Position numbers and translations under genes: made by a program. Below the pieces are notes generated by a model, which searched no databases, was not told the origin of the DNA, and was given only the letters and a program-made list of their open reading frames with translations. From a virus, in IMG/VR virus record IMGVR_UViG_3300010397_000025, positions 1 through 43,651 of that record: 43,651 bases of DNA, one strand, 5' to 3'. Below, piece by piece: positions 1 to 43,651 of this stretch (positions are counted from its first letter, which is position 1; each line of letters starts with the position of its first letter).

Positions 1-123
1 CCGCTCGCAATTCCCGGACGAACTGACCAGAAATCGCCGCCGGCTATGGCGCCTGACCAGCGCGACCCGATGGAGGACATCCATGTGGGCGACGAGCCAG
101 AACCGGCCGGCGCTCCCGAGCCG
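1..123. repeat. Terminal direct repeat, left copy
   Basis: Bases 1-123 are identical to bases 43529-43651. One reading frame continues across the join, so this is a circular assembly or a circularly permuted genome rather than two loci. Confidence 0.97.
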
Positions 124-1494
124 CCGTCAGAGGCCGGGGAGCCACCGCACGTGAATCTAGCGCCAGCCGCGCCGACGCCCCCCGTGGCGGCCGACGCCTC
201 GACCGCCGACCTGGAGGCGCAATTCAGGGGCGACGCCCTTCCAGATCCTGCCGCCGTGGCGGCCGTGATGGCGGGCAAGAAGCAGCCGCATCGGCGCGTT
301 TACAATCTGGGCGACGTTGGCCCAATCGACGTGCGGGACGTCCAGCCGCCGCCCGCCGAGACGCCTCCAGAGGCGCCGCCGGGCCGCTCCGTGCTCATGA
401 TGGCGCCGACCACCGAGGGCGAAGCGTATTACCCGTCCCGAGAGCCGCCCGCGGTCAAGGACACGCTCCGCAATGCCGCATTCCGAATCAAGGGCGGTCC
501 GGGGAGCCTCCCCGAGTCGACAGTGGACCCGGAAGCCTCGCGTTCGGCCATCGAGGAGCAGCTCGCGCGGGACATCAAGCTTAAGTCGGCTGGACCAGAG
601 GCCACCGCCCTGTCGGCAATGCTGCGCCAGAAGGCTCATGAGGACTTCCTTGCCGAGCAGGCGGCCCGGTACCGTACGACCTCCGATGAGAGGCAGTCCG
701 CTCGCGAGTACACCGCGGGCGAGGCAATGAGACGCGCTCGGGTCGGCGCAGACGCGCGGCTCGGGTCGGCTCGCATTCTCGCGACGGGGCGCGCGACCCC
801 GACCGACGATGAGGACTCGCCGCCGCCGTTTGGGTCGAAGGCCGGCAACCAGGTGCTCGATGCCGAGGGGAAGCTGGACAACGTCGTCCAGAAGGTGCTC
901 ACCAATACCGGGTACAAGGCCGAGGCCCTCCAGGACCGCAAGTTCAACCAGCTCTCGACCGTCATTGCCGGGGCCAAGAACAACGCCGCGCTGGCGCAGG
1001 CTGGGGCCGGGGCATGGGTGAAGCAGGCACAGGGTGGAACTGGCGTCCTGTCCGACAAGGACATGAACGTCTTTTGGGACCGTATTGGAGGCGTCCCTGA
1101 CCGGGTCGAAAACTACATCGACCAGGCGCTGTCCGGAAAGATGGGGGCCGAGCGACAGCGGACGGTCTCCGAGGCTGTGAAGACCCTGGCCGGCACCGCG
1201 CGAGCCGGAATGGAGCGCATTGGCGGTCAGATCAAGTCCCGCCTCAACAACGTTGCCTATGCACCTCCCGAGGTCGTTGACCGCTATCTGGAGACCTACG
1301 TCCCCGGCTACGCGGCGCCGGCTCCAGCGGATACCATGCACCGCCCGGCAGCGGCCCGTTCTGCGGCGCCTCCGAAGCAAGTAGCGCCAGCGGCCGGGCA
1401 TCCGTCGGCAGATCCTGTCGGCGCGACGAAGGTCATAGACGGACAGACCTTCCAGAAGGTCGGCCCCAACAACTGGAAGCCGGTGGCGAAGTGA
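1..1494 (+). CDS. Virion/ejection-type protein, C-terminal part (gene wraps from 43175)
   Basis: This is the 3' portion of a 615-residue gene that starts at 43175 and runs across the circular join in the same frame. The part here is rich in Pro, Ala and Glu at first (about residues 118-210 of the full protein), then helical and charged, with a low-complexity Pro/Ala tail. No enzymatic motif is visible. It sits after the hub and two Gln/Ala-rich virion proteins and before a glycine-rich membrane-active-looking protein. In P22-like phages that position holds internal proteins ejected with the DNA, so I infer such a role. It overlaps the next gene by a GTGA junction. Confidence 0.8.
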   Translation, partial: PLAIPGRTDQKSPPAMAPDQRDPMEDIHVGDEPEPAGAPEPPSEAGEPPHVNLAPAAPTPPVAADASTADLEAQFRGDALPDPAAVAAVMAGKKQPHRRVYNLGDVGPIDVRDVQPPPAETPPEAPPGRSVLMMAPTTEGEAYYPSREPPAVKDTLRNAAFRIKGGPGSLPESTVDPEASRSAIEEQLARDIKLKSAGPEATALSAMLRQKAHEDFLAEQAARYRTTSDERQSAREYTAGEAMRRARVGADARLGSARILATGRATPTDDEDSPPPFGSKAGNQVLDAEGKLDNVVQKVLTNTGYKAEALQDRKFNQLSTVIAGAKNNAALAQAGAGAWVKQAQGGTGVLSDKDMNVFWDRIGGVPDRVENYIDQALSGKMGAERQRTVSEAVKTLAGTARAGMERIGGQIKSRLNNVAYAPPEVVDRYLETYVPGYAAPAPADTMHRPAAARSAAPPKQVAPAAGHPSADPVGATKVIDGQTFQKVGPNNWKPVAK

Positions 1495-3389
1495 CCGACG
1501 ATGAAATCGCCAAGTTGGCGGCGGGCGGCGGCGGGCTCACTGACGCACAAATCGCGGCCATGGCCAGCGACCAGGGCCAGGGGCTGCCGAACCCGCGCAA
1601 GTTCGTGAAGCTCGGCGCCCCACCGCAACATGGGCAACAGGAGGACGAGCGAGGATTTCTTGGCCGCGCCAAGGACAGCATCGTCTCCGGCATTCATGAC
1701 GTGGCCACTGTCGGCCGAGACCTCGTCAGCTCGCGCGGCCGGGCCCTCCTCGACCCGCAGAAGCGTCGGCAGTTGGAGCGCGGCATCGACGACGTGGTGA
1801 CGCTCGGGTACGGCCAGAGGCTGGCCGCTCGCGTCGGTAATGCCCTGGGCGATACCGAGAGCGGCGGGGTGGTCAACCAGAAGCTTCGCCGGCTCCGGGG
1901 CATGAAGCCGGGTGAGTCGACATCCCTGAACGAGCAGCGTCGTTTCGAGCTGGACAGCTCCGGCCATCGCATGCGCGGACAGGGTGCCGGGCCCTCCCGG
2001 GTTGAGTCCGAGGATCAAGCTGCGGCCCCGCAGTATCGGACGGCGGGCAGCGTCGTCGGGGCCGCCATCCCAGGGATCGGATCGGGCATTGCGAAGGGCG
2101 CTGCCAAGTTCGTCGGCAAAGTCATTCCGCGCGCCGCGGGGGGCACGGTGAAACAGCTCCTCACTGGAGCTTCCCGCGGCGCTGCGGGATACGCAGCAGC
2201 GGCCCCCGTGACCGCGGCCCTGGCTGCCGACGGTCAATCGCCCGGGGAGGCCCTGAATGACCCCGCTGGATTGCTGCTTGCGACGGCGTTGGGGGCCGGC
2301 GGCGAGGCCATCGGAGCCGGCGTCGCGCGCTCGAAGGGCGCCCAGGCCCGGCGCTTCATCGAACAGCGTGGCGGCAAAGTCTCAGCAGGGACCCCCGGCA
2401 AGGGACGGGTCTTCGACACCATGGAGGTCGAGGGAACGACGGACGCGGACATTGGCGAGCAGGCCCGACGTTCCGGAGAGCGCGTTCAACCGCAGTTGGA
2501 GCAGTACCGACGCGACGTTGCGCAGAAACCATACCTGGACGAGTTGACCAGGATTACGCCGGCCCAGGCTGGTCAACTCGTCGACGTGCGGCCCATCTAC
2601 TCGGACCTCGTCAAATCCTACTACCACCCCGGCACGGACCCGCAGGTGGCGTCGCAGATCAAGCGACAGCTCGACATCATGGACGAGCGCTATACGAGGC
2701 CGAACGGCGACATCCTCATGCCCCAGGAGCACCTGAACGGACTTCGCAAGACGCTGGGCGGTCTGGCCGGAGCCGGGGAGACGTCAGACCCATCGCTCGC
2801 CCCCCTGCGAAGCGCATTCGGGACGGCGAAGTCGCTCGTCGACGGAGGTCCATACGCGAGGGCCAATGCGGCCTTTGCCGCGGGTTCGGCCGACGCGGCG
2901 GAGGGCATGAAGGACGTCGGTCTTCGCCGGTCATACAGCGCAACGGCCCCGGAGCGGGACGTGAACAAACTGCGCATCAAGGCCCAGCGCATCGGCCAGA
3001 ACACGGTCACGGCTGGCTCCGACAACCCTGGCTTCGAGCGTTTCCGGACGAGGCATCCGGAATTAGCCCTCGAACTGGAGCGGCCGGCGCTGCTGCGTGC
3101 GAAGGGCGACCTGACGTTCGGCCTCCAGAAGGAGCACGGCGGCCTCATCGACCGCAACGGCTCTGCCATGGGTATGGCTGCCACTATTGCCGCCGCAGCG
3201 ACCGGTGGCCACGGAGGCAGCATCATGCCTGCGCTGGCGGCGTTCGCGTACCAGAACCGAACGCCCATTGCTGGCCGACTGCTCTACCCACTCTCCGGTG
3301 CTGACGCGACGAATGTTGGTGCCCGGATTGGCGCGGCTTCCGCGGCAAAGAAGAAAGCCGACCGCGTTCTTGATGGCGATGTACGCTGA
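1491..3389 (+). CDS. Putative DNA-ejection/internal virion protein with glycine-rich hydrophobic segments
   Basis: This 632-residue protein begins at a GTG overlapping the upstream TGA. It has a charged N-terminus, then two long Gly/Ala-rich hydrophobic stretches at about residues 185-225 and 230-280. A helical domain of about residues 320-500 follows, and a third Gly/Ala hydrophobic patch lies near residues 560-600. Amphipathic glycine-rich segments in a large protein after the hub genes are typical of P22 gp16/gp20-like ejection proteins that form a conduit through the envelope. No lysozyme or transglycosylase motif is recognisable. The assignment rests on position and composition. Confidence 0.7.
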   Translation: MTDDEIAKLAAGGGGLTDAQIAAMASDQGQGLPNPRKFVKLGAPPQHGQQEDERGFLGRAKDSIVSGIHDVATVGRDLVSSRGRALLDPQKRRQLERGIDDVVTLGYGQRLAARVGNALGDTESGGVVNQKLRRLRGMKPGESTSLNEQRRFELDSSGHRMRGQGAGPSRVESEDQAAAPQYRTAGSVVGAAIPGIGSGIAKGAAKFVGKVIPRAAGGTVKQLLTGASRGAAGYAAAAPVTAALAADGQSPGEALNDPAGLLLATALGAGGEAIGAGVARSKGAQARRFIEQRGGKVSAGTPGKGRVFDTMEVEGTTDADIGEQARRSGERVQPQLEQYRRDVAQKPYLDELTRITPAQAGQLVDVRPIYSDLVKSYYHPGTDPQVASQIKRQLDIMDERYTRPNGDILMPQEHLNGLRKTLGGLAGAGETSDPSLAPLRSAFGTAKSLVDGGPYARANAAFAAGSADAAEGMKDVGLRRSYSATAPERDVNKLRIKAQRIGQNTVTAGSDNPGFERFRTRHPELALELERPALLRAKGDLTFGLQKEHGGLIDRNGSAMGMAATIAAAATGGHGGSIMPALAAFAYQNRTPIAGRLLYPLSGADATNVGARIGAASAAKKKADRVLDGDVR

Positions 3390-3398
3390 AGGGGAAAC

Positions 3399-3761
3399 AT
3401 GGCCAACGAAAATTCAATGAAGATTCCACTGATTGCCGCCCCTGGCTCGGGTGCGGTGATCACATTGTTTACCGTCACCGGAAGGCAGGCAACGGAGGCG
3501 CGGAGGATCATTCTAAGCATCAACTCCTCGGCCGACTCGGCTGCGTCTGGCGTCTCCTTCCAGTACCTGCCCGACGGAGGCACGACATACCGGGTGTACA
3601 CGTCCTACACATATGCGACGGCCACAGGCGTGTTCATCTATCGCGTCGCTCCTCCGCTGGGAGCGAACGGCCTCAAGGTCATCTATACGAATAGCGCCTC
3701 AGTCCTAACCACCTGGGAAGGCACCATCGCCATCATCTATGATGAGATTGCGAGCCCATAA
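3399..3761 (+). CDS. Small beta-rich structural protein, unknown
   Basis: A 120-residue protein with a purine-rich ribosome site (AGGGGAAAC) just before the ATG. It is rich in Thr, Ser, Val, Ile and Tyr with alternating hydrophobic residues, which suggests a beta-sandwich. It has no Cys and no signal peptide. Its place in the tail or fibre cluster and its TAATG junction with the next gene suggest a virion appendage protein. I do not recognise a family. Confidence 0.72.
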   Translation: MANENSMKIPLIAAPGSGAVITLFTVTGRQATEARRIILSINSSADSAASGVSFQYLPDGGTTYRVYTSYTYATATGVFIYRVAPPLGANGLKVIYTNSASVLTTWEGTIAIIYDEIASP

Positions 3762-4492
3762 TGCCCGGCGACATCAACTTCCCTGACCACACGACCATTG
3801 CCATTAGCTCGGGCGGTTCCAACACGCTCGCGCTTTCGGACGCAGCGACGACCACCGCACCCGTCATATTTACCGAGAAGCACACAACAAGCGGTACGGC
3901 CGCCGCAGGCTTCGGCATAAGCAATACGATCGATCTTCAGTCCGGCGCCGGTACTGTGCGCCGCGTGGCCACCGACGATACCACGCTGACGACGGCGACC
4001 GATGGGGCCGAGGCGGCCAAGCGCCGACTGTCCTTCATGCTCGGCGGCACGCTCACCGCGATGATCGACCTCAATACCGGCAATGGTACGCCGCTCGATA
4101 TTGTGTCTCGGGACGGCACGACCAACAATGCGATCGTCCTCAGCATGGCTGGCGACCAGCGCATTGGGAAGACCGGATCGGGGGACATGTACTTTACCGC
4201 GGGAGCCAATCAGTCGATCCATCTCTACACTAACGGATCGCCGGTCATTCACTCCAAGAACGGAATGCTCCAGTTCTTCAGCGCGGCAACCGAGGTGGCC
4301 CAGCAAACCGGCCCGACCAACAACCTGACCAACAGCGTGACCGTTGGCGGAACCAACGGCACCATCGCCGACTTCGCTGACCTCACGACCTATTCTAACA
4401 GCGCTGCGACCATCAGAAATGACATCTACCAACTCGCGCGTGGGCTGAAGTTCGTATCGGACGCAATGCGCGCCTACAACCTGATCACATGA
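3761..4492 (+). CDS. Tail fibre/appendage protein
   Basis: This 243-residue protein is Ser/Thr/Gly/Asn-rich and beta-repetitive, as expected for a trimeric fibre. Its C-terminus carries a segment common at the ends of phage fibre or minor tail proteins (GTIADFADLTTYSN followed by an RNDIYQLAR helix). The start ATG overlaps the upstream TAA. The DNA for residues 198-224 (bases 4352-4431) is duplicated exactly in the next gene. It probably contributes to host recognition, but no receptor-binding fold can be proved from the text. Confidence 0.75.
   Translation: MPGDINFPDHTTIAISSGGSNTLALSDAATTTAPVIFTEKHTTSGTAAAGFGISNTIDLQSGAGTVRRVATDDTTLTTATDGAEAAKRRLSFMLGGTLTAMIDLNTGNGTPLDIVSRDGTTNNAIVLSMAGDQRIGKTGSGDMYFTAGANQSIHLYTNGSPVIHSKNGMLQFFSAATEVAQQTGPTNNLTNSVTVGGTNGTIADFADLTTYSNSAATIRNDIYQLARGLKFVSDAMRAYNLIT
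4352..4431 (+). repeat. 80-bp exact direct repeat, copy 1
   Basis: Identical to 4642-4721 (offset 290 bp), in frame in both host genes. It encodes the conserved fibre C-terminal motif, residues 198-224 of the 243-residue protein. Confidence 0.97.
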
Positions 4493-4767
4493 ACCTCCAG
4501 GACGAATTAGATGAACTTCGCGAGGTCGTTCAGGCCCTATGCGACTACGTCGGCCGCGACAGGGTCTCGAGCCTAATTGTGTCCTCCCGGAAAGCCAAGG
4601 AGAGTGCCGCAAATAAGGCTCTCGAAGACGCGAAGAAGGCGACCAACGGCACCATCGCCGACTTCGCTGACCTCACGACCTATTCTAACAGCGCTGCGAC
4701 CATCAGAAATGACATCTACCAGGCGGACGCCGCGAACGCAGCAGACACCCAGGGGGATCGCCCATGA
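4489..4767 (+). CDS. Small protein sharing a duplicated fibre C-terminal segment
   Basis: A 92-residue protein in an ATGA overlap with the fibre gene. Residues 1-50 are charged and helical, likely a coiled coil. Residues 52-78 are encoded by an exact 80-bp copy of the preceding gene's fibre segment. The tail after that is short and Ala/Asp-rich. It may be a duplicated trimerisation or docking module, so the two products could assemble together or compete. Unknown family. Confidence 0.72.
   Translation: MNLQDELDELREVVQALCDYVGRDRVSSLIVSSRKAKESAANKALEDAKKATNGTIADFADLTTYSNSAATIRNDIYQADAANAADTQGDRP
4642..4721 (+). repeat. 80-bp exact direct repeat, copy 2
   Basis: Second copy of 4352-4431. The two copies diverge abruptly at both ends, which indicates a recent duplication or gene conversion. 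Confidence 0.97.
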
Positions 4768-5123
4768 TTACGCTGACCACGCCGACCAACATTCCGAACA
4801 TCAACCGCCTGCGCGTCAACAAGGTGCTCATCGACCAGGACGCCTCGATCGCTTATATAAACGTCGTTGCCACCCAGATTGGCGGCAATATCTACGGTAC
4901 ATATCAGCTCCAGGTGGTCAACGGCTCAAGCCAGGGTCTCCGCGCGAATGGCGCGCCTACCGGGCCGAATGACGCCCTCCAGCTTTTCACATTGACGACG
5001 GCCACGGGATTCACGGACATGGTGTCCGCTTACAACGGAAACGGCTCCCTGGCGACCAAGAACCAGGCCGTCGAGACCGCGTGCATAGCCGACGGCCTGC
5101 TCCCGGCCGGCACCGTAAGTTGA
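4764..5123 (+). CDS. Small structural protein, unknown
   Basis: A 119-residue Asn/Thr/Gly/Val-rich, probably beta-structured protein in an ATGA overlap with the previous gene. It has no Cys, signal peptide or membrane segment. It lies near the end of the late operon among fibre-type genes. I recognise no family. Confidence 0.7.
   Translation: MITLTTPTNIPNINRLRVNKVLIDQDASIAYINVVATQIGGNIYGTYQLQVVNGSSQGLRANGAPTGPNDALQLFTLTTATGFTDMVSAYNGNGSLATKNQAVETACIADGLLPAGTVS
5015..5027. promoter_or_regulatory. GGACA-N3-TGTCC palindrome (perfect, spacer TGG)
   Basis: Perfect copy of the dispersed palindrome. It lies inside the 119-residue gene near the end of the late operon. Confidence 0.6.
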
Positions 5124-5130
5124 GAGGTCC

Positions 5131-5517
5131 ATGGATGCCGAAACAACTCCGACCGACGGCCATCCGCTCACAGATGAGGCAGACCTCGCCCTCGGGGTCG
5201 TTGCCGCACGCTGCGAGGAAGTGGCAGGCTCTATTCGAATTGGGCGCGAGCGCAGTAGAGGCATGTCAAGCGATGAGCGGACCGCGTTTGTTCGCGATGC
5301 CGCCCTCGCCCTGCGTCGAGTCGAGCATTTCGCAGCCTTCGCCGCCCACCTCTTCGAGGGCCTTCTTGGAGAACGTGGCGTTACGACGCCCCGTGAGCTG
5401 ACGGCCGCTACACCCCCGGGGCGGCGCATCGGCCGTTTGACCAAGCTCATCACCGCCCTGGCCGCCCTGGCTGGGGCCGGCGCTGGACTGTGGCGCGCCA
5501 TCTCCGGTCGCCACTAA
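5131..5517 (+). CDS. Small protein with C-terminal membrane segment; holin/lysis candidate
   Basis: A 128-residue protein with a good ribosome site (GAGAGGT). The first 90 residues are charged and helical. Residues about 102-122 form an Ala/Gly/Leu hydrophobic segment ending in a short basic tail, giving one predicted membrane span. It is the last rightward gene of the late operon, where lysis genes often lie, but no endolysin is adjacent. Calling it a holin is only a guess from position and topology. Confidence 0.65.
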   Translation: MDAETTPTDGHPLTDEADLALGVVAARCEEVAGSIRIGRERSRGMSSDERTAFVRDAALALRRVEHFAAFAAHLFEGLLGERGVTTPRELTAATPPGRRIGRLTKLITALAALAGAGAGLWRAISGRH

Positions 5518-5522
5518 TTTCA

Positions 5523-5535
5523 GGACAACTTGTCC
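5523..5535. promoter_or_regulatory. GGACA-N3-TGTCC palindrome (perfect, spacer ACT)
   Basis: Perfect copy placed 6 bp after the stop of the last late gene, flanked by AATT on both sides. It is intergenic, where a stoperator-like or terminator-associated site would be expected. Confidence 0.7.
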
Positions 5536-5797
5536 GGGAATTACCCGTCCAGAGGGTACACGCATTACCAGGACCCCGTGCATATCCGGGTCCGTTCCGG
5601 GTCCTGTCTCTGGTGAGCCTGACTGCTACCCTGGGGTCCTGGGCGAGGCCATGCCTAGGTCGCGCTTCCGGCCTAACTGCTACCGGCCAGCTGGCCTCTG
5701 ACGGGCGTTCCCGTCCTGCACATCCGGGGCTCTGGTGGGCTCTGCATCCGCGCACACGGACCGGCTCGTAAGCCTCCCGTGCTGTTGCCGCCCCGTA

Positions 5798-5876
5798 CCG
5801 GGAGAGCGTTCGCTCCCGGCCAGTCGTGAGCCGTGAGGGGGCGTTTGGACGTGAAGGCATTTAGGCACGCCCCCTC
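5798..5876. terminator. Two stem-loops, possible bidirectional termination zone
   Basis: Arms 5798-5804/5813-5819 and 5835-5844/5867-5876 form two GC-rich stem-loops between convergent operons. There is no U-tract, so any termination would be Rho- or factor-assisted. Confidence 0.35.
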
Positions 5877-5921
5877 CGGCGCTTCTGGCGGGCGATTCGG
5901 CGTACCCCACAGGACGCATGA

Positions 5922-6053
5922 TCATCGTTTCCACGGTCTAACGGGCGCCTCCAACGCCCGAAGGTTCGCGCAGTCCCAGCAGAAGCGCGGCAGTCTGGTG
6001 CCGAGCACGAGCACGAGGAGCTTTCCGCACCCGGCGATGCAGGAGCGGGTCAC
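5922..6053 (-). CDS. Zinc-ribbon micro-protein (43 aa)
   Basis: The GTG start at 6053 overlaps the upstream TGA in a GTGA junction, the same coupling used along this operon. The 43 residues contain CIAGC near the N-terminus and CWDC 20 residues on, giving two Cys pairs that could bind zinc. It is the last gene of the left operon. A longer upstream start would run through the preceding gene and is unlikely. Function unknown; nucleic-acid or protein binding is possible. Confidence 0.65.
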   Translation of the reverse strand: MTRSCIAGCGKLLVLVLGTRLPRFCWDCANLRALEAPVRPWKR

Positions 6054-6373
6054 AACAGGCTCCGCGCCGCCGCTTCGGCCAACGTCATCTCGACAATCTT
6101 CTTGTCCTTCACGAACCTCGCCATGCGCCCCGGCTCGCGCGTCCACGCTCGCGCCAGTCGCGCCCCGGCTCCCCTGTCGAGCTGCTCCGGTCCGGCCTTC
6201 GCTCGGCAACCGTCGCACGTCAGCCACGGGACCATGGGGCCCATCTGCGCCTTCACGGATAGCCACCGAGGCATTCCGCGCTCCATTGCGGCCTGGCGCT
6301 CGGTCATGCATGGCTCGCATAGCCACGCCCAGGTCGTCCCGCCGGCATCTGCCAGCTCACAGATCCAGACCAT
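6050..6373 (-). CDS. Small Cys-pair protein, unknown (107 aa)
   Basis: Starts at ATG 6373, overlapping the end of the upstream HNH-like gene by 17 bp. It contains CEPC near residue 19 and CDGC near residue 53, so one zinc site with two CxxC knuckles is plausible. The rest is basic and helical at the C-terminus. It ends in a GTGA overlap with the 43-residue gene. The many Cys-pair proteins around it suggest a nucleic-acid-binding role, but no family is recognised. Confidence 0.65.
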   Translation of the reverse strand: MVWICELADAGGTTWAWLCEPCMTERQAAMERGMPRWLSVKAQMGPMVPWLTCDGCRAKAGPEQLDRGAGARLARAWTREPGRMARFVKDKKIVEMTLAEAAARSLL

Positions 6374-6731
6374 GCGGATGTTCGGCCTTGAACGCGGCCC
6401 AGCGCAACAGAAGGCCCGCCATGTGTTGCGCTGCAAAGTCCTCGCGGCGCAGGTCAGTCCAGCCCAGGAACCAGCCGTTTCGCTCGCCCCACTGCTGGTG
6501 GATGTCGTAGCGCATCGGGATGGCGTGGAACCAGGTCCCCTTCTTCTGCCCCATGCCCCCCTTGCCGCAGTGGCTGGCCTGGACGCGCTCACCGACCTCG
6601 CCGGTGATGACGCAGGGCTGGAAGTGCAGCCAGACCTTGTACTGCGACTCCTCAATCGTCTCCCGGGCAATCCGCTTGGCCGCTCGTCGCGTAATTGGCC
6701 GCCTTCGGATCATGGGAGACGACCGTTTCAT
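6357..6731 (-). CDS. HNH-type nuclease-like protein (NinG/DUF968-like)
   Basis: A 124-residue protein whose ATG overlaps the upstream TGA (ATGA). A basic N-terminus precedes CVITG, then ASHCGKGGMGQK, then a PMRYDIHQQWGERNGWF segment. This order (Cys, His/Gly loop, then a His-containing helix ending in Trp/Phe) matches small phage HNH or Rap/NinG-like nucleases acting on recombination or packaging intermediates. The usual second CxxC half is weak, so the zinc site may be incomplete. Assigned by motif spacing only. Confidence 0.6.
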   Translation of the reverse strand: MKRSSPMIRRRPITRRAAKRIARETIEESQYKVWLHFQPCVITGEVGERVQASHCGKGGMGQKKGTWFHAIPMRYDIHQQWGERNGWFLGWTDLRREDFAAQHMAGLLLRWAAFKAEHPHGLDL

Positions 6732-7267
6732 TGCGCCGACACCAGCAGCGTCTGTGGCTCCGGCATCTGGTCGCCGATGCACGTCCAGCCGGGGCGCTGT
6801 CTACGTGCGAACAGCTCGCAATATGGCCCCTCGGCCAACTGCTCAATCAGGTCATAGAACGCTTCTGGCTTGGCACTGTGGGCGCCGGCCGGTGCGGCGA
6901 ATCGACTGCGCACAGACCGCGACGTCGGTTTCGGCCGCCCGCGGACGGCGAGGATCGCCGTCTCGTGCGAAGCGCGCACATGCCGTCCCATCCCAAACCA
7001 TGGCTTGCCGCCAGCGGTGAGCTTCTCCCAGACGATTTCGCTCTTCGGCGTAAAACCCCACTCGCGAACGACTCGATACGCCTCCTCGACCTGCGAAGAC
7101 ACGCGCCATAGGAACAGGTAGGCGTCGTCAGCAAGCGGTGGCAGTTCCAGCCGGCAGATGTCGTAGATGCTCATCACGCGGTAGTTCTTCTCGGCACCGC
7201 GTGAATTCCCGGGCAACTTGTCCCCAAAAGGCCACGGCGGATCTGCCACAAGCACGCGGAAGCTCAC
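6728..7267 (-). CDS. MT-A70-family adenine-N6 DNA methyltransferase
   Basis: 179 residues from the GTG at 7267 in a GTGA junction; ATG 7279 would add four residues. DPPW at residues 9-12 is the catalytic motif IV of adenine methylases. It is followed by the family's YLFLWRV and KSEIVWEKL segments and by HVRASHE. This enzyme would transfer methyl from SAM to adenine N6 in DNA. No restriction partner is adjacent, so it is probably an orphan methylase used for genome protection or regulation. It has normal length for phage MT-A70 proteins. Confidence 0.88.
   Translation of the reverse strand: MSFRVLVADPPWPFGDKLPGNSRGAEKNYRVMSIYDICRLELPPLADDAYLFLWRVSSQVEEAYRVVREWGFTPKSEIVWEKLTAGGKPWFGMGRHVRASHETAILAVRGRPKPTSRSVRSRFAAPAGAHSAKPEAFYDLIEQLAEGPYCELFARRQRPGWTCIGDQMPEPQTLLVSAQ
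7211..7223. promoter_or_regulatory. GGACA-N3-TGTCC-like site, one mismatch
   Basis: GGGCAACTTGTCC, preceded by AATTCCC. It lies inside the methylase gene near the DPPW codons, so transcriptional use would be intragenic. Confidence 0.4.
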
Positions 7268-7473
7268 GGCGCCCTCCATACGAGCCCAAGCTGCTGACCC
7301 TGAGCGACGACCGGCGTCGTCTCCTCATCTCCGAGCTGTGCCGTATGCAGCCAGCAGCAGCGCCGTCCGGGCGGGATGAAAGCGCGACAGAAGCATCGCC
7401 AGCGCTTGAGGTTAGGCAGGCGCGCCGAAGCGCCAGGGGCAAGTGGGGCCGGCAATGCGCCATCGGTCGTCAT
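7264..7473 (-). CDS. Small protein, unknown (69 aa)
   Basis: The ATG at 7473 overlaps the upstream stop (ATGA), and its own stop overlaps the methylase GTG (GTGA). It holds CFC and CCW around residues 27-40 with several Arg and Trp residues, so it could be a small metal- or nucleic-acid-binding protein. No family is recognised. It is supported mainly by the coupling on both sides. Confidence 0.6.
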   Translation of the reverse strand: MTTDGALPAPLAPGASARLPNLKRWRCFCRAFIPPGRRCCWLHTAQLGDEETTPVVAQGQQLGLVWRAP

Positions 7474-7601
7474 CGCGCCAGCACGCCCAGCACGACGTAT
7501 GCGAGGAACGCCCCGAACGCGGCGGCTGCCCAAGCGCCGGCCATGCGCGCGCGCTCGGCACGGAGCTGGCGCGCGCACCATGTGCAGCGACACAGCCTCA
7601 C
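7470..7601 (-). CDS. Membrane micro-protein with Cys pair (43 aa)
   Basis: GTG at 7601 in a GTGA overlap with the upstream gene; the stop is in an ATGA overlap with the downstream gene. The N-terminus has CRCTWC, then a basic stretch, then one predicted membrane span (residues about 20-42, Ala/Val/Leu-rich). It could be a lysis or membrane-modifying micro-protein. Function unknown. Confidence 0.55.
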   Translation of the reverse strand: MRLCRCTWCARQLRAERARMAGAWAAAAFGAFLAYVVLGVLAR

Positions 7602-7696
7602 TGACACACCGCCAGACAGCGGATGAGACCGCCGAGCCCGAAGCCAGCGAGCGTCCCAACGACCGCCCATAAGGCCCACCCGAGCGCGCGTTTCAC
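7598..7696 (-). CDS. Membrane micro-protein (32 aa)
   Basis: GTG at 7696 overlaps the TGA of the CHC2 protein gene. Almost the whole peptide after MKRAL is one hydrophobic segment rich in Gly, Leu, Val and Trp, with two Cys near the end. Two successive single-span micro-proteins inside a replication operon are unusual. Holin-like or toxin-like roles are possible. Confidence 0.55.
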   Translation of the reverse strand: MKRALGWALWAVVGTLAGFGLGGLIRCLAVCQ

Positions 7697-8262
7697 AGCG
7701 CTCTCCCTGGCTGCACAGGAGCGCCAAGGCGAGGAGTTTGGCGCCCGTCTGGCCCTGCGGCCTTCGGCGCTCGTAAATCGCGTCCTATGCGAGCTAATTG
7801 CGCCATACGCACGCTGCATATTGGGCACCTCCAGCGCCTGGCATGAAGCTCCCAGGCAACCGCTACCGTTCGGCCGATGTAAATAACCTCATCCGACTCA
7901 ATATCGCGCCGCGTGTCGCACCCAGGTTCGTCGCAAATGAGGACGAAGGCCGACTTGCGTATGGGCGGCGTCCATGGCAACGAAGCGAGCCCCTCTGACA
8001 GTTGCGCCAAGGCGTCCTTGAATGAGACCCCCTGGACTGCCTGGACCAGCGTGAACACGTCGCCTTGCTTGCCGCACGCGAAGCAATTGAACCACCAACC
8101 CGAGTCGCGCATCTTCATGCCCATCGACAATCTCTCTCCGCCGTGAATCGGGCATTGAGACCTGAACGACGCGCCGGTCTTGATTCGTTTCGTTTCCGCC
8201 GGCAGAAGGCCCGGCATGAAGACGCGATGGCGGATGGTCTCCGTATCTATGTGCGCAGTCAC
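7693..8262 (-). CDS. Stand-alone CHC2 primase-type zinc-finger protein
   Basis: 189 residues from a GTG in a GTGA junction. Residues 37-63 show the DnaG-type CHC2 ligands (C37, H40, C60, C63 in CPIH...CFAC), followed by the typical GDVFTLVQAVQGVSF helix. A second zinc-like set follows (CDEPGC and CPIC). There is no TOPRIM catalytic domain, so it cannot make primers by itself. It may recognise single-stranded template or recruit host DnaG. It neighbours a DnaA-like domain and a helicase, consistent with replication initiation. Confidence 0.82.
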   Translation of the reverse strand: MTAHIDTETIRHRVFMPGLLPAETKRIKTGASFRSQCPIHGGERLSMGMKMRDSGWWFNCFACGKQGDVFTLVQAVQGVSFKDALAQLSEGLASLPWTPPIRKSAFVLICDEPGCDTRRDIESDEVIYIGRTVAVAWELHARRWRCPICSVRMAQLARIGRDLRAPKAAGPDGRQTPRLGAPVQPGRAL

Positions 8263-8492
8263 GCGACCTTCCTCCGTCGGCCCTTTCCGCCGTTTAGCAG
8301 GGACACGATCGTAGAATGGTCCCGGTCCAATTCGAGTCCTATCTCAGTCGTTGACCATCCGTCCTGTTGCAGCATCTCCGCAACCAGACGCCGCGCAGAA
8401 ACGTGGCGGGGACAGCGGGACCGCGATTTGATCCACTTCACTCGGACGCCCGTCACGCGCGACGCCATCTGAATTGCAAAATCAGCGCTCAT
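8259..8492 (-). CDS. DnaA domain IV-like DNA-binding protein (77 aa)
   Basis: ATG 8492 overlaps the upstream stop (ATGA). Residues 9-66 follow the DnaA C-terminal domain: an RARQVAMYL-like helix (SARRLVAEML), then STTEIGLEL, then DRDHSTI, the DHT-type signature that contacts the DnaA box. No AAA+ domain is present. It could bind DnaA boxes in a phage origin or titrate the host's boxes. The gene order HTH / DnaA-IV / CHC2 suggests a dispersed initiator module. Confidence 0.78.
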   Translation of the reverse strand: MSADFAIQMASRVTGVRVKWIKSRSRCPRHVSARRLVAEMLQQDGWSTTEIGLELDRDHSTIVSLLNGGKGRRRKVA

Positions 8493-8860
8493 GGTCGAAA
8501 TGACCTCCATTCCCCCGTCAACGCCGGGGACAGCTTCATACCTGCTTTTCGGCGCTCGACGTACACTGCCGCGCTCGACGGCAGGCACAACTCCGGGTCG
8601 CCTGGCTCATGTCCGCGAAGCGAGCACCGTGAGCACCGCGGCAGCTCGCGCGCCAATGCGCGCTTGATGTTCCGCCCGTCAGCCTTGCTGTCGGACGTCG
8701 GCTGTCTGGCGCGTGTCTTACGAGCCTTGAGGTTGTGGCAGATGACGTAGACGTTCTGCCGAGATATCCCAATCTCATCGGCGATATGCTGCGGCGTCAT
8801 GCCCGCCTCAAGACGCTCGTGGACTTGGCGCTCGCGCTCGCTGAGCATGTCGACGTTCAT
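8489..8860 (-). CDS. GerE/LuxR-type HTH protein with C-terminal zinc motif
   Basis: 123 residues; ATG 8860 overlaps the helicase stop (ATGA). Residues 6-47 match a LuxR-type helix-turn-helix (LSERERQVHERLEAG, then IADEIGISRQNVYVICHNL). A basic linker and a CSRC...C segment near residue 86 follow. It is probably a DNA-binding regulator or replication accessory protein. No receiver domain is present. Confidence 0.72.
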   Translation of the reverse strand: MNVDMLSERERQVHERLEAGMTPQHIADEIGISRQNVYVICHNLKARKTRARQPTSDSKADGRNIKRALARELPRCSRCSLRGHEPGDPELCLPSSAAVYVERRKAGMKLSPALTGEWRSFRP

Positions 8861-10608
8861 GCCGCGCTCCCAACGAAGAGCCGAATTCGTTCCGGTGGTG
8901 GCGGACCGCGGAACTTCGCAACCTCGGCGAGCAAACCCTTGGCCTTCGCGGCGGAGAGATTCTTGACCTTCTCCTTCGGAATGCCCCATTTGATGAGCGC
9001 GCCCATTGTGGCGAAGTCAGCGAGCTTCAGCCGCTCGCGTACCTTGGATGTGCGGTAAAGCTTCTGCGCCTGCGCCTTCGATATCTTGGTCGGCAGCCTG
9101 TTGCTTCGCAGCCAATCAACCTGCCAGTCGTCTGGTGGATCATTGGACCATGCCGGGGCCAGGCCCTGCGCGACGGGGTCCGAGATGCCGTATGCAGAAA
9201 ACGGATTGAACGTCTCGGTGCGGGCTCGCACTTCGGCCTCGGCGGCAATCTTCGCCAGACGAATGCGCTCGGCGGACTCCTCCGCGTTCTGCTTCCGTTC
9301 GGCATCGGCCATGATCTCGTCGAGCGTCTTTCCGGGCGCCTCCTCCAGCAGCTCCTTGGCACGCTTGCGGATCTTGTCGTTGTACCGGCCGTCCAGGTCA
9401 ACGGCCGATATCAGGTCGTGTTTGCATGCCCTACCGGTGATGTCGACAATCATGCCGTCCGGCTTCGAGGAGGCGGCAATTGCGGACCGCCTGTCCAACA
9501 AATCGCCCAGTTCGCGAATCATGGTTCGGAACACCCGACCCGCCATTTGGATGTAGAACCCACGGCTTTTGGTGGGCCGGGCAATGACGACAGCCCCCAA
9601 GCCCGGATCGTCATACCCCTCGCGCAGCAGACCGCAGACGACCAGGAACTGGTACTCGTTGGCTTTGTGCTGTTCCAGCAGGACGCGACGGGTGCCCTTG
9701 TCGGTCTTGCCGTCGAGCGAGCGAGCGCAACCGGGGCGGAGGCGATTCAGGCATTGCGCCACCTGGTGTGCCGAACCGACACCGGGGGTGTAAATCAGGG
9801 TCCGCCGGTCGCCCACCGTTTCGAATGTCTTTTGGGCGATGGCGGCAACCGACTTGAGTATCTCCTCTTCGGCCTGCTCAAGATTTAGCCCGCCCTCGGC
9901 CTTACTCGTGTCGACATTGCCGAGATCCACCGAGTCGACATAGACCGCCTTCGGCACGCACGGCACGAGATAGCCGTTATCGATGCCCCATGCGATCGGA
10001 CGGGTCGGCCGGACCCAATCGTCAAACACGAGACGCTGGGCCTTCTTGTCGTGCCGCTTCGGCGTGGCCGACAGACCGAGGCGCTTGGCGCACGCGAAAT
10101 GGTTGACCAGCGCGCGATAGCTGTTCGACGGGGCGTGATGGGCCTCGTCGATGACGACCAAGGAGAACGTGTCTTCTGGCCACCCGGCCAACCGGTCGCC
10201 CTTCATCGTCGGCACGGAGCCCACGACGACACGGGAACCGTCGGCGCGGCTGTCGGCTTGCTCCCGACTTACCCATTCGTCATCCAGAGCGCGCCGCAAT
10301 TCGTTCTGCGCCTGTCCAATTAGCTCGTCGCCTGTTACGACCCACAGGACGCGCCCGTGGTCAACGCCGTCCGCAGCACCTCCGGTGAGCTGGGTCCAGG
10401 CGGTCTCGACATCCTCGCGCTGGTACGGCCGCAGGCCCTTGTCCCAATCGCGCCATCCGAGCCAGCGGCGAATGAATGCCGATGCGGTCTTCGTCTTTCC
10501 GAGGCCCGTGGCTTGGCAAATGAGCGTTCCGCGGATGCCGCCCAACTTGCGCATGGTCGTGCGCGTCTCGCGGCCCGCGATGCCCGGGATGAGCGTCTGC
10601 TCAGGCAT
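8857..10608 (-). CDS. SF2 DEAH-type DNA helicase
   Basis: 583 residues from ATG 10608, which overlaps the upstream gene by 8 bp. Walker A is QATGLGKT (32-39), motif II is DEAH (154-157) and motif III is SAT (180-182); a C-terminal QMAGRVFR motif VI is also present. It would use ATP to unwind or remodel DNA in replication or recombination. The Q-motif-like LRPYQRE lies at 59-65, after Walker A, whereas it normally precedes it. The C-terminal 150 residues are basic and helical with no known domain. Confidence 0.88.
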   Translation of the reverse strand: MPEQTLIPGIAGRETRTTMRKLGGIRGTLICQATGLGKTKTASAFIRRWLGWRDWDKGLRPYQREDVETAWTQLTGGAADGVDHGRVLWVVTGDELIGQAQNELRRALDDEWVSREQADSRADGSRVVVGSVPTMKGDRLAGWPEDTFSLVVIDEAHHAPSNSYRALVNHFACAKRLGLSATPKRHDKKAQRLVFDDWVRPTRPIAWGIDNGYLVPCVPKAVYVDSVDLGNVDTSKAEGGLNLEQAEEEILKSVAAIAQKTFETVGDRRTLIYTPGVGSAHQVAQCLNRLRPGCARSLDGKTDKGTRRVLLEQHKANEYQFLVVCGLLREGYDDPGLGAVVIARPTKSRGFYIQMAGRVFRTMIRELGDLLDRRSAIAASSKPDGMIVDITGRACKHDLISAVDLDGRYNDKIRKRAKELLEEAPGKTLDEIMADAERKQNAEESAERIRLAKIAAEAEVRARTETFNPFSAYGISDPVAQGLAPAWSNDPPDDWQVDWLRSNRLPTKISKAQAQKLYRTSKVRERLKLADFATMGALIKWGIPKEKVKNLSAAKAKGLLAEVAKFRGPPPPERIRLFVGSAA

Positions 10609-11092
10609 GGGTTGGCTCCCATGGCAACGGACATGCGGAATACGGCACGTAGAGCGGGTGCCACGGATTGCCGCCCTTCGACAGACGAAGCGCTCGCATG
10701 GCGCCCGCGAGCTTCGATACGACGCGCGCACGGTCGGCGACGGCGGGCCACGCGAACGAGCCCCATGCGGCGATCACGGGTCCGCTCTCGGCGCGGGCCT
10801 TTGCGATGAACTCGTCGTTCAGCGGGCCGACCGGGTCAATTCCGGCCTCGGCCGAGTCGACCATGTCGCGCGGGTCCGTCGAGCGAAGAGCGAAGAGATT
10901 GACCACCTCGATGCCGTCATATTTCCAGCGCTGCGCGAACCCGATGCACTTCCGGATCGTTGGGTCGTCCTTCTCGGCGCCAGCCGTAGATGGGTTCAGC
11001 ATCACCCACAGGACTCGCTGGCCAGGTCCCCACGACCGCCAGAGGCGATAACGGTAAAGGCCTCCGTCGCTGATAGTTGCGCCCGCGTTCAT
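10601..11092 (-). CDS. DUF1643-family protein
   Basis: 163 residues, ATGA junction. It shows the DUF1643 pattern: RYRLWRSW near the start, VMLNPSTAGAEKDDPTIRKC, then GFAQRW, VVNLFALRSTDP and DPVGPLND. The family is common in phages and biochemically uncharacterised. The gene sits between a zinc protein and the helicase in the replication operon. Confidence 0.85.
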   Translation of the reverse strand: MNAGATISDGGLYRYRLWRSWGPGQRVLWVMLNPSTAGAEKDDPTIRKCIGFAQRWKYDGIEVVNLFALRSTDPRDMVDSAEAGIDPVGPLNDEFIAKARAESGPVIAAWGSFAWPAVADRARVVSKLAGAMRALRLSKGGNPWHPLYVPYSACPLPWEPTHA

Positions 11093-11424
11093 GTCCCGCC
11101 TCCAAACGCCGCCCACTTCGGGCGCTTACGGTCCGCCACCATTCCGAGGCCCCACCAGCGCCCGCACTCTGTCTTCGCGAGATGGATGGCGAGGACGTCA
11201 AAATCCCTGAGGCAGATTGGGCACTCGCCGGTCTGCGGCGGATCCCACTGCATCCTCTGCTTAGTCACGTCGCCGCACATAGGGCAGCGCCAGGCGATGA
11301 CGTCGCCCGCCTGCGAATGCACAGGGACGACCGGAACGGCGCACAGTTGGCACTCGTCGCTGTCCGCTTCTCGCGTCGCCGCACGGGCGAAGAGAGATGT
11401 CTGTTCCGGCCGCCCCATGGCCAC
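11089..11424 (-). CDS. Multi-CxxC zinc protein (111 aa)
   Basis: GTG start at 11424 in a TAGTG junction. CQLC, CPMC and CPIC occur in series, followed by a His and another Cys (AIHLAKTEC), enough ligands for two zinc sites. It probably binds nucleic acid or protein partners. No named family is recognised. Confidence 0.7.
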   Translation of the reverse strand: MAMGRPEQTSLFARAATREADSDECQLCAVPVVPVHSQAGDVIAWRCPMCGDVTKQRMQWDPPQTGECPICLRDFDVLAIHLAKTECGRWWGLGMVADRKRPKWAAFGGGT

Positions 11425-11543
11425 TACCCGTGGCGGCGCTTGTTGTGGCCGGGCTGATGACAGACCGAGCAGCGATGCGTCTGCGGCGCATCCTTGTGCG
11501 GTCGCTGCGACTGCGCCTTCTTCTTGGCGGCCGTCCTTTTCAT
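11424..11543 (-). CDS. Zinc-knuckle micro-protein (39 aa)
   Basis: ATG 11543 overlaps the ParB-like gene stop (ATGA), and the TAG overlaps the next GTG by one base. A very basic N-terminus (KRTAAKKKAQSQRPHK) precedes CSVCHQPGHNKRRH, a CxxC-x3-GH-x4-H zinc knuckle like those that bind single-stranded nucleic acid. Confidence 0.68.
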   Translation of the reverse strand: MKRTAAKKKAQSQRPHKDAPQTHRCSVCHQPGHNKRRHG

Positions 11544-12514
11544 GGCGCAGCCTCGATCACGATGTTGAGGCCGTTCTTACCCTCGCCGTTCGGAGGGGTA
11601 GGCGGCGCCTTCAGCTCCTCGGGCACGTCCTTCCCGCTCGACTTGGTCACCCAGCCCCGGCCGCCGCAGCCTGTGCAGTCCTTGCCCTTGCCCTTGCAGG
11701 TGAGGCATACGGAGTCGGGGCGCATCGCCCGGATCCGGGCCCCAGCCCCCTGGAGCGCCACGGTGACGTCGGCCAGGCTCGGCGCTCCCGCGGTACCAGC
11801 GAGCTTCGTCGCCTCGGCAAGCGCCTGCCTGACGTGCTTGTCGATGCCGTCGATGGCGGCCTGGATGGCCGTGACGGACCCGATGAGCGATGCCGACAGC
11901 GCGTGACCGTGCGCATTGATGGGCGCCTTGGCAGGCTTTTCGGGTTCGCTCGCCTTCTTCGCCCGCTCGGTCGCCTTCCGCACGGCCTCCGGCGTCGTCC
12001 TGTGCTTGGCCGCCACCTTCTCTCGGGCCTTGGTCTCGATCGTCTTTTTCCGTCCCCTGACCGCTTTCTCGGACGGCTTGTCCGCCTTTCCCGGAGCGTC
12101 CTTCGCCTCGGCGGCGGACTTCTTCTCATCGGCCAAGATGGTCTTCTTGGCGTCCTCCACCTCCTCGGCCAGGAGGCGGTCCCGCTCCTTCGCGTCGCTG
12201 CGGCGCTTCAGGTTCTCCTCGCGCTCGATGCGCCGGGCACCGATGGAGTCCGTCTGAACCACCTTCACCCACACGAACGTCTCCTTGTTCAGGAGGTCGG
12301 CGGCGATGCGGTCGCGGCCCGCCAAGAGCACCAGCCCGCCTGACGTCTTGTTGACCGTCGGCGGGCTCATCGCCACGTCCTTGCGGCTCTTGGCCAGCTC
12401 GGTGACGTGCGGCTGTTTCTCGCGCTCCGCGATGTCCTTCTTTACGAATGACACCGAGTCAATGCGGACTCGCTTGAACCCCAGGTCTCGGATCTCGCCC
12501 GGCTGGAGACTCAC
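11540..12514 (-). CDS. ParB-like protein with DnaJ-type zinc finger
   Basis: 324 residues from a GTG (GTGA junction). Residues about 10-110 resemble a ParB/Srx N-terminal domain: the LVLLAGRDRIAADLLNKE segment corresponds to the ParB motif around its ERR box, followed by a helical REENLKRR segment. A long Lys/Ala/Glu-rich linker follows. Near residue 270 is CLTCKGKGKDCTGCGGRG, a DnaJ-type zinc motif. It could be a DNA-sliding or centromere-type protein or an adaptor. It is a candidate partner for the dispersed palindromes, though that link is unproven. Confidence 0.68.
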   Translation of the reverse strand: MSLQPGEIRDLGFKRVRIDSVSFVKKDIAEREKQPHVTELAKSRKDVAMSPPTVNKTSGGLVLLAGRDRIAADLLNKETFVWVKVVQTDSIGARRIEREENLKRRSDAKERDRLLAEEVEDAKKTILADEKKSAAEAKDAPGKADKPSEKAVRGRKKTIETKAREKVAAKHRTTPEAVRKATERAKKASEPEKPAKAPINAHGHALSASLIGSVTAIQAAIDGIDKHVRQALAEATKLAGTAGAPSLADVTVALQGAGARIRAMRPDSVCLTCKGKGKDCTGCGGRGWVTKSSGKDVPEELKAPPTPPNGEGKNGLNIVIEAAP

Positions 12515-12693
12515 GACTCCACCGCCTTCCGCCGCTTCTCGCCCGAACGCGCGCCACCCTTCTTGCCGGCCTCGCGGGCCTCGGCAGATGTGAAACGATG
12601 CGCCTTTCCCAGCGCATGGGCAGTCCGCCCCCCCTCGGCCGAGATGACCCTCAGGGCATCCTTGTCCAAGGCCGCAAACCCCCTCCCGCTCAC
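12511..12693 (-). CDS. KGG-motif protein (60 aa)
   Basis: GTG at 12693 in a GTGA junction. The pattern GFAALD, EGGRTAHALGKAHRF, then EAREAGKKGGARSGEKRR matches the stress-associated KGG/con-10 repeat found in small bacterial and phage proteins. It is highly basic and probably DNA-associated or disordered. Confidence 0.75.
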   Translation of the reverse strand: MSGRGFAALDKDALRVISAEGGRTAHALGKAHRFTSAEAREAGKKGGARSGEKRRKAVES

Positions 12694-12896
12694 GACCGCG
12701 CCCCCGCCATGAGGGCTTCGGCCACGTGACGCGACAGGGCCGCGTTCACGACCTCAGCGGCCAGCCCCTGGGCCAGCCGCAAATCGACCAGCTCCCGATT
12801 CCTGGCCGCCCTGGCTTTGGCCAGGATGTCTTGGTCCGTGTCGCCGAGCGCTAGCTCGACACTGTACTTGGACGTGCTGTCCGGAAAATCTCGCAT
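12690..12896 (-). CDS. First gene of left operon, unknown (68 aa)
   Basis: ATG 12896 follows a strong ribosome site (AAGGGAG) that lies inside a stem-loop (12901-12916). The product is acidic then helical, with no recognised domain. The next genes are all coupled by overlaps, so expression of the whole operon may depend on translation starting here. A GGACA-type palindrome with one mismatch lies within its first codons (12870-12882). Confidence 0.7.
   Translation of the reverse strand: MRDFPDSTSKYSVELALGDTDQDILAKARAARNRELVDLRLAQGLAAEVVNAALSRHVAEALMAGARS
12870..12882. promoter_or_regulatory. GGACA-N3-TGTCC-like site, one mismatch
   Basis: GGACGTGCTGTCC at codons 5-9 of the first left-operon gene, followed by GGAAAA. 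A bound protein here would block early elongation of the left-operon transcript. Confidence 0.5.
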
Positions 12897-12900
12897 GGCA

Positions 12901-12916
12901 GCTCCCTTGTGGGAGC
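12901..12916 (-). promoter_or_regulatory. Stem-loop covering the left-operon ribosome site
   Basis: GCTCCC-TTGT-GGGAGC is a perfect 6-bp hairpin. On the transcript it includes the AAGGGAG ribosome site of the gene starting at 12896, so folding would hide it. It could also end read-through from the tRNA-Phe side. Confidence 0.5.
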
Positions 12917-12932
12917 CGCGCCTACGCCGTTG

Positions 12933-12984
12933 TGCCCAGGGACAGAGTCGAACTGTCTACACATGGATTTTCAGTCCATTGCGC
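12933..12984 (-). other. attP: attP core: 3' half of a tRNA-Phe(GAA) gene
   Basis: Read on the minus strand, this is a tRNA from the anticodon arm to the discriminator. The anticodon stem is ATGGA/TCCAT with loop CTGAAAA (anticodon GAA), the variable loop is GTGTA, and the T stem is GACAG/CTGTC with loop TTCGACT. It ends in CCTGGGC plus A. The matching 5' acceptor strand (GCCCAGG) and a proper D arm are absent. A 3' tRNA half next to an integrase is the standard form of a phage attachment core that restores the host tRNA on integration. Confidence 0.82.
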
Positions 12985-12986
12985 AG

Positions 12987-13031
12987 TCAGACGTTTGGAC
13001 CGGTTGGCACATCAGCGAGGACGCGGCTCAT
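12987..13031 (-). CDS. Possible 14-aa leader peptide
   Basis: ATG at 13031 lies about 8 nt after the predicted start of transcription from the 13046-13073 promoter and encodes MSRVLADVPTGPNV. It ends at the edge of the attP core. It may be a leader peptide or chance; the only support is that its ATG is placed like those of the leaderless genes at 19730 and 27048. Confidence 0.25.
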   Translation of the reverse strand: MSRVLADVPTGPNV

Positions 13032-13045
13032 TGTGTAGAGCTTAC

Positions 13046-13073
13046 TCTCTACCGTAGCCACCGCTGAGGTCAA
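13046..13073 (-). promoter_or_regulatory. Predicted left-operon promoter with GTGTAGAG operator
   Basis: -35 TTGACC (13068-13073), 16-bp spacer, -10 TAGAGA (13046-13051). GTAGAG/CTCTAC inverted halves lie at 13035-13052. It reads leftward through the attP core into the gene at 12896. Confidence 0.5.
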
Positions 13074-13086
13074 GAAAAAAATGCAG

Positions 13087-13953
13087 TCAGGGGGTTGTTT
13101 TCGTCTCGGCGAGCGCCATGCCCGCGGCAATCTGCCGCTCGGTGACGTGGGCATAGGTCTTCTTCTCAACCGTAGAGCCAGGCTTGTGGCCGATCCAGTG
13201 GGCTCGGAAGGCGTCGTCGCATCCCTGGTCTTTGAGGTGCGTCGAGCATGAGTGCCGAAGGCCGATGGGTCGGATCGTCGGGACGTCGGCCCGCAGCGCC
13301 AGCGCCTTGATGGCTCGATTGGGGTGCCCCATGTTCCGTCCGACGATCAGGTCTCGCGGATGCGGGTCCAGCTCGGCCTTTCGGGCAGCGAGGATGCTTC
13401 GGAGTCGGCTCGGCAGCGGCAGTACGGCGGGTTCGGCCTTGCTCTTCTTGTTGCGCCTCACCCACGTGCCGAGCACGAGGTCAACATCGCACCACCGGAA
13501 CCTGTAGACGTCGGACGTGTGCATGCCGGTCCACCACATGACATCAACCATGGTGCGGAAGTCCTCATCATCACAGGCGAGATGGGCGGCCTCCCACTGG
13601 GTCAGCGTCCAGTAGTCGTTCCTCGGCCGCGAGTCCGACTTGATGACGACCCAGGGCGGCACCTTGTCCAACCAGCCCATGCGGACCGACTCGGTCAGCG
13701 CCATATGCAAGGTCGAGAGGTACTTACGGACGGTCTCGCGGGCAAGCCCACGCCGCTGCATCTCCCGGTAGTATTCGAGAATTCTCGGATAGGTTATCCC
13801 GGAAAGCGGCCCGTTGCCGAACCATGCGAGCAGATACTTCGCATGGTTGACGTGCATCCTGCGCGTCCAGTCCTCGCATTCCAGGGCATTGGCCAACAGA
13901 TGATTGAGTGCTGATCGAAGCGTTGCCATTTCGAACGGAAGTTCAAGTTGCAT
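13087..13953 (-). CDS. int: Tyrosine-recombinase integrase
   Basis: 288 residues with an AGGGGGG ribosome site. An N-terminal SAM-like core-binding domain (about 10-105) is followed by a catalytic domain. LRHS holds Arg233, IGHK gives His256, and TYAHV holds the nucleophile Tyr267; Lys169/170 sits in the beta-hairpin. Unusually, the Arg I position reads TGMHTSD with His145, and the HxLRH box reads IGLRH with Ile230. It should recombine the adjacent tRNA-Phe attP with the host tRNA gene. Confidence 0.9.
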   Translation of the reverse strand: MQLELPFEMATLRSALNHLLANALECEDWTRRMHVNHAKYLLAWFGNGPLSGITYPRILEYYREMQRRGLARETVRKYLSTLHMALTESVRMGWLDKVPPWVVIKSDSRPRNDYWTLTQWEAAHLACDDEDFRTMVDVMWWTGMHTSDVYRFRWCDVDLVLGTWVRRNKKSKAEPAVLPLPSRLRSILAARKAELDPHPRDLIVGRNMGHPNRAIKALALRADVPTIRPIGLRHSCSTHLKDQGCDDAFRAHWIGHKPGSTVEKKTYAHVTERQIAAGMALAETKTTP

Positions 13954-14148
13954 GCGTAAATATCCCCCCTAAGCGCCCGCGGATAAGACAGGAGCGCTGT
14001 ATTGTTACGCAAAATCTCGCCGATGACGTGTGAACCATTTCACACTGCCATGGAAACTAGGCTTGTATGGCTACGTGAGTTCCGCTGGCAGTCTGCGTCA
14101 ATGAAAGGACGGACTGGTCGCCCAAGGCTGCCCCGGCCCTGTGCTCCG
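13954..14148. other. Intergenic region upstream of integrase
   Basis: 195 bp with no gene. It holds possible integrase promoter elements (TTATCC, then ATATTT 17 bp on) and a perfect inverted repeat at 14028-14045. Confidence 0.5.
14028..14045. promoter_or_regulatory. Inverted repeat GTGTGAA-N4-TTCACAC
   Basis: Seven-base perfect arms around CCAT upstream of the integrase. It is a candidate operator or Xis/Int arm site; its lack of a T-run makes a terminator unlikely. Confidence 0.4.
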
Positions 14149-14997
14149 CTAAAAAGGACAGTCGTCGTCAGATGGCGCGGGGATGTATTGACCGGCCTTT
14201 GGACACGCTTTTCTATCCCAGCACCCATCGCACCAGGGTCCCGGGACAGGTTCCGCAGGGAGCGTCGCCGCCTCGCGCACGTCTTCGAGTATCGACCGGT
14301 ACTCGTAAGATCCGACCTCGACGACGGGACCCCAGTCCCAGTACCCGTCACGGGCGTAGTAGATGCCGGGTCGGTAGAAGATAAGACCGAGTTTATTTGC
14401 GCGGGCGATGCCGGCGGCGTTGACCTGAAGATTCATCTCGGCAGGGGTCACGGGCCACGCGCCGGTCTTCCAGTCGGCGACATTAAGAACGACTGTCTCA
14501 TTACCGAGTGGAAGCAACGGCCTGGCTAGTCTTTGTGCCCATTCGATATCGAGCCGACCGGCTGTCAGCAGGGCCGCGCCGCCAGCCACTGGCCTGTAGA
14601 CATGCGGCTCCGGCTCGACGACCTCGATATGACTTCCGTCCTCCCCGAGGCCCCACGCAAGCTCGAAACGGGCATTTGGCGGTGGCGACCATTGCGATGC
14701 GAGCAGGTCGAGCCAGCCTTGGAGTTCCAGGTCACTGCTAAAGGGCGACTCGGACATTGAGCGCTGCCAGTCCTCCACGGCGGCATGGAACGATCGGCCC
14801 CGCTCCACGCTCACATGCTGGTTGACTAGCTTCCGCACCAACCCATCACGCACCGTGGTCGTGTCGATTTCGCCGACGCCATCCCATGTGGCGAGAAGTT
14901 CCCTGGCCTTCGCCGCGATCTCGGGAGGCGGTGGCCGTTTACCGAGCACATTAGGGAACGCGCAGTGACGCTTGAGCGCCGACGCCGACCAGAGCAC
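14149..14997 (-). CDS. RecB/Cas4-like PD-(D/E)XK exonuclease with Fe-S cysteine set
   Basis: 282 residues from GTG 14997, 2 nt after the upstream stop. GRSFH (67-71) carries the family His, GRLD gives Asp150, and ADWKTG (174-179) gives the DxK pair, followed by a QVNAAG segment (191-196). Cys12 plus a C-terminal C-x2-C-x5-C (WCDGCWDRKAC) reproduces the four-Cys iron-sulfur pattern of AddB/Cas4 nucleases. It is probably the 5'-3' exonuclease that feeds single strands to the Mgm101-type annealing protein two genes upstream. Confidence 0.84.
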   Translation of the reverse strand: MLWSASALKRHCAFPNVLGKRPPPPEIAAKARELLATWDGVGEIDTTTVRDGLVRKLVNQHVSVERGRSFHAAVEDWQRSMSESPFSSDLELQGWLDLLASQWSPPPNARFELAWGLGEDGSHIEVVEPEPHVYRPVAGGAALLTAGRLDIEWAQRLARPLLPLGNETVVLNVADWKTGAWPVTPAEMNLQVNAAGIARANKLGLIFYRPGIYYARDGYWDWGPVVEVGSYEYRSILEDVREAATLPAEPVPGPWCDGCWDRKACPKAGQYIPAPSDDDCPF

Positions 14998-14999
14998 TT

Positions 15000-15230
15000 C
15001 TACTGCCTCCGAAGTTTCTGCTGCGCCTCGGACAGCATCCGAATGAAGTCCTCCCGATTTGCGTTCGAAGCATAGGCGAATGCGCCGCCCTGACCGAAGT
15101 CGAACAACATCACGGCGAATCCGACGCCCGGCAGGCCCTCGGATTTTATCGCGGCGATCAGTTCGTCCATCACGCCAGCGACAACCGTTTGCAGCACGAG
15201 CCGATGAGCAACGTCCGACGGCGACTCCAT
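15000..15230 (-). CDS. Small conserved-type phage protein (76 aa)
   Basis: ATG 15230 overlaps the upstream stop (TAATG). The central segment GFAVMLFDFGQGGAFAYASN followed by REDFIRMLSE is typical of a small protein I have seen in many phages near recombination or replication genes, without a known role. No signal peptide or Cys. Confidence 0.72.
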   Translation of the reverse strand: MESPSDVAHRLVLQTVVAGVMDELIAAIKSEGLPGVGFAVMLFDFGQGGAFAYASNANREDFIRMLSEAQQKLRRQ

Positions 15231-16174
15231 TATCGCCCGCCCCCAATCCGCCCCTCATTCTGCAATTTCTGGACAAGTTGTCCGTATGTCGACGTCCCAT
15301 GAGCCTGGAGCAGGACCAGCGCCGCGTCTCCCTGTGCTTTCGTGAGGGCCTCAACGGCCTGTACCTTCTCTCCGAAGAAGTCGATCAGCCACAGTTTCAC
15401 GTAACCCCTCTTGAGCTTGAGCCTGCGAATGGCGGCGGTAATGGCCTCGACGGCGTTCGCGTCGATGGCCTCGCCCGTGTCAGTCATGGCCGGTGTCGTC
15501 GTGCCAGGCCCTGGCGTCTGGACCATATGACCCATAGAGATTCCACGGGTCGCCGCCGCCTCGTCTTTTGGGAGCGTCGTTGCCTCCGTGCGCTCTGGTC
15601 GCTGCGGATTGGCAACGTCGCGAGCATGTGTCTGTTTGTACTCGCGCTCCCACCAGCGCCGCCAGGCGGGGTCGAACAGCTCGTGGAATATGCCGAGCTG
15701 CTTGCAGCACTTCACGAGACAGTCAGATTGAGCCCCCTCCTTTGCGTTCGCGACGGTCATGCCGCCCTGAATCGGGCACTCGCCCGTGGCCTCTTTGATG
15801 AACTGGAACTTGCGCGAGCCAGGGGGCCGGACGAACAGCGCCCCAGTCCATGTCATTTCCTTCGGGCCGATCTGGCGGCTCGGAGACGTTGGCACCAGTT
15901 TGAATCCGCCAGGCCCGAACGCATCGAGAAGAACATGCTGGTAGTGAATCCACGGCACGAACAGTAGCCCGGCCGGCGGCTTCACCTCGACGAGGGCCGG
16001 GTCGACCTTGCGCGCTAGCTTCGCAATCGTCTCGGGCGGCATCGGCTCAGCGTCCTCGGTGAAGTCGATCTTGGGTGGCGCCCCTGGAAGGTCGTTTCCG
16101 CCCGGCAACGGTGGCGGCGGATCCTGTCGCGACTCCTGATGCGTGCCTTCGTTCATTGATTGCGCCGTGCTCAT
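15230..16174 (-). CDS. Mgm101-type single-strand annealing protein
   Basis: 314 residues from ATG 16174, chosen because GGAG lies 6 nt upstream; ATG 16186 has no ribosome site. Residues about 42-180 match the Mgm101 core: VEVKPPAGLLFVPW, LLDAFGPGGFKLVP, then NAKEGAQSDCLVKCCKQLGI with ELFDPAW. Mgm101 proteins are Rad52-related ring-forming annealers first known from yeast mitochondria and also found in phages. It pairs with the RecB-like exonuclease downstream. The C-terminal 130 residues are less conserved, ending in a Gln/Gly tail. Confidence 0.85.
   Translation of the reverse strand: MSTAQSMNEGTHQESRQDPPPPLPGGNDLPGAPPKIDFTEDAEPMPPETIAKLARKVDPALVEVKPPAGLLFVPWIHYQHVLLDAFGPGGFKLVPTSPSRQIGPKEMTWTGALFVRPPGSRKFQFIKEATGECPIQGGMTVANAKEGAQSDCLVKCCKQLGIFHELFDPAWRRWWEREYKQTHARDVANPQRPERTEATTLPKDEAAATRGISMGHMVQTPGPGTTTPAMTDTGEAIDANAVEAITAAIRRLKLKRGYVKLWLIDFFGEKVQAVEALTKAQGDAALVLLQAHGTSTYGQLVQKLQNEGRIGGGR
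15271..15283. promoter_or_regulatory. GGACA-N3-TGTCC palindrome (perfect, spacer AGT)
   Basis: Perfect copy inside the last codons of the annealing-protein gene, with AATTTCT on its left and GTAT on its right. Confidence 0.6.
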
Positions 16175-16191
16175 TGATGACTCCATTTGCT

Positions 16192-16204
16192 GGACATGCT
16201 GTCC
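16192..16204. promoter_or_regulatory. GGACA-N3-TGTCC palindrome (perfect, spacer TGC)
   Basis: Perfect intergenic copy just upstream of the annealing-protein start, between it and a terminator. This is a classical operator position for the recombination genes. Confidence 0.7.
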
Positions 16205-16210
16205 GTCTTC

Positions 16211-16265
16211 AAAAAATACCCGAGGCCGCGGGAGAGCCTATTTACGACCCAACCCGCGGCCCCGG
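16211..16265 (-). terminator. Intrinsic terminator after the repeat-protein gene
   Basis: Arms 16220-16232 and 16253-16265 (CCGCGG core, 12 of 13 paired plus one G-U) are followed on the minus strand by GTATTTTTT. This is the clearest rho-independent terminator in the window. Confidence 0.8.
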
Positions 16266-16272
16266 AAGACCC

Positions 16273-17952
16273 TTACGCCTCGACCCCGTAAACAAGTTCA
16301 GGGTCGCGCTCACAGCGCTCGACATCCCATTCCGGCAATGCCTGCCACTTCCGCGCAGCCTGGGCCGTGCGTAGGGATTCATGGACCGGTTCAACGTACA
16401 TCGGCTGCTCGCCCTCCTGGAGTTTGGGCGACTGCTTTCTCAGCCATCTTTCGGTCGCGGTCCCAAGCAGCTCGTACGACAATCCCGTCTTCTCGTCACG
16501 CCAAGTGTCCAGCGTATCGGCGCCAAGGAGCTGGACGATCCAGTCCCAGCCCGCGGCCTCGGCCAGGGCGCGGCGAATCTCGGTGTTCGTGATGGCCAGA
16601 TATTCATCGCGCGTATACGACCTTGGCGCGAGGATGACGCGCGCAGGGACACGCGTGCCATGCCATGTGAAGAGTTGCCACCCATCGCGCCATGTGATCG
16701 ATGGCCCGCTGATGGAGTGCGCACGGGCTTGCTCATCCCTGCCTATCACCGTCGGACGGTCGGAGATGATGCAGAACTTTGCATGCATGTACCGGGGGCC
16801 ACCATGGATCGCGGCGACCTCGGCGTGCTGCCACTTGTCGTAGACCGGAAGTCCGAGCTTCGCGACGTGCCGGAAGAACGACAGATAGGCCGCCCATCCC
16901 GACCACATGTTTCCGCCGTGCCATAGGCGATACCAGTATTGCGAGCAACCGACGAGAAATCTGACGACAGGATCGTCGGCGGCGTGCGTGGCGTCGTGCG
17001 TGGCGGCGTCCGTGGCGGCGTACGTGGCGGCGTCCGTGGCGGCGTACGTGGCGGCGTGCGTGGCGTCGCACGTGGCGGCGTACGTGGCGTCGTACGTGGC
17101 GGCATCCGTGGCGTCGTACGTGGCGTCGCACGTGGCGTCGCGCGTGGCGGCATCCGTGGCGTCGTACGTGGCGGCATCCGTGGCGTCGTACGTGGCGTCG
17201 CGCGTGGCGTCGTACGTGGCGTCGCGCGTGGCGGCGTCCGTGGCGTCGCGCGTGGCGTCGCACGTGGCGTCGTACGTGGCGTCGCACGTGGCGTCGTACG
17301 TGGCGTCGCGCGTGGCGGCGTACGTGGCGTCGCGCGTGGCGGCGTCCGTGGCGTCGCGCGTGGCGTCGCGCGTGGCGGCGTCCGTGGCGGCGTACGTGGC
17401 GGCGTACGTGGCGGCGTGCGTGGCGGCGTGCGTGGCGTCGCACGTGGCGGCGTCCGTGGCGGCGTACGTGGCGGCGTGCGTGGCGGCGTGCGTGGCGGCG
17501 TGCGTGGCGTCGCACGTGGCGGCGTCCGTGGCGGCGTCCGTGGCGGTCGGAGCCTTCGGCGACTGCTTCGGCAACGGCTCCAGCGTCATTGCGCGGTGAA
17601 CACCATGCTTGGCGACAAATGCCACAGCCGGGCCGATGGCGCCGAGCAGATCGTGCTCCGCTAGATCGCGCCCGAACAGCTCGCAGTGTTTCTTGGGATT
17701 GTCGCGCAGCCACCAGACGCCGCTAGCGACTGAGGCCGCAATGGCGCCACCGATGGGAGACGCGCAGAAGACGATCCGGTTCGGAGGCGGCAGATCGGCG
17801 GCGCCGTATATGCCAGTTATCGCGGCCTGCATGACATCGCGGTCGCGATCGTCCATCGGGGCTGTGTTGAGACCATTGGCAATCCAGCGGTCGCGCCACG
17901 GTTCGAGCTGGGCGCGGTGCTCGTCGGTCAGGCTGTACTTTTTCGTCGTCAT
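16273..17952 (-). CDS. DUF6745-like protein with 47 tetrapeptide repeats
   Basis: 559 residues. The N-terminal 136 residues are globular, starting EHRAQLEPWRDRWI. Residues 137-324 are 47 perfect-length tetrads AT-x-(A/D), where x is Asp, Cys, His, Tyr or Arg. The C-terminal region has WRDGWQLFTWHG, VPARVILAP and a TNTEIRRA segment like DUF6745 proteins. All repeats are 12 bp, so gain or loss keeps the frame. A spacer, filament or metal-binding array (His, Asp, Cys) is possible. Neighbouring DUF6745-type genes are often followed by a protein like the one at 17974. Confidence 0.72.
   Translation of the reverse strand: MTTKKYSLTDEHRAQLEPWRDRWIANGLNTAPMDDRDRDVMQAAITGIYGAADLPPPNRIVFCASPIGGAIAASVASGVWWLRDNPKKHCELFGRDLAEHDLLGAIGPAVAFVAKHGVHRAMTLEPLPKQSPKAPTATDAATDAATCDATHAATHAATHAATYAATDAATCDATHAATHAATYAATYAATDAATRDATRDATDAATRDATYAATRDATYDATCDATYDATCDATRDATDAATRDATYDATRDATYDATDAATYDATDAATRDATCDATYDATDAATYDATYAATCDATHAATYAATDAATYAATDAATHDATHAADDPVVRFLVGCSQYWYRLWHGGNMWSGWAAYLSFFRHVAKLGLPVYDKWQHAEVAAIHGGPRYMHAKFCIISDRPTVIGRDEQARAHSISGPSITWRDGWQLFTWHGTRVPARVILAPRSYTRDEYLAITNTEIRRALAEAAGWDWIVQLLGADTLDTWRDEKTGLSYELLGTATERWLRKQSPKLQEGEQPMYVEPVHESLRTAQAARKWQALPEWDVERCERDPELVYGVEA
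16981..17544 (-). repeat. 12-bp minisatellite, 47 units
   Basis: 47 consecutive in-frame 12-bp units read GCC-ACG-NNC-GMC (frame-shifted view) on the minus strand. The third codon varies among GAC, TGC, CAC, TAC and CGC, and the fourth between GCC and GAC. Framework codons hardly vary. Confidence 0.93.
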
Positions 17953-17973
17953 GGCAGCTCCCTCCCTTTCCGC

Positions 17974-18291
17974 TCAGTCCACTACGTTGCGATCGCCCTG
18001 GCCGCCGCGCTCACGCAACGGTCGCACCTCGAAATCCCCGGGCACGAACGAGACAGTCTTGTGTCCGCCGGCCTTGCCGTGGGTCAGCTCGGCCGCTTCG
18101 GCCAGGCGCAGCCGCGTAACGGCCCCGTCGCGGCTCACCAGCGCGGTCCCGCGCAGGGTGTGCGGATGGCCGCTGCTGTCGCCCGCGAACACGTAGTTCG
18201 CGACGGGCTTCATTGCCTTCGCTTCGGCCGGGGCGATCGTGATCTTCTCAATGACCAAGTCGCCTTGGCGCGCATAGATTTCGGTGCTCAT
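17974..18291 (-). CDS. Small protein linked to the repeat protein, unknown
   Basis: 105 residues, stop 21 bp before the 559-residue gene. The features RQGDLVI at the start, then TLRGTALVSRDG, HKTVSFVPGDF and a C-terminal RNVVD resemble a family I have seen beside DUF6745 genes; it is probably a small beta-barrel. No Cys. A partner or regulator of the repeat protein is possible. Confidence 0.65.
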   Translation of the reverse strand: MSTEIYARQGDLVIEKITIAPAEAKAMKPVANYVFAGDSSGHPHTLRGTALVSRDGAVTRLRLAEAAELTHGKAGGHKTVSFVPGDFEVRPLRERGGQGDRNVVD

Positions 18292-18482
18292 GTTTCGGTC
18301 TCCTCTTCGGTTTGGTTGTTTTTGGCGGCGTCAATGGCTTCTGTCTTTTCTAACGCCCGACGCGAAATAGACAGGTATTCGAGCATGATGTCGAACTCAT
18401 CAACTGTCGGCCTTCGGTCTGCGACGAAATCGACCGAGTTCCCAGGCGCCACGGGAAAACGCACCCACCAACGACCGTCCAT
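18288..18482 (-). CDS. Small acidic protein, unknown (64 aa)
   Basis: ATG 18482 directly follows the stop of the upstream gene, and its stop overlaps the next ATG (ATGA). WWVRF near the N-terminus and an acidic Glu/Thr tail are visible. No family recognised. Confidence 0.6.
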   Translation of the reverse strand: MDGRWWVRFPVAPGNSVDFVADRRPTVDEFDIMLEYLSISRRALEKTEAIDAAKNNQTEEETET

Positions 18483-19730
18483 TTACATTTCCCCCCGAAT
18501 TATTCTGGAGATGAGCAAAGCAATGCGACGGCCCGCCCATAACTCGAACTCTGGTGCTGTCATCTTCGCGGGGAACGCTGCCAACTCGTGAGCGAGTTCC
18601 TTGGCCAGTTCCTCGGGCGGCCTCCGTGGTGGGGCGACGGGCGGTTCGATATGCGGACAGCCGAGGTGGTCTTCGCAAAGGCAGCGTGAATGCTCACCTT
18701 CGGTGCATCTGCACTTCTTGTCGCAACGTTCGCACGAAGCTCCGCACCCGAGCCCCGGCCTCCGCCGCTCCCCTATGTCGGGATTTACCGTTCGAGCCTG
18801 CGGATGCAACCTCCCTCCCGACCCCTCGCCACACGCCGTGCAGCGCTCGGGATTGCCGGGGGCGAACTCGTGCAGCGTCTCGCGGTGCTCTTCCCCGCCG
18901 CCCAACGGTATCGGGTTTCTCTCGATCACCTCCCCGATGGCCTCGAAGTGCTCTGGGCAGCCACTGGGAGAGAGGCCGTGCTCGCACCGATCTCCCACGT
19001 CGGGATTGGCCGCCGCTACCTCGCGACACCGACGGTCGATTGCGCGGCCATCACGAACAGAGCAGTCGCCAGGCTCGCATTTGCAAACCTCGGCCCGCTC
19101 CCCCATGTCGGACTGAACCGCGGCGGGGTCTGGGTAGTCGGTACCGCCGAAGTCATCGGGTCCGGCCGGCGGCATATCCACCGGCTCGTCGGCCTGGACC
19201 GCGGAGGCGCCAGGGCAGTTTCGAACTGTGTGCGCGCCGTCCAGGCCGTCGCAGTGCTTGCAATCGGCGTCGGTGCGCGCGTCGGGTTGGACCGGGGGCG
19301 GGGTGGCCGGCGCGTTAGCTGGCACGAAGTACGGCTCGCACGAAATGTGGTCGACGCCATCAACGCACGCCTGGCAACCATCGCCATCACTATCGGCCGG
19401 GGGGGCGGATGCGCGAGCCCCGGCCGGCGATTTCTCAGGCCCGGCCGGGGTCGCTTGGTGCTCGGGGGCGGCTGCGAGGAAAGCGAGGATCCGATCGTGA
19501 AGCGGTCGCCCGCGCATGAGCAACACGGATCCTAGCGATGCCGGCATGTCCTGCTCGTCCGGATCGGCTACCTCGCGCAGAAGGGCTATTGCCTCAACCT
19601 CCCGTCCCATCCCTACGGGGGCGGGGGCGCCGCCATCTTCAACCGGACGCCCGCAGCCATCGCAGACATTCCGGTTGTCGAACGCGGCCAGCTCGCGCTC
19701 GGTAGGACTCCAGTTGTGCGGGTCGCTCAT
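18483..19730 (-). CDS. Cys-rich modular protein, 24 cysteines (415 aa)
   Basis: Starts at ATG 19730 with no ribosome site, in a context predicting a leaderless transcript. Cys pairs occur along the chain: CDGC, CQAC, CKHC, CKC, CTAC, then a dense C-terminal set around CERCDKKCRC. A short phrase recurs as SDMGER, PDVGDR and PDIGER, suggesting internal duplication. Long Pro/Ala/Asp linkers separate the modules. The C-terminus is helical. It is probably a multi-zinc scaffold; no enzyme motif seen. The gene opens the leftward 19.7-14.1 kb block. Confidence 0.7.
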   Translation of the reverse strand: MSDPHNWSPTERELAAFDNRNVCDGCGRPVEDGGAPAPVGMGREVEAIALLREVADPDEQDMPASLGSVLLMRGRPLHDRILAFLAAAPEHQATPAGPEKSPAGARASAPPADSDGDGCQACVDGVDHISCEPYFVPANAPATPPPVQPDARTDADCKHCDGLDGAHTVRNCPGASAVQADEPVDMPPAGPDDFGGTDYPDPAAVQSDMGERAEVCKCEPGDCSVRDGRAIDRRCREVAAANPDVGDRCEHGLSPSGCPEHFEAIGEVIERNPIPLGGGEEHRETLHEFAPGNPERCTACGEGSGGRLHPQARTVNPDIGERRRPGLGCGASCERCDKKCRCTEGEHSRCLCEDHLGCPHIEPPVAPPRRPPEELAKELAHELAAFPAKMTAPEFELWAGRRIALLISRIIRGEM

Positions 19731-19732
19731 GG

Positions 19733-19760
19733 GTGTAGAGAGATAGCAGTCTCTCTACAC
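19733..19760. promoter_or_regulatory. 28-bp perfect palindrome operator
   Basis: GTGTAGAGAGA, 6-bp spacer, TCTCTCTACAC: 11-bp perfect arms. It covers the region from the -35/-10 spacer to the start codon of the 415-residue gene and carries two copies of the dispersed GTGTAGAG motif. Confidence 0.8.
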
Positions 19761-19768
19761 GACGTCAA
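19740..19768 (-). promoter_or_regulatory. Sigma-70-type promoter, leaderless transcript
   Basis: -35 TTGACG (19763-19768), 17-bp spacer, -10 TATCTC (19740-19745). The start codon A is at 19730, so the expected transcript begins at or within about 4 nt of the ATG. It is overlaid by the 28-bp palindrome. Confidence 0.68.
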
Positions 19769-19803
19769 GCGATAAAATGCAGAAAAGAGCAGGGCGGGGG
19801 CGA

Positions 19804-20325
19804 CTACGTGATTCCGTTCCGCCAGGTCTTGTCGGCGGCGGGCACGTCGGATTTCCCGGTCAGTCCGTCCGTGAATTCCTGCTCGATGAGGCGAGCCCAT
19901 GCGTCTGGGATCTTGCGCTTCGCCGTCTTGCTAGTCGTGTACCAGCTCGACACGGTTGCCGGGGAAACGGCCTCGAAAGCGCCGTGGGCATGGGACTGCT
20001 CCGCTCGCCGCATGCAGTGGCGGCAATGGTCAGCGGCCCATGCTGCAATCGAGCCCCAACGCGGGTCCGATAGCACGGCGGCGACGAATGGGTGCCCCCC
20101 GTGTTGCGTAATCCCGGCGGCGATATGGGCCCGGCCCTCGCGGCTCATTCCCTGTGTAGCATCTCGCATTTGTGTAGCGAGTATGTTAGGGTCTCCCCCG
20201 GTGCGCAAGTGCAACTCGGCCTGATGCAGCTTGAGCTGGCCCGACAGAAGCCGCCTTTCCGAGTCGATATCGGCGAGCTGGCTTTCGAGCTGGGCGATGC
20301 GTTCGCGGAGCTGGTCCGGGGTCAC
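19804..20325 (-). CDS. Coiled-coil protein with C-terminal Cro-like HTH (candidate repressor)
   Basis: 173 residues from a GTG at 20325. Residues 1-35 form a heptad-like helix (RERIAQLESQLADIDSERR). The C-terminal third has SPATVSSWYTTS followed by RKIPDAWARLIEQEF, the recognition-helix and RIPxxxxxxIE pattern of Cro/P22-C2-like repressors. CRHC lies between them. The N-terminal helix could dimerise it. It lies 70 bp from the 28-bp palindrome and in a divergent pair with rightward genes, so it is a candidate for the GTGTAGAG-binding regulator. Confidence 0.62.
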   Translation of the reverse strand: MTPDQLRERIAQLESQLADIDSERRLLSGQLKLHQAELHLRTGGDPNILATQMRDATQGMSREGRAHIAAGITQHGGHPFVAAVLSDPRWGSIAAWAADHCRHCMRRAEQSHAHGAFEAVSPATVSSWYTTSKTAKRKIPDAWARLIEQEFTDGLTGKSDVPAADKTWRNGIT

Positions 20326-20362
20326 GGCGCCGAACCTAACACATCCGTAGCTGAGGTGCGTA

Positions 20363-20530
20363 ATGACCGGAATGGCGACGATTCAGGACGAGGGGATGAG
20401 GCTGTGGCGACTGATAGGGGTCAGGATACTCACCCGCCGACAGGCTGCGCTCGCAATAGCGGTCCGCCAACTATCGGTCGAGACGGCCTATCGACGAATC
20501 GGGATTCGCGCCTATGAAATTCATTTATAG
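20363..20530 (+). CDS. Small basic protein, unknown (55 aa)
   Basis: ATG 20363 is preceded by GAGGT and overlaps the next gene by 17 bp. The sequence is Arg/Ala/Ile-rich with an LTRRQAALAIAVRQLSVE helix pair that could be a minimal HTH. It is divergent from the candidate repressor gene, where a Cro- or activator-like gene would lie. Modest support. Confidence 0.45.
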   Translation: MTGMATIQDEGMRLWRLIGVRILTRRQAALAIAVRQLSVETAYRRIGIRAYEIHL

Positions 20531-20717
20531 GTGCCTCGGATGCGGGGCTAGGATCGCCGTGTCGAGTCCCATTGGTACCGGTACGAGGCTCAACGCGCGC
20601 GACTTCATAGAGGATTGCATGTGCCCGCGCGACAGCGCCGAGGCGCATTTCTTGGAAATTGTCGAGCCTCTTAAGCTTTCCGACCTCTCGATCTTCAACC
20701 GACGAGGTACGCCGTGA
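20514..20717 (+). CDS. Small Cys-motif protein (67 aa)
   Basis: Residues 7-10 are CLGC, and CMC follows near residue 36, giving a potential zinc ribbon. Its TGA overlaps the GTG of the nuclease gene (GTGA), so the two are probably co-translated. Unknown function. Confidence 0.6.
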   Translation: MKFIYRCLGCGARIAVSSPIGTGTRLNARDFIEDCMCPRDSAEAHFLEIVEPLKLSDLSIFNRRGTP

Positions 20718-21274
20718 GGGTCGCCATTGTCGGATCCCGCGAGGCTACGGTGAGGGCCAGGAGGCAATTTGGGCACATTCACAGGCTCGTTGGGGCCCGC
20801 GGGATAAAGTTCCGCTCGAAGGCCGAGGCCAACTACAGTTTCTATCTTGAGTGGCTTCTCGGACTCGGTCAGATAGCCGGCTGGCTCTATGAGCCCGTGA
20901 CCCTCTGGTTCACGCCGTGGCCGCCGCCGAAGCCCCGCTCCCCGGCGCGTAAGGTGCAATCACACTCGCGGCCGAAGAAGGCAACGGCATGGTCGGACCC
21001 CCGTGCACTCGGACTCACCGGGGTCTCGCGCGGGGTCGTCTCCTACACGCCTGACTTCGCCGTCGACTGGCGCCAGCGACCAACGGAGAAAGACGGGCGC
21101 TCCATCGTGGGAGGATACGTCGAGGTGAAGGGCTATATGGACGCGCGCAGCTCGACGGCCATTGCTCGCGCGCGGCGCTACTTCCCGGAGATCCGAATCG
21201 ACGTCGTGGACGCCAGACAGATGACGGCGCTCAAGCGCCAGGTAGGCGGCATCGTGCCGAACTGGATCCCGTAA
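20714..21274 (+). CDS. DUF1064/T7-endonuclease-I-like PD-(D/E)XK nuclease
   Basis: 186 residues from a GTG in a GTGA junction. FRSKAEANYSFYLEWL (with its Glu), then YTPDF, then GYVEVKG about 25 residues on, forms the E...PDx(n)ExK nuclease signature of DUF1064 and T7 endonuclease I-like resolvases. It probably cuts branched DNA before packaging or in recombination. It is transcribed rightward, opposite to its leftward neighbours. Confidence 0.8.
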   Translation: MRVAIVGSREATVRARRQFGHIHRLVGARGIKFRSKAEANYSFYLEWLLGLGQIAGWLYEPVTLWFTPWPPPKPRSPARKVQSHSRPKKATAWSDPRALGLTGVSRGVVSYTPDFAVDWRQRPTEKDGRSIVGGYVEVKGYMDARSSTAIARARRYFPEIRIDVVDARQMTALKRQVGGIVPNWIP

Positions 21275-21391
21275 GGTGGCGTAAAACGCACTGCCGTGCG
21301 CGTGGCGCTACCCTACACAGGGCGGTAGTACGAAGGGGACACTTACGGACGAACGCCTCGCCAGCGCGCTCCTATTGCGTCCGAGCTGATG

Positions 21392-21425
21392 GGCTACGTC
21401 CCTCCCTTCGTATCGGGGGCGGCTG
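21392..21425. repeat. 34-bp exact repeat, copy 1 (gene-end junction)
   Basis: Identical to 22005-22038. Each copy encodes the C-terminal residues DTKGGT, the stop codon and a GGGAGG ribosome-site-like run. Confidence 0.93.
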
Positions 21426-21771
21426 AGGTGTGGCCGCCGATACGGTCCTGCATCTGCCGGAGCTCGCGCAGCCACCCGGCGGTCATGTCGGTTCGCGATC
21501 GAAGCTCGCTGCCAATCGCGATGATGGCCTCCGCGAGGTAGCGCTGCGTGTAGTGGGGGCCGAAGTGGTACAGCCGGACGTTGCGGCCGACGCGCATGTG
21601 GGCGGGCATCCGGTTGTTCCAGATCATGCGCAGCGTGAAGAACAGGTGCCTGGTCTCCATGTCGGCCGGAGAGACCATCGCGCCGGTTCGTTCGCGCCAC
21701 TTCCATCCGCGCGCGATGCTGCCCTCTTTTGCAAGGGCGGTGACCTCCACGAGGCTGCCGGCGCCGCTCAC
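21394..21771 (-). CDS. Unknown protein (125 aa)
   Basis: GTG 21771 in a GTGA junction. The N-terminus is basic. A middle section (HLFFTLRMIWNNRMP, then GRNVRLYHFGPHYTQRYL) looks like a compact helical domain seen in phage accessory proteins. It ends in APDTKGGT, shared exactly with the protein ending at 22007. Function unknown. Confidence 0.68.
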   Translation of the reverse strand: MSGAGSLVEVTALAKEGSIARGWKWRERTGAMVSPADMETRHLFFTLRMIWNNRMPAHMRVGRNVRLYHFGPHYTQRYLAEAIIAIGSELRSRTDMTAGWLRELRQMQDRIGGHTSAAPDTKGGT

Positions 21772-21783
21772 TTGGGGGCTCCG
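21760..21783. repeat. 24-bp exact repeat, copy 1 (gene junction)
   Basis: Identical to 22232-22255. It carries the GAPK tail, the TGA stop and the overlapping GTG start of the next gene (MSGA). Confidence 0.9.
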
Positions 21784-22004
21784 CTCGTGCTGGCCTTGCA
21801 CTCGACGCACCTGGCGCGCGAACCGCCCCAGCTCTTGGCCTTGTGCCCGCACTCCAAGAGCACGGTGTCGGCCTGGAACATGTTGAGGTGCATCGTCAAG
21901 TTCGAGACCACCTTGCGCAGCGGTGCGCCCTTCTTCTCGGCGCCGAGTCCGCCGGGGCCGATTGAGCCGCCCCTCTTCATGTGACGGTCGCTGATCCACC
22001 CCAC
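21768..22004 (-). CDS. Small Cys-motif protein (78 aa)
   Basis: GTG 22004 is preceded by GGGAGGGACG, a strong ribosome site inside the 34-bp repeat. A Gly-rich basic N-terminus precedes LLECGHKAKSW and CVEC, a likely zinc-ribbon. It ends in SGAPK like the 61-residue neighbour. Confidence 0.68.
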   Translation of the reverse strand: MGWISDRHMKRGGSIGPGGLGAEKKGAPLRKVVSNLTMHLNMFQADTVLLECGHKAKSWGGSRARCVECKASTSGAPK

Positions 22005-22038
22005 GGCTACGTCCCTCCCTTCGTATCGGGGGCGGCTG
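22005..22038. repeat. 34-bp exact repeat, copy 2
   Basis: Second copy of 21392-21425. Here the run of purines serves as ribosome site for the next gene. Confidence 0.93.
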
Positions 22039-22243
22039 GGGCGGTCTCGGCGAGATACCGATCGCCCTTCTCGGTGATGCCGAAGGTCTGCGAGCATCCG
22101 GGCAGCAGCTCGACGTAGCCGAGGCTGGCGAGCACCTTCGCTACGTTTAGGTCGCCGCCGAACAGCTTGACGGGATCGTCATCTGCGCAGAGCCGCAGGA
22201 TCCGAACGCACCCCCCTGGCAGACCGCGCTTGGCGCCGCTCAC
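22007..22243 (-). CDS. Unknown protein, winged-helix-like (78 aa)
   Basis: GTG 22243 in a GTGA junction. The pattern NVAKVLASLGYVELLPGC, then FGITEKGDRYL resembles the recognition helix and wing of a small winged-helix protein. It ends in APDTKGGT. Confidence 0.62.
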   Translation of the reverse strand: MSGAKRGLPGGCVRILRLCADDDPVKLFGGDLNVAKVLASLGYVELLPGCSQTFGITEKGDRYLAETAPAAPDTKGGT

Positions 22244-22255
22244 TTGGGGGCTCCG
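22232..22255. repeat. 24-bp exact repeat, copy 2
   Basis: Second copy of 21760-21783, again spanning a GAPK stop and an MSGA start. Confidence 0.9.
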
Positions 22256-22425
22256 GTGGGGGTGGTGCTGAGGGGCGAGGCCGGACCGTGCTCGTCGAGC
22301 AGAGCCGACACTTCATCCTCAATCAGGTTGAGCAGCATCGTCGACCAGCCTGCGAAATGAGCCTCGTGGATTCGCCGTAGCAGGTCCAACATCGCCGCCT
22401 CCCCCGTCGGCTTAGCAGCGCTCAC
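22240..22425 (-). CDS. Small protein, unknown (61 aa)
   Basis: GTG 22425 overlaps the stop of the upstream membrane micro-protein. It is helical, with LLRRIHEAHFAGW and LNLIEDEVSALLDEHG. The latter resembles the end of the 97-residue protein at 26567 (EWSALLDKHG), so the two may share an ancestor. Confidence 0.6.
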   Translation of the reverse strand: MSAAKPTGEAAMLDLLRRIHEAHFAGWSTMLLNLIEDEVSALLDEHGPASPLSTTPTGAPK

Positions 22426-22529
22426 GGCTGCTCCGTGGGGGTGGGGGCGATGAGTTCCCCGACGCCAATGCCAGCAGCGATGGCGACGGCGGCAATGCAG
22501 ATTGTGATTCCGACGGCGACGATGATCAT
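22422..22529 (-). CDS. Membrane micro-protein (35 aa)
   Basis: ATG 22529 has a strong GAGGAGAT ribosome site. The peptide starts at once with a hydrophobic span (MIIVAVGITICIAAVAIAAG) and ends in a short Pro/Thr tail. It may act as a small membrane protein. The GTGA overlap couples it to the next gene. Confidence 0.65.
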   Translation of the reverse strand: MIIVAVGITICIAAVAIAAGIGVGELIAPTPTEQP

Positions 22530-22618
22530 GGTCTATCTCCTCGTCTCATGGGGTGGCCTGATTCCGCCGCGCCCGCCCCGGTCGTGCCGGGGCCAGCGTC
22601 GTCTTGTGGGCTGTCGGG

Positions 22619-22825
22619 CTACTCTTGCGCCGCCGCGTCCGCGATCACGTTGTGGCACTTCGTCCGCGCGGCCTGGTTGCCGCGCAGGGCTCGTTCGCAA
22701 ATTGCTACCTGCTCCGCGTCGCCGGCCTCGCCGGCCTCTCTCTGGAGCTGGAGAATCTGCGCGTCGGTCACCTGCTCGCCGTTGTCACCGGCCACAATCC
22801 CCTCGATCGTCGTCGCGTTGGTCAT
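22619..22825 (-). CDS. Small acidic helical protein (68 aa)
   Basis: ATG 22825 with a GGAGAG ribosome site. The pattern VTDAQILQLQREAGEAGD, then AICERALRG and VIADA matches a widespread small phage protein of unknown role. Its transcript would start downstream of the partial GGACA site near 22887. Confidence 0.7.
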   Translation of the reverse strand: MTNATTIEGIVAGDNGEQVTDAQILQLQREAGEAGDAEQVAICERALRGNQAARTKCHNVIADAAAQE

Positions 22826-22886
22826 CGTCGTCTCTCCTCGTCTCGTCTCCGGCCCCATGCCGTCGACTGGTGAATTCTAGGATATC

Positions 22887-22899
22887 TGTCCAGGAAATT
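22887..22899 (-). promoter_or_regulatory. Partial GGACA-type site
   Basis: On the minus strand an AATTTCCTGGACA half lies 5' of GATATCC; the second half is one base short. It is between the DUF932 gene end and the next gene's start. Weak match. Confidence 0.35.
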
Positions 22900-22912
22900 G
22901 GGGTCTCATCAG

Positions 22913-22946
22913 CGCCGGCCCTACCGGCGGACGGGCTTGCGCCCGT
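22913..22946 (-). terminator. Tandem GC hairpins after the DUF932 gene
   Basis: CGCCGG/CCGGCG (22913-22929) and ACGGGC/GCCCGT (22931-22946) lie just past the DUF932 stop. No T-run follows on the minus strand. Confidence 0.4.
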
Positions 22947-22953
22947 TTCGACC

Positions 22954-24036
22954 TCAGGTGGGGATTTTGTCGAGCAACTCCCCGGCTTTCGTCTCCAGCG
23001 CCACGCGCTCATCGGTGTGGGCGATGTCGTGGGCCACGTCTGTCAGCCCCTGGACGAGGCCCCACACCGTGCGCGGGTTGTAGCTGCGCGGGTCGGACTG
23101 AGCCGCGTCGTACGCGGCGCCAGCTACCTTGGTCGTGAAGCCCCGGGCGCGCAGCCAGTCCTGGACGTCGGCGCGCGACTTGCCGACCTCGATGGCCTTT
23201 GCCGAGCGGATGGTTGCGGCCATGGACGCGGTCGAGGACTGCGCGTAGGCGTTGAGCTGCGGTACGGCGCGCGCCACGAACCGGTGCGGCCCGCCCGACG
23301 TATGGCGGATGGCGAGCTGCCGGAAATCGCGCTGACCCCAGATGATGCGGTTATCGCAGACGTAATCGTACGTGAACGTGGCGATCCCGAACGTCGCGGA
23401 TCCGACCTCCGAATTCCAGACGTAGACGCCGCGCTTGATGGACTCACCATCGACGTCGATGGTGGATTCGTTGACCAAGAACATGAACACGTCACGGTCA
23501 CTGGCGTAGAGGGTCGTGGCACGCTTCGGGTCGCGAGCCGAGTAGGTCGCGGACGGCACGCGCCACCTGGTCAAGTCGACGTTGTCGCGCACGGCGCGGA
23601 CCACGTCCGCATCCCAAATGCGGCCATAGGTCGGCGAGGTGAGGGCAGACACCGAGACGTGTCCATTGCGCCGGATGAGCAGTTTCGCATCGTTGCCCTC
23701 GTCCGAGGCCGTTTCATGGCGCTCCATGGACCATTGCAGCGGAATCGCGGCCAGCTCGGCGGGGAGGGAGCGGAGGTATCCGGCCGGAGCTTTGGCGCGC
23801 TGGCACAGTTGGCCGAAGCTCCAGTGCGTGAGCTGCGCCCCGAGCCCCACACCATCGGTGAGCGCCATCTCGCCATCGGGCAGGGGGCAGAGCTTGAGCA
23901 CGTCGAGCGCGACGGACCGCTCCGAGCATTCCGCCTTACGGGCCTGGACCCGCGCGTACAGGTCGTCGACCGAGAGAAATCGCTGGTCATCGGGCCGAGT
24001 GGCCCATTCGTTCGAAGCGCGCATGTCATTGCTCAT
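22954..24036 (-). CDS. DUF932-family protein
   Basis: 360 residues from ATG 24036, chosen because AAAGGA lies upstream. Near residue 190 it has the family signature SDRDVFMFLV, then RGVYVWNSEVG, ATFTYDYVCDNRIIWG. DUF932 proteins occur in phages and plasmids, often near anti-defence or DNA-metabolism genes; activity unknown. Normal length. Confidence 0.85.
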   Translation of the reverse strand: MSNDMRASNEWATRPDDQRFLSVDDLYARVQARKAECSERSVALDVLKLCPLPDGEMALTDGVGLGAQLTHWSFGQLCQRAKAPAGYLRSLPAELAAIPLQWSMERHETASDEGNDAKLLIRRNGHVSVSALTSPTYGRIWDADVVRAVRDNVDLTRWRVPSATYSARDPKRATTLYASDRDVFMFLVNESTIDVDGESIKRGVYVWNSEVGSATFGIATFTYDYVCDNRIIWGQRDFRQLAIRHTSGGPHRFVARAVPQLNAYAQSSTASMAATIRSAKAIEVGKSRADVQDWLRARGFTTKVAGAAYDAAQSDPRSYNPRTVWGLVQGLTDVAHDIAHTDERVALETKAGELLDKIPT

Positions 24037-24087
24037 TGGCGTGTCCTTTCGCTGCATGGTTGCGATGGCTCAATCTGGCCTCGTCAG

Positions 24088-24105
24088 GTGCCGCAAACAC
24101 GGCAC
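24088..24105 (-). terminator. Hairpin GTGCCG-N6-CGGCAC
   Basis: Perfect 6-bp stem in the gap between the DUF3761 and DUF932 genes. It could attenuate or process the transcript; no T-run. Confidence 0.3.
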
Positions 24106-24130
24106 GACGCGGGCGGACCCGCGTTTCGGC

Positions 24131-24376
24131 CTACTTGTACTCGGTCTTACGCTCGTGGCTCTTCACTGGCGAGCCGTCGGCCCACGCGGCCACTCCCCCA
24201 TGACCCGAGCAGGCTCCGCGCTTCTCGCCGGTCGGATGCCAGTAGGTCTTGCCATCGCGGCACGTCGCCGTGAGGATTTTGCCGTGCTCGTCCTTCTGCG
24301 GCTCGGCCCCGAGGGCCGGGAAGGCGGACAACGTGGCCAGGAAAAGGGACGCGACGATGACGATTCGGTTCAGCAT
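24131..24376 (-). CDS. Secreted DUF3761 protein
   Basis: 81 residues with AAAGGAG ribosome site. Residues 1-23 are a signal peptide (hydrophobic core then ALG/AEP cleavage). The mature part has TATCRDGKTYW, RGACSGHGGVAAW, the DUF3761 pattern. This is a small periplasmic or secreted domain of bacteria. A phage copy could alter the cell surface or act in superinfection exclusion. Confidence 0.8.
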   Translation of the reverse strand: MLNRIVIVASLFLATLSAFPALGAEPQKDEHGKILTATCRDGKTYWHPTGEKRGACSGHGGVAAWADGSPVKSHERKTEYK

Positions 24377-24391
24377 GGGGTAGCTCCTTTG

Positions 24392-24493
24392 TTAGAAGGT
24401 CGACAGAGGTTTACGGACAAAGAACACGGCAAAGGCTGAGCAGGCTCCCGAACCAGACGTTCGGACGATGGGGAGCGCGAGGATAGGTTTCAC
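24392..24493 (-). CDS. Hydrophobic micro-protein (33 aa)
   Basis: GTG 24493 has a good GAGGGAG ribosome site. The peptide is hydrophobic with two short Val/Ile/Phe runs separated by a Gly/Ser turn and ends KPLSTF. Possibly membrane-associated. Confidence 0.5.
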   Translation of the reverse strand: MKPILALPIVRTSGSGACSAFAVFFVRKPLSTF

Positions 24494-24503
24494 GGGCTCT
24501 CCC

Positions 24504-24686
24504 TCAGTAGCCGAGGATGGCCTGCACCTCGGCAACGGTGCTGGCGTAGTCAATGATGCTGGCCTCGGCGCCCCACACAGTGCCAAACGAGACGATGCGC
24601 AGGATCCCATCGGGCATTACGTCGACCCGCACGACACCGTGGGAGCGGATCCACTCAATCAGCCTCTCCATCCCAGCGCTTGTCAT
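24504..24686 (-). CDS. Small protein, unknown (60 aa)
   Basis: I choose ATG 24686 (MTSAGMERL) rather than ATG 24710, which would lie inside the operator half-site. Residues are mixed alpha/beta, ending IIDYASTVAEVQAILGY, a tail I have seen in small phage proteins. It is the first leftward gene after the CTCTACAC array and probably controlled by it. Confidence 0.6.
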   Translation of the reverse strand: MTSAGMERLIEWIRSHGVVRVDVMPDGILRIVSFGTVWGAEASIIDYASTVAEVQAILGY

Positions 24687-24695
24687 GACCAGTGT

Positions 24696-24818
24696 CTCTA
24701 CACATATCATGCCATACTCTCTACACGGAGTCGACCCGAGCGAACCGCGGCCTAGTGACGCACCGAGGACAAGGAACTGTGTAGAAAGGGTGGCAGTAGC
24801 CGCGTAATGCTCTACACA
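24696..24818. promoter_or_regulatory. CTCTACAC operator array
   Basis: Copies at 24696-24703, 24719-24726, GTGTAGA at 24779-24785 and CTCTACACA at 24810-24818. They lie between a leftward gene and the rightward HTH gene, the expected place for a genetic switch. Confidence 0.65.
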
Positions 24819-24976
24819 GATAGCGCAAGAGCTTACGCACCCAATCCGCCGGCCCCGACTCGAAGCACGGTCGCGTCAGTGCATCAGCAGGCGAGTTGGC
24901 GCGATAGGTCGGCCAACCCGGCAGGCCAGATTCCCACCCCCTAGCTCGTCACGCAGTCTCGCTCTAAGCTCCCTGT
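24711..24976. other. Divergent control intergenic region
   Basis: 266 bp with no convincing gene. It holds most of the CTCTACAC array; no clear -35/-10 pair was found for the rightward HTH gene. Confidence 0.5.
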
Positions 24977-25264
24977 ATGAACGCGCGCGTGCGCAAGCTG
25001 CGGCAGTGGTACACGCCAACGGAAGTGGCCAACGTCCTGGGGCTCACCAGGCAGCACGTCTGCCAGCAGGTGAGGGAGGGACGCATCCCAGCGATTCAGA
25101 CGGGGAAGCGAGCCTGGCACGTCACCAGGGACACGGTGCTGAGCCTCGCAGAGGAGAGACTGGGCAAGCAGGCTGCGCGGTACCTCGAAGCAAGCCAGCG
25201 CCAGCCAGCTACTACTACACCGAGAAGACAAGACGCCGCGATACCAGGTAGAGCCGGAAAGTAA
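24977..25264 (+). CDS. MerR/excisionase-type HTH protein
   Basis: 95 residues. Residues 10-57 form a DNA-binding HTH_17-like domain: YTPTEVANVLGLTRQHVCQQVREGRIPAIQ then a W-containing wing (KRAWHVTRDTV). Such proteins serve as excisionases or immunity repressors. The C-terminus is basic. It stands alone in the rightward direction between the CTCTACAC array and two GGACA-type sites, so it is a candidate regulator for either motif. Confidence 0.78.
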   Translation: MNARVRKLRQWYTPTEVANVLGLTRQHVCQQVREGRIPAIQTGKRAWHVTRDTVLSLAEERLGKQAARYLEASQRQPATTTPRRQDAAIPGRAGK

Positions 25265-25306
25265 CTCGCTCGCCACATCCCAGGGGCTTCTCCCATCCCC
25301 CTTCCT

Positions 25307-25319
25307 GGACAGCCTGTCC
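25307..25319. promoter_or_regulatory. GGACA-N3-TGTCC palindrome (perfect, spacer GCC)
   Basis: Perfect intergenic copy 42 bp after the HTH gene, followed by CGCAATT. Confidence 0.7.
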
Positions 25320-25597
25320 CGCAATTCGCCTCCACGATACTGGACACGCCGTACGTGATTCCGCGCACTTAGCTCGTGACGCAACGTGAGAAGTGTTCCC
25401 AAACCCCCGGGGAAATGTCCGTCATACTGGACGCAGGCGCGCAGTTCCCAAGCCCTGGTCTCCGCACCAACCGAACGCCTCGCGATTCAAGGCGCGACTG
25501 GCTCCAGCAATTACGCGCACTTACGCTGCTAATGTTCCACGGACGCAACCCGTGCTGTCTGGCGTCAACGTAATAGCTCAATGATTACGCATATTTT

Positions 25598-25610
25598 GGC
25601 CACGTTGTCC
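25598..25610. promoter_or_regulatory. GGACA-N3-TGTCC-like site, one mismatch
   Basis: GGCCACGTTGTCC, with AT-rich flanks on both sides (ATATTTT and GATAATAT), in the non-coding region. Confidence 0.6.
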
Positions 25611-25778
25611 GATAATATCCCATTATGTCAACTCGGCGCTGTGTGTAGCCTGGCTTACGTTGACTGGGGGGCATGATGGGGTGGGGGAAAGAAGGGCTCG
25701 CTGATCCCAGTGTATTTGGCTCCCAGGTAATTTTACCCTCCCGTGAATCCTTTCTACACACCGCCCATCTAACCGCCC

Positions 25779-26195
25779 ATGCCGACGAGCTGGGCCGAAT
25801 GGAAGTCGCGGGAGATGCTCGAAAAGTGGGGCGGTCTTTCGGAAGACCCCATCAGGCGTTTTGTCGAGCAGGCCATCCGCGAGACCATTGAGAAGTGCGC
25901 CCAGGAGGCCGAACTGTCGCGTATCAGCGCTGGGTTTCGGTGCCCAGCTAAGGCAGGCCCGGCGGACGCCATCGGTTACGCGGTTGGCTCAGCCGCACAC
26001 GCCAGGCGGCTGGCGGCTTCGAGTGGCGTATCCGCTGGCGAGCAGGGGCCTGGGATGCTGGGCCATGAGGTGGCGGACAGGGTCGAGGCGGGATTCAGCT
26101 TCAAGTGCGCCATCTGCCGCGAGACGCATGACTTCGGTCCCAATGCCATCGGCTCATGCCCGAACTGGGGCAAGCCTGGCTATCCAGAGCCGTAA
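25779..26195 (+). CDS. Unknown protein with Cys/His motif (138 aa)
   Basis: An amphipathic helical N-terminal half (IRRFVEQAIRETIEKC), then a C-terminal CAICRETHDFG...SC set that could bind zinc. Upstream TTTACC-17-TACACA includes a TCTACACA motif copy. Convergent with the next gene, 8 bp between stops. Confidence 0.62.
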   Translation: MPTSWAEWKSREMLEKWGGLSEDPIRRFVEQAIRETIEKCAQEAELSRISAGFRCPAKAGPADAIGYAVGSAAHARRLAASSGVSAGEQGPGMLGHEVADRVEAGFSFKCAICRETHDFGPNAIGSCPNWGKPGYPEP

Positions 26196-26203
26196 GTGTC
26201 GGC

Positions 26204-26428
26204 CTAGGCTCCGAGCCTTCTGACTGACGCAGCGAAGGCGAGCCCGAACGACACGCTCGATGTCGACTGCAACACCTCGCTGTCGAGTCGGACGCGCTCT
26301 TGGTCGCCGTGGCAGCGGGCGACGAACACGACCTGGAGAAGCGCTTGGTCTTTCTCTTCGGTGAAGCTCTCCACGGGGGTTCCGCAGACAGCGCATGTCG
26401 GCCTGCTCTTCAGGTGCTTCGCTCCCAC
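26204..26428 (-). CDS. Small Cys-motif protein, paralogue of the 86-aa protein at 28196
   Basis: 74 residues from GTG 26428 with GGAGGG upstream. CAVCGTPVESFT, then VARCHG 25 residues on, matches CRRCRVPVETFT...DATCHG of the protein at 28196, so these share a domain: three Cys and a His for zinc. Function unknown; the second copy sits right before terminase. Confidence 0.62.
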   Translation of the reverse strand: MGAKHLKSRPTCAVCGTPVESFTEEKDQALLQVVFVARCHGDQERVRLDSEVLQSTSSVSFGLAFAASVRRLGA

Positions 26429-26456
26429 GCCATCCCTCCGAGTTGATTCCGGTCTG

Positions 26457-26570
26457 CTAGGTGCCGCGCCCGCGACGAAACAGGCCAGCCGCATAGGCGA
26501 TGGTGGCGAGGCTGATGGTCACGCCGATGATCAGCAGGCCGATCGCCGACCGAATCGAACCGTCGCTCAC
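26457..26570 (-). CDS. Membrane micro-protein (37 aa)
   Basis: GTG 26570 overlaps the upstream TGA. After SDGSIRS the peptide has one predicted membrane span (AIGLLIIGVTISLATIAYAA) and a basic RRGRG tail. Confidence 0.6.
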   Translation of the reverse strand: MSDGSIRSAIGLLIIGVTISLATIAYAAGLFRRGRGT

Positions 26571-26860
26571 GGCATCCTCCCGTGCTTGTCGAGCAGGGCG
26601 CTCCACTCGTCGTAGAAGTCCGTCGCCTTCAGGGCGCCGCTCACCGCCACATCCGCGCGCCTAAGCATATCCAGCATGGCCGGAGCGTCCGCGATGAGGG
26701 CGGCGTCGGCATTGCTATGCGCGTAGATGTATTCGGCGTCATTGGAGCATCCCAGGATGTCGGCGCCGCGGGCGTCCTTAAGCCCTGCGGGATCGACGAA
26801 TCTGCTCTCCGACGGCGGCTTCCATTGCCACGGACCCGGGCTCGGCTTCTCGTCGCTCAT
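26567..26860 (-). CDS. PGPW-motif phage protein (97 aa)
   Basis: ATG 26860 in an ATGA junction. SPGPWQW near the start, ADAALIADAPAMLDML in the middle: the pattern of a widespread small phage protein (Ea22-like region) of unknown role. The C-terminal EWSALLDKHG resembles the 61-residue protein at 22240. Confidence 0.72.
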   Translation of the reverse strand: MSDEKPSPGPWQWKPPSESRFVDPAGLKDARGADILGCSNDAEYIYAHSNADAALIADAPAMLDMLRRADVAVSGALKATDFYDEWSALLDKHGRMP

Positions 26861-27048
26861 TGTCTCGTCTCCCAGCGCTGTCCGCGAAGCTCCATTAGGC
26901 GACATTCGTCGATGACGATGCCGTCGACCACGAAGCCGCCGAGCTTCAGATGTGCCCGGTCTACCGTCCCCTGTCGGTAGCCGAACAACCCTGTTGACCG
27001 CCCAAGCCAGCGCTTCGTCAGTACCTTCTTCGCCTGCCGCTTCGTCAT
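26857..27048 (-). CDS. Small basic protein (63 aa), leaderless
   Basis: ATG 27048 lies 7 nt from the -10 of a leftward promoter, so the mRNA probably starts at the ATG. Very basic N-terminus (TKRQAKKVLTKRW), no known domain. First gene of a four-gene coupled set. Confidence 0.58.
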   Translation of the reverse strand: MTKRQAKKVLTKRWLGRSTGLFGYRQGTVDRAHLKLGGFVVDGIVIDECRLMELRGQRWETRQ

Positions 27049-27055
27049 TGCAAAC

Positions 27056-27084
27056 TCTCTACACTGGTCTCACCCGGTTTGCAA
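27056..27084 (-). promoter_or_regulatory. Leftward promoter with CTCTACAC motif
   Basis: -35 TTGCAA (27079-27084), 17-bp spacer, -10 TAGAGA (27056-27061). The motif copy 27057-27064 overlaps the -10. Confidence 0.5.
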
Positions 27085-27088
27085 GGCG

Positions 27089-27104
27089 GCCTGCTCATTT
27101 GAGC
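27089..27104. promoter_or_regulatory. Inverted repeat CTGCTCA-TT-TGAGCAG
   Basis: Perfect 7-bp arms between two divergent genes; a possible operator for the sigma-4-like gene. Confidence 0.45.
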
Positions 27105-27125
27105 AGTCGCTGTTATGTGTAGGGG

Positions 27126-27377
27126 GTGCATTCCTGCGGCGTTGAGCTGCGCCCGTGCCCCTACACGGCCTGTCGCCATCACCTTGCGAATGGCGAGGGG
27201 GAGAAGTTCGCGCGCCGACAGGACTGCTCCGAGAGCTGCTCGCTCGACGTGGCCGAGAGGGGCGGCGCGACGCTGGAGACGGTCGGCAAGATTCTGGGCC
27301 TGACCCGCGAGCGCGTTCGGCAGATCGAAACCCGCGGCGTGAGGCGAATCGGCCGCCTTCTGGAGCACGCGCGATGA
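27126..27377 (+). CDS. Sigma-70 region 4-like regulator with Cys-rich N-terminus
   Basis: 83 residues from a GTG (27126); a stop codon immediately precedes that frame. Residues 4-38 hold Cys at CGVELRPCPYTACRHHL and CSESC. Residues 48-78 match sigma region 4.2 (GATLETVGKILGLTRERVRQIE). This resembles a small sigma-like family I know from Myxococcota-type genomes. It lacks region 2, so it would act as a -35-binding co-activator rather than a full sigma. It heads the late operon, so it may be its switch. Confidence 0.75.
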   Translation: MHSCGVELRPCPYTACRHHLANGEGEKFARRQDCSESCSLDVAERGGATLETVGKILGLTRERVRQIETRGVRRIGRLLEHAR

Positions 27378-27748
27378 GACCAGAGTCCCCAGGGCTCACA
27401 GCCCTTCGAGAGGCCGTCTTGCGTGTTCAGGTGCGCGCCGTCAAGGCGGCCGAGAAGGCCATGCTCGAGCAGGGCGAGGACGGATACGACGGCTCGGGCG
27501 ACATCCCCTGGGAGAAACGCTCAACCCGCGTCGCCATCGGCGTGATGCTCGCGGCGAAGGCGAGCGAGGTCATCAAGGAACAGGCGCCGACCAATGTCCC
27601 GTCGTTCGGCCTGCTCGTGATTCGTGACCGCATCGAGAGCAAGGAAGAATGGGAGCGGCTCGCTGCCGAGGTCGATGCCGGGCCGAAGGTCATCGAGGCG
27701 AAGGTCGTGAGTGAATTGCCGGACAGCCTGTCCGGAAAGGATGAATAG
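27374..27748 (+). CDS. Unknown; small-terminase candidate (124 aa)
   Basis: ATG 27374 in an ATGA junction. Predominantly helical, with RVAIGVMLAAKASEVIKE and KEEWERLAAEVDAG. It lies three short genes before the large terminase, a reasonable place for a small terminase subunit, but no HTH is evident. Its last codons contain a perfect GGACA palindrome. Confidence 0.6.
   Translation: MRPESPGLTALREAVLRVQVRAVKAAEKAMLEQGEDGYDGSGDIPWEKRSTRVAIGVMLAAKASEVIKEQAPTNVPSFGLLVIRDRIESKEEWERLAAEVDAGPKVIEAKVVSELPDSLSGKDE
27721..27733. promoter_or_regulatory. GGACA-N3-TGTCC palindrome (perfect, spacer GCC)
   Basis: Perfect copy, preceded by GAATTGCC and followed by GGAAAGG. Spacer is identical to the 25307 site. 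It lies just ahead of the terminase module. Confidence 0.65.
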
Positions 27749-27750
27749 CC

Positions 27751-28023
27751 ATGTGCTTTATCTCTATGGTGATGGACCACTACAGCACAACGTTCCCGCA
27801 GCAACAGCCTACGTGGACCGTCACGTATGAGCCATCTGAGACCGAGCGCCTACGCAAGCTGATCGACGAGTTCAAGGAGGCCGTGGAGGCTGCCAAGAAA
27901 CTCGACGTTCTGACGAATCAGCCTGACTGCGTGGACCCCGAGAAGGCTAAGCTCGAAGAGCGCGTCGCGGAGCTGGAGAGGCAGCTCGCGAAGGCTTGGA
28001 AGCCGCGCAGGCGCCGCAAATGA
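27751..28023 (+). CDS. Coiled-coil protein (90 aa)
   Basis: ATG 27751 with AAGGA upstream. A short N-terminal stretch is followed by a heptad helix (ETERLRKLIDEFKEAVEAAKK) and ERVAELERQLAKAW, then a PRRRRK tail. Likely oligomeric; DNA-packaging or regulatory role possible. Confidence 0.62.
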   Translation: MCFISMVMDHYSTTFPQQQPTWTVTYEPSETERLRKLIDEFKEAVEAAKKLDVLTNQPDCVDPEKAKLEERVAELERQLAKAWKPRRRRK

Positions 28024-28199
28024 AGCTCTCCCACGCTGCCGAGATGCTTCGCGGTCAGGTCATGGCGATGAGCGACCGTGTGAAGCTCATTCAGCCCGAC
28101 GATGCCGACCTGGAGGCACTGATTGCGCTCAGCATGGAGGCCGCGAAGCTCGTGGACGAAATCGCGGCCGTGGCGACCGGGAAGAGGCCGAAGGGGTGA
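28020..28199 (+). CDS. Small helical protein (59 aa)
   Basis: ATG 28020 in an ATGA junction and GTGA to the next gene. Amphipathic helix pattern (HAAEMLRGQVMAMSDRVK). Unknown. Confidence 0.58.
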   Translation: MKLSHAAEMLRGQVMAMSDRVKLIQPDDADLEALIALSMEAAKLVDEIAAVATGKRPKG

Positions 28200-28456
28200 C
28201 GCTCATTCTGACCAAGGCGCCGCCGCAGGAGCGCCAGGGGATGGACCCGGCGGCCAAGATCGTGCGGCCAGGCGGGCAACCGCCGCTTGTCATGCCCCAC
28301 TGCCGGCGCTGCCGTGTGCCCGTCGAGACGTTCACCATTGACCCGATTTCGAGCTGGTACTACCTGGGCATCGACGCCACCTGTCACGGCAAGACGCGCG
28401 GAATTAAGGTCCCGGTCGAGCAGGCGATACGAGACGGCCTCGTTTGGATGTTCTGA
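28196..28456 (+). CDS. Small Cys-motif protein before terminase (86 aa)
   Basis: GTG start in a GTGA junction, 3 bp before terminase. CRRCRVPVETFT and DATCHG repeat the motif of the protein at 26204. Possibly a zinc-bound adaptor in packaging or in late control; unknown. Confidence 0.62.
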   Translation: MTLILTKAPPQERQGMDPAAKIVRPGGQPPLVMPHCRRCRVPVETFTIDPISSWYYLGIDATCHGKTRGIKVPVEQAIRDGLVWMF

Positions 28457-28459
28457 GCC

Positions 28460-29956
28460 ATGGGTAACCTGCGTTCATTGGACGGCCGCGAAGTCTTCTG
28501 GGAGGCGCTCCCACGCCAGGCCGTCGCTCTTTCGTGCCCAGCATTTGAGACGCTATTTGGCGGGCAGAAGGGCGGCTCAAAGAGCGAGTGCGTCATAGCG
28601 AGACCGTCGGCGCTGCTCGCGCGCGCTCACGAGAAGTACAAGGCGACCGGCATCAAACAGGAGCGCTGCCGCATCGTCATCTTCCGCAAGAACCTGAAGC
28701 ACCTCACCGACCTCATCACGCGGGCCAAGGAGATTTATGCGAAGCTGGATCCCGGGGTTGGGGCGAACGGCTGGAACAAGCAGGACAAGAGGTTCACGTT
28801 CACATCGGGCGCGTTTGTCGAGTTCGACCACCTCGACGGCCCCGATGATCACCAGGGCTACAACGGCCAGGAGTTGCGCGGCGTCTGCATCGACCAGTGC
28901 GAGGAGATTCCGTTCGAAGTCGTGCAGTTCCTGAAGGCGCAGGTCCGCACTTCCGACCCCGACTACAGCGACCTGCTGTTCTTCTTTCTCACGGCCAACC
29001 CGGGCGGCAAGCATTCGCAGTGGGTGAAGGACTATTTCGTCAAGTCCTGCCCGCCCAACAAGATCGTAACGTCAGAAATCACGCTCCGCGACGGGCGAAA
29101 AATGACGACGACGAAGGCGTTCATCCCGTCGTCGCTGAAGGACAACCCGTACCTGGACCGGGATGGCCTCTACGAGGCGAATCTCCGCACGCTTCCTGAG
29201 CACATGCAGCGGATGTACCTCGACGGCGACTGGGATGCGGTGGTTGGGGCGTTTTTCTCGCACGTTTGGCGCAAGGACATCCACGTCATCCCGTCTTTCC
29301 CCATCTCGGCCTCATGGGAGGTCAAGGGCGGTCTTGACTGGGGCTCGACGAACCCGGCCTGCGCGCTCGTCGGAGCGCGGGACAATGACGGTGACGTCTA
29401 TGTCATCGACGAGAAGTATGGTCCCGGCGTCACTGGACGAACCTTCGGCGAGAAGGTGGCCGACATGATCGCGCGGCAGCAGTGGAGCAACGACAAGAAG
29501 TGGTCGCTCGACGACTTCTACTGGATGGTCGACTACCACGCCTTCTCGAAGCATGGAGCTGACGGCATGTCGCCCGGGCAGGGCCTCATGGCCTCGGGCC
29601 TCCGGCTGTTCGATGCAAACAAGGACAGGTTGGCCGGAAATGAGCAGGTGATGGAGCGCTTGCTGCTCAGGGCGAGCGGAAAACCGCGCCTCTACATATT
29701 TGGCGACCGCTGCCCGAACCTGGTCAGGACCCTCCCCTCGCTGAGGGGAGATCCGCACAGGCCGGACGACGTCGACAGCGACCAGGACGACCATGCATTT
29801 GACTCGCTTAAGTATCTCCTTCTCGACTGGCCGATTGGGTCCGAGCGAAAGCAGGACTCTCGGGACGCGGAGGTGGAGCGTTGGTTGAAGATTTCGCGGC
29901 AGCGGAAGCGCCAGGAGACGTCGGAGTCCTATTTCCAGTCGGGGTATGACGGATGA
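28460..29956 (+). CDS. terL: Terminase large subunit
   Basis: 498 residues. Walker A-type GGQKGGSKS (34-42), Walker B GVCIDQCEE (141-149) with catalytic Glu, coupling motif LTANP (177-181), then RNase H-like nuclease with GLDWGS (Asp293) and a C-terminal DSDQDDHAFDSLKYLL. It drives ATP-dependent packaging and cuts DNA. The circularly permuted assembly suggests headful cutting, though pac was not located. ATGA overlap with the portal. Confidence 0.92.
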   Translation: MGNLRSLDGREVFWEALPRQAVALSCPAFETLFGGQKGGSKSECVIARPSALLARAHEKYKATGIKQERCRIVIFRKNLKHLTDLITRAKEIYAKLDPGVGANGWNKQDKRFTFTSGAFVEFDHLDGPDDHQGYNGQELRGVCIDQCEEIPFEVVQFLKAQVRTSDPDYSDLLFFFLTANPGGKHSQWVKDYFVKSCPPNKIVTSEITLRDGRKMTTTKAFIPSSLKDNPYLDRDGLYEANLRTLPEHMQRMYLDGDWDAVVGAFFSHVWRKDIHVIPSFPISASWEVKGGLDWGSTNPACALVGARDNDGDVYVIDEKYGPGVTGRTFGEKVADMIARQQWSNDKKWSLDDFYWMVDYHAFSKHGADGMSPGQGLMASGLRLFDANKDRLAGNEQVMERLLLRASGKPRLYIFGDRCPNLVRTLPSLRGDPHRPDDVDSDQDDHAFDSLKYLLLDWPIGSERKQDSRDAEVERWLKISRQRKRQETSESYFQSGYDG

Positions 29957-32307
29957 CAAATACCGGTTCCAGCATGGGCGGCAGTGCCGGTTTTCGCGGC
30001 ACGGAAGACTCTGACGGCGGCCAGTTCGTCAGCATTGGCAGCCCGCGGAGGCCGCCCACTGCGGAGACGCCCGGACCTTCGGAGGCCGTCAACCTGGCAA
30101 CCGTCTTCACCGACAAAGAGCTTGAGAAGATGGGCGGTCGCTGTATCGACGACTACGAGTCCGATGTACGCAGTCGGGCGCCGCGGATGAAGAAGATCGC
30201 AGAGGGCATCCGTCTCTACGCCTCGGACATGCGCCCCAAGAGCTTCCCGTTTCAGAACTGCGCGAACGTGAATCTCCCGACGCTGACGGCGCCATGGCTC
30301 CAGGTGCATGCACGGCTATTCGACATGGTGTGGCCGGCAAATGGCAAGGTCATTCTGTCCGCGCCGACAAACCTGGAGGACAAGCCACGCGCCGATGCCA
30401 CGGAGCTTTTCGCCAACAGCTACATTCGCACACGCATCCCCGAGATGGGTCCGGGGCTCGACGACACCATGTATCAGACCGCCGGATTCGGCTCGGCGTT
30501 CCGGCGAACCTACTGGGATGCGCACGAGGGCCGAATTCGGTCGGACTACATCCCCATTCAGGACTTCGTTGTGGCCCATTCGGTCCGGTCGCAGGACCCC
30601 TCCATGCGGGACGTACCTCGGTACACGATGGTGCAGCACCTGACCATCTTCGACCTCGAAGCCTATGCGGCCGATGGGGTCTACGTGAACGTCAAGGGCA
30701 TCCGCGCCTCTGACCGCGAGGCCGTGGCATCGGATGACCAGGTGAAGCAGGTCGTCGAGCGCGTGGACGGCGTCTCCGGCACCGAAGACGACTCGGACGA
30801 GGACCGGCAACGGCAGATCTTGGAGATGCATCGGGTGTGGCGCATGCCCGACCGCAAGGGAAAGAATCCGCTCTTCGACGGCAAGGCCCACCCGGTCATG
30901 ATCACGCTCGACGCATCGACCAAGCGTGTCCTGCGGTTCGCTGTGCGCGAGGAGGACGACCCGGCCGATGCGAAGCGGTTTCAGCGACAGTCGCAGGCGT
31001 TCGCCGAATTTCAGGCCAGGCTGTCCGCATATGAGGCCCAGCTCCAGGAGATTGACCGCGTGCTCTCCGCGGCTGAGCAGCTCGGTAAGACCGTGCCGGT
31101 TGACCTGCCGATACCGCTCAAGCCCGCCGAGGTGAAGTCGCCGAAGCCGCAGCGAAAGCGAGAGATCGCATTCTTCACGCACTACCGCGCGTTTCCGTCC
31201 GAAGGATTCTATGGGCTCGGGTTCGTGGACTTCATCGGGCCGCTGGCGAAGGCGGTCAACACGATCATCAATCAGCACATCGACGGAACGACGCTGAAGA
31301 ACGCCAAGCCGGTGTTCATGAGCCGGAATCTACGCACCCAGCGCGGACCAGTGAACATCCAGCCGGGTGGTGTCATCGAGGTAGACGGCTCGACGCAGGC
31401 GATGAAGGACGGCATCTTCTGGATGGACCCGCCGCCCAACGATCCGACCACGATGCCGCTGGCCCAGATGATCGCCTCGTCGGGCGACAAGATTGCCGGC
31501 TCCGGGGACCTGATGTCGGGCGAGACTTCGGGCGCAAACCGGACCGCGAAGGAAATCCAAGTGCTGAATGCCCAGGTCATGGCGGCCATCACCGTTCTGG
31601 CCCGCAGGGTAAAGGAGGCGCAGAAGCACGAATTCGACAAGATGTGGCGCTGCTGGTCCGTGTTTCTGGAGCCAGATGATTTCGACGTGCTCGACGAGTC
31701 CGGTCAGCCCAAGACCGTCAGCCTGACGCCGGATATGTTTCGGACGGACGCCCATGTGGCGCCGGCCGCCGATCCGAGGCTCAAGTTTGAGCGAGTCGAG
31801 GAGCAGACCGTGCTCTATGGCCTCGTCGTCAACAACCCGTTCCTGATGCAGTCTCCAAACGGACCGGCGCTGATGAAGATGGCGACCGAAGACCTGTTCA
31901 GGGCGCATGGGGCCGAGAAGTACGTCCCTCTGATCCCGAGCCCGCCCCCGCCGCCTCCTCCATCGCCGCCAAAGCCACCCTTTGAAGAGGAGGCGGGATG
32001 GCTGCGTACGCAGGACAGTCCGGTACATCCCGATGACAACGATCTAGAGCACATCAATAGCCACAAATACTTCGGCGAATCCGCGGCCGGGGCCGTGCTC
32101 GATGCAACGGGGAAGCAAATGCTAGAGCGACACATCCGCGCCCACACCGCGCAATGGTGGGAGAAAGCCAACGGCGGCGGCCCGCAGCCGGGGTCGGCGC
32201 CCATGCCACAGAACCAGGGGCCGCCGATTCAGCCGTCGCACCACGCGGGCGGCCCCAAAGGTGCGCCGCCGGCTCCGACCGGCCCGACCCTGGGAGCGCC
32301 GAGATGA
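29953..32307 (+). CDS. Portal protein
   Basis: 784 residues, close to P22 portal length (725). The middle has FGSAFRRTYWD and DYIPIQDFVV, then a YGLGFVDFIGPLAKAVNTIINQ segment, and a KEIQVLNAQVMAAITVLARRV helix typical of portal stem/clip regions in P22-type phages. It forms the dodecameric DNA channel at the capsid vertex. The C-terminal tail is Pro/Gly-rich. Two GGACA-like sites (30348, 31014) lie within it. Confidence 0.9.
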   Translation: MTNTGSSMGGSAGFRGTEDSDGGQFVSIGSPRRPPTAETPGPSEAVNLATVFTDKELEKMGGRCIDDYESDVRSRAPRMKKIAEGIRLYASDMRPKSFPFQNCANVNLPTLTAPWLQVHARLFDMVWPANGKVILSAPTNLEDKPRADATELFANSYIRTRIPEMGPGLDDTMYQTAGFGSAFRRTYWDAHEGRIRSDYIPIQDFVVAHSVRSQDPSMRDVPRYTMVQHLTIFDLEAYAADGVYVNVKGIRASDREAVASDDQVKQVVERVDGVSGTEDDSDEDRQRQILEMHRVWRMPDRKGKNPLFDGKAHPVMITLDASTKRVLRFAVREEDDPADAKRFQRQSQAFAEFQARLSAYEAQLQEIDRVLSAAEQLGKTVPVDLPIPLKPAEVKSPKPQRKREIAFFTHYRAFPSEGFYGLGFVDFIGPLAKAVNTIINQHIDGTTLKNAKPVFMSRNLRTQRGPVNIQPGGVIEVDGSTQAMKDGIFWMDPPPNDPTTMPLAQMIASSGDKIAGSGDLMSGETSGANRTAKEIQVLNAQVMAAITVLARRVKEAQKHEFDKMWRCWSVFLEPDDFDVLDESGQPKTVSLTPDMFRTDAHVAPAADPRLKFERVEEQTVLYGLVVNNPFLMQSPNGPALMKMATEDLFRAHGAEKYVPLIPSPPPPPPPSPPKPPFEEEAGWLRTQDSPVHPDDNDLEHINSHKYFGESAAGAVLDATGKQMLERHIRAHTAQWWEKANGGGPQPGSAPMPQNQGPPIQPSHHAGGPKGAPPAPTGPTLGAPR

Positions 32308-32579
32308 GTCTCTTCGACGAAGCGAGCGAGGAGGAGCGCGCGTCGTGGCGCAGCCATCCCATGACCGCCGCGTTTCTGTCCTGGCTCGACGAGCGGTTCA
32401 ATATGCTGGCTGACTCGGCGCTTGCGGCGGTCCGCGCTGACCGCGCAACGGAGACCAAGATAGCCATCGGCCACCTGGACGCCATTTCAGCGATCCGGGC
32501 GGCCGTAGCGCCGCAAGCCGCCGGCGACGCCATGAGTGAGGACGAGTTCGTTGACCCCGCTGCGATCTGGAGAAAATGA
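32304..32579 (+). CDS. Small head-module protein (91 aa)
   Basis: ATG 32304 in an ATGA junction with portal. Acidic N-terminus, then FLSWLDERFNMLADSALAAVRADR, mostly helical. Unknown family; such small proteins between portal and scaffold are common in podoviruses. Confidence 0.65.
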   Translation: MSLFDEASEEERASWRSHPMTAAFLSWLDERFNMLADSALAAVRADRATETKIAIGHLDAISAIRAAVAPQAAGDAMSEDEFVDPAAIWRK

Positions 32580-33094
32580 TGAAGCCCAACGTACTCGCGA
32601 AGGACGAACTGCCAGGCGCCGCAATCGGGGAGCGCGTCCTTCTGTTGCCCGATCCACCCCTCGCCGAGAGTGATTACGGACTGATTATCCCGGAAATCGC
32701 CCAGTTCCGCCCGTCGACCGGCATTCTCCTGGCCGCCGGACTCAAGGCCCTCGACAGGCTCCACGACAACGGCATTCAGATCGGCGACGCCGTTATTTGG
32801 GGGCGATTCGCGGGTGTCATATGGGAGTGGGACCACCTCCATGAGGATGGAGTGGCGCCGTGCCCGGAACACTCCTGGTCTCGCATGCCGTCGCCCCGTG
32901 ACCGCGTTGCCGCGCACAAGTGTGAGCTGTGCGGAGCGGTCCGCTGGGTCGAGTGCGTGATTTTGGCCAACGTGGACGACATTCAGGCGTCGGTCGGCCT
33001 CGGCCAGCGTCTTCGCTCGGGCGTCATGCGCGTGACGAAGGCGCAGACCGCCGAGGGCATAACCCAGCACATCATCGAGAGAGAAGGAGCGTAG
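32576..33094 (+). CDS. GroES-like co-chaperonin with C-terminal zinc insertion
   Basis: 172 residues. Residues about 14-92 follow GroES: GERVLLLPDPP, then SDYGLIIPE, ILLAAG, and IGDAVIWGRFAG, including the short IIP-type mobile-loop region. The part after residue 95 carries CPEHSW, HKCELCG and ECV, an unusual metal-binding insertion before a final beta/helix tail. Phage co-chaperonins (T4 gp31 role) replace GroES to fold capsid protein. Its place between portal and scaffold fits. Confidence 0.75.
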   Translation: MMKPNVLAKDELPGAAIGERVLLLPDPPLAESDYGLIIPEIAQFRPSTGILLAAGLKALDRLHDNGIQIGDAVIWGRFAGVIWEWDHLHEDGVAPCPEHSWSRMPSPRDRVAAHKCELCGAVRWVECVILANVDDIQASVGLGQRLRSGVMRVTKAQTAEGITQHIIEREGA

Positions 33095-33097
33095 CCC

Positions 33098-33961
33098 ATG
33101 GGAATCCTCGCCGAAATGAACGACTCGGACGACGTTGCCGACGACGCCGAGCAGGACGATCCCGGCAAGGGCGAAGTCGAGACCAAGGACAAGACGCCGG
33201 AAGACAAGCCGGAGCGAGTGGCGCTGCCAAAGCCCACGACCAGCCGCCGTGGCCGGGCGGCCGAGACATTGTCGGCAATGGAGAAGAGGCTGAATGACCT
33301 CCAGAAGACCGTGGGAGATTCGACGGAGCGCTACCAGCGTGACTTGTCGACGCGCGACGTGACCATCGCGGAGCTGCGTGGACGTATTGCCGCAATGAGC
33401 GAGAGGCCGGCCACGCCCGTGACTCCTGCGCCGAAGGCCGCCGAGCTGAGGAAGCAGGCGCGCAAGGCACTGGACGGCCAGGACTTCGACGAATATGAGC
33501 GATTGACCCACGAGGCGTCCGTTGCCGCCATCGAGGAAAAGTACGGCGAGCGCCTGTCGCAGCAGGCGGCCCAAGCCCCCGCTCCGGTGCCATTTCCCGT
33601 ACAAGCTGTCCTGAATAGCTTCCCTGACGTGCTGGAGAGGCCGGATGGCTTCAGGAGGGCGATCCTCGAAGACCAGCGCCTGGCCCTCGACGGCGTCCCG
33701 GACGGTCCGGCGCGGTATAGGCAGGCGTTCGAGATTGTCCGCGCCCAGATCAAGCCGGCCAACGGCGGCGGCGGCAAGGAAGGCCTGCGCGGCATTCTCA
33801 CGGCGACACCTACGGCCAGAGCGGCCAACGGCTCCGCTCCCGGACCGGGGGTAAATCTCACCAAGTATGAGCTTGATGTCGCCAAACGATGCGGCATGAC
33901 TCCAGAGGAGTACGCGAAGTTTCTCGTTGAGGGGAAGCCGGACCGACTCCAAGGCGAGTGA
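33098..33961 (+). CDS. Scaffolding protein
   Basis: 287 residues, acidic N-terminus (DDVADDAEQDDPG), a coiled coil (ETLSAMEKRLNDLQKTVGD onward) and a C-terminal TPEEYAKFLVEGK helix as in phage scaffolds that contact the coat. It precedes the minor head and capsid genes. No protease motif. A GGACA-like site with one mismatch is at 33599. Confidence 0.8.
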   Translation: MGILAEMNDSDDVADDAEQDDPGKGEVETKDKTPEDKPERVALPKPTTSRRGRAAETLSAMEKRLNDLQKTVGDSTERYQRDLSTRDVTIAELRGRIAAMSERPATPVTPAPKAAELRKQARKALDGQDFDEYERLTHEASVAAIEEKYGERLSQQAAQAPAPVPFPVQAVLNSFPDVLERPDGFRRAILEDQRLALDGVPDGPARYRQAFEIVRAQIKPANGGGGKEGLRGILTATPTARAANGSAPGPGVNLTKYELDVAKRCGMTPEEYAKFLVEGKPDRLQGE

Positions 33962-34401
33962 TGCCGAAGAGCATCGCCCAGGGCGACCTGTCGCGCGCCT
34001 CGAATGAGGAGGAGCTGAAGTCTCTCGTCAGTCTCCTGCGGTCATACTGCGCCGACGAGTATCGCAAGCACTACCTGTTGACCACGGCGGCGACCGGCGC
34101 GTTCGCTACGATCTGGTCAGCGGACATGCCGTCGACCTCGGTATGGCGTGTAAGCGTCGACATTACGGCGCGGGCAACGAACAACCTGGGCCGCGCCACA
34201 TACACCCGAGTGGGTCTCTTCTTCCGTGCCGGCGGCGCGACAATTCAGGTGGGCGCAACGACTTCGCTCGTGACGATTGAGAACCCGGTGACGTTCGACG
34301 TCTCATTGTCGGCGAGCGGTAACGGCGTCCGAGCGCAGGTGCAAGACGACGGGGTACTGACCGTGAACTGGATTGCACTGGTCAGGATCGAAGAAATTTA
34401 G
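33961..34401 (+). CDS. Beta-rich head/appendage protein, unknown (146 aa)
   Basis: ATG overlaps the scaffold stop (TGATG). A helical N-terminus (SNEEELKSLVSLLRSYC) is followed by beta-strands rich in Thr/Val. Possibly a capsid decoration or small fibre. No family recognised. Confidence 0.62.
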   Translation: MPKSIAQGDLSRASNEEELKSLVSLLRSYCADEYRKHYLLTTAATGAFATIWSADMPSTSVWRVSVDITARATNNLGRATYTRVGLFFRAGGATIQVGATTSLVTIENPVTFDVSLSASGNGVRAQVQDDGVLTVNWIALVRIEEI

Positions 34402-34403
34402 AT

Positions 34404-34432
34404 TTGACAGCCGTCGCGTTGTCTGCTGTCAT
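34404..34432 (+). promoter_or_regulatory. Predicted promoter for the capsid genes
   Basis: Perfect -35 TTGACA (34404-34409), 17-bp spacer, weak -10 TGTCAT (34427-34432). The same bases can form a GACAGC/GCTGTC hairpin, so a terminator-like or attenuator role is an alternative. Confidence 0.5.
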
Positions 34433-34544
34433 TTAGTCGCAGGGCTGAATCCCCCTTCGGAACAACCGATGCGGTGAGCCCGATTCCGAATTCCCCTTTG
34501 GCATCCCGGGCCAATGAGGTGAGACGAGGGAATCGAGGTCTCCA

Positions 34545-35042
34545 TTGGCCAATCCCGAACCGCCGAAGGTAGTCCCGCCCCGCAATGACCCCAAGAAGGT
34601 CGAGGTCTACGCGGTCAGTCGCGCGAGCCAGTTGAATGGCGAGGACCCAAACTTCCACTACGAGTGGAAGGCGCTGGACCCGAAGAACCCCAGCTATCAC
34701 GGGCGCTACGAGCGCCGCCATGAAATTGGGGACAACGAGTCCGGATTTGCCACCTGCGAGCCCTGGCAGTTCGTGATGAGCAACGAGGGCGTGACGCAGG
34801 GCCGGCCCCGCGACGACATGGGCAAGCCTGTCGACACGGCAATGCGGCACGGCGACCTCGTACTGATGCGGACGACGAGGGAGAACGCAGCGGTGTATGA
34901 AGAGATCGAACGCCGCAAGGACGCCGCCAAGTCGCGCCGGATGGCGTCGGACAAGTCGTCCGGAAATGGCGCGACGCAGACGTTCAAGTTCGGAGCCGGC
35001 TTCAACGGCTCGCACACAGATCTTCTCAACCTGGGGGCATAA
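34545..35042 (+). CDS. Minor head-module protein (165 aa)
   Basis: TTG start at 34545 with GAGGT 5 nt upstream; the first internal ATG is 79 codons in. It has HYEWKALD, GRYERRHEIGDNESG, then a C-terminal HGDLVLMR and charged tail. Proteins of this pattern precede major capsid genes in related podophages. Function unknown. Confidence 0.66.
   Translation: MANPEPPKVVPPRNDPKKVEVYAVSRASQLNGEDPNFHYEWKALDPKNPSYHGRYERRHEIGDNESGFATCEPWQFVMSNEGVTQGRPRDDMGKPVDTAMRHGDLVLMRTTRENAAVYEEIERRKDAAKSRRMASDKSSGNGATQTFKFGAGFNGSHTDLLNLGA
34949..34961. promoter_or_regulatory. GGACA-N3-TGTCC-like site, one mismatch
   Basis: GGACAAGTCGTCC followed by GGAAATGG, inside the 165-residue gene upstream of the capsid genes. 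Confidence 0.4.
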
Positions 35043-35046
35043 AGCC

Positions 35047-35646
35047 ATGGCCAACGTTGCAGTCGCAGGATTTCAGCCAATTCGTCGCTCGGGGGGCGGA
35101 AATATTACATATCGCCGCGCCCGCGTCCTCAGCAACAACACGCTTGCGATTGCGCTGTTCGATGCGGTCGTGATCGACGCGAACGGGGACACGCTCCAGG
35201 CGAGCACGACCACCACGGCCGTCTCGTCGGTGTCCAACGGGGCGAGCTACGTGGATGCCACTGGCGTTCGTGTCTCGGCCAAGTCCCTGCCCGCGGCGAC
35301 GGTCTACAGCTCATCGGGCAACACGCCCGACAACGCGAACTATGTGTTCGTTGTCGATAACTCGCTGGAGGTCGACTACATGGCGTCGGTATCGAACAGC
35401 GCCATCGCCATGACCGACATGAACCTGAACTACCCGTTCATCGTCGGCACCATCACGAACGGCATCTCGGGCATGACGCTCAACGCGACCGGCCGCAACA
35501 CCACGGCGACCATTCCGTTCCGCGTGCAGGACTTCATCTACTCCGGCGACTCCGACCCGGACCTCATCGATTGTCACGTCGCCTGCAAGATCAACGCGGG
35601 CATGTGGGAGCCGGCTCTCGAAAGCAGCGGAAGCCTCGGGTCGTAA
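35047..35646 (+). CDS. Capsid decoration/cement protein candidate (199 aa)
   Basis: Ser/Thr/Asn/Val-rich beta protein immediately upstream of the major capsid gene. It contains FVVDNSLEVDYMA and MNLNYPFIVG segments like capsid cement proteins of podophages. No signal peptide. Assigned from position and composition. Confidence 0.68.
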   Translation: MANVAVAGFQPIRRSGGGNITYRRARVLSNNTLAIALFDAVVIDANGDTLQASTTTTAVSSVSNGASYVDATGVRVSAKSLPAATVYSSSGNTPDNANYVFVVDNSLEVDYMASVSNSAIAMTDMNLNYPFIVGTITNGISGMTLNATGRNTTATIPFRVQDFIYSGDSDPDLIDCHVACKINAGMWEPALESSGSLGS

Positions 35647-35655
35647 GGAGAAATC

Positions 35656-36558
35656 ATGGACATCAACACAGCACAGCTCTGGGGCGCCGTCGAGCCCGTT
35701 GTCCGCAAGTTCTACGGGCTCGGCCTCAAGGGAAAGCGCAAGGCCGAGTTCTCACAAATCTTCGAGGTGTCGCAGGGCAAGGAGGCCGTGCGACACTCGA
35801 TGGAATTCGGTGGCCCTGGCCAGCTCCAGCTCAAGAACGAGAATGCCCCCACCGCCGGCCTGAACATCATACAGGGGCCGAACAAGACGTGGCAGTACGG
35901 CGTCTATGCGGGCGCCATCACGATGTCGTACGAGCTGGCCCGTGACGTCAAGTACCGCGAGATCAAGACCGTGGCGTCGTCCCTGGGGCGGTCGACCAGG
36001 CTGACGCCGGAGTATCTCGCGGCGCAGTTCCTCGACCGGAGCTACAACACGTCGTTCCCGGCCACCGCGGACGGCAAGCCACTCTGCTCGACGAGCCACC
36101 TCGTGGTCGGCACGAACTCTTCGACCGGCGTCAATGCGCTGTCGACGGCGGCGGCGATGTCTGAGGCGTCGGCCGAGGACATGCGGACGCAGGTCATGAC
36201 CCAGTCCGGTCCAGACGGGATGATCAACCCTGTCATGATCGAAAAGTGGGTCGTTCCGGCGGCCCTGGCGGTGACGGCGGAGAAGCTCTCCCGGACCAAG
36301 CAGACCATCGGGTCGGCGAACAACGACGTCTCGGTGGTCTCTGGGACCGACTACCAGGTGTTCCGCTTCCTGGGCAGCAACACGCGCTGGTTCGGGGAGA
36401 CCGACGCCGACAACGGCCTCTGGTGGGAATGGGACCAGGAGGCGCAGTTTCTGGAGGACAACAACATCTCGGTCCTGAACCGCACCTACGTCGCCTTCTT
36501 CCGGGCGCGCTGGGGCTGCGACGACTGGCGCGGGATTTTCGGTTCGAACGCCACGTAA
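35656..36558 (+). CDS. Major capsid protein (Mu gpT-like, HK97 fold)
   Basis: 300 residues with GTAAGGAG ribosome site. Features shared with gpT-type coat proteins: EFSQIFEV, then AAQFLDRSYNTSF, GKPLCSTSHLV and a C-terminal ARWGCDDWRGIFGS. It would assemble the icosahedral shell with scaffold help. No N-terminal delta domain or protease site is obvious. Confidence 0.88.
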   Translation: MDINTAQLWGAVEPVVRKFYGLGLKGKRKAEFSQIFEVSQGKEAVRHSMEFGGPGQLQLKNENAPTAGLNIIQGPNKTWQYGVYAGAITMSYELARDVKYREIKTVASSLGRSTRLTPEYLAAQFLDRSYNTSFPATADGKPLCSTSHLVVGTNSSTGVNALSTAAAMSEASAEDMRTQVMTQSGPDGMINPVMIEKWVVPAALAVTAEKLSRTKQTIGSANNDVSVVSGTDYQVFRFLGSNTRWFGETDADNGLWWEWDQEAQFLEDNNISVLNRTYVAFFRARWGCDDWRGIFGSNAT

Positions 36559-36567
36559 GGAGCGCAC

Positions 36568-37524
36568 ATGGCACTCACGGCATTTCCTGGCGGCGCGTCG
36601 AGCTTCGGCTTTCCGCTCACGCCCGCGCAGCAAGCTCAGTACTGGGGCGGGGGGCCGGTCTACTGGGTCGGCAACCGAGCTGGCCTCCCGGCCTCGGATG
36701 GTTCGGCCTCCAATAAGCCGCTCTCGACGCTGTTCGGGTCGAGCGGCGGTATCGTCAAGATCAATGGCGCAATCGGCGGGACCATCTTCGTGCTGCCGGG
36801 GCATGTCGAGAGCATCGCGGCCTCCACGAGCCTCACGACGCTGGCGCTCGCGGCGGCCACCGGGTGGAACATCATCGGGCTCGGCAATGGCGCGCTCCGT
36901 CCGACGTTCAACTGGACGGCGGCGGCCTCGGCGTTGCTCATCAATCAGGCGGGCTTCTGGTTCCGCAACATGGTGTTCAACCTGAACGCCACCGCGGCCA
37001 CCGTCGTGACCGCGGCCATCACCCATTCCGCGGCCGACTGCGGGATGGACTCCGTGGACATGCTGCCGAACACGTCGGCGACTCAGCTCACGACCACGGC
37101 CATCACCGCGGCCTCCGGGGCCACCAACCTGACGTACAAGGACGTCCGCATCTTCGGCGAGACCTTCGCCACCAACCCGACGGACATCTTCACGACCACG
37201 GCGGCCGTCGACAAGCTGACCCTGTCGCACTGCCAGTTCAACGTGGCCCTCAATGCGACCACGGGCGGCGCGGTGAACCTGGCCAACGCGCCCACCAACG
37301 TCCACATCGAGTTCTCGACCTTCATGAACAAGATCGCATCGAGCACGGTGGCGGCAAAGTCGAGCGCCAGCACGACCGGCAACATCAACGACTGCACGCT
37401 CAACATCACCAACGCGACGGGCGCCGCGACCGCGTGGAACACGCCGGGGAATCTCGTGCTCAAGGAGGTCTACGCCTCCGTGCCGGGCAAAGCCGGGCTC
37501 ATCGTCGGCACCGTATCGGGCTAA
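36568..37524 (+). CDS. Beta-helix-like head appendage protein
   Basis: 318 residues with GTAAGGAG site. Ala/Thr/Asn-rich, alternating short hydrophobics over about 250 residues, which resembles a right-handed beta-helix (FNWTAAASALL, NMVFNLNATAATVV and similar strands). Directly after the coat gene; head fibre or glycan-binding appendage is likely. No catalytic motif visible. Confidence 0.66.
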   Translation: MALTAFPGGASSFGFPLTPAQQAQYWGGGPVYWVGNRAGLPASDGSASNKPLSTLFGSSGGIVKINGAIGGTIFVLPGHVESIAASTSLTTLALAAATGWNIIGLGNGALRPTFNWTAAASALLINQAGFWFRNMVFNLNATAATVVTAAITHSAADCGMDSVDMLPNTSATQLTTTAITAASGATNLTYKDVRIFGETFATNPTDIFTTTAAVDKLTLSHCQFNVALNATTGGAVNLANAPTNVHIEFSTFMNKIASSTVAAKSSASTTGNINDCTLNITNATGAATAWNTPGNLVLKEVYASVPGKAGLIVGTVSG

Positions 37525-37543
37525 CCGCCCGTGGAGACGGAGC

Positions 37544-37789
37544 ATGTACAGGAGAGCGATCACTTTCTCGGAAGGGGAGACGCTCCTGGCATGCTCCGTC
37601 TGCGGTTTCCCTTATCTATTCCCGTCTGAACTGGTCTATACCGACGAGCGCACGTTCCGCTGCAAGCGGACGTGCCTCGACGATGAGACGAAGCTGTCGC
37701 ATGACCAGCGGCGAGCGGCCTGGGCTAACCGGCCGGCCGACCAGGTAACGATCCCACTCTCCGGGCCGAGGCCGAGCTGGCGGACATGA
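37544..37789 (+). CDS. Zinc-ribbon protein (81 aa)
   Basis: CSVC near residue 17 and CKRTC near residue 40 form a four-Cys zinc ribbon. ATGA overlap with the gp4-like gene. It may stabilise assembly or be a head accessory factor; unknown. Confidence 0.65.
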   Translation: MYRRAITFSEGETLLACSVCGFPYLFPSELVYTDERTFRCKRTCLDDETKLSHDQRRAAWANRPADQVTIPLSGPRPSWRT

Positions 37790-38523
37790 CGCTTTCCATT
37801 GGAAATACGTCGACGTTTGCTGAGACGCGCGACGAGATCATAACGGACGCGCTGACCAACCTCGGAGTGGTATCGCCGAGCAAGTCCGTGACGGACGCCC
37901 GGACGGCCGGCCTCCTGACTCATGCCGCGCGGGCACTCAACCGGCTCGTGAAGTCGATGGATGCAGATGGGCAGTTTCTCTGGCGCATCGTCCGCCGCTC
38001 GGCAACGCTGGCCATCGGCACTGAATTCATCACCATCGCAAATGACGTTCTAGATATTGACGAGCCCATGGGAATTCGTGCAGCCGGAGATGGATCAGAC
38101 AAGACGCCGGTCATGTCAATGAGCCGGGATGAATGGATGGTTCTGCGTGAGTCCGGCGATTTTCCAGTAGAAGTTGGACGTCCTGTCCGATATTTCCTGG
38201 AGCATACACAGTCCGCGGCATTGACTGACACCACGCCATCGCTCCATTTCGACAAGGTAGCAGACGTTACCTATACCGCGGAATACGCCGCGTTCATCCG
38301 CAGCGCCGATTTCGTCAGCGGTGCAACTACGCCTAACTTCCCGACCAAATGGATCTCCTGCCTCGTCTATGGCCTCACCGCCGAACTGGCTCCGGCCTAT
38401 AAACAGCCGGCGTTGATGTCGTCGTTTCGGACGATGTTCAAGGAGGAAAAGGCGCGATTGCTCTCCGATGACACCGAGCGCGGCAGCCTGACGCTTGTTC
38501 CATTTGGATTCAGGGCCTACTGA
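37786..38523 (+). CDS. gp4-like head-tail connector/tail accessory factor
   Basis: 245 residues. The N-terminal helices RDEIITDALTNLGV and ALNRLVKSMDADG match the P22 gp4-type pattern that docks on the portal. The C-terminus is helical (YGLTAELAPAYKQ). It seals and extends the portal after packaging. A GGACA-like site is at 38176-38188. Confidence 0.78.
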   Translation: MTLSIGNTSTFAETRDEIITDALTNLGVVSPSKSVTDARTAGLLTHAARALNRLVKSMDADGQFLWRIVRRSATLAIGTEFITIANDVLDIDEPMGIRAAGDGSDKTPVMSMSRDEWMVLRESGDFPVEVGRPVRYFLEHTQSAALTDTTPSLHFDKVADVTYTAEYAAFIRSADFVSGATTPNFPTKWISCLVYGLTAELAPAYKQPALMSSFRTMFKEEKARLLSDDTERGSLTLVPFGFRAY

Positions 38524-40037
38524 TGGCGACCACGGGAAAGCTCGTTGAGTGGCTCTCTGCCGGTGTCGTGACGACGGCGGGAGTCGCCGTGGCCTCGGGG
38601 GTCGTTCGGTTCTACCAGCCAGGCACCCTGACGCCGCAGACCGTCTATAGCGACGCCGCCGCCGCTTCGCCTATCACGCAACCTGTGGTGTTGAGCGCGG
38701 GTGGCGTGGCCACGGTCTACGCCGTGCAGCCGGTGCGGATGATCGTGAAGGACGCGACCGACACGACCACGCTCTACGACGTCACGGAGAACGTGACGAG
38801 GGCCGAGCAGGTCTATGTCACGTCGTCGTCGTTCAACTCGGGGACGGAGACGCAGCTCTCGACGTTGCTGAACAACTGGTCGACCACGGCAGGCGGCTCG
38901 GCCGGTCTGTTCACGTACAAGCGAACGGGCGGCACCTCTGAGCGGAACCTGCGCGACGCCATTGGCGAGTCGCGAGTCCCGGTGAAGGACATGGGCGCCG
39001 TTGGAGACGGCGTAACCAACGACACATCGGCGGTCCAGGCGGCCCTGGACAGGGCCTCCGCGGAGGGCGGCGGAACCGTGTTCTTCCCGCCGGGCACGTA
39101 CCTCATCACGTCGACGCTCACTCTGGCGGCGAACGTTTCGATGGAGGGCGTGGGGTCGGCGGTCTGCATCATCAAGCAGTCAACGGCCGCGACCAATGGC
39201 ATAACGGCGACGACCGCTGGCAACAACCGCATCCAGGGACTGCAAGTCACCCATTCGGGTACGTCGACGGGTGTTGGCGTCTCGTTTGTCACAACGACGA
39301 ATGTCATGTTGCGGGACGTGGCCGTTGCGGCCGGCAAATTCGCAACCGGCGTCAAGTTCGATGCGTGCTCGTCCACCTCGGTCTATGACTCGTCACTGGC
39401 ATGCGTCAGCAACGCGGCAAATCGAGCGCTGTTCTATACGACGAGCGGGGCGAACCATACCTGCTTCAACACGAGCCTGAGCGGTGGCGCGGCCGGCAGT
39501 TGCGTCGAAATTGCTACAGGCGCGAGCAGCATCCTGATCGCCGGTTGCCAGTTCGGAGCGCCAGGCGGAACCGGCGTAATCCTGACGTCGTCGGACAACA
39601 ACGATCAGATCCGTGTTATCGCGAACGCGGGCCTCGCAAATAACGTTGGGACGGCGTTCTCCGAAACCTCGCCGCATTCTCGCGGACTATTCCAGGTTGG
39701 CAACCTGATCGAAGGCTACGAGACCACGGTGACGTCAGGCGGAACGTTCACGCCGTCGCCAATTCTTCGCGGCGAACACATCAGGGTGTCGGGGACTACG
39801 ACCGGCGTCGCCTACGTCGTCGCAGCGCCCCCGACGAACCCGATCAGTCGGACAGCCAGGATGGTCATCGAGTTCTTCAACAATGCGGGCGGCGCCGTGA
39901 CGGGCTGGACGCTGAACGCAATCTACAAGGTCAACGGTGCGATCTCGACCACAAACCTAGACAAGACCACCATCACCTTTATCTGGGACGCTCCAACGTC
40001 CGTCTGGCGCGAGCAGTCCCGCGTGGTGACAACGTGA
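38523..40037 (+). CDS. Tailspike with pectate-lyase-type beta-helix
   Basis: 504 residues. The N-terminal 100 residues are a tail-attachment domain (ASGVVRFYQPGTLTPQTVYSD). From about residue 155 is the Pfam Pectate_lyase_3 signature (VKDMGAVGDGVTNDTSAVQAAL then GTVFFPPGTYLI), followed by beta-helix repeats to the end. Such spikes bind and often cut surface polysaccharide. Catalytic residues cannot be placed by eye. It is in the operon between connector and hub. Confidence 0.85.
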   Translation: MATTGKLVEWLSAGVVTTAGVAVASGVVRFYQPGTLTPQTVYSDAAAASPITQPVVLSAGGVATVYAVQPVRMIVKDATDTTTLYDVTENVTRAEQVYVTSSSFNSGTETQLSTLLNNWSTTAGGSAGLFTYKRTGGTSERNLRDAIGESRVPVKDMGAVGDGVTNDTSAVQAALDRASAEGGGTVFFPPGTYLITSTLTLAANVSMEGVGSAVCIIKQSTAATNGITATTAGNNRIQGLQVTHSGTSTGVGVSFVTTTNVMLRDVAVAAGKFATGVKFDACSSTSVYDSSLACVSNAANRALFYTTSGANHTCFNTSLSGGAAGSCVEIATGASSILIAGCQFGAPGGTGVILTSSDNNDQIRVIANAGLANNVGTAFSETSPHSRGLFQVGNLIEGYETTVTSGGTFTPSPILRGEHIRVSGTTTGVAYVVAAPPTNPISRTARMVIEFFNNAGGAVTGWTLNAIYKVNGAISTTNLDKTTITFIWDAPTSVWREQSRVVTT

Positions 40038-40038
40038 G

Positions 40039-40329
40039 CTACGGACACGTCGAACAGAGCTGCTGCCGGCAAGTTGCGGCGTCCGGGTTCGAGCACCACG
40101 GGCCGGTCGGAAGACAACCGACCTCCGTGTTCACGAGTATGCCCTGGGATGCGCGCGTCTTGCACAGGCCGCACAGGTTGCACGTCGGATCAGCCAGGCC
40201 GCGATTGCAGGTCACGCACTCGTACGGGCCGCTGATCGGAAACGATGACGGCGCGGACTGGTCGTCCGCCATGTCCATGCATGACGTCGTCATGACCGCT
40301 GCCGCCATCACCGTCAAAAGTATTCGCAT
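40039..40329 (-). CDS. Cys-rich lipoprotein, moron candidate
   Basis: 96 residues from ATG 40329 on the strand opposite to all neighbours. Residues 1-17 form a lipoprotein signal: basic start, hydrophobic core (ILLTVMAAAVM) and lipobox TTSC with Cys17. The mature part has ten further Cys in CxxC pairs (ECVTC, CNLCGLC). A likely outer-surface lipoprotein made from the prophage, for superinfection exclusion or host-surface change. It has its own promoter-like sequence and fits in the 340-bp gap between tailspike and hub. Confidence 0.78.
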   Translation of the reverse strand: MRILLTVMAAAVMTTSCMDMADDQSAPSSFPISGPYECVTCNRGLADPTCNLCGLCKTRASQGILVNTEVGCLPTGPWCSNPDAATCRQQLCSTCP

Positions 40330-40330
40330 G

Positions 40331-40346
40331 TGGGCAATGGTGCCCA
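40331..40346. promoter_or_regulatory. Inverted repeat TGGGCA-N4-TGCCCA over moron promoter
   Basis: Perfect 6-bp arms overlapping the predicted -10 and 5' end of the lipoprotein transcript; candidate operator or RNA hairpin. Confidence 0.5.
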
Positions 40347-40365
40347 GCTCGACCGCCGTTGTCAA
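40337..40365 (-). promoter_or_regulatory. Predicted moron promoter
   Basis: -35 TTGACA (40360-40365), 17-bp spacer, weak -10 CACCAT (40337-40342), about 8 nt before the ATG at 40329. It points leftward, against the late operon. Confidence 0.5.
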
Positions 40366-40376
40366 TGGGGTAGTCC

Positions 40377-41810
40377 GTGGCTAAGGCACGCCTCCCGCTG
40401 GCCGAGGGGATGGTCACGTCCGTGGACGACACGGCCGACGTCTCGCAGTCGGTCATCAATTTCCAGGTCGACTTGTCCGGAATTAACCGGAAGCGGCCGG
40501 CGCTGACATCGTACGCGACTACGGGGCTCGGCTCTTCGGTCCTCATCGGGCTCTACGTGTGGCAGACGTGGCTCATCGGCGTAACGCAGGACCGGAAGCT
40601 CTGGGCCATGTCGCAGACGGCGCCAACGGTCTGGCAGGCGCTCAGCGATGCCACGGCGGCGACGAAGCTTGATGGCGGCCTGAGGCCGGTCTTCGCCGAG
40701 GACGGCTTGCGGGTCGTCATCGTGGGTGGCGGCGCCATCCAGCAATGGCAGGGCGTCGGGCTCTCCTCGCGTCTCGGTGGCGGTCCTGCGGCCACACACA
40801 TCGCTGCGATCGGTGCCCGCTTCGTGGCGAACAACACCTCGGCGAGCCAGGAGTTCGACTGGTCGAATATTGGCGACGGTTCCCATGCCACGTGGGACGC
40901 GCTGGCGTTCAGCAATGCCGACGCGAGACCCGATCCGGTGGTGGGCATCTTCGAGAACCTGCGCGAGCTACATGTCTTCGGCTCGTCGACTGACCAGATC
41001 TACTCGGTCGGCTCGGACCCACTCAACCCGTTCGACTTCGTTGCCGCGACAAACGTCGGCCTCGCGGCGCCGTACTCGGTCGTTCGCCTGGACCAGGCGT
41101 TCGCGTTCCTTGACGACAAGCGCCGGTTCGTCATCAGCGACGGGCGCACGGAGACGTTCATCTCGCATCAGCTCGACAAGGATTTGCGGCAACTCGCCAC
41201 GGTCTCCGACTGCTGGGGGTATCGCGAGGACTTCGAGCAGTTCGCCAACATCGTCTGGACGTTTCCTGTCGGCGGGAAGACGTATGTGTTCGACACGGCC
41301 AAGAGCACATGGTCCGAGCGACGGTACTACTCGAATCCGTTTCAGCTCAATATGCCGCAGGGCTGCCACGTCTTCTGGCCGGCGCTCAATCTTCACCTCA
41401 TTGGGAGCACGACGGCGGCCGACGTTCTCTATCGTCTCTCTTCGGCGTCGCGGGATGACCTCGGCGGGCCGATGGTTTGCGAGCGCTACACGGGCTGGCA
41501 GGATTGCGGGACCCTCGGCTACAAGCGCGACGGCTGGCTCGATGTGACTGTCCGTCGCGGGACGGTCCCTCTCGGGAGCATAGAGAGTGCGCTGGAAGTC
41601 CGTTGCCGAGATGACGGTGGTCCGTGGTCGGACTTCGAGTTCATCCGATTGGGACAACCTGGCGACTCCGACCAGCAAATTCGTATCCGTCTCGGTGGAT
41701 GCTTCTACCGGCGGCAGTATCATTTTCGGTACAGCGGCACCGACGACTTTGCCCTTGTCAGCGCCGAGCAAGATTTTCAGGACCTGGATGCCGAAGAGGA
41801 GGCTGCGTAA
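40377..41810 (+). CDS. gp10-like tail hub/DNA stabilisation protein
   Basis: 477 residues from a GTG with GGGGT upstream. A repeating beta-propeller-type pattern of Trp/Asp/Gly-rich strands (SVLIGLYVWQTWLIG, RELHVFGSSTDQIYSVG, AFAFLDDKRRFVISDG) matches P22 gp10-type hub proteins that close the portal channel and carry the tailspikes. Acidic C-terminus. The gap to the tailspike gene is occupied by the reversed lipoprotein gene. Confidence 0.82.
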   Translation: MAKARLPLAEGMVTSVDDTADVSQSVINFQVDLSGINRKRPALTSYATTGLGSSVLIGLYVWQTWLIGVTQDRKLWAMSQTAPTVWQALSDATAATKLDGGLRPVFAEDGLRVVIVGGGAIQQWQGVGLSSRLGGGPAATHIAAIGARFVANNTSASQEFDWSNIGDGSHATWDALAFSNADARPDPVVGIFENLRELHVFGSSTDQIYSVGSDPLNPFDFVAATNVGLAAPYSVVRLDQAFAFLDDKRRFVISDGRTETFISHQLDKDLRQLATVSDCWGYREDFEQFANIVWTFPVGGKTYVFDTAKSTWSERRYYSNPFQLNMPQGCHVFWPALNLHLIGSTTAADVLYRLSSASRDDLGGPMVCERYTGWQDCGTLGYKRDGWLDVTVRRGTVPLGSIESALEVRCRDDGGPWSDFEFIRLGQPGDSDQQIRIRLGGCFYRRQYHFRYSGTDDFALVSAEQDFQDLDAEEEAA

Positions 41811-42184
41811 TGGGACTCGGCGACTACTACAACAAGGCCGTCAAGTACGTAGGCGACAACGTCAATCCGCAGAGCATCGTTGACGGTGCGAATGGCGCGA
41901 TCAACTTCCTGGACCCTGCGCGGCCGTACAATCAGCAGGCCGTCGGCCTCGACCAGGGAGCCAAGGACGCGAAGGCGCTCGCGGCGCTCCAATGGCAACG
42001 TGAGATGGCGGGCCTCGCCCAGGCGCTCGGGTACCAGCAGAAGACGCAGAACGTGATCAACGCGGTCTATGCCCCGAAGGGCCCTTCGCTACCCGCCGGC
42101 ATGCTGCCAACGCCGGCTACGCCCGCCCAGGGAGAGGGCGGGCTCGCGGCCTACATGAAGAGCCGAATGGGCGGGATGCGGTAA
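41810..42184 (+). CDS. Small virion protein (124 aa)
   Basis: ATG overlaps the hub stop (TAATG). Residues 1-60 have Asn/Gly/Gln-rich patches (YYNKAVKYVGDN), then an AALQWQREMAGLAQALGYQQK helix. Follows the hub, where tail needle and ejection proteins lie. Unknown family. Confidence 0.65.
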   Translation: MGLGDYYNKAVKYVGDNVNPQSIVDGANGAINFLDPARPYNQQAVGLDQGAKDAKALAALQWQREMAGLAQALGYQQKTQNVINAVYAPKGPSLPAGMLPTPATPAQGEGGLAAYMKSRMGGMR

Positions 42185-42187
42185 GCG

Positions 42188-43174
42188 ATGGCCAAGACCC
42201 CGCAAGAATACGCTGCCGCCGGGCAGTACGCGCCGTCGTACTACTCCTCGGCCGAGGGGCTGGCCGCGCTCCGGGCGGCCGGCGTGAGCGAATCTCAGAT
42301 TCAGCAGCTCAAGCAGCAGGGCGACGCCTACTCGCAGACCTACGGCGCATATGACCCATCCGCATTCCACCCAACTGACTACCAGCAGAGCCAGGCACGT
42401 GCGGGCCAGGACGCGCGACAGGCGAGCGTCGGCTACGCGAATTCGCCCCAGGGCCAGCAACAGCGGTCGGTGAGTGATCCGACGATTCCGGGCGGTGCCC
42501 CCACGCCGAGCAATTACCTCGAAGACCTGTGGAAACAGTACGGATCGATGTGGTTTGCGCCGTCGAACCAAAGCGCATCCCTGCCCGGCCTCCAGCAGCA
42601 ACTCGCCGGCCCTGGTCAGGCCGAGCAGTTCTACGAGCGCGCGCTCAACACGGACTCCGACCCCTACTACCAGCGCCTGCAACAGCAGGGCATGGACTCG
42701 ATCAATCAACAGATGGCGGCGCGCGGCCATTTCAACAGCGGCGGTGCCATCGCCGGGCTCGGCAACTTCGAGTCCGGTTTGAAGGCGCAGCAGTACCACG
42801 ACCTCGGCGGCTATGCCAATGCCGCGCAACAGGGACTCGCTGCCCGAGTTGGGCTCTCCGGTCAGCTTGCGAATGCGGCCGATCAGACCGACACCCAGCG
42901 ACTTCAGGGCGCATTCCAGACCGCGGGCTCCGCGCAGAACCTCAACATGGAGTCGGTCAACAACTACCTCACCGCGCAGGGTGGTCTCGACCAGGCCACG
43001 GCGAAGCTCATCACCGACTCCTTCGCGAAGGGCGGTGACCTGTCGAGCGAGGCCGGCCGTTCGGCCATCGAGGCCCAGGTGAAAGCCGAACTCGCAAAGG
43101 CCGGTGGAACGCAGGCCCAGCAGAATCTCGCCATGAACGCGCTCAACGCCCTGTTCACGGCACTGGCGGCGTAA
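42188..43174 (+). CDS. Gln/Ala-rich internal virion protein
   Basis: 328 residues, unusually Gln- and Ala-rich (LKQQGDAYSQ, QQQGMDSINQQMAARGHFNSGG). The MAARGHFNSGGAIAGLGNFE motif resembles a common motif in ejection-module proteins. Mostly helical. It leads directly into the gene that wraps round the end (TAA then ATG). Confidence 0.7.
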   Translation: MAKTPQEYAAAGQYAPSYYSSAEGLAALRAAGVSESQIQQLKQQGDAYSQTYGAYDPSAFHPTDYQQSQARAGQDARQASVGYANSPQGQQQRSVSDPTIPGGAPTPSNYLEDLWKQYGSMWFAPSNQSASLPGLQQQLAGPGQAEQFYERALNTDSDPYYQRLQQQGMDSINQQMAARGHFNSGGAIAGLGNFESGLKAQQYHDLGGYANAAQQGLAARVGLSGQLANAADQTDTQRLQGAFQTAGSAQNLNMESVNNYLTAQGGLDQATAKLITDSFAKGGDLSSEAGRSAIEAQVKAELAKAGGTQAQQNLAMNALNALFTALAA

Positions 43175-43651
43175 ATGTTTGAGTCCATCAACATCAAGCC
43201 CCTCGGCGACCCGGTTTCGGAAGGCGTAGGCCAAATCGGCGAAATCATCCGTGCGGCCCGAGAGAAGCGGCGCCTGGAGAATCAGTTCCGGGCCAAGCTC
43301 CTCATGGAGCAGGGCAACATCGACGCCGACAACCGGCGCGCCGACCGGGAAATGGGCCTCCAGGAGGCATCCTTCGAGCGCACCAACCGGAATCAGGCCG
43401 AGGAGCGTCAGCGCCAGGCAGTCAAGGATTTCCAGGCCATCTGGGAGGCGGCCGGCAAGGACCCGAGGCTCGCCATGGAGCTGGCGAAGGCGCATGGCTT
43501 CACCGTCGACGCCTCGAATCCGCAACAGCCGCTCGCAATTCCCGGACGAACTGACCAGAAATCGCCGCCGGCTATGGCGCCTGACCAGCGCGACCCGATG
43601 GAGGACATCCATGTGGGCGACGAGCCAGAACCGGCCGGCGCTCCCGAGCCG
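43175..43651 (+). CDS. Virion/ejection-type protein, N-terminal part (wraps to position 1)
   Basis: ATG 43175 directly follows the upstream TAA. The frame runs off the end and continues in register at base 1, finishing at 1494 (615 residues in all). The N-terminal 80 residues are a charged coiled coil (EIIRAAREKRRLENQFRAKL, then a DNRRADREMGLQEAS segment). It is likely an oligomeric virion component. The last 123 bases duplicate 1-123 because of the circular join. Confidence 0.8.
   Translation, partial: MFESINIKPLGDPVSEGVGQIGEIIRAAREKRRLENQFRAKLLMEQGNIDADNRRADREMGLQEASFERTNRNQAEERQRQAVKDFQAIWEAAGKDPRLAMELAKAHGFTVDASNPQQPLAIPGRTDQKSPPAMAPDQRDPMEDIHVGDEPEPAGAPEP
43529..43651. repeat. Terminal direct repeat, right copy
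   Basis: Exact copy of bases 1-123; unique genome length is therefore about 43,528 bp. Confidence 0.97.

Follow-up and report, generated by a model that had tools for sequence, protein, structure and literature searches.

The window analysed here, which comprises the whole stretch of 43,651 bases of the soil phage record IMGVR_UViG_3300010397_000025, has a G+C content of 64% and carries a 123-bp direct terminal repeat. Because of this repeat, the record looks like a complete, circularly closed assembly. The region around its attachment site is characterized by the following features:

7693-8262, minus strand: DnaG-type zinc-ribbon (primase) protein (Pfam Zn_ribbon_DnaG 7e-12; PHROG primase)
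8857-10731, minus strand: SF2 helicase (PHROG helicase 5e-57; Pfam ResIII)
11540-12514, minus strand: third operon gene, 324 aa, ParB-like with a weak match (PHROG E 0.007)
12511-12693, minus strand: second operon gene, 60 aa, overlapping the next gene by 4 nt
12690-12896, minus strand: first operon gene, 68 aa, overlapping the next gene by 4 nt
12898-12919, minus strand: sequestering hairpin with the stem 12898-12906/12911-12919, covering the Shine-Dalgarno sequence GGGAG (12902-12906) and extending over the ATG in prophage-type RNA
12913-12936, minus strand: switching arm, predicted to pair either with 13006-13029 (phage form) or, through its 3' portion, with the ribosome site (prophage form)
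12933-12982, minus strand: attP core, the 3' half of a tRNA-Phe(GAA) with the anticodon loop at 12968-12974, shared with related phages; the composite tRNA folds in ARAGORN
13006-13029, minus strand: predicted anti-sequestrator arm, located before the core, lost from the operon on integration, 21 predicted pairs
13046-13073, minus strand: candidate promoter TTGACC-16-TAGAGA, 8 of 12 positions matching and 3 of 6 in the -10 element; RNA would start near 13038-13040
13087-13953, minus strand: tyrosine integrase gene, reading toward attP (PHROG integrase 1e-38; Pfam Phage_integrase 2.7e-12)

The integrase is 57-61% identical to the integrases of related phages from metagenomes, and relatives in annotated phage records share just 21-27% identity with it. 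Profile searches with PHROG and Pfam gave no match to an N-terminal arm-binding domain in the window integrase. According to the alignment, the family has a histidine in place of the first catalytic arginine of XerA (TGMHTSD vs GLRVSE) and also lacks the histidine of the HxxR motif, both changes being conserved family-wide. In the related phage L036, two frames near the start of the integrase gene (around 6000-6250) indicate a frameshift or a sequencing error. The operon that had been predicted to start at 12896 and to read away from the core exists: three genes joined by 4-nt overlaps are followed by the helicase and the zinc-ribbon protein. The ParB-like gene is 35-40% identical to the gene at the same place in three related phages, in which ParB-like gene and helicase also share place and direction, and another related phage has DnaB at the operon position.

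The core (GCAATGGACTGAAAATCCATGTGTAGACAGTTCGACTCTGTCCCTGGGCA, minus strand) extends from the anticodon arm through the discriminator base of tRNA-Phe. It is intergenic, lying between int and the replication operon at a distance of 104 nt from the end of int (13087), and all three are co-directional on the minus strand. At this position, Rfam returns only a partial tRNA match below its threshold; the 3' half of the window combined with the 5' half from related phages yields a canonical tRNA-Phe(GAA) in ARAGORN. The tRNA-Phe half originally placed at 12933-12984 is thus confirmed to within 2 nt, and the same core is found downstream of related integrases. A tRNA-Phe half is located at the equivalent place beside the integrase in all eight relatives. 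With a recombinase gene adjoining attP and an attP half that rebuilds the tRNA as a composite, the locus has the make-up of a tRNA-targeting tyrosine-integrase module, and, judged by sequence, the attP at the tRNA-Phe 3' half of the window phage is real. The predicted geometry of integration is also supported, with the phage 3' half remaining with the operon and int moving to the other end.

The relatives carry either half of the tRNA. The 3' half is found downstream of int in the metagenomic phages L002/L025, L003/L012, L013/L026, L014, and L015/L027, and the 5' half (GCCCAGGTAGCTCAG...GGACTG) has the equivalent place in L031, L035, and L036. Because the overlap between the two types of half is confined to the vicinity of GACTG, crossover probably occurs near the anticodon loop. 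Both types coexist in one integrase family (L031, L035, and L036 around 7278, 3614, and 7176, respectively, vs L014 and L027), and the half carried differs even between the close pairs L014 and L035 as well as L027 and L031. The 5'-half type would place the host tRNA under a phage promoter, and attachment of this kind with an element-driven tRNA is reported to be rare among bacteria (PMC8371274). A tRNA-Phe 5' half also occurs on the reverse strand of L053 (at 1331), a phage whose integrase is distantly related (24% identical). In the relative G007, a 90-bp terminal repeat implies that the att sequence represents the circular form of the phage.

No annotated phage has a DNA match to 12001-20000, the 8 kb around the att site; no integrated prophage of the integrase family was found among the viral contigs searched; and a scan of bacterial genomes with the single window integrase returned no relevant locus, only a weak match in Spirochaetota. 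Among the matches listed, plasmid-borne tRNA-Phe genes that cover the whole core, from Azospirillum and others, reach about 85% identity; the tRNA copy of the host itself was not found.

The ribosome site of the first operon gene is covered by the hairpin at 12898-12919. When the leader begins with a tRNA 5' half, or as a processed leader, opening of the ribosome site is computed to cost 18.9 kcal/mol, which is rank 1 among the 65 predicted gene starts (mean 8.1, sd 3.3) and is matched by 1 in 1000 shuffled leaders. In RNAs from the phage side, the cost falls to 6.2 (start at 13040), 9.4 (13100), 7.4 (13250), and 11.0 kcal/mol (13073) since the segment 13006-13029 reaches over the core to pair with 12913-12936. 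These two segments form a 24-nt inverted repeat with 79% complementarity, and G-U pairs account for two of the remaining five positions. Shuffling of the pre-core sequence gave a mean of 18.3 and a minimum of 10.3 kcal/mol, none of 300 shuffles being as low as the phage RNA, and none of 1500 68-mers from the same genome in place of the pre-core sequence gave equal opening. An in silico change of GAGCCGCG brought the opening energy back to 17.1. The effect is stable at 25-37 °C, with three downstream lengths and with three tRNA 5' halves; it requires an RNA start at or above about 13028 and is lost with starts below about 13025, the start from the candidate promoter being at about 13038-13040. 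Even in the phage RNA, the Shine-Dalgarno sequence stays partly paired in the computed folds. The stem-loop originally described at 12901-12916 as hiding the ribosome site is therefore real as the stem 12898-12906/12911-12919, and the site is predicted to be hidden in prophage RNA, but the structure is not a fixed one, since it is strongly closed only without the pre-core sequence. The attP, the gene order, the inverted repeats, and the overlapping genes are features of the sequence, and the fold is computed, as is the way in which it depends on the upstream arm. Searches with the ParB-like and first-gene proteins found no closer relative with the same palindrome for an analysis of covariation.

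The relatives have a different arrangement at the same place. In all eight, the start codon of an ORF of 42-251 aa precedes the core marker by 39-66 nt, and the reading frame continues across the tRNA half, so that the core lies inside the first ORF of the operon, unlike the intergenic core of the window. Most of the eight start codons are preceded by a clear Shine-Dalgarno sequence, and in seven of the eight there is a 4-nt overlap between the ORF and the following potential start codon. The tRNA 3' half is translated as LKIHVWTVRFCPWA (LKIRVWTV in L014) and the 5' half as AQVAQSVEQWTE, L035 using another frame. Downstream of either half (L014, L026, L027, L031, L035), the ORF has a C-terminal motif that reads in outline A.ALARG..S/TLR.AR.LFGV..L. 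Going by this gene arrangement, integration of the relatives would remove the start of the first ORF. An att-spanning ORF was also considered for the window and was rejected, as the frame used by the 3'-half relatives has a TAG in the core and the other frames close or lack a start. Conversely, a ribosome-site switch was tested in the relatives with little or no effect (10-16 kcal/mol in both states), and the palindrome was rejected as a family trait, because the window alone clearly exceeds shuffles and the relatives have no comparable palindrome.

Further observations concern the same region of the relatives. In L031 (7234-7878) and L036 (7123-7878), the att-spanning ORF is long and HNH-endonuclease-like, its N-terminus being encoded by the tRNA half; the HNH_3 match in L031 is below the cut-off. 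Upstream of the ORF, a conserved GGGAACGGACTGTGG-like element that repeats part of the core is present in L025, L012, L014, L026, L027, L031, and L035. It is followed by a variable leader whose inverted repeats appear to covary as judged by eye, and the upstream identity of close pairs stops just past the element. Element and leader could represent a regulatory RNA or a further site for the integrase.

Elements that integrate behind tRNA genes inherit the host promoter and must hold their lytic genes quiet. We suggest, at a little short of an even chance, that the window attP may also be a control point for the replication operon by way of an RNA switch. In the phage circle, RNA coming from the int side, either by read-through from int or from a short promoter near 13046-13073, would cross attP, and pairing of 13029-13006 with 12936-12913 would remove the strand that hides the ribosome site of the first gene. 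With this site open, the overlapping genes, including the one for the ParB-like protein, would be translated. Upon integration into tRNA-Phe, int and the arm would end up at the opposite end of the prophage, and the operon would come to lie behind the promoter and 5' half of the host tRNA. In the resulting RNA, the tRNA would fold and mature alone and the hairpin would shut over ribosome site and start codon, so that read-through RNA from the host tRNA promoter would be poorly translated. The order of synthesis may favour such a switch, as the opening arm would be made before the ribosome site. The specific version, in which recombination toggles the switch by swapping the anti-sequestrator for the host tRNA half and thereby closes translation of the operon despite the host promoter, is proposed tentatively and stays below an even chance. 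Transcription through the core, control at the level of translation, and a relevance to lysogeny are what we infer here. The proposal would answer a known difficulty, since tRNA promoters read adjoining elements (PMC13023037) and unwanted expression of replication genes is costly (PMC11658703).

The original prediction had a different cause for the silencing of the operon, namely that in the prophage its sole promoter is left on the int side, an arrangement like that of Tn916. The part of this idea that integration uncouples the replication operon is supported, and int, attP, and operon are co-directional in the window and in the relatives. Three relatives, moreover, have a clear terminator hairpin with a T-run right after int and ahead of the att region, so that a separate start for their operon presumably lies between int and att. 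The promoter itself fares less well. The sequence predicted at 13046-13073 is present, but a match of 8 of 12 is at chance level: each strand has 2.15 pairs as good as this per kb, 40% of the shuffled versions of the 112-nt stretch between int and core contain one, and a promoter search at its threshold gave no site over TTGACC-16-TAGAGA. It was consequently rejected as evidence. Furthermore, no terminator was found in the window between int and operon, including the part from the core to 12896, so that the host tRNA promoter could read into the operon and take over, as the tRNA promoter in ICEKp1 does drive the adjacent gene (PMC13023037). Separation from a promoter as the cause of silencing is thus considered unlikely.

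A role of the palindrome as DNA, either as paired sites for the integrase or a directionality factor or as a cruciform, would leave the operon unaffected, with attP merely lying on the border of the integration module. The anticodon loop forms the centre of the inverted repeat, a place beside int is ordinary for attP, and the complement strand folds equally well (z = -6.5, vs -6.2 for the whole fold), from which it follows that the palindrome could act as DNA. Against this, no arm-binding domain is seen in the integrase, relatives with the same core are without the palindrome, and the arm falls exactly on the strand that hides the ribosome site, within a hairpin that is the tightest of its kind in this genome. 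A function in DNA without any role in expression is therefore doubtful. That the prophage is intended to express the operon, for example to provide the ParB-like protein, is highly improbable: an intact tRNA promoter would lie directly upstream after integration with nothing terminator-like between, but it is in this very tRNA-led RNA that the ribosome site and ATG are computed to be most closed, the first ORF of the relatives would lose its start when integrated, and the operon includes helicase and primase genes.

If the fold underlying the RNA switch is right, the phage would silence its operon by recombining away one arm of the switch, a task for which Tn916 uses a terminator. We propose that the relatives achieve the uncoupling by splitting the first gene and the window phage by another route. 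If true, one attachment position would serve one purpose by two routes, an RNA arm in the window and a gene split in the relatives, and the tRNA target would itself enter into the decision for lysogeny and not be a mere landing place.

Control by the state of integration is already known from Tn916, ICEKp1, and mycobacteriophage BPs, and the principle of promoter cut-off is not new in itself. The RNA form of control by integration, as predicted here, appears to be new; a search of one literature collection for att sites combined with ribosome sites and RNA switches yielded no pertinent paper, which is weak evidence of novelty. In the integration-dependent immunity of mycobacteriophages such as BPs, which target a tRNA, integration removes the C-terminal degradation tag of the repressor, resulting in active repressor (PMC9262239). 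The likeness lies in an attP placement by which integration would alter the expression of a key gene, and, for the relatives of the window phage, in a core inside a gene. In contrast to BPs, the first operon gene would lose its open ribosome site or its start and be silenced. Two further traits of the BPs type are absent: the window core is intergenic and not inside a repressor gene, and an ssrA-like C-terminal tag is missing from the integrases, the one of the window ending with ...ALAETKTTP and those of the relatives with NA, NQ, or SVE.

In the suicidal archaeal integrases of SSV and pTN3, the attachment site lies in a gene that is split by integration, and a tRNA 5' half can serve as the site, the tRNA then being read from an element promoter (PMC8371274). 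A split gene is likewise found in the relatives, and an element-driven tRNA would follow for L031, L035, and L036. The gene split in the archaeal elements is, however, the integrase, whereas in the relatives the gene that follows the integrase is the one divided, and a single integrase family uses both tRNA halves.

In ICEKp1, ICEclc, and ICEEc1, the tRNA promoter reads the element in the integrated state and the promoter of the other end in the excised state, and stem-loops in the leader attenuate (PMC13023037). These elements resemble the window phage as proposed here in their position downstream of a tRNA gene and in state-dependent reading. The gene switched in them is int, whereas in the window it would be the replication operon, with int on the other side, and their stem-loops are a potential terminator, whereas the one in the window would be a cover over the ribosome site.

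In Tn916, the integrated replication and transfer genes are cut off from their promoter and are joined to it across the attachment site in the circular form (PMC11658703; Celli and Trieu-Cuot 1998, as cited there). An insulator, which is a transcription terminator, works against host promoters (PMC11658703). The operon of the window similarly follows the other end in the same orientation when read across the joined site. Tn916 differs in that it is conjugative, does not target a tRNA, and is insulated by a terminator, the place of which would be taken in the window phage by the proposed hairpin over the ribosome site.
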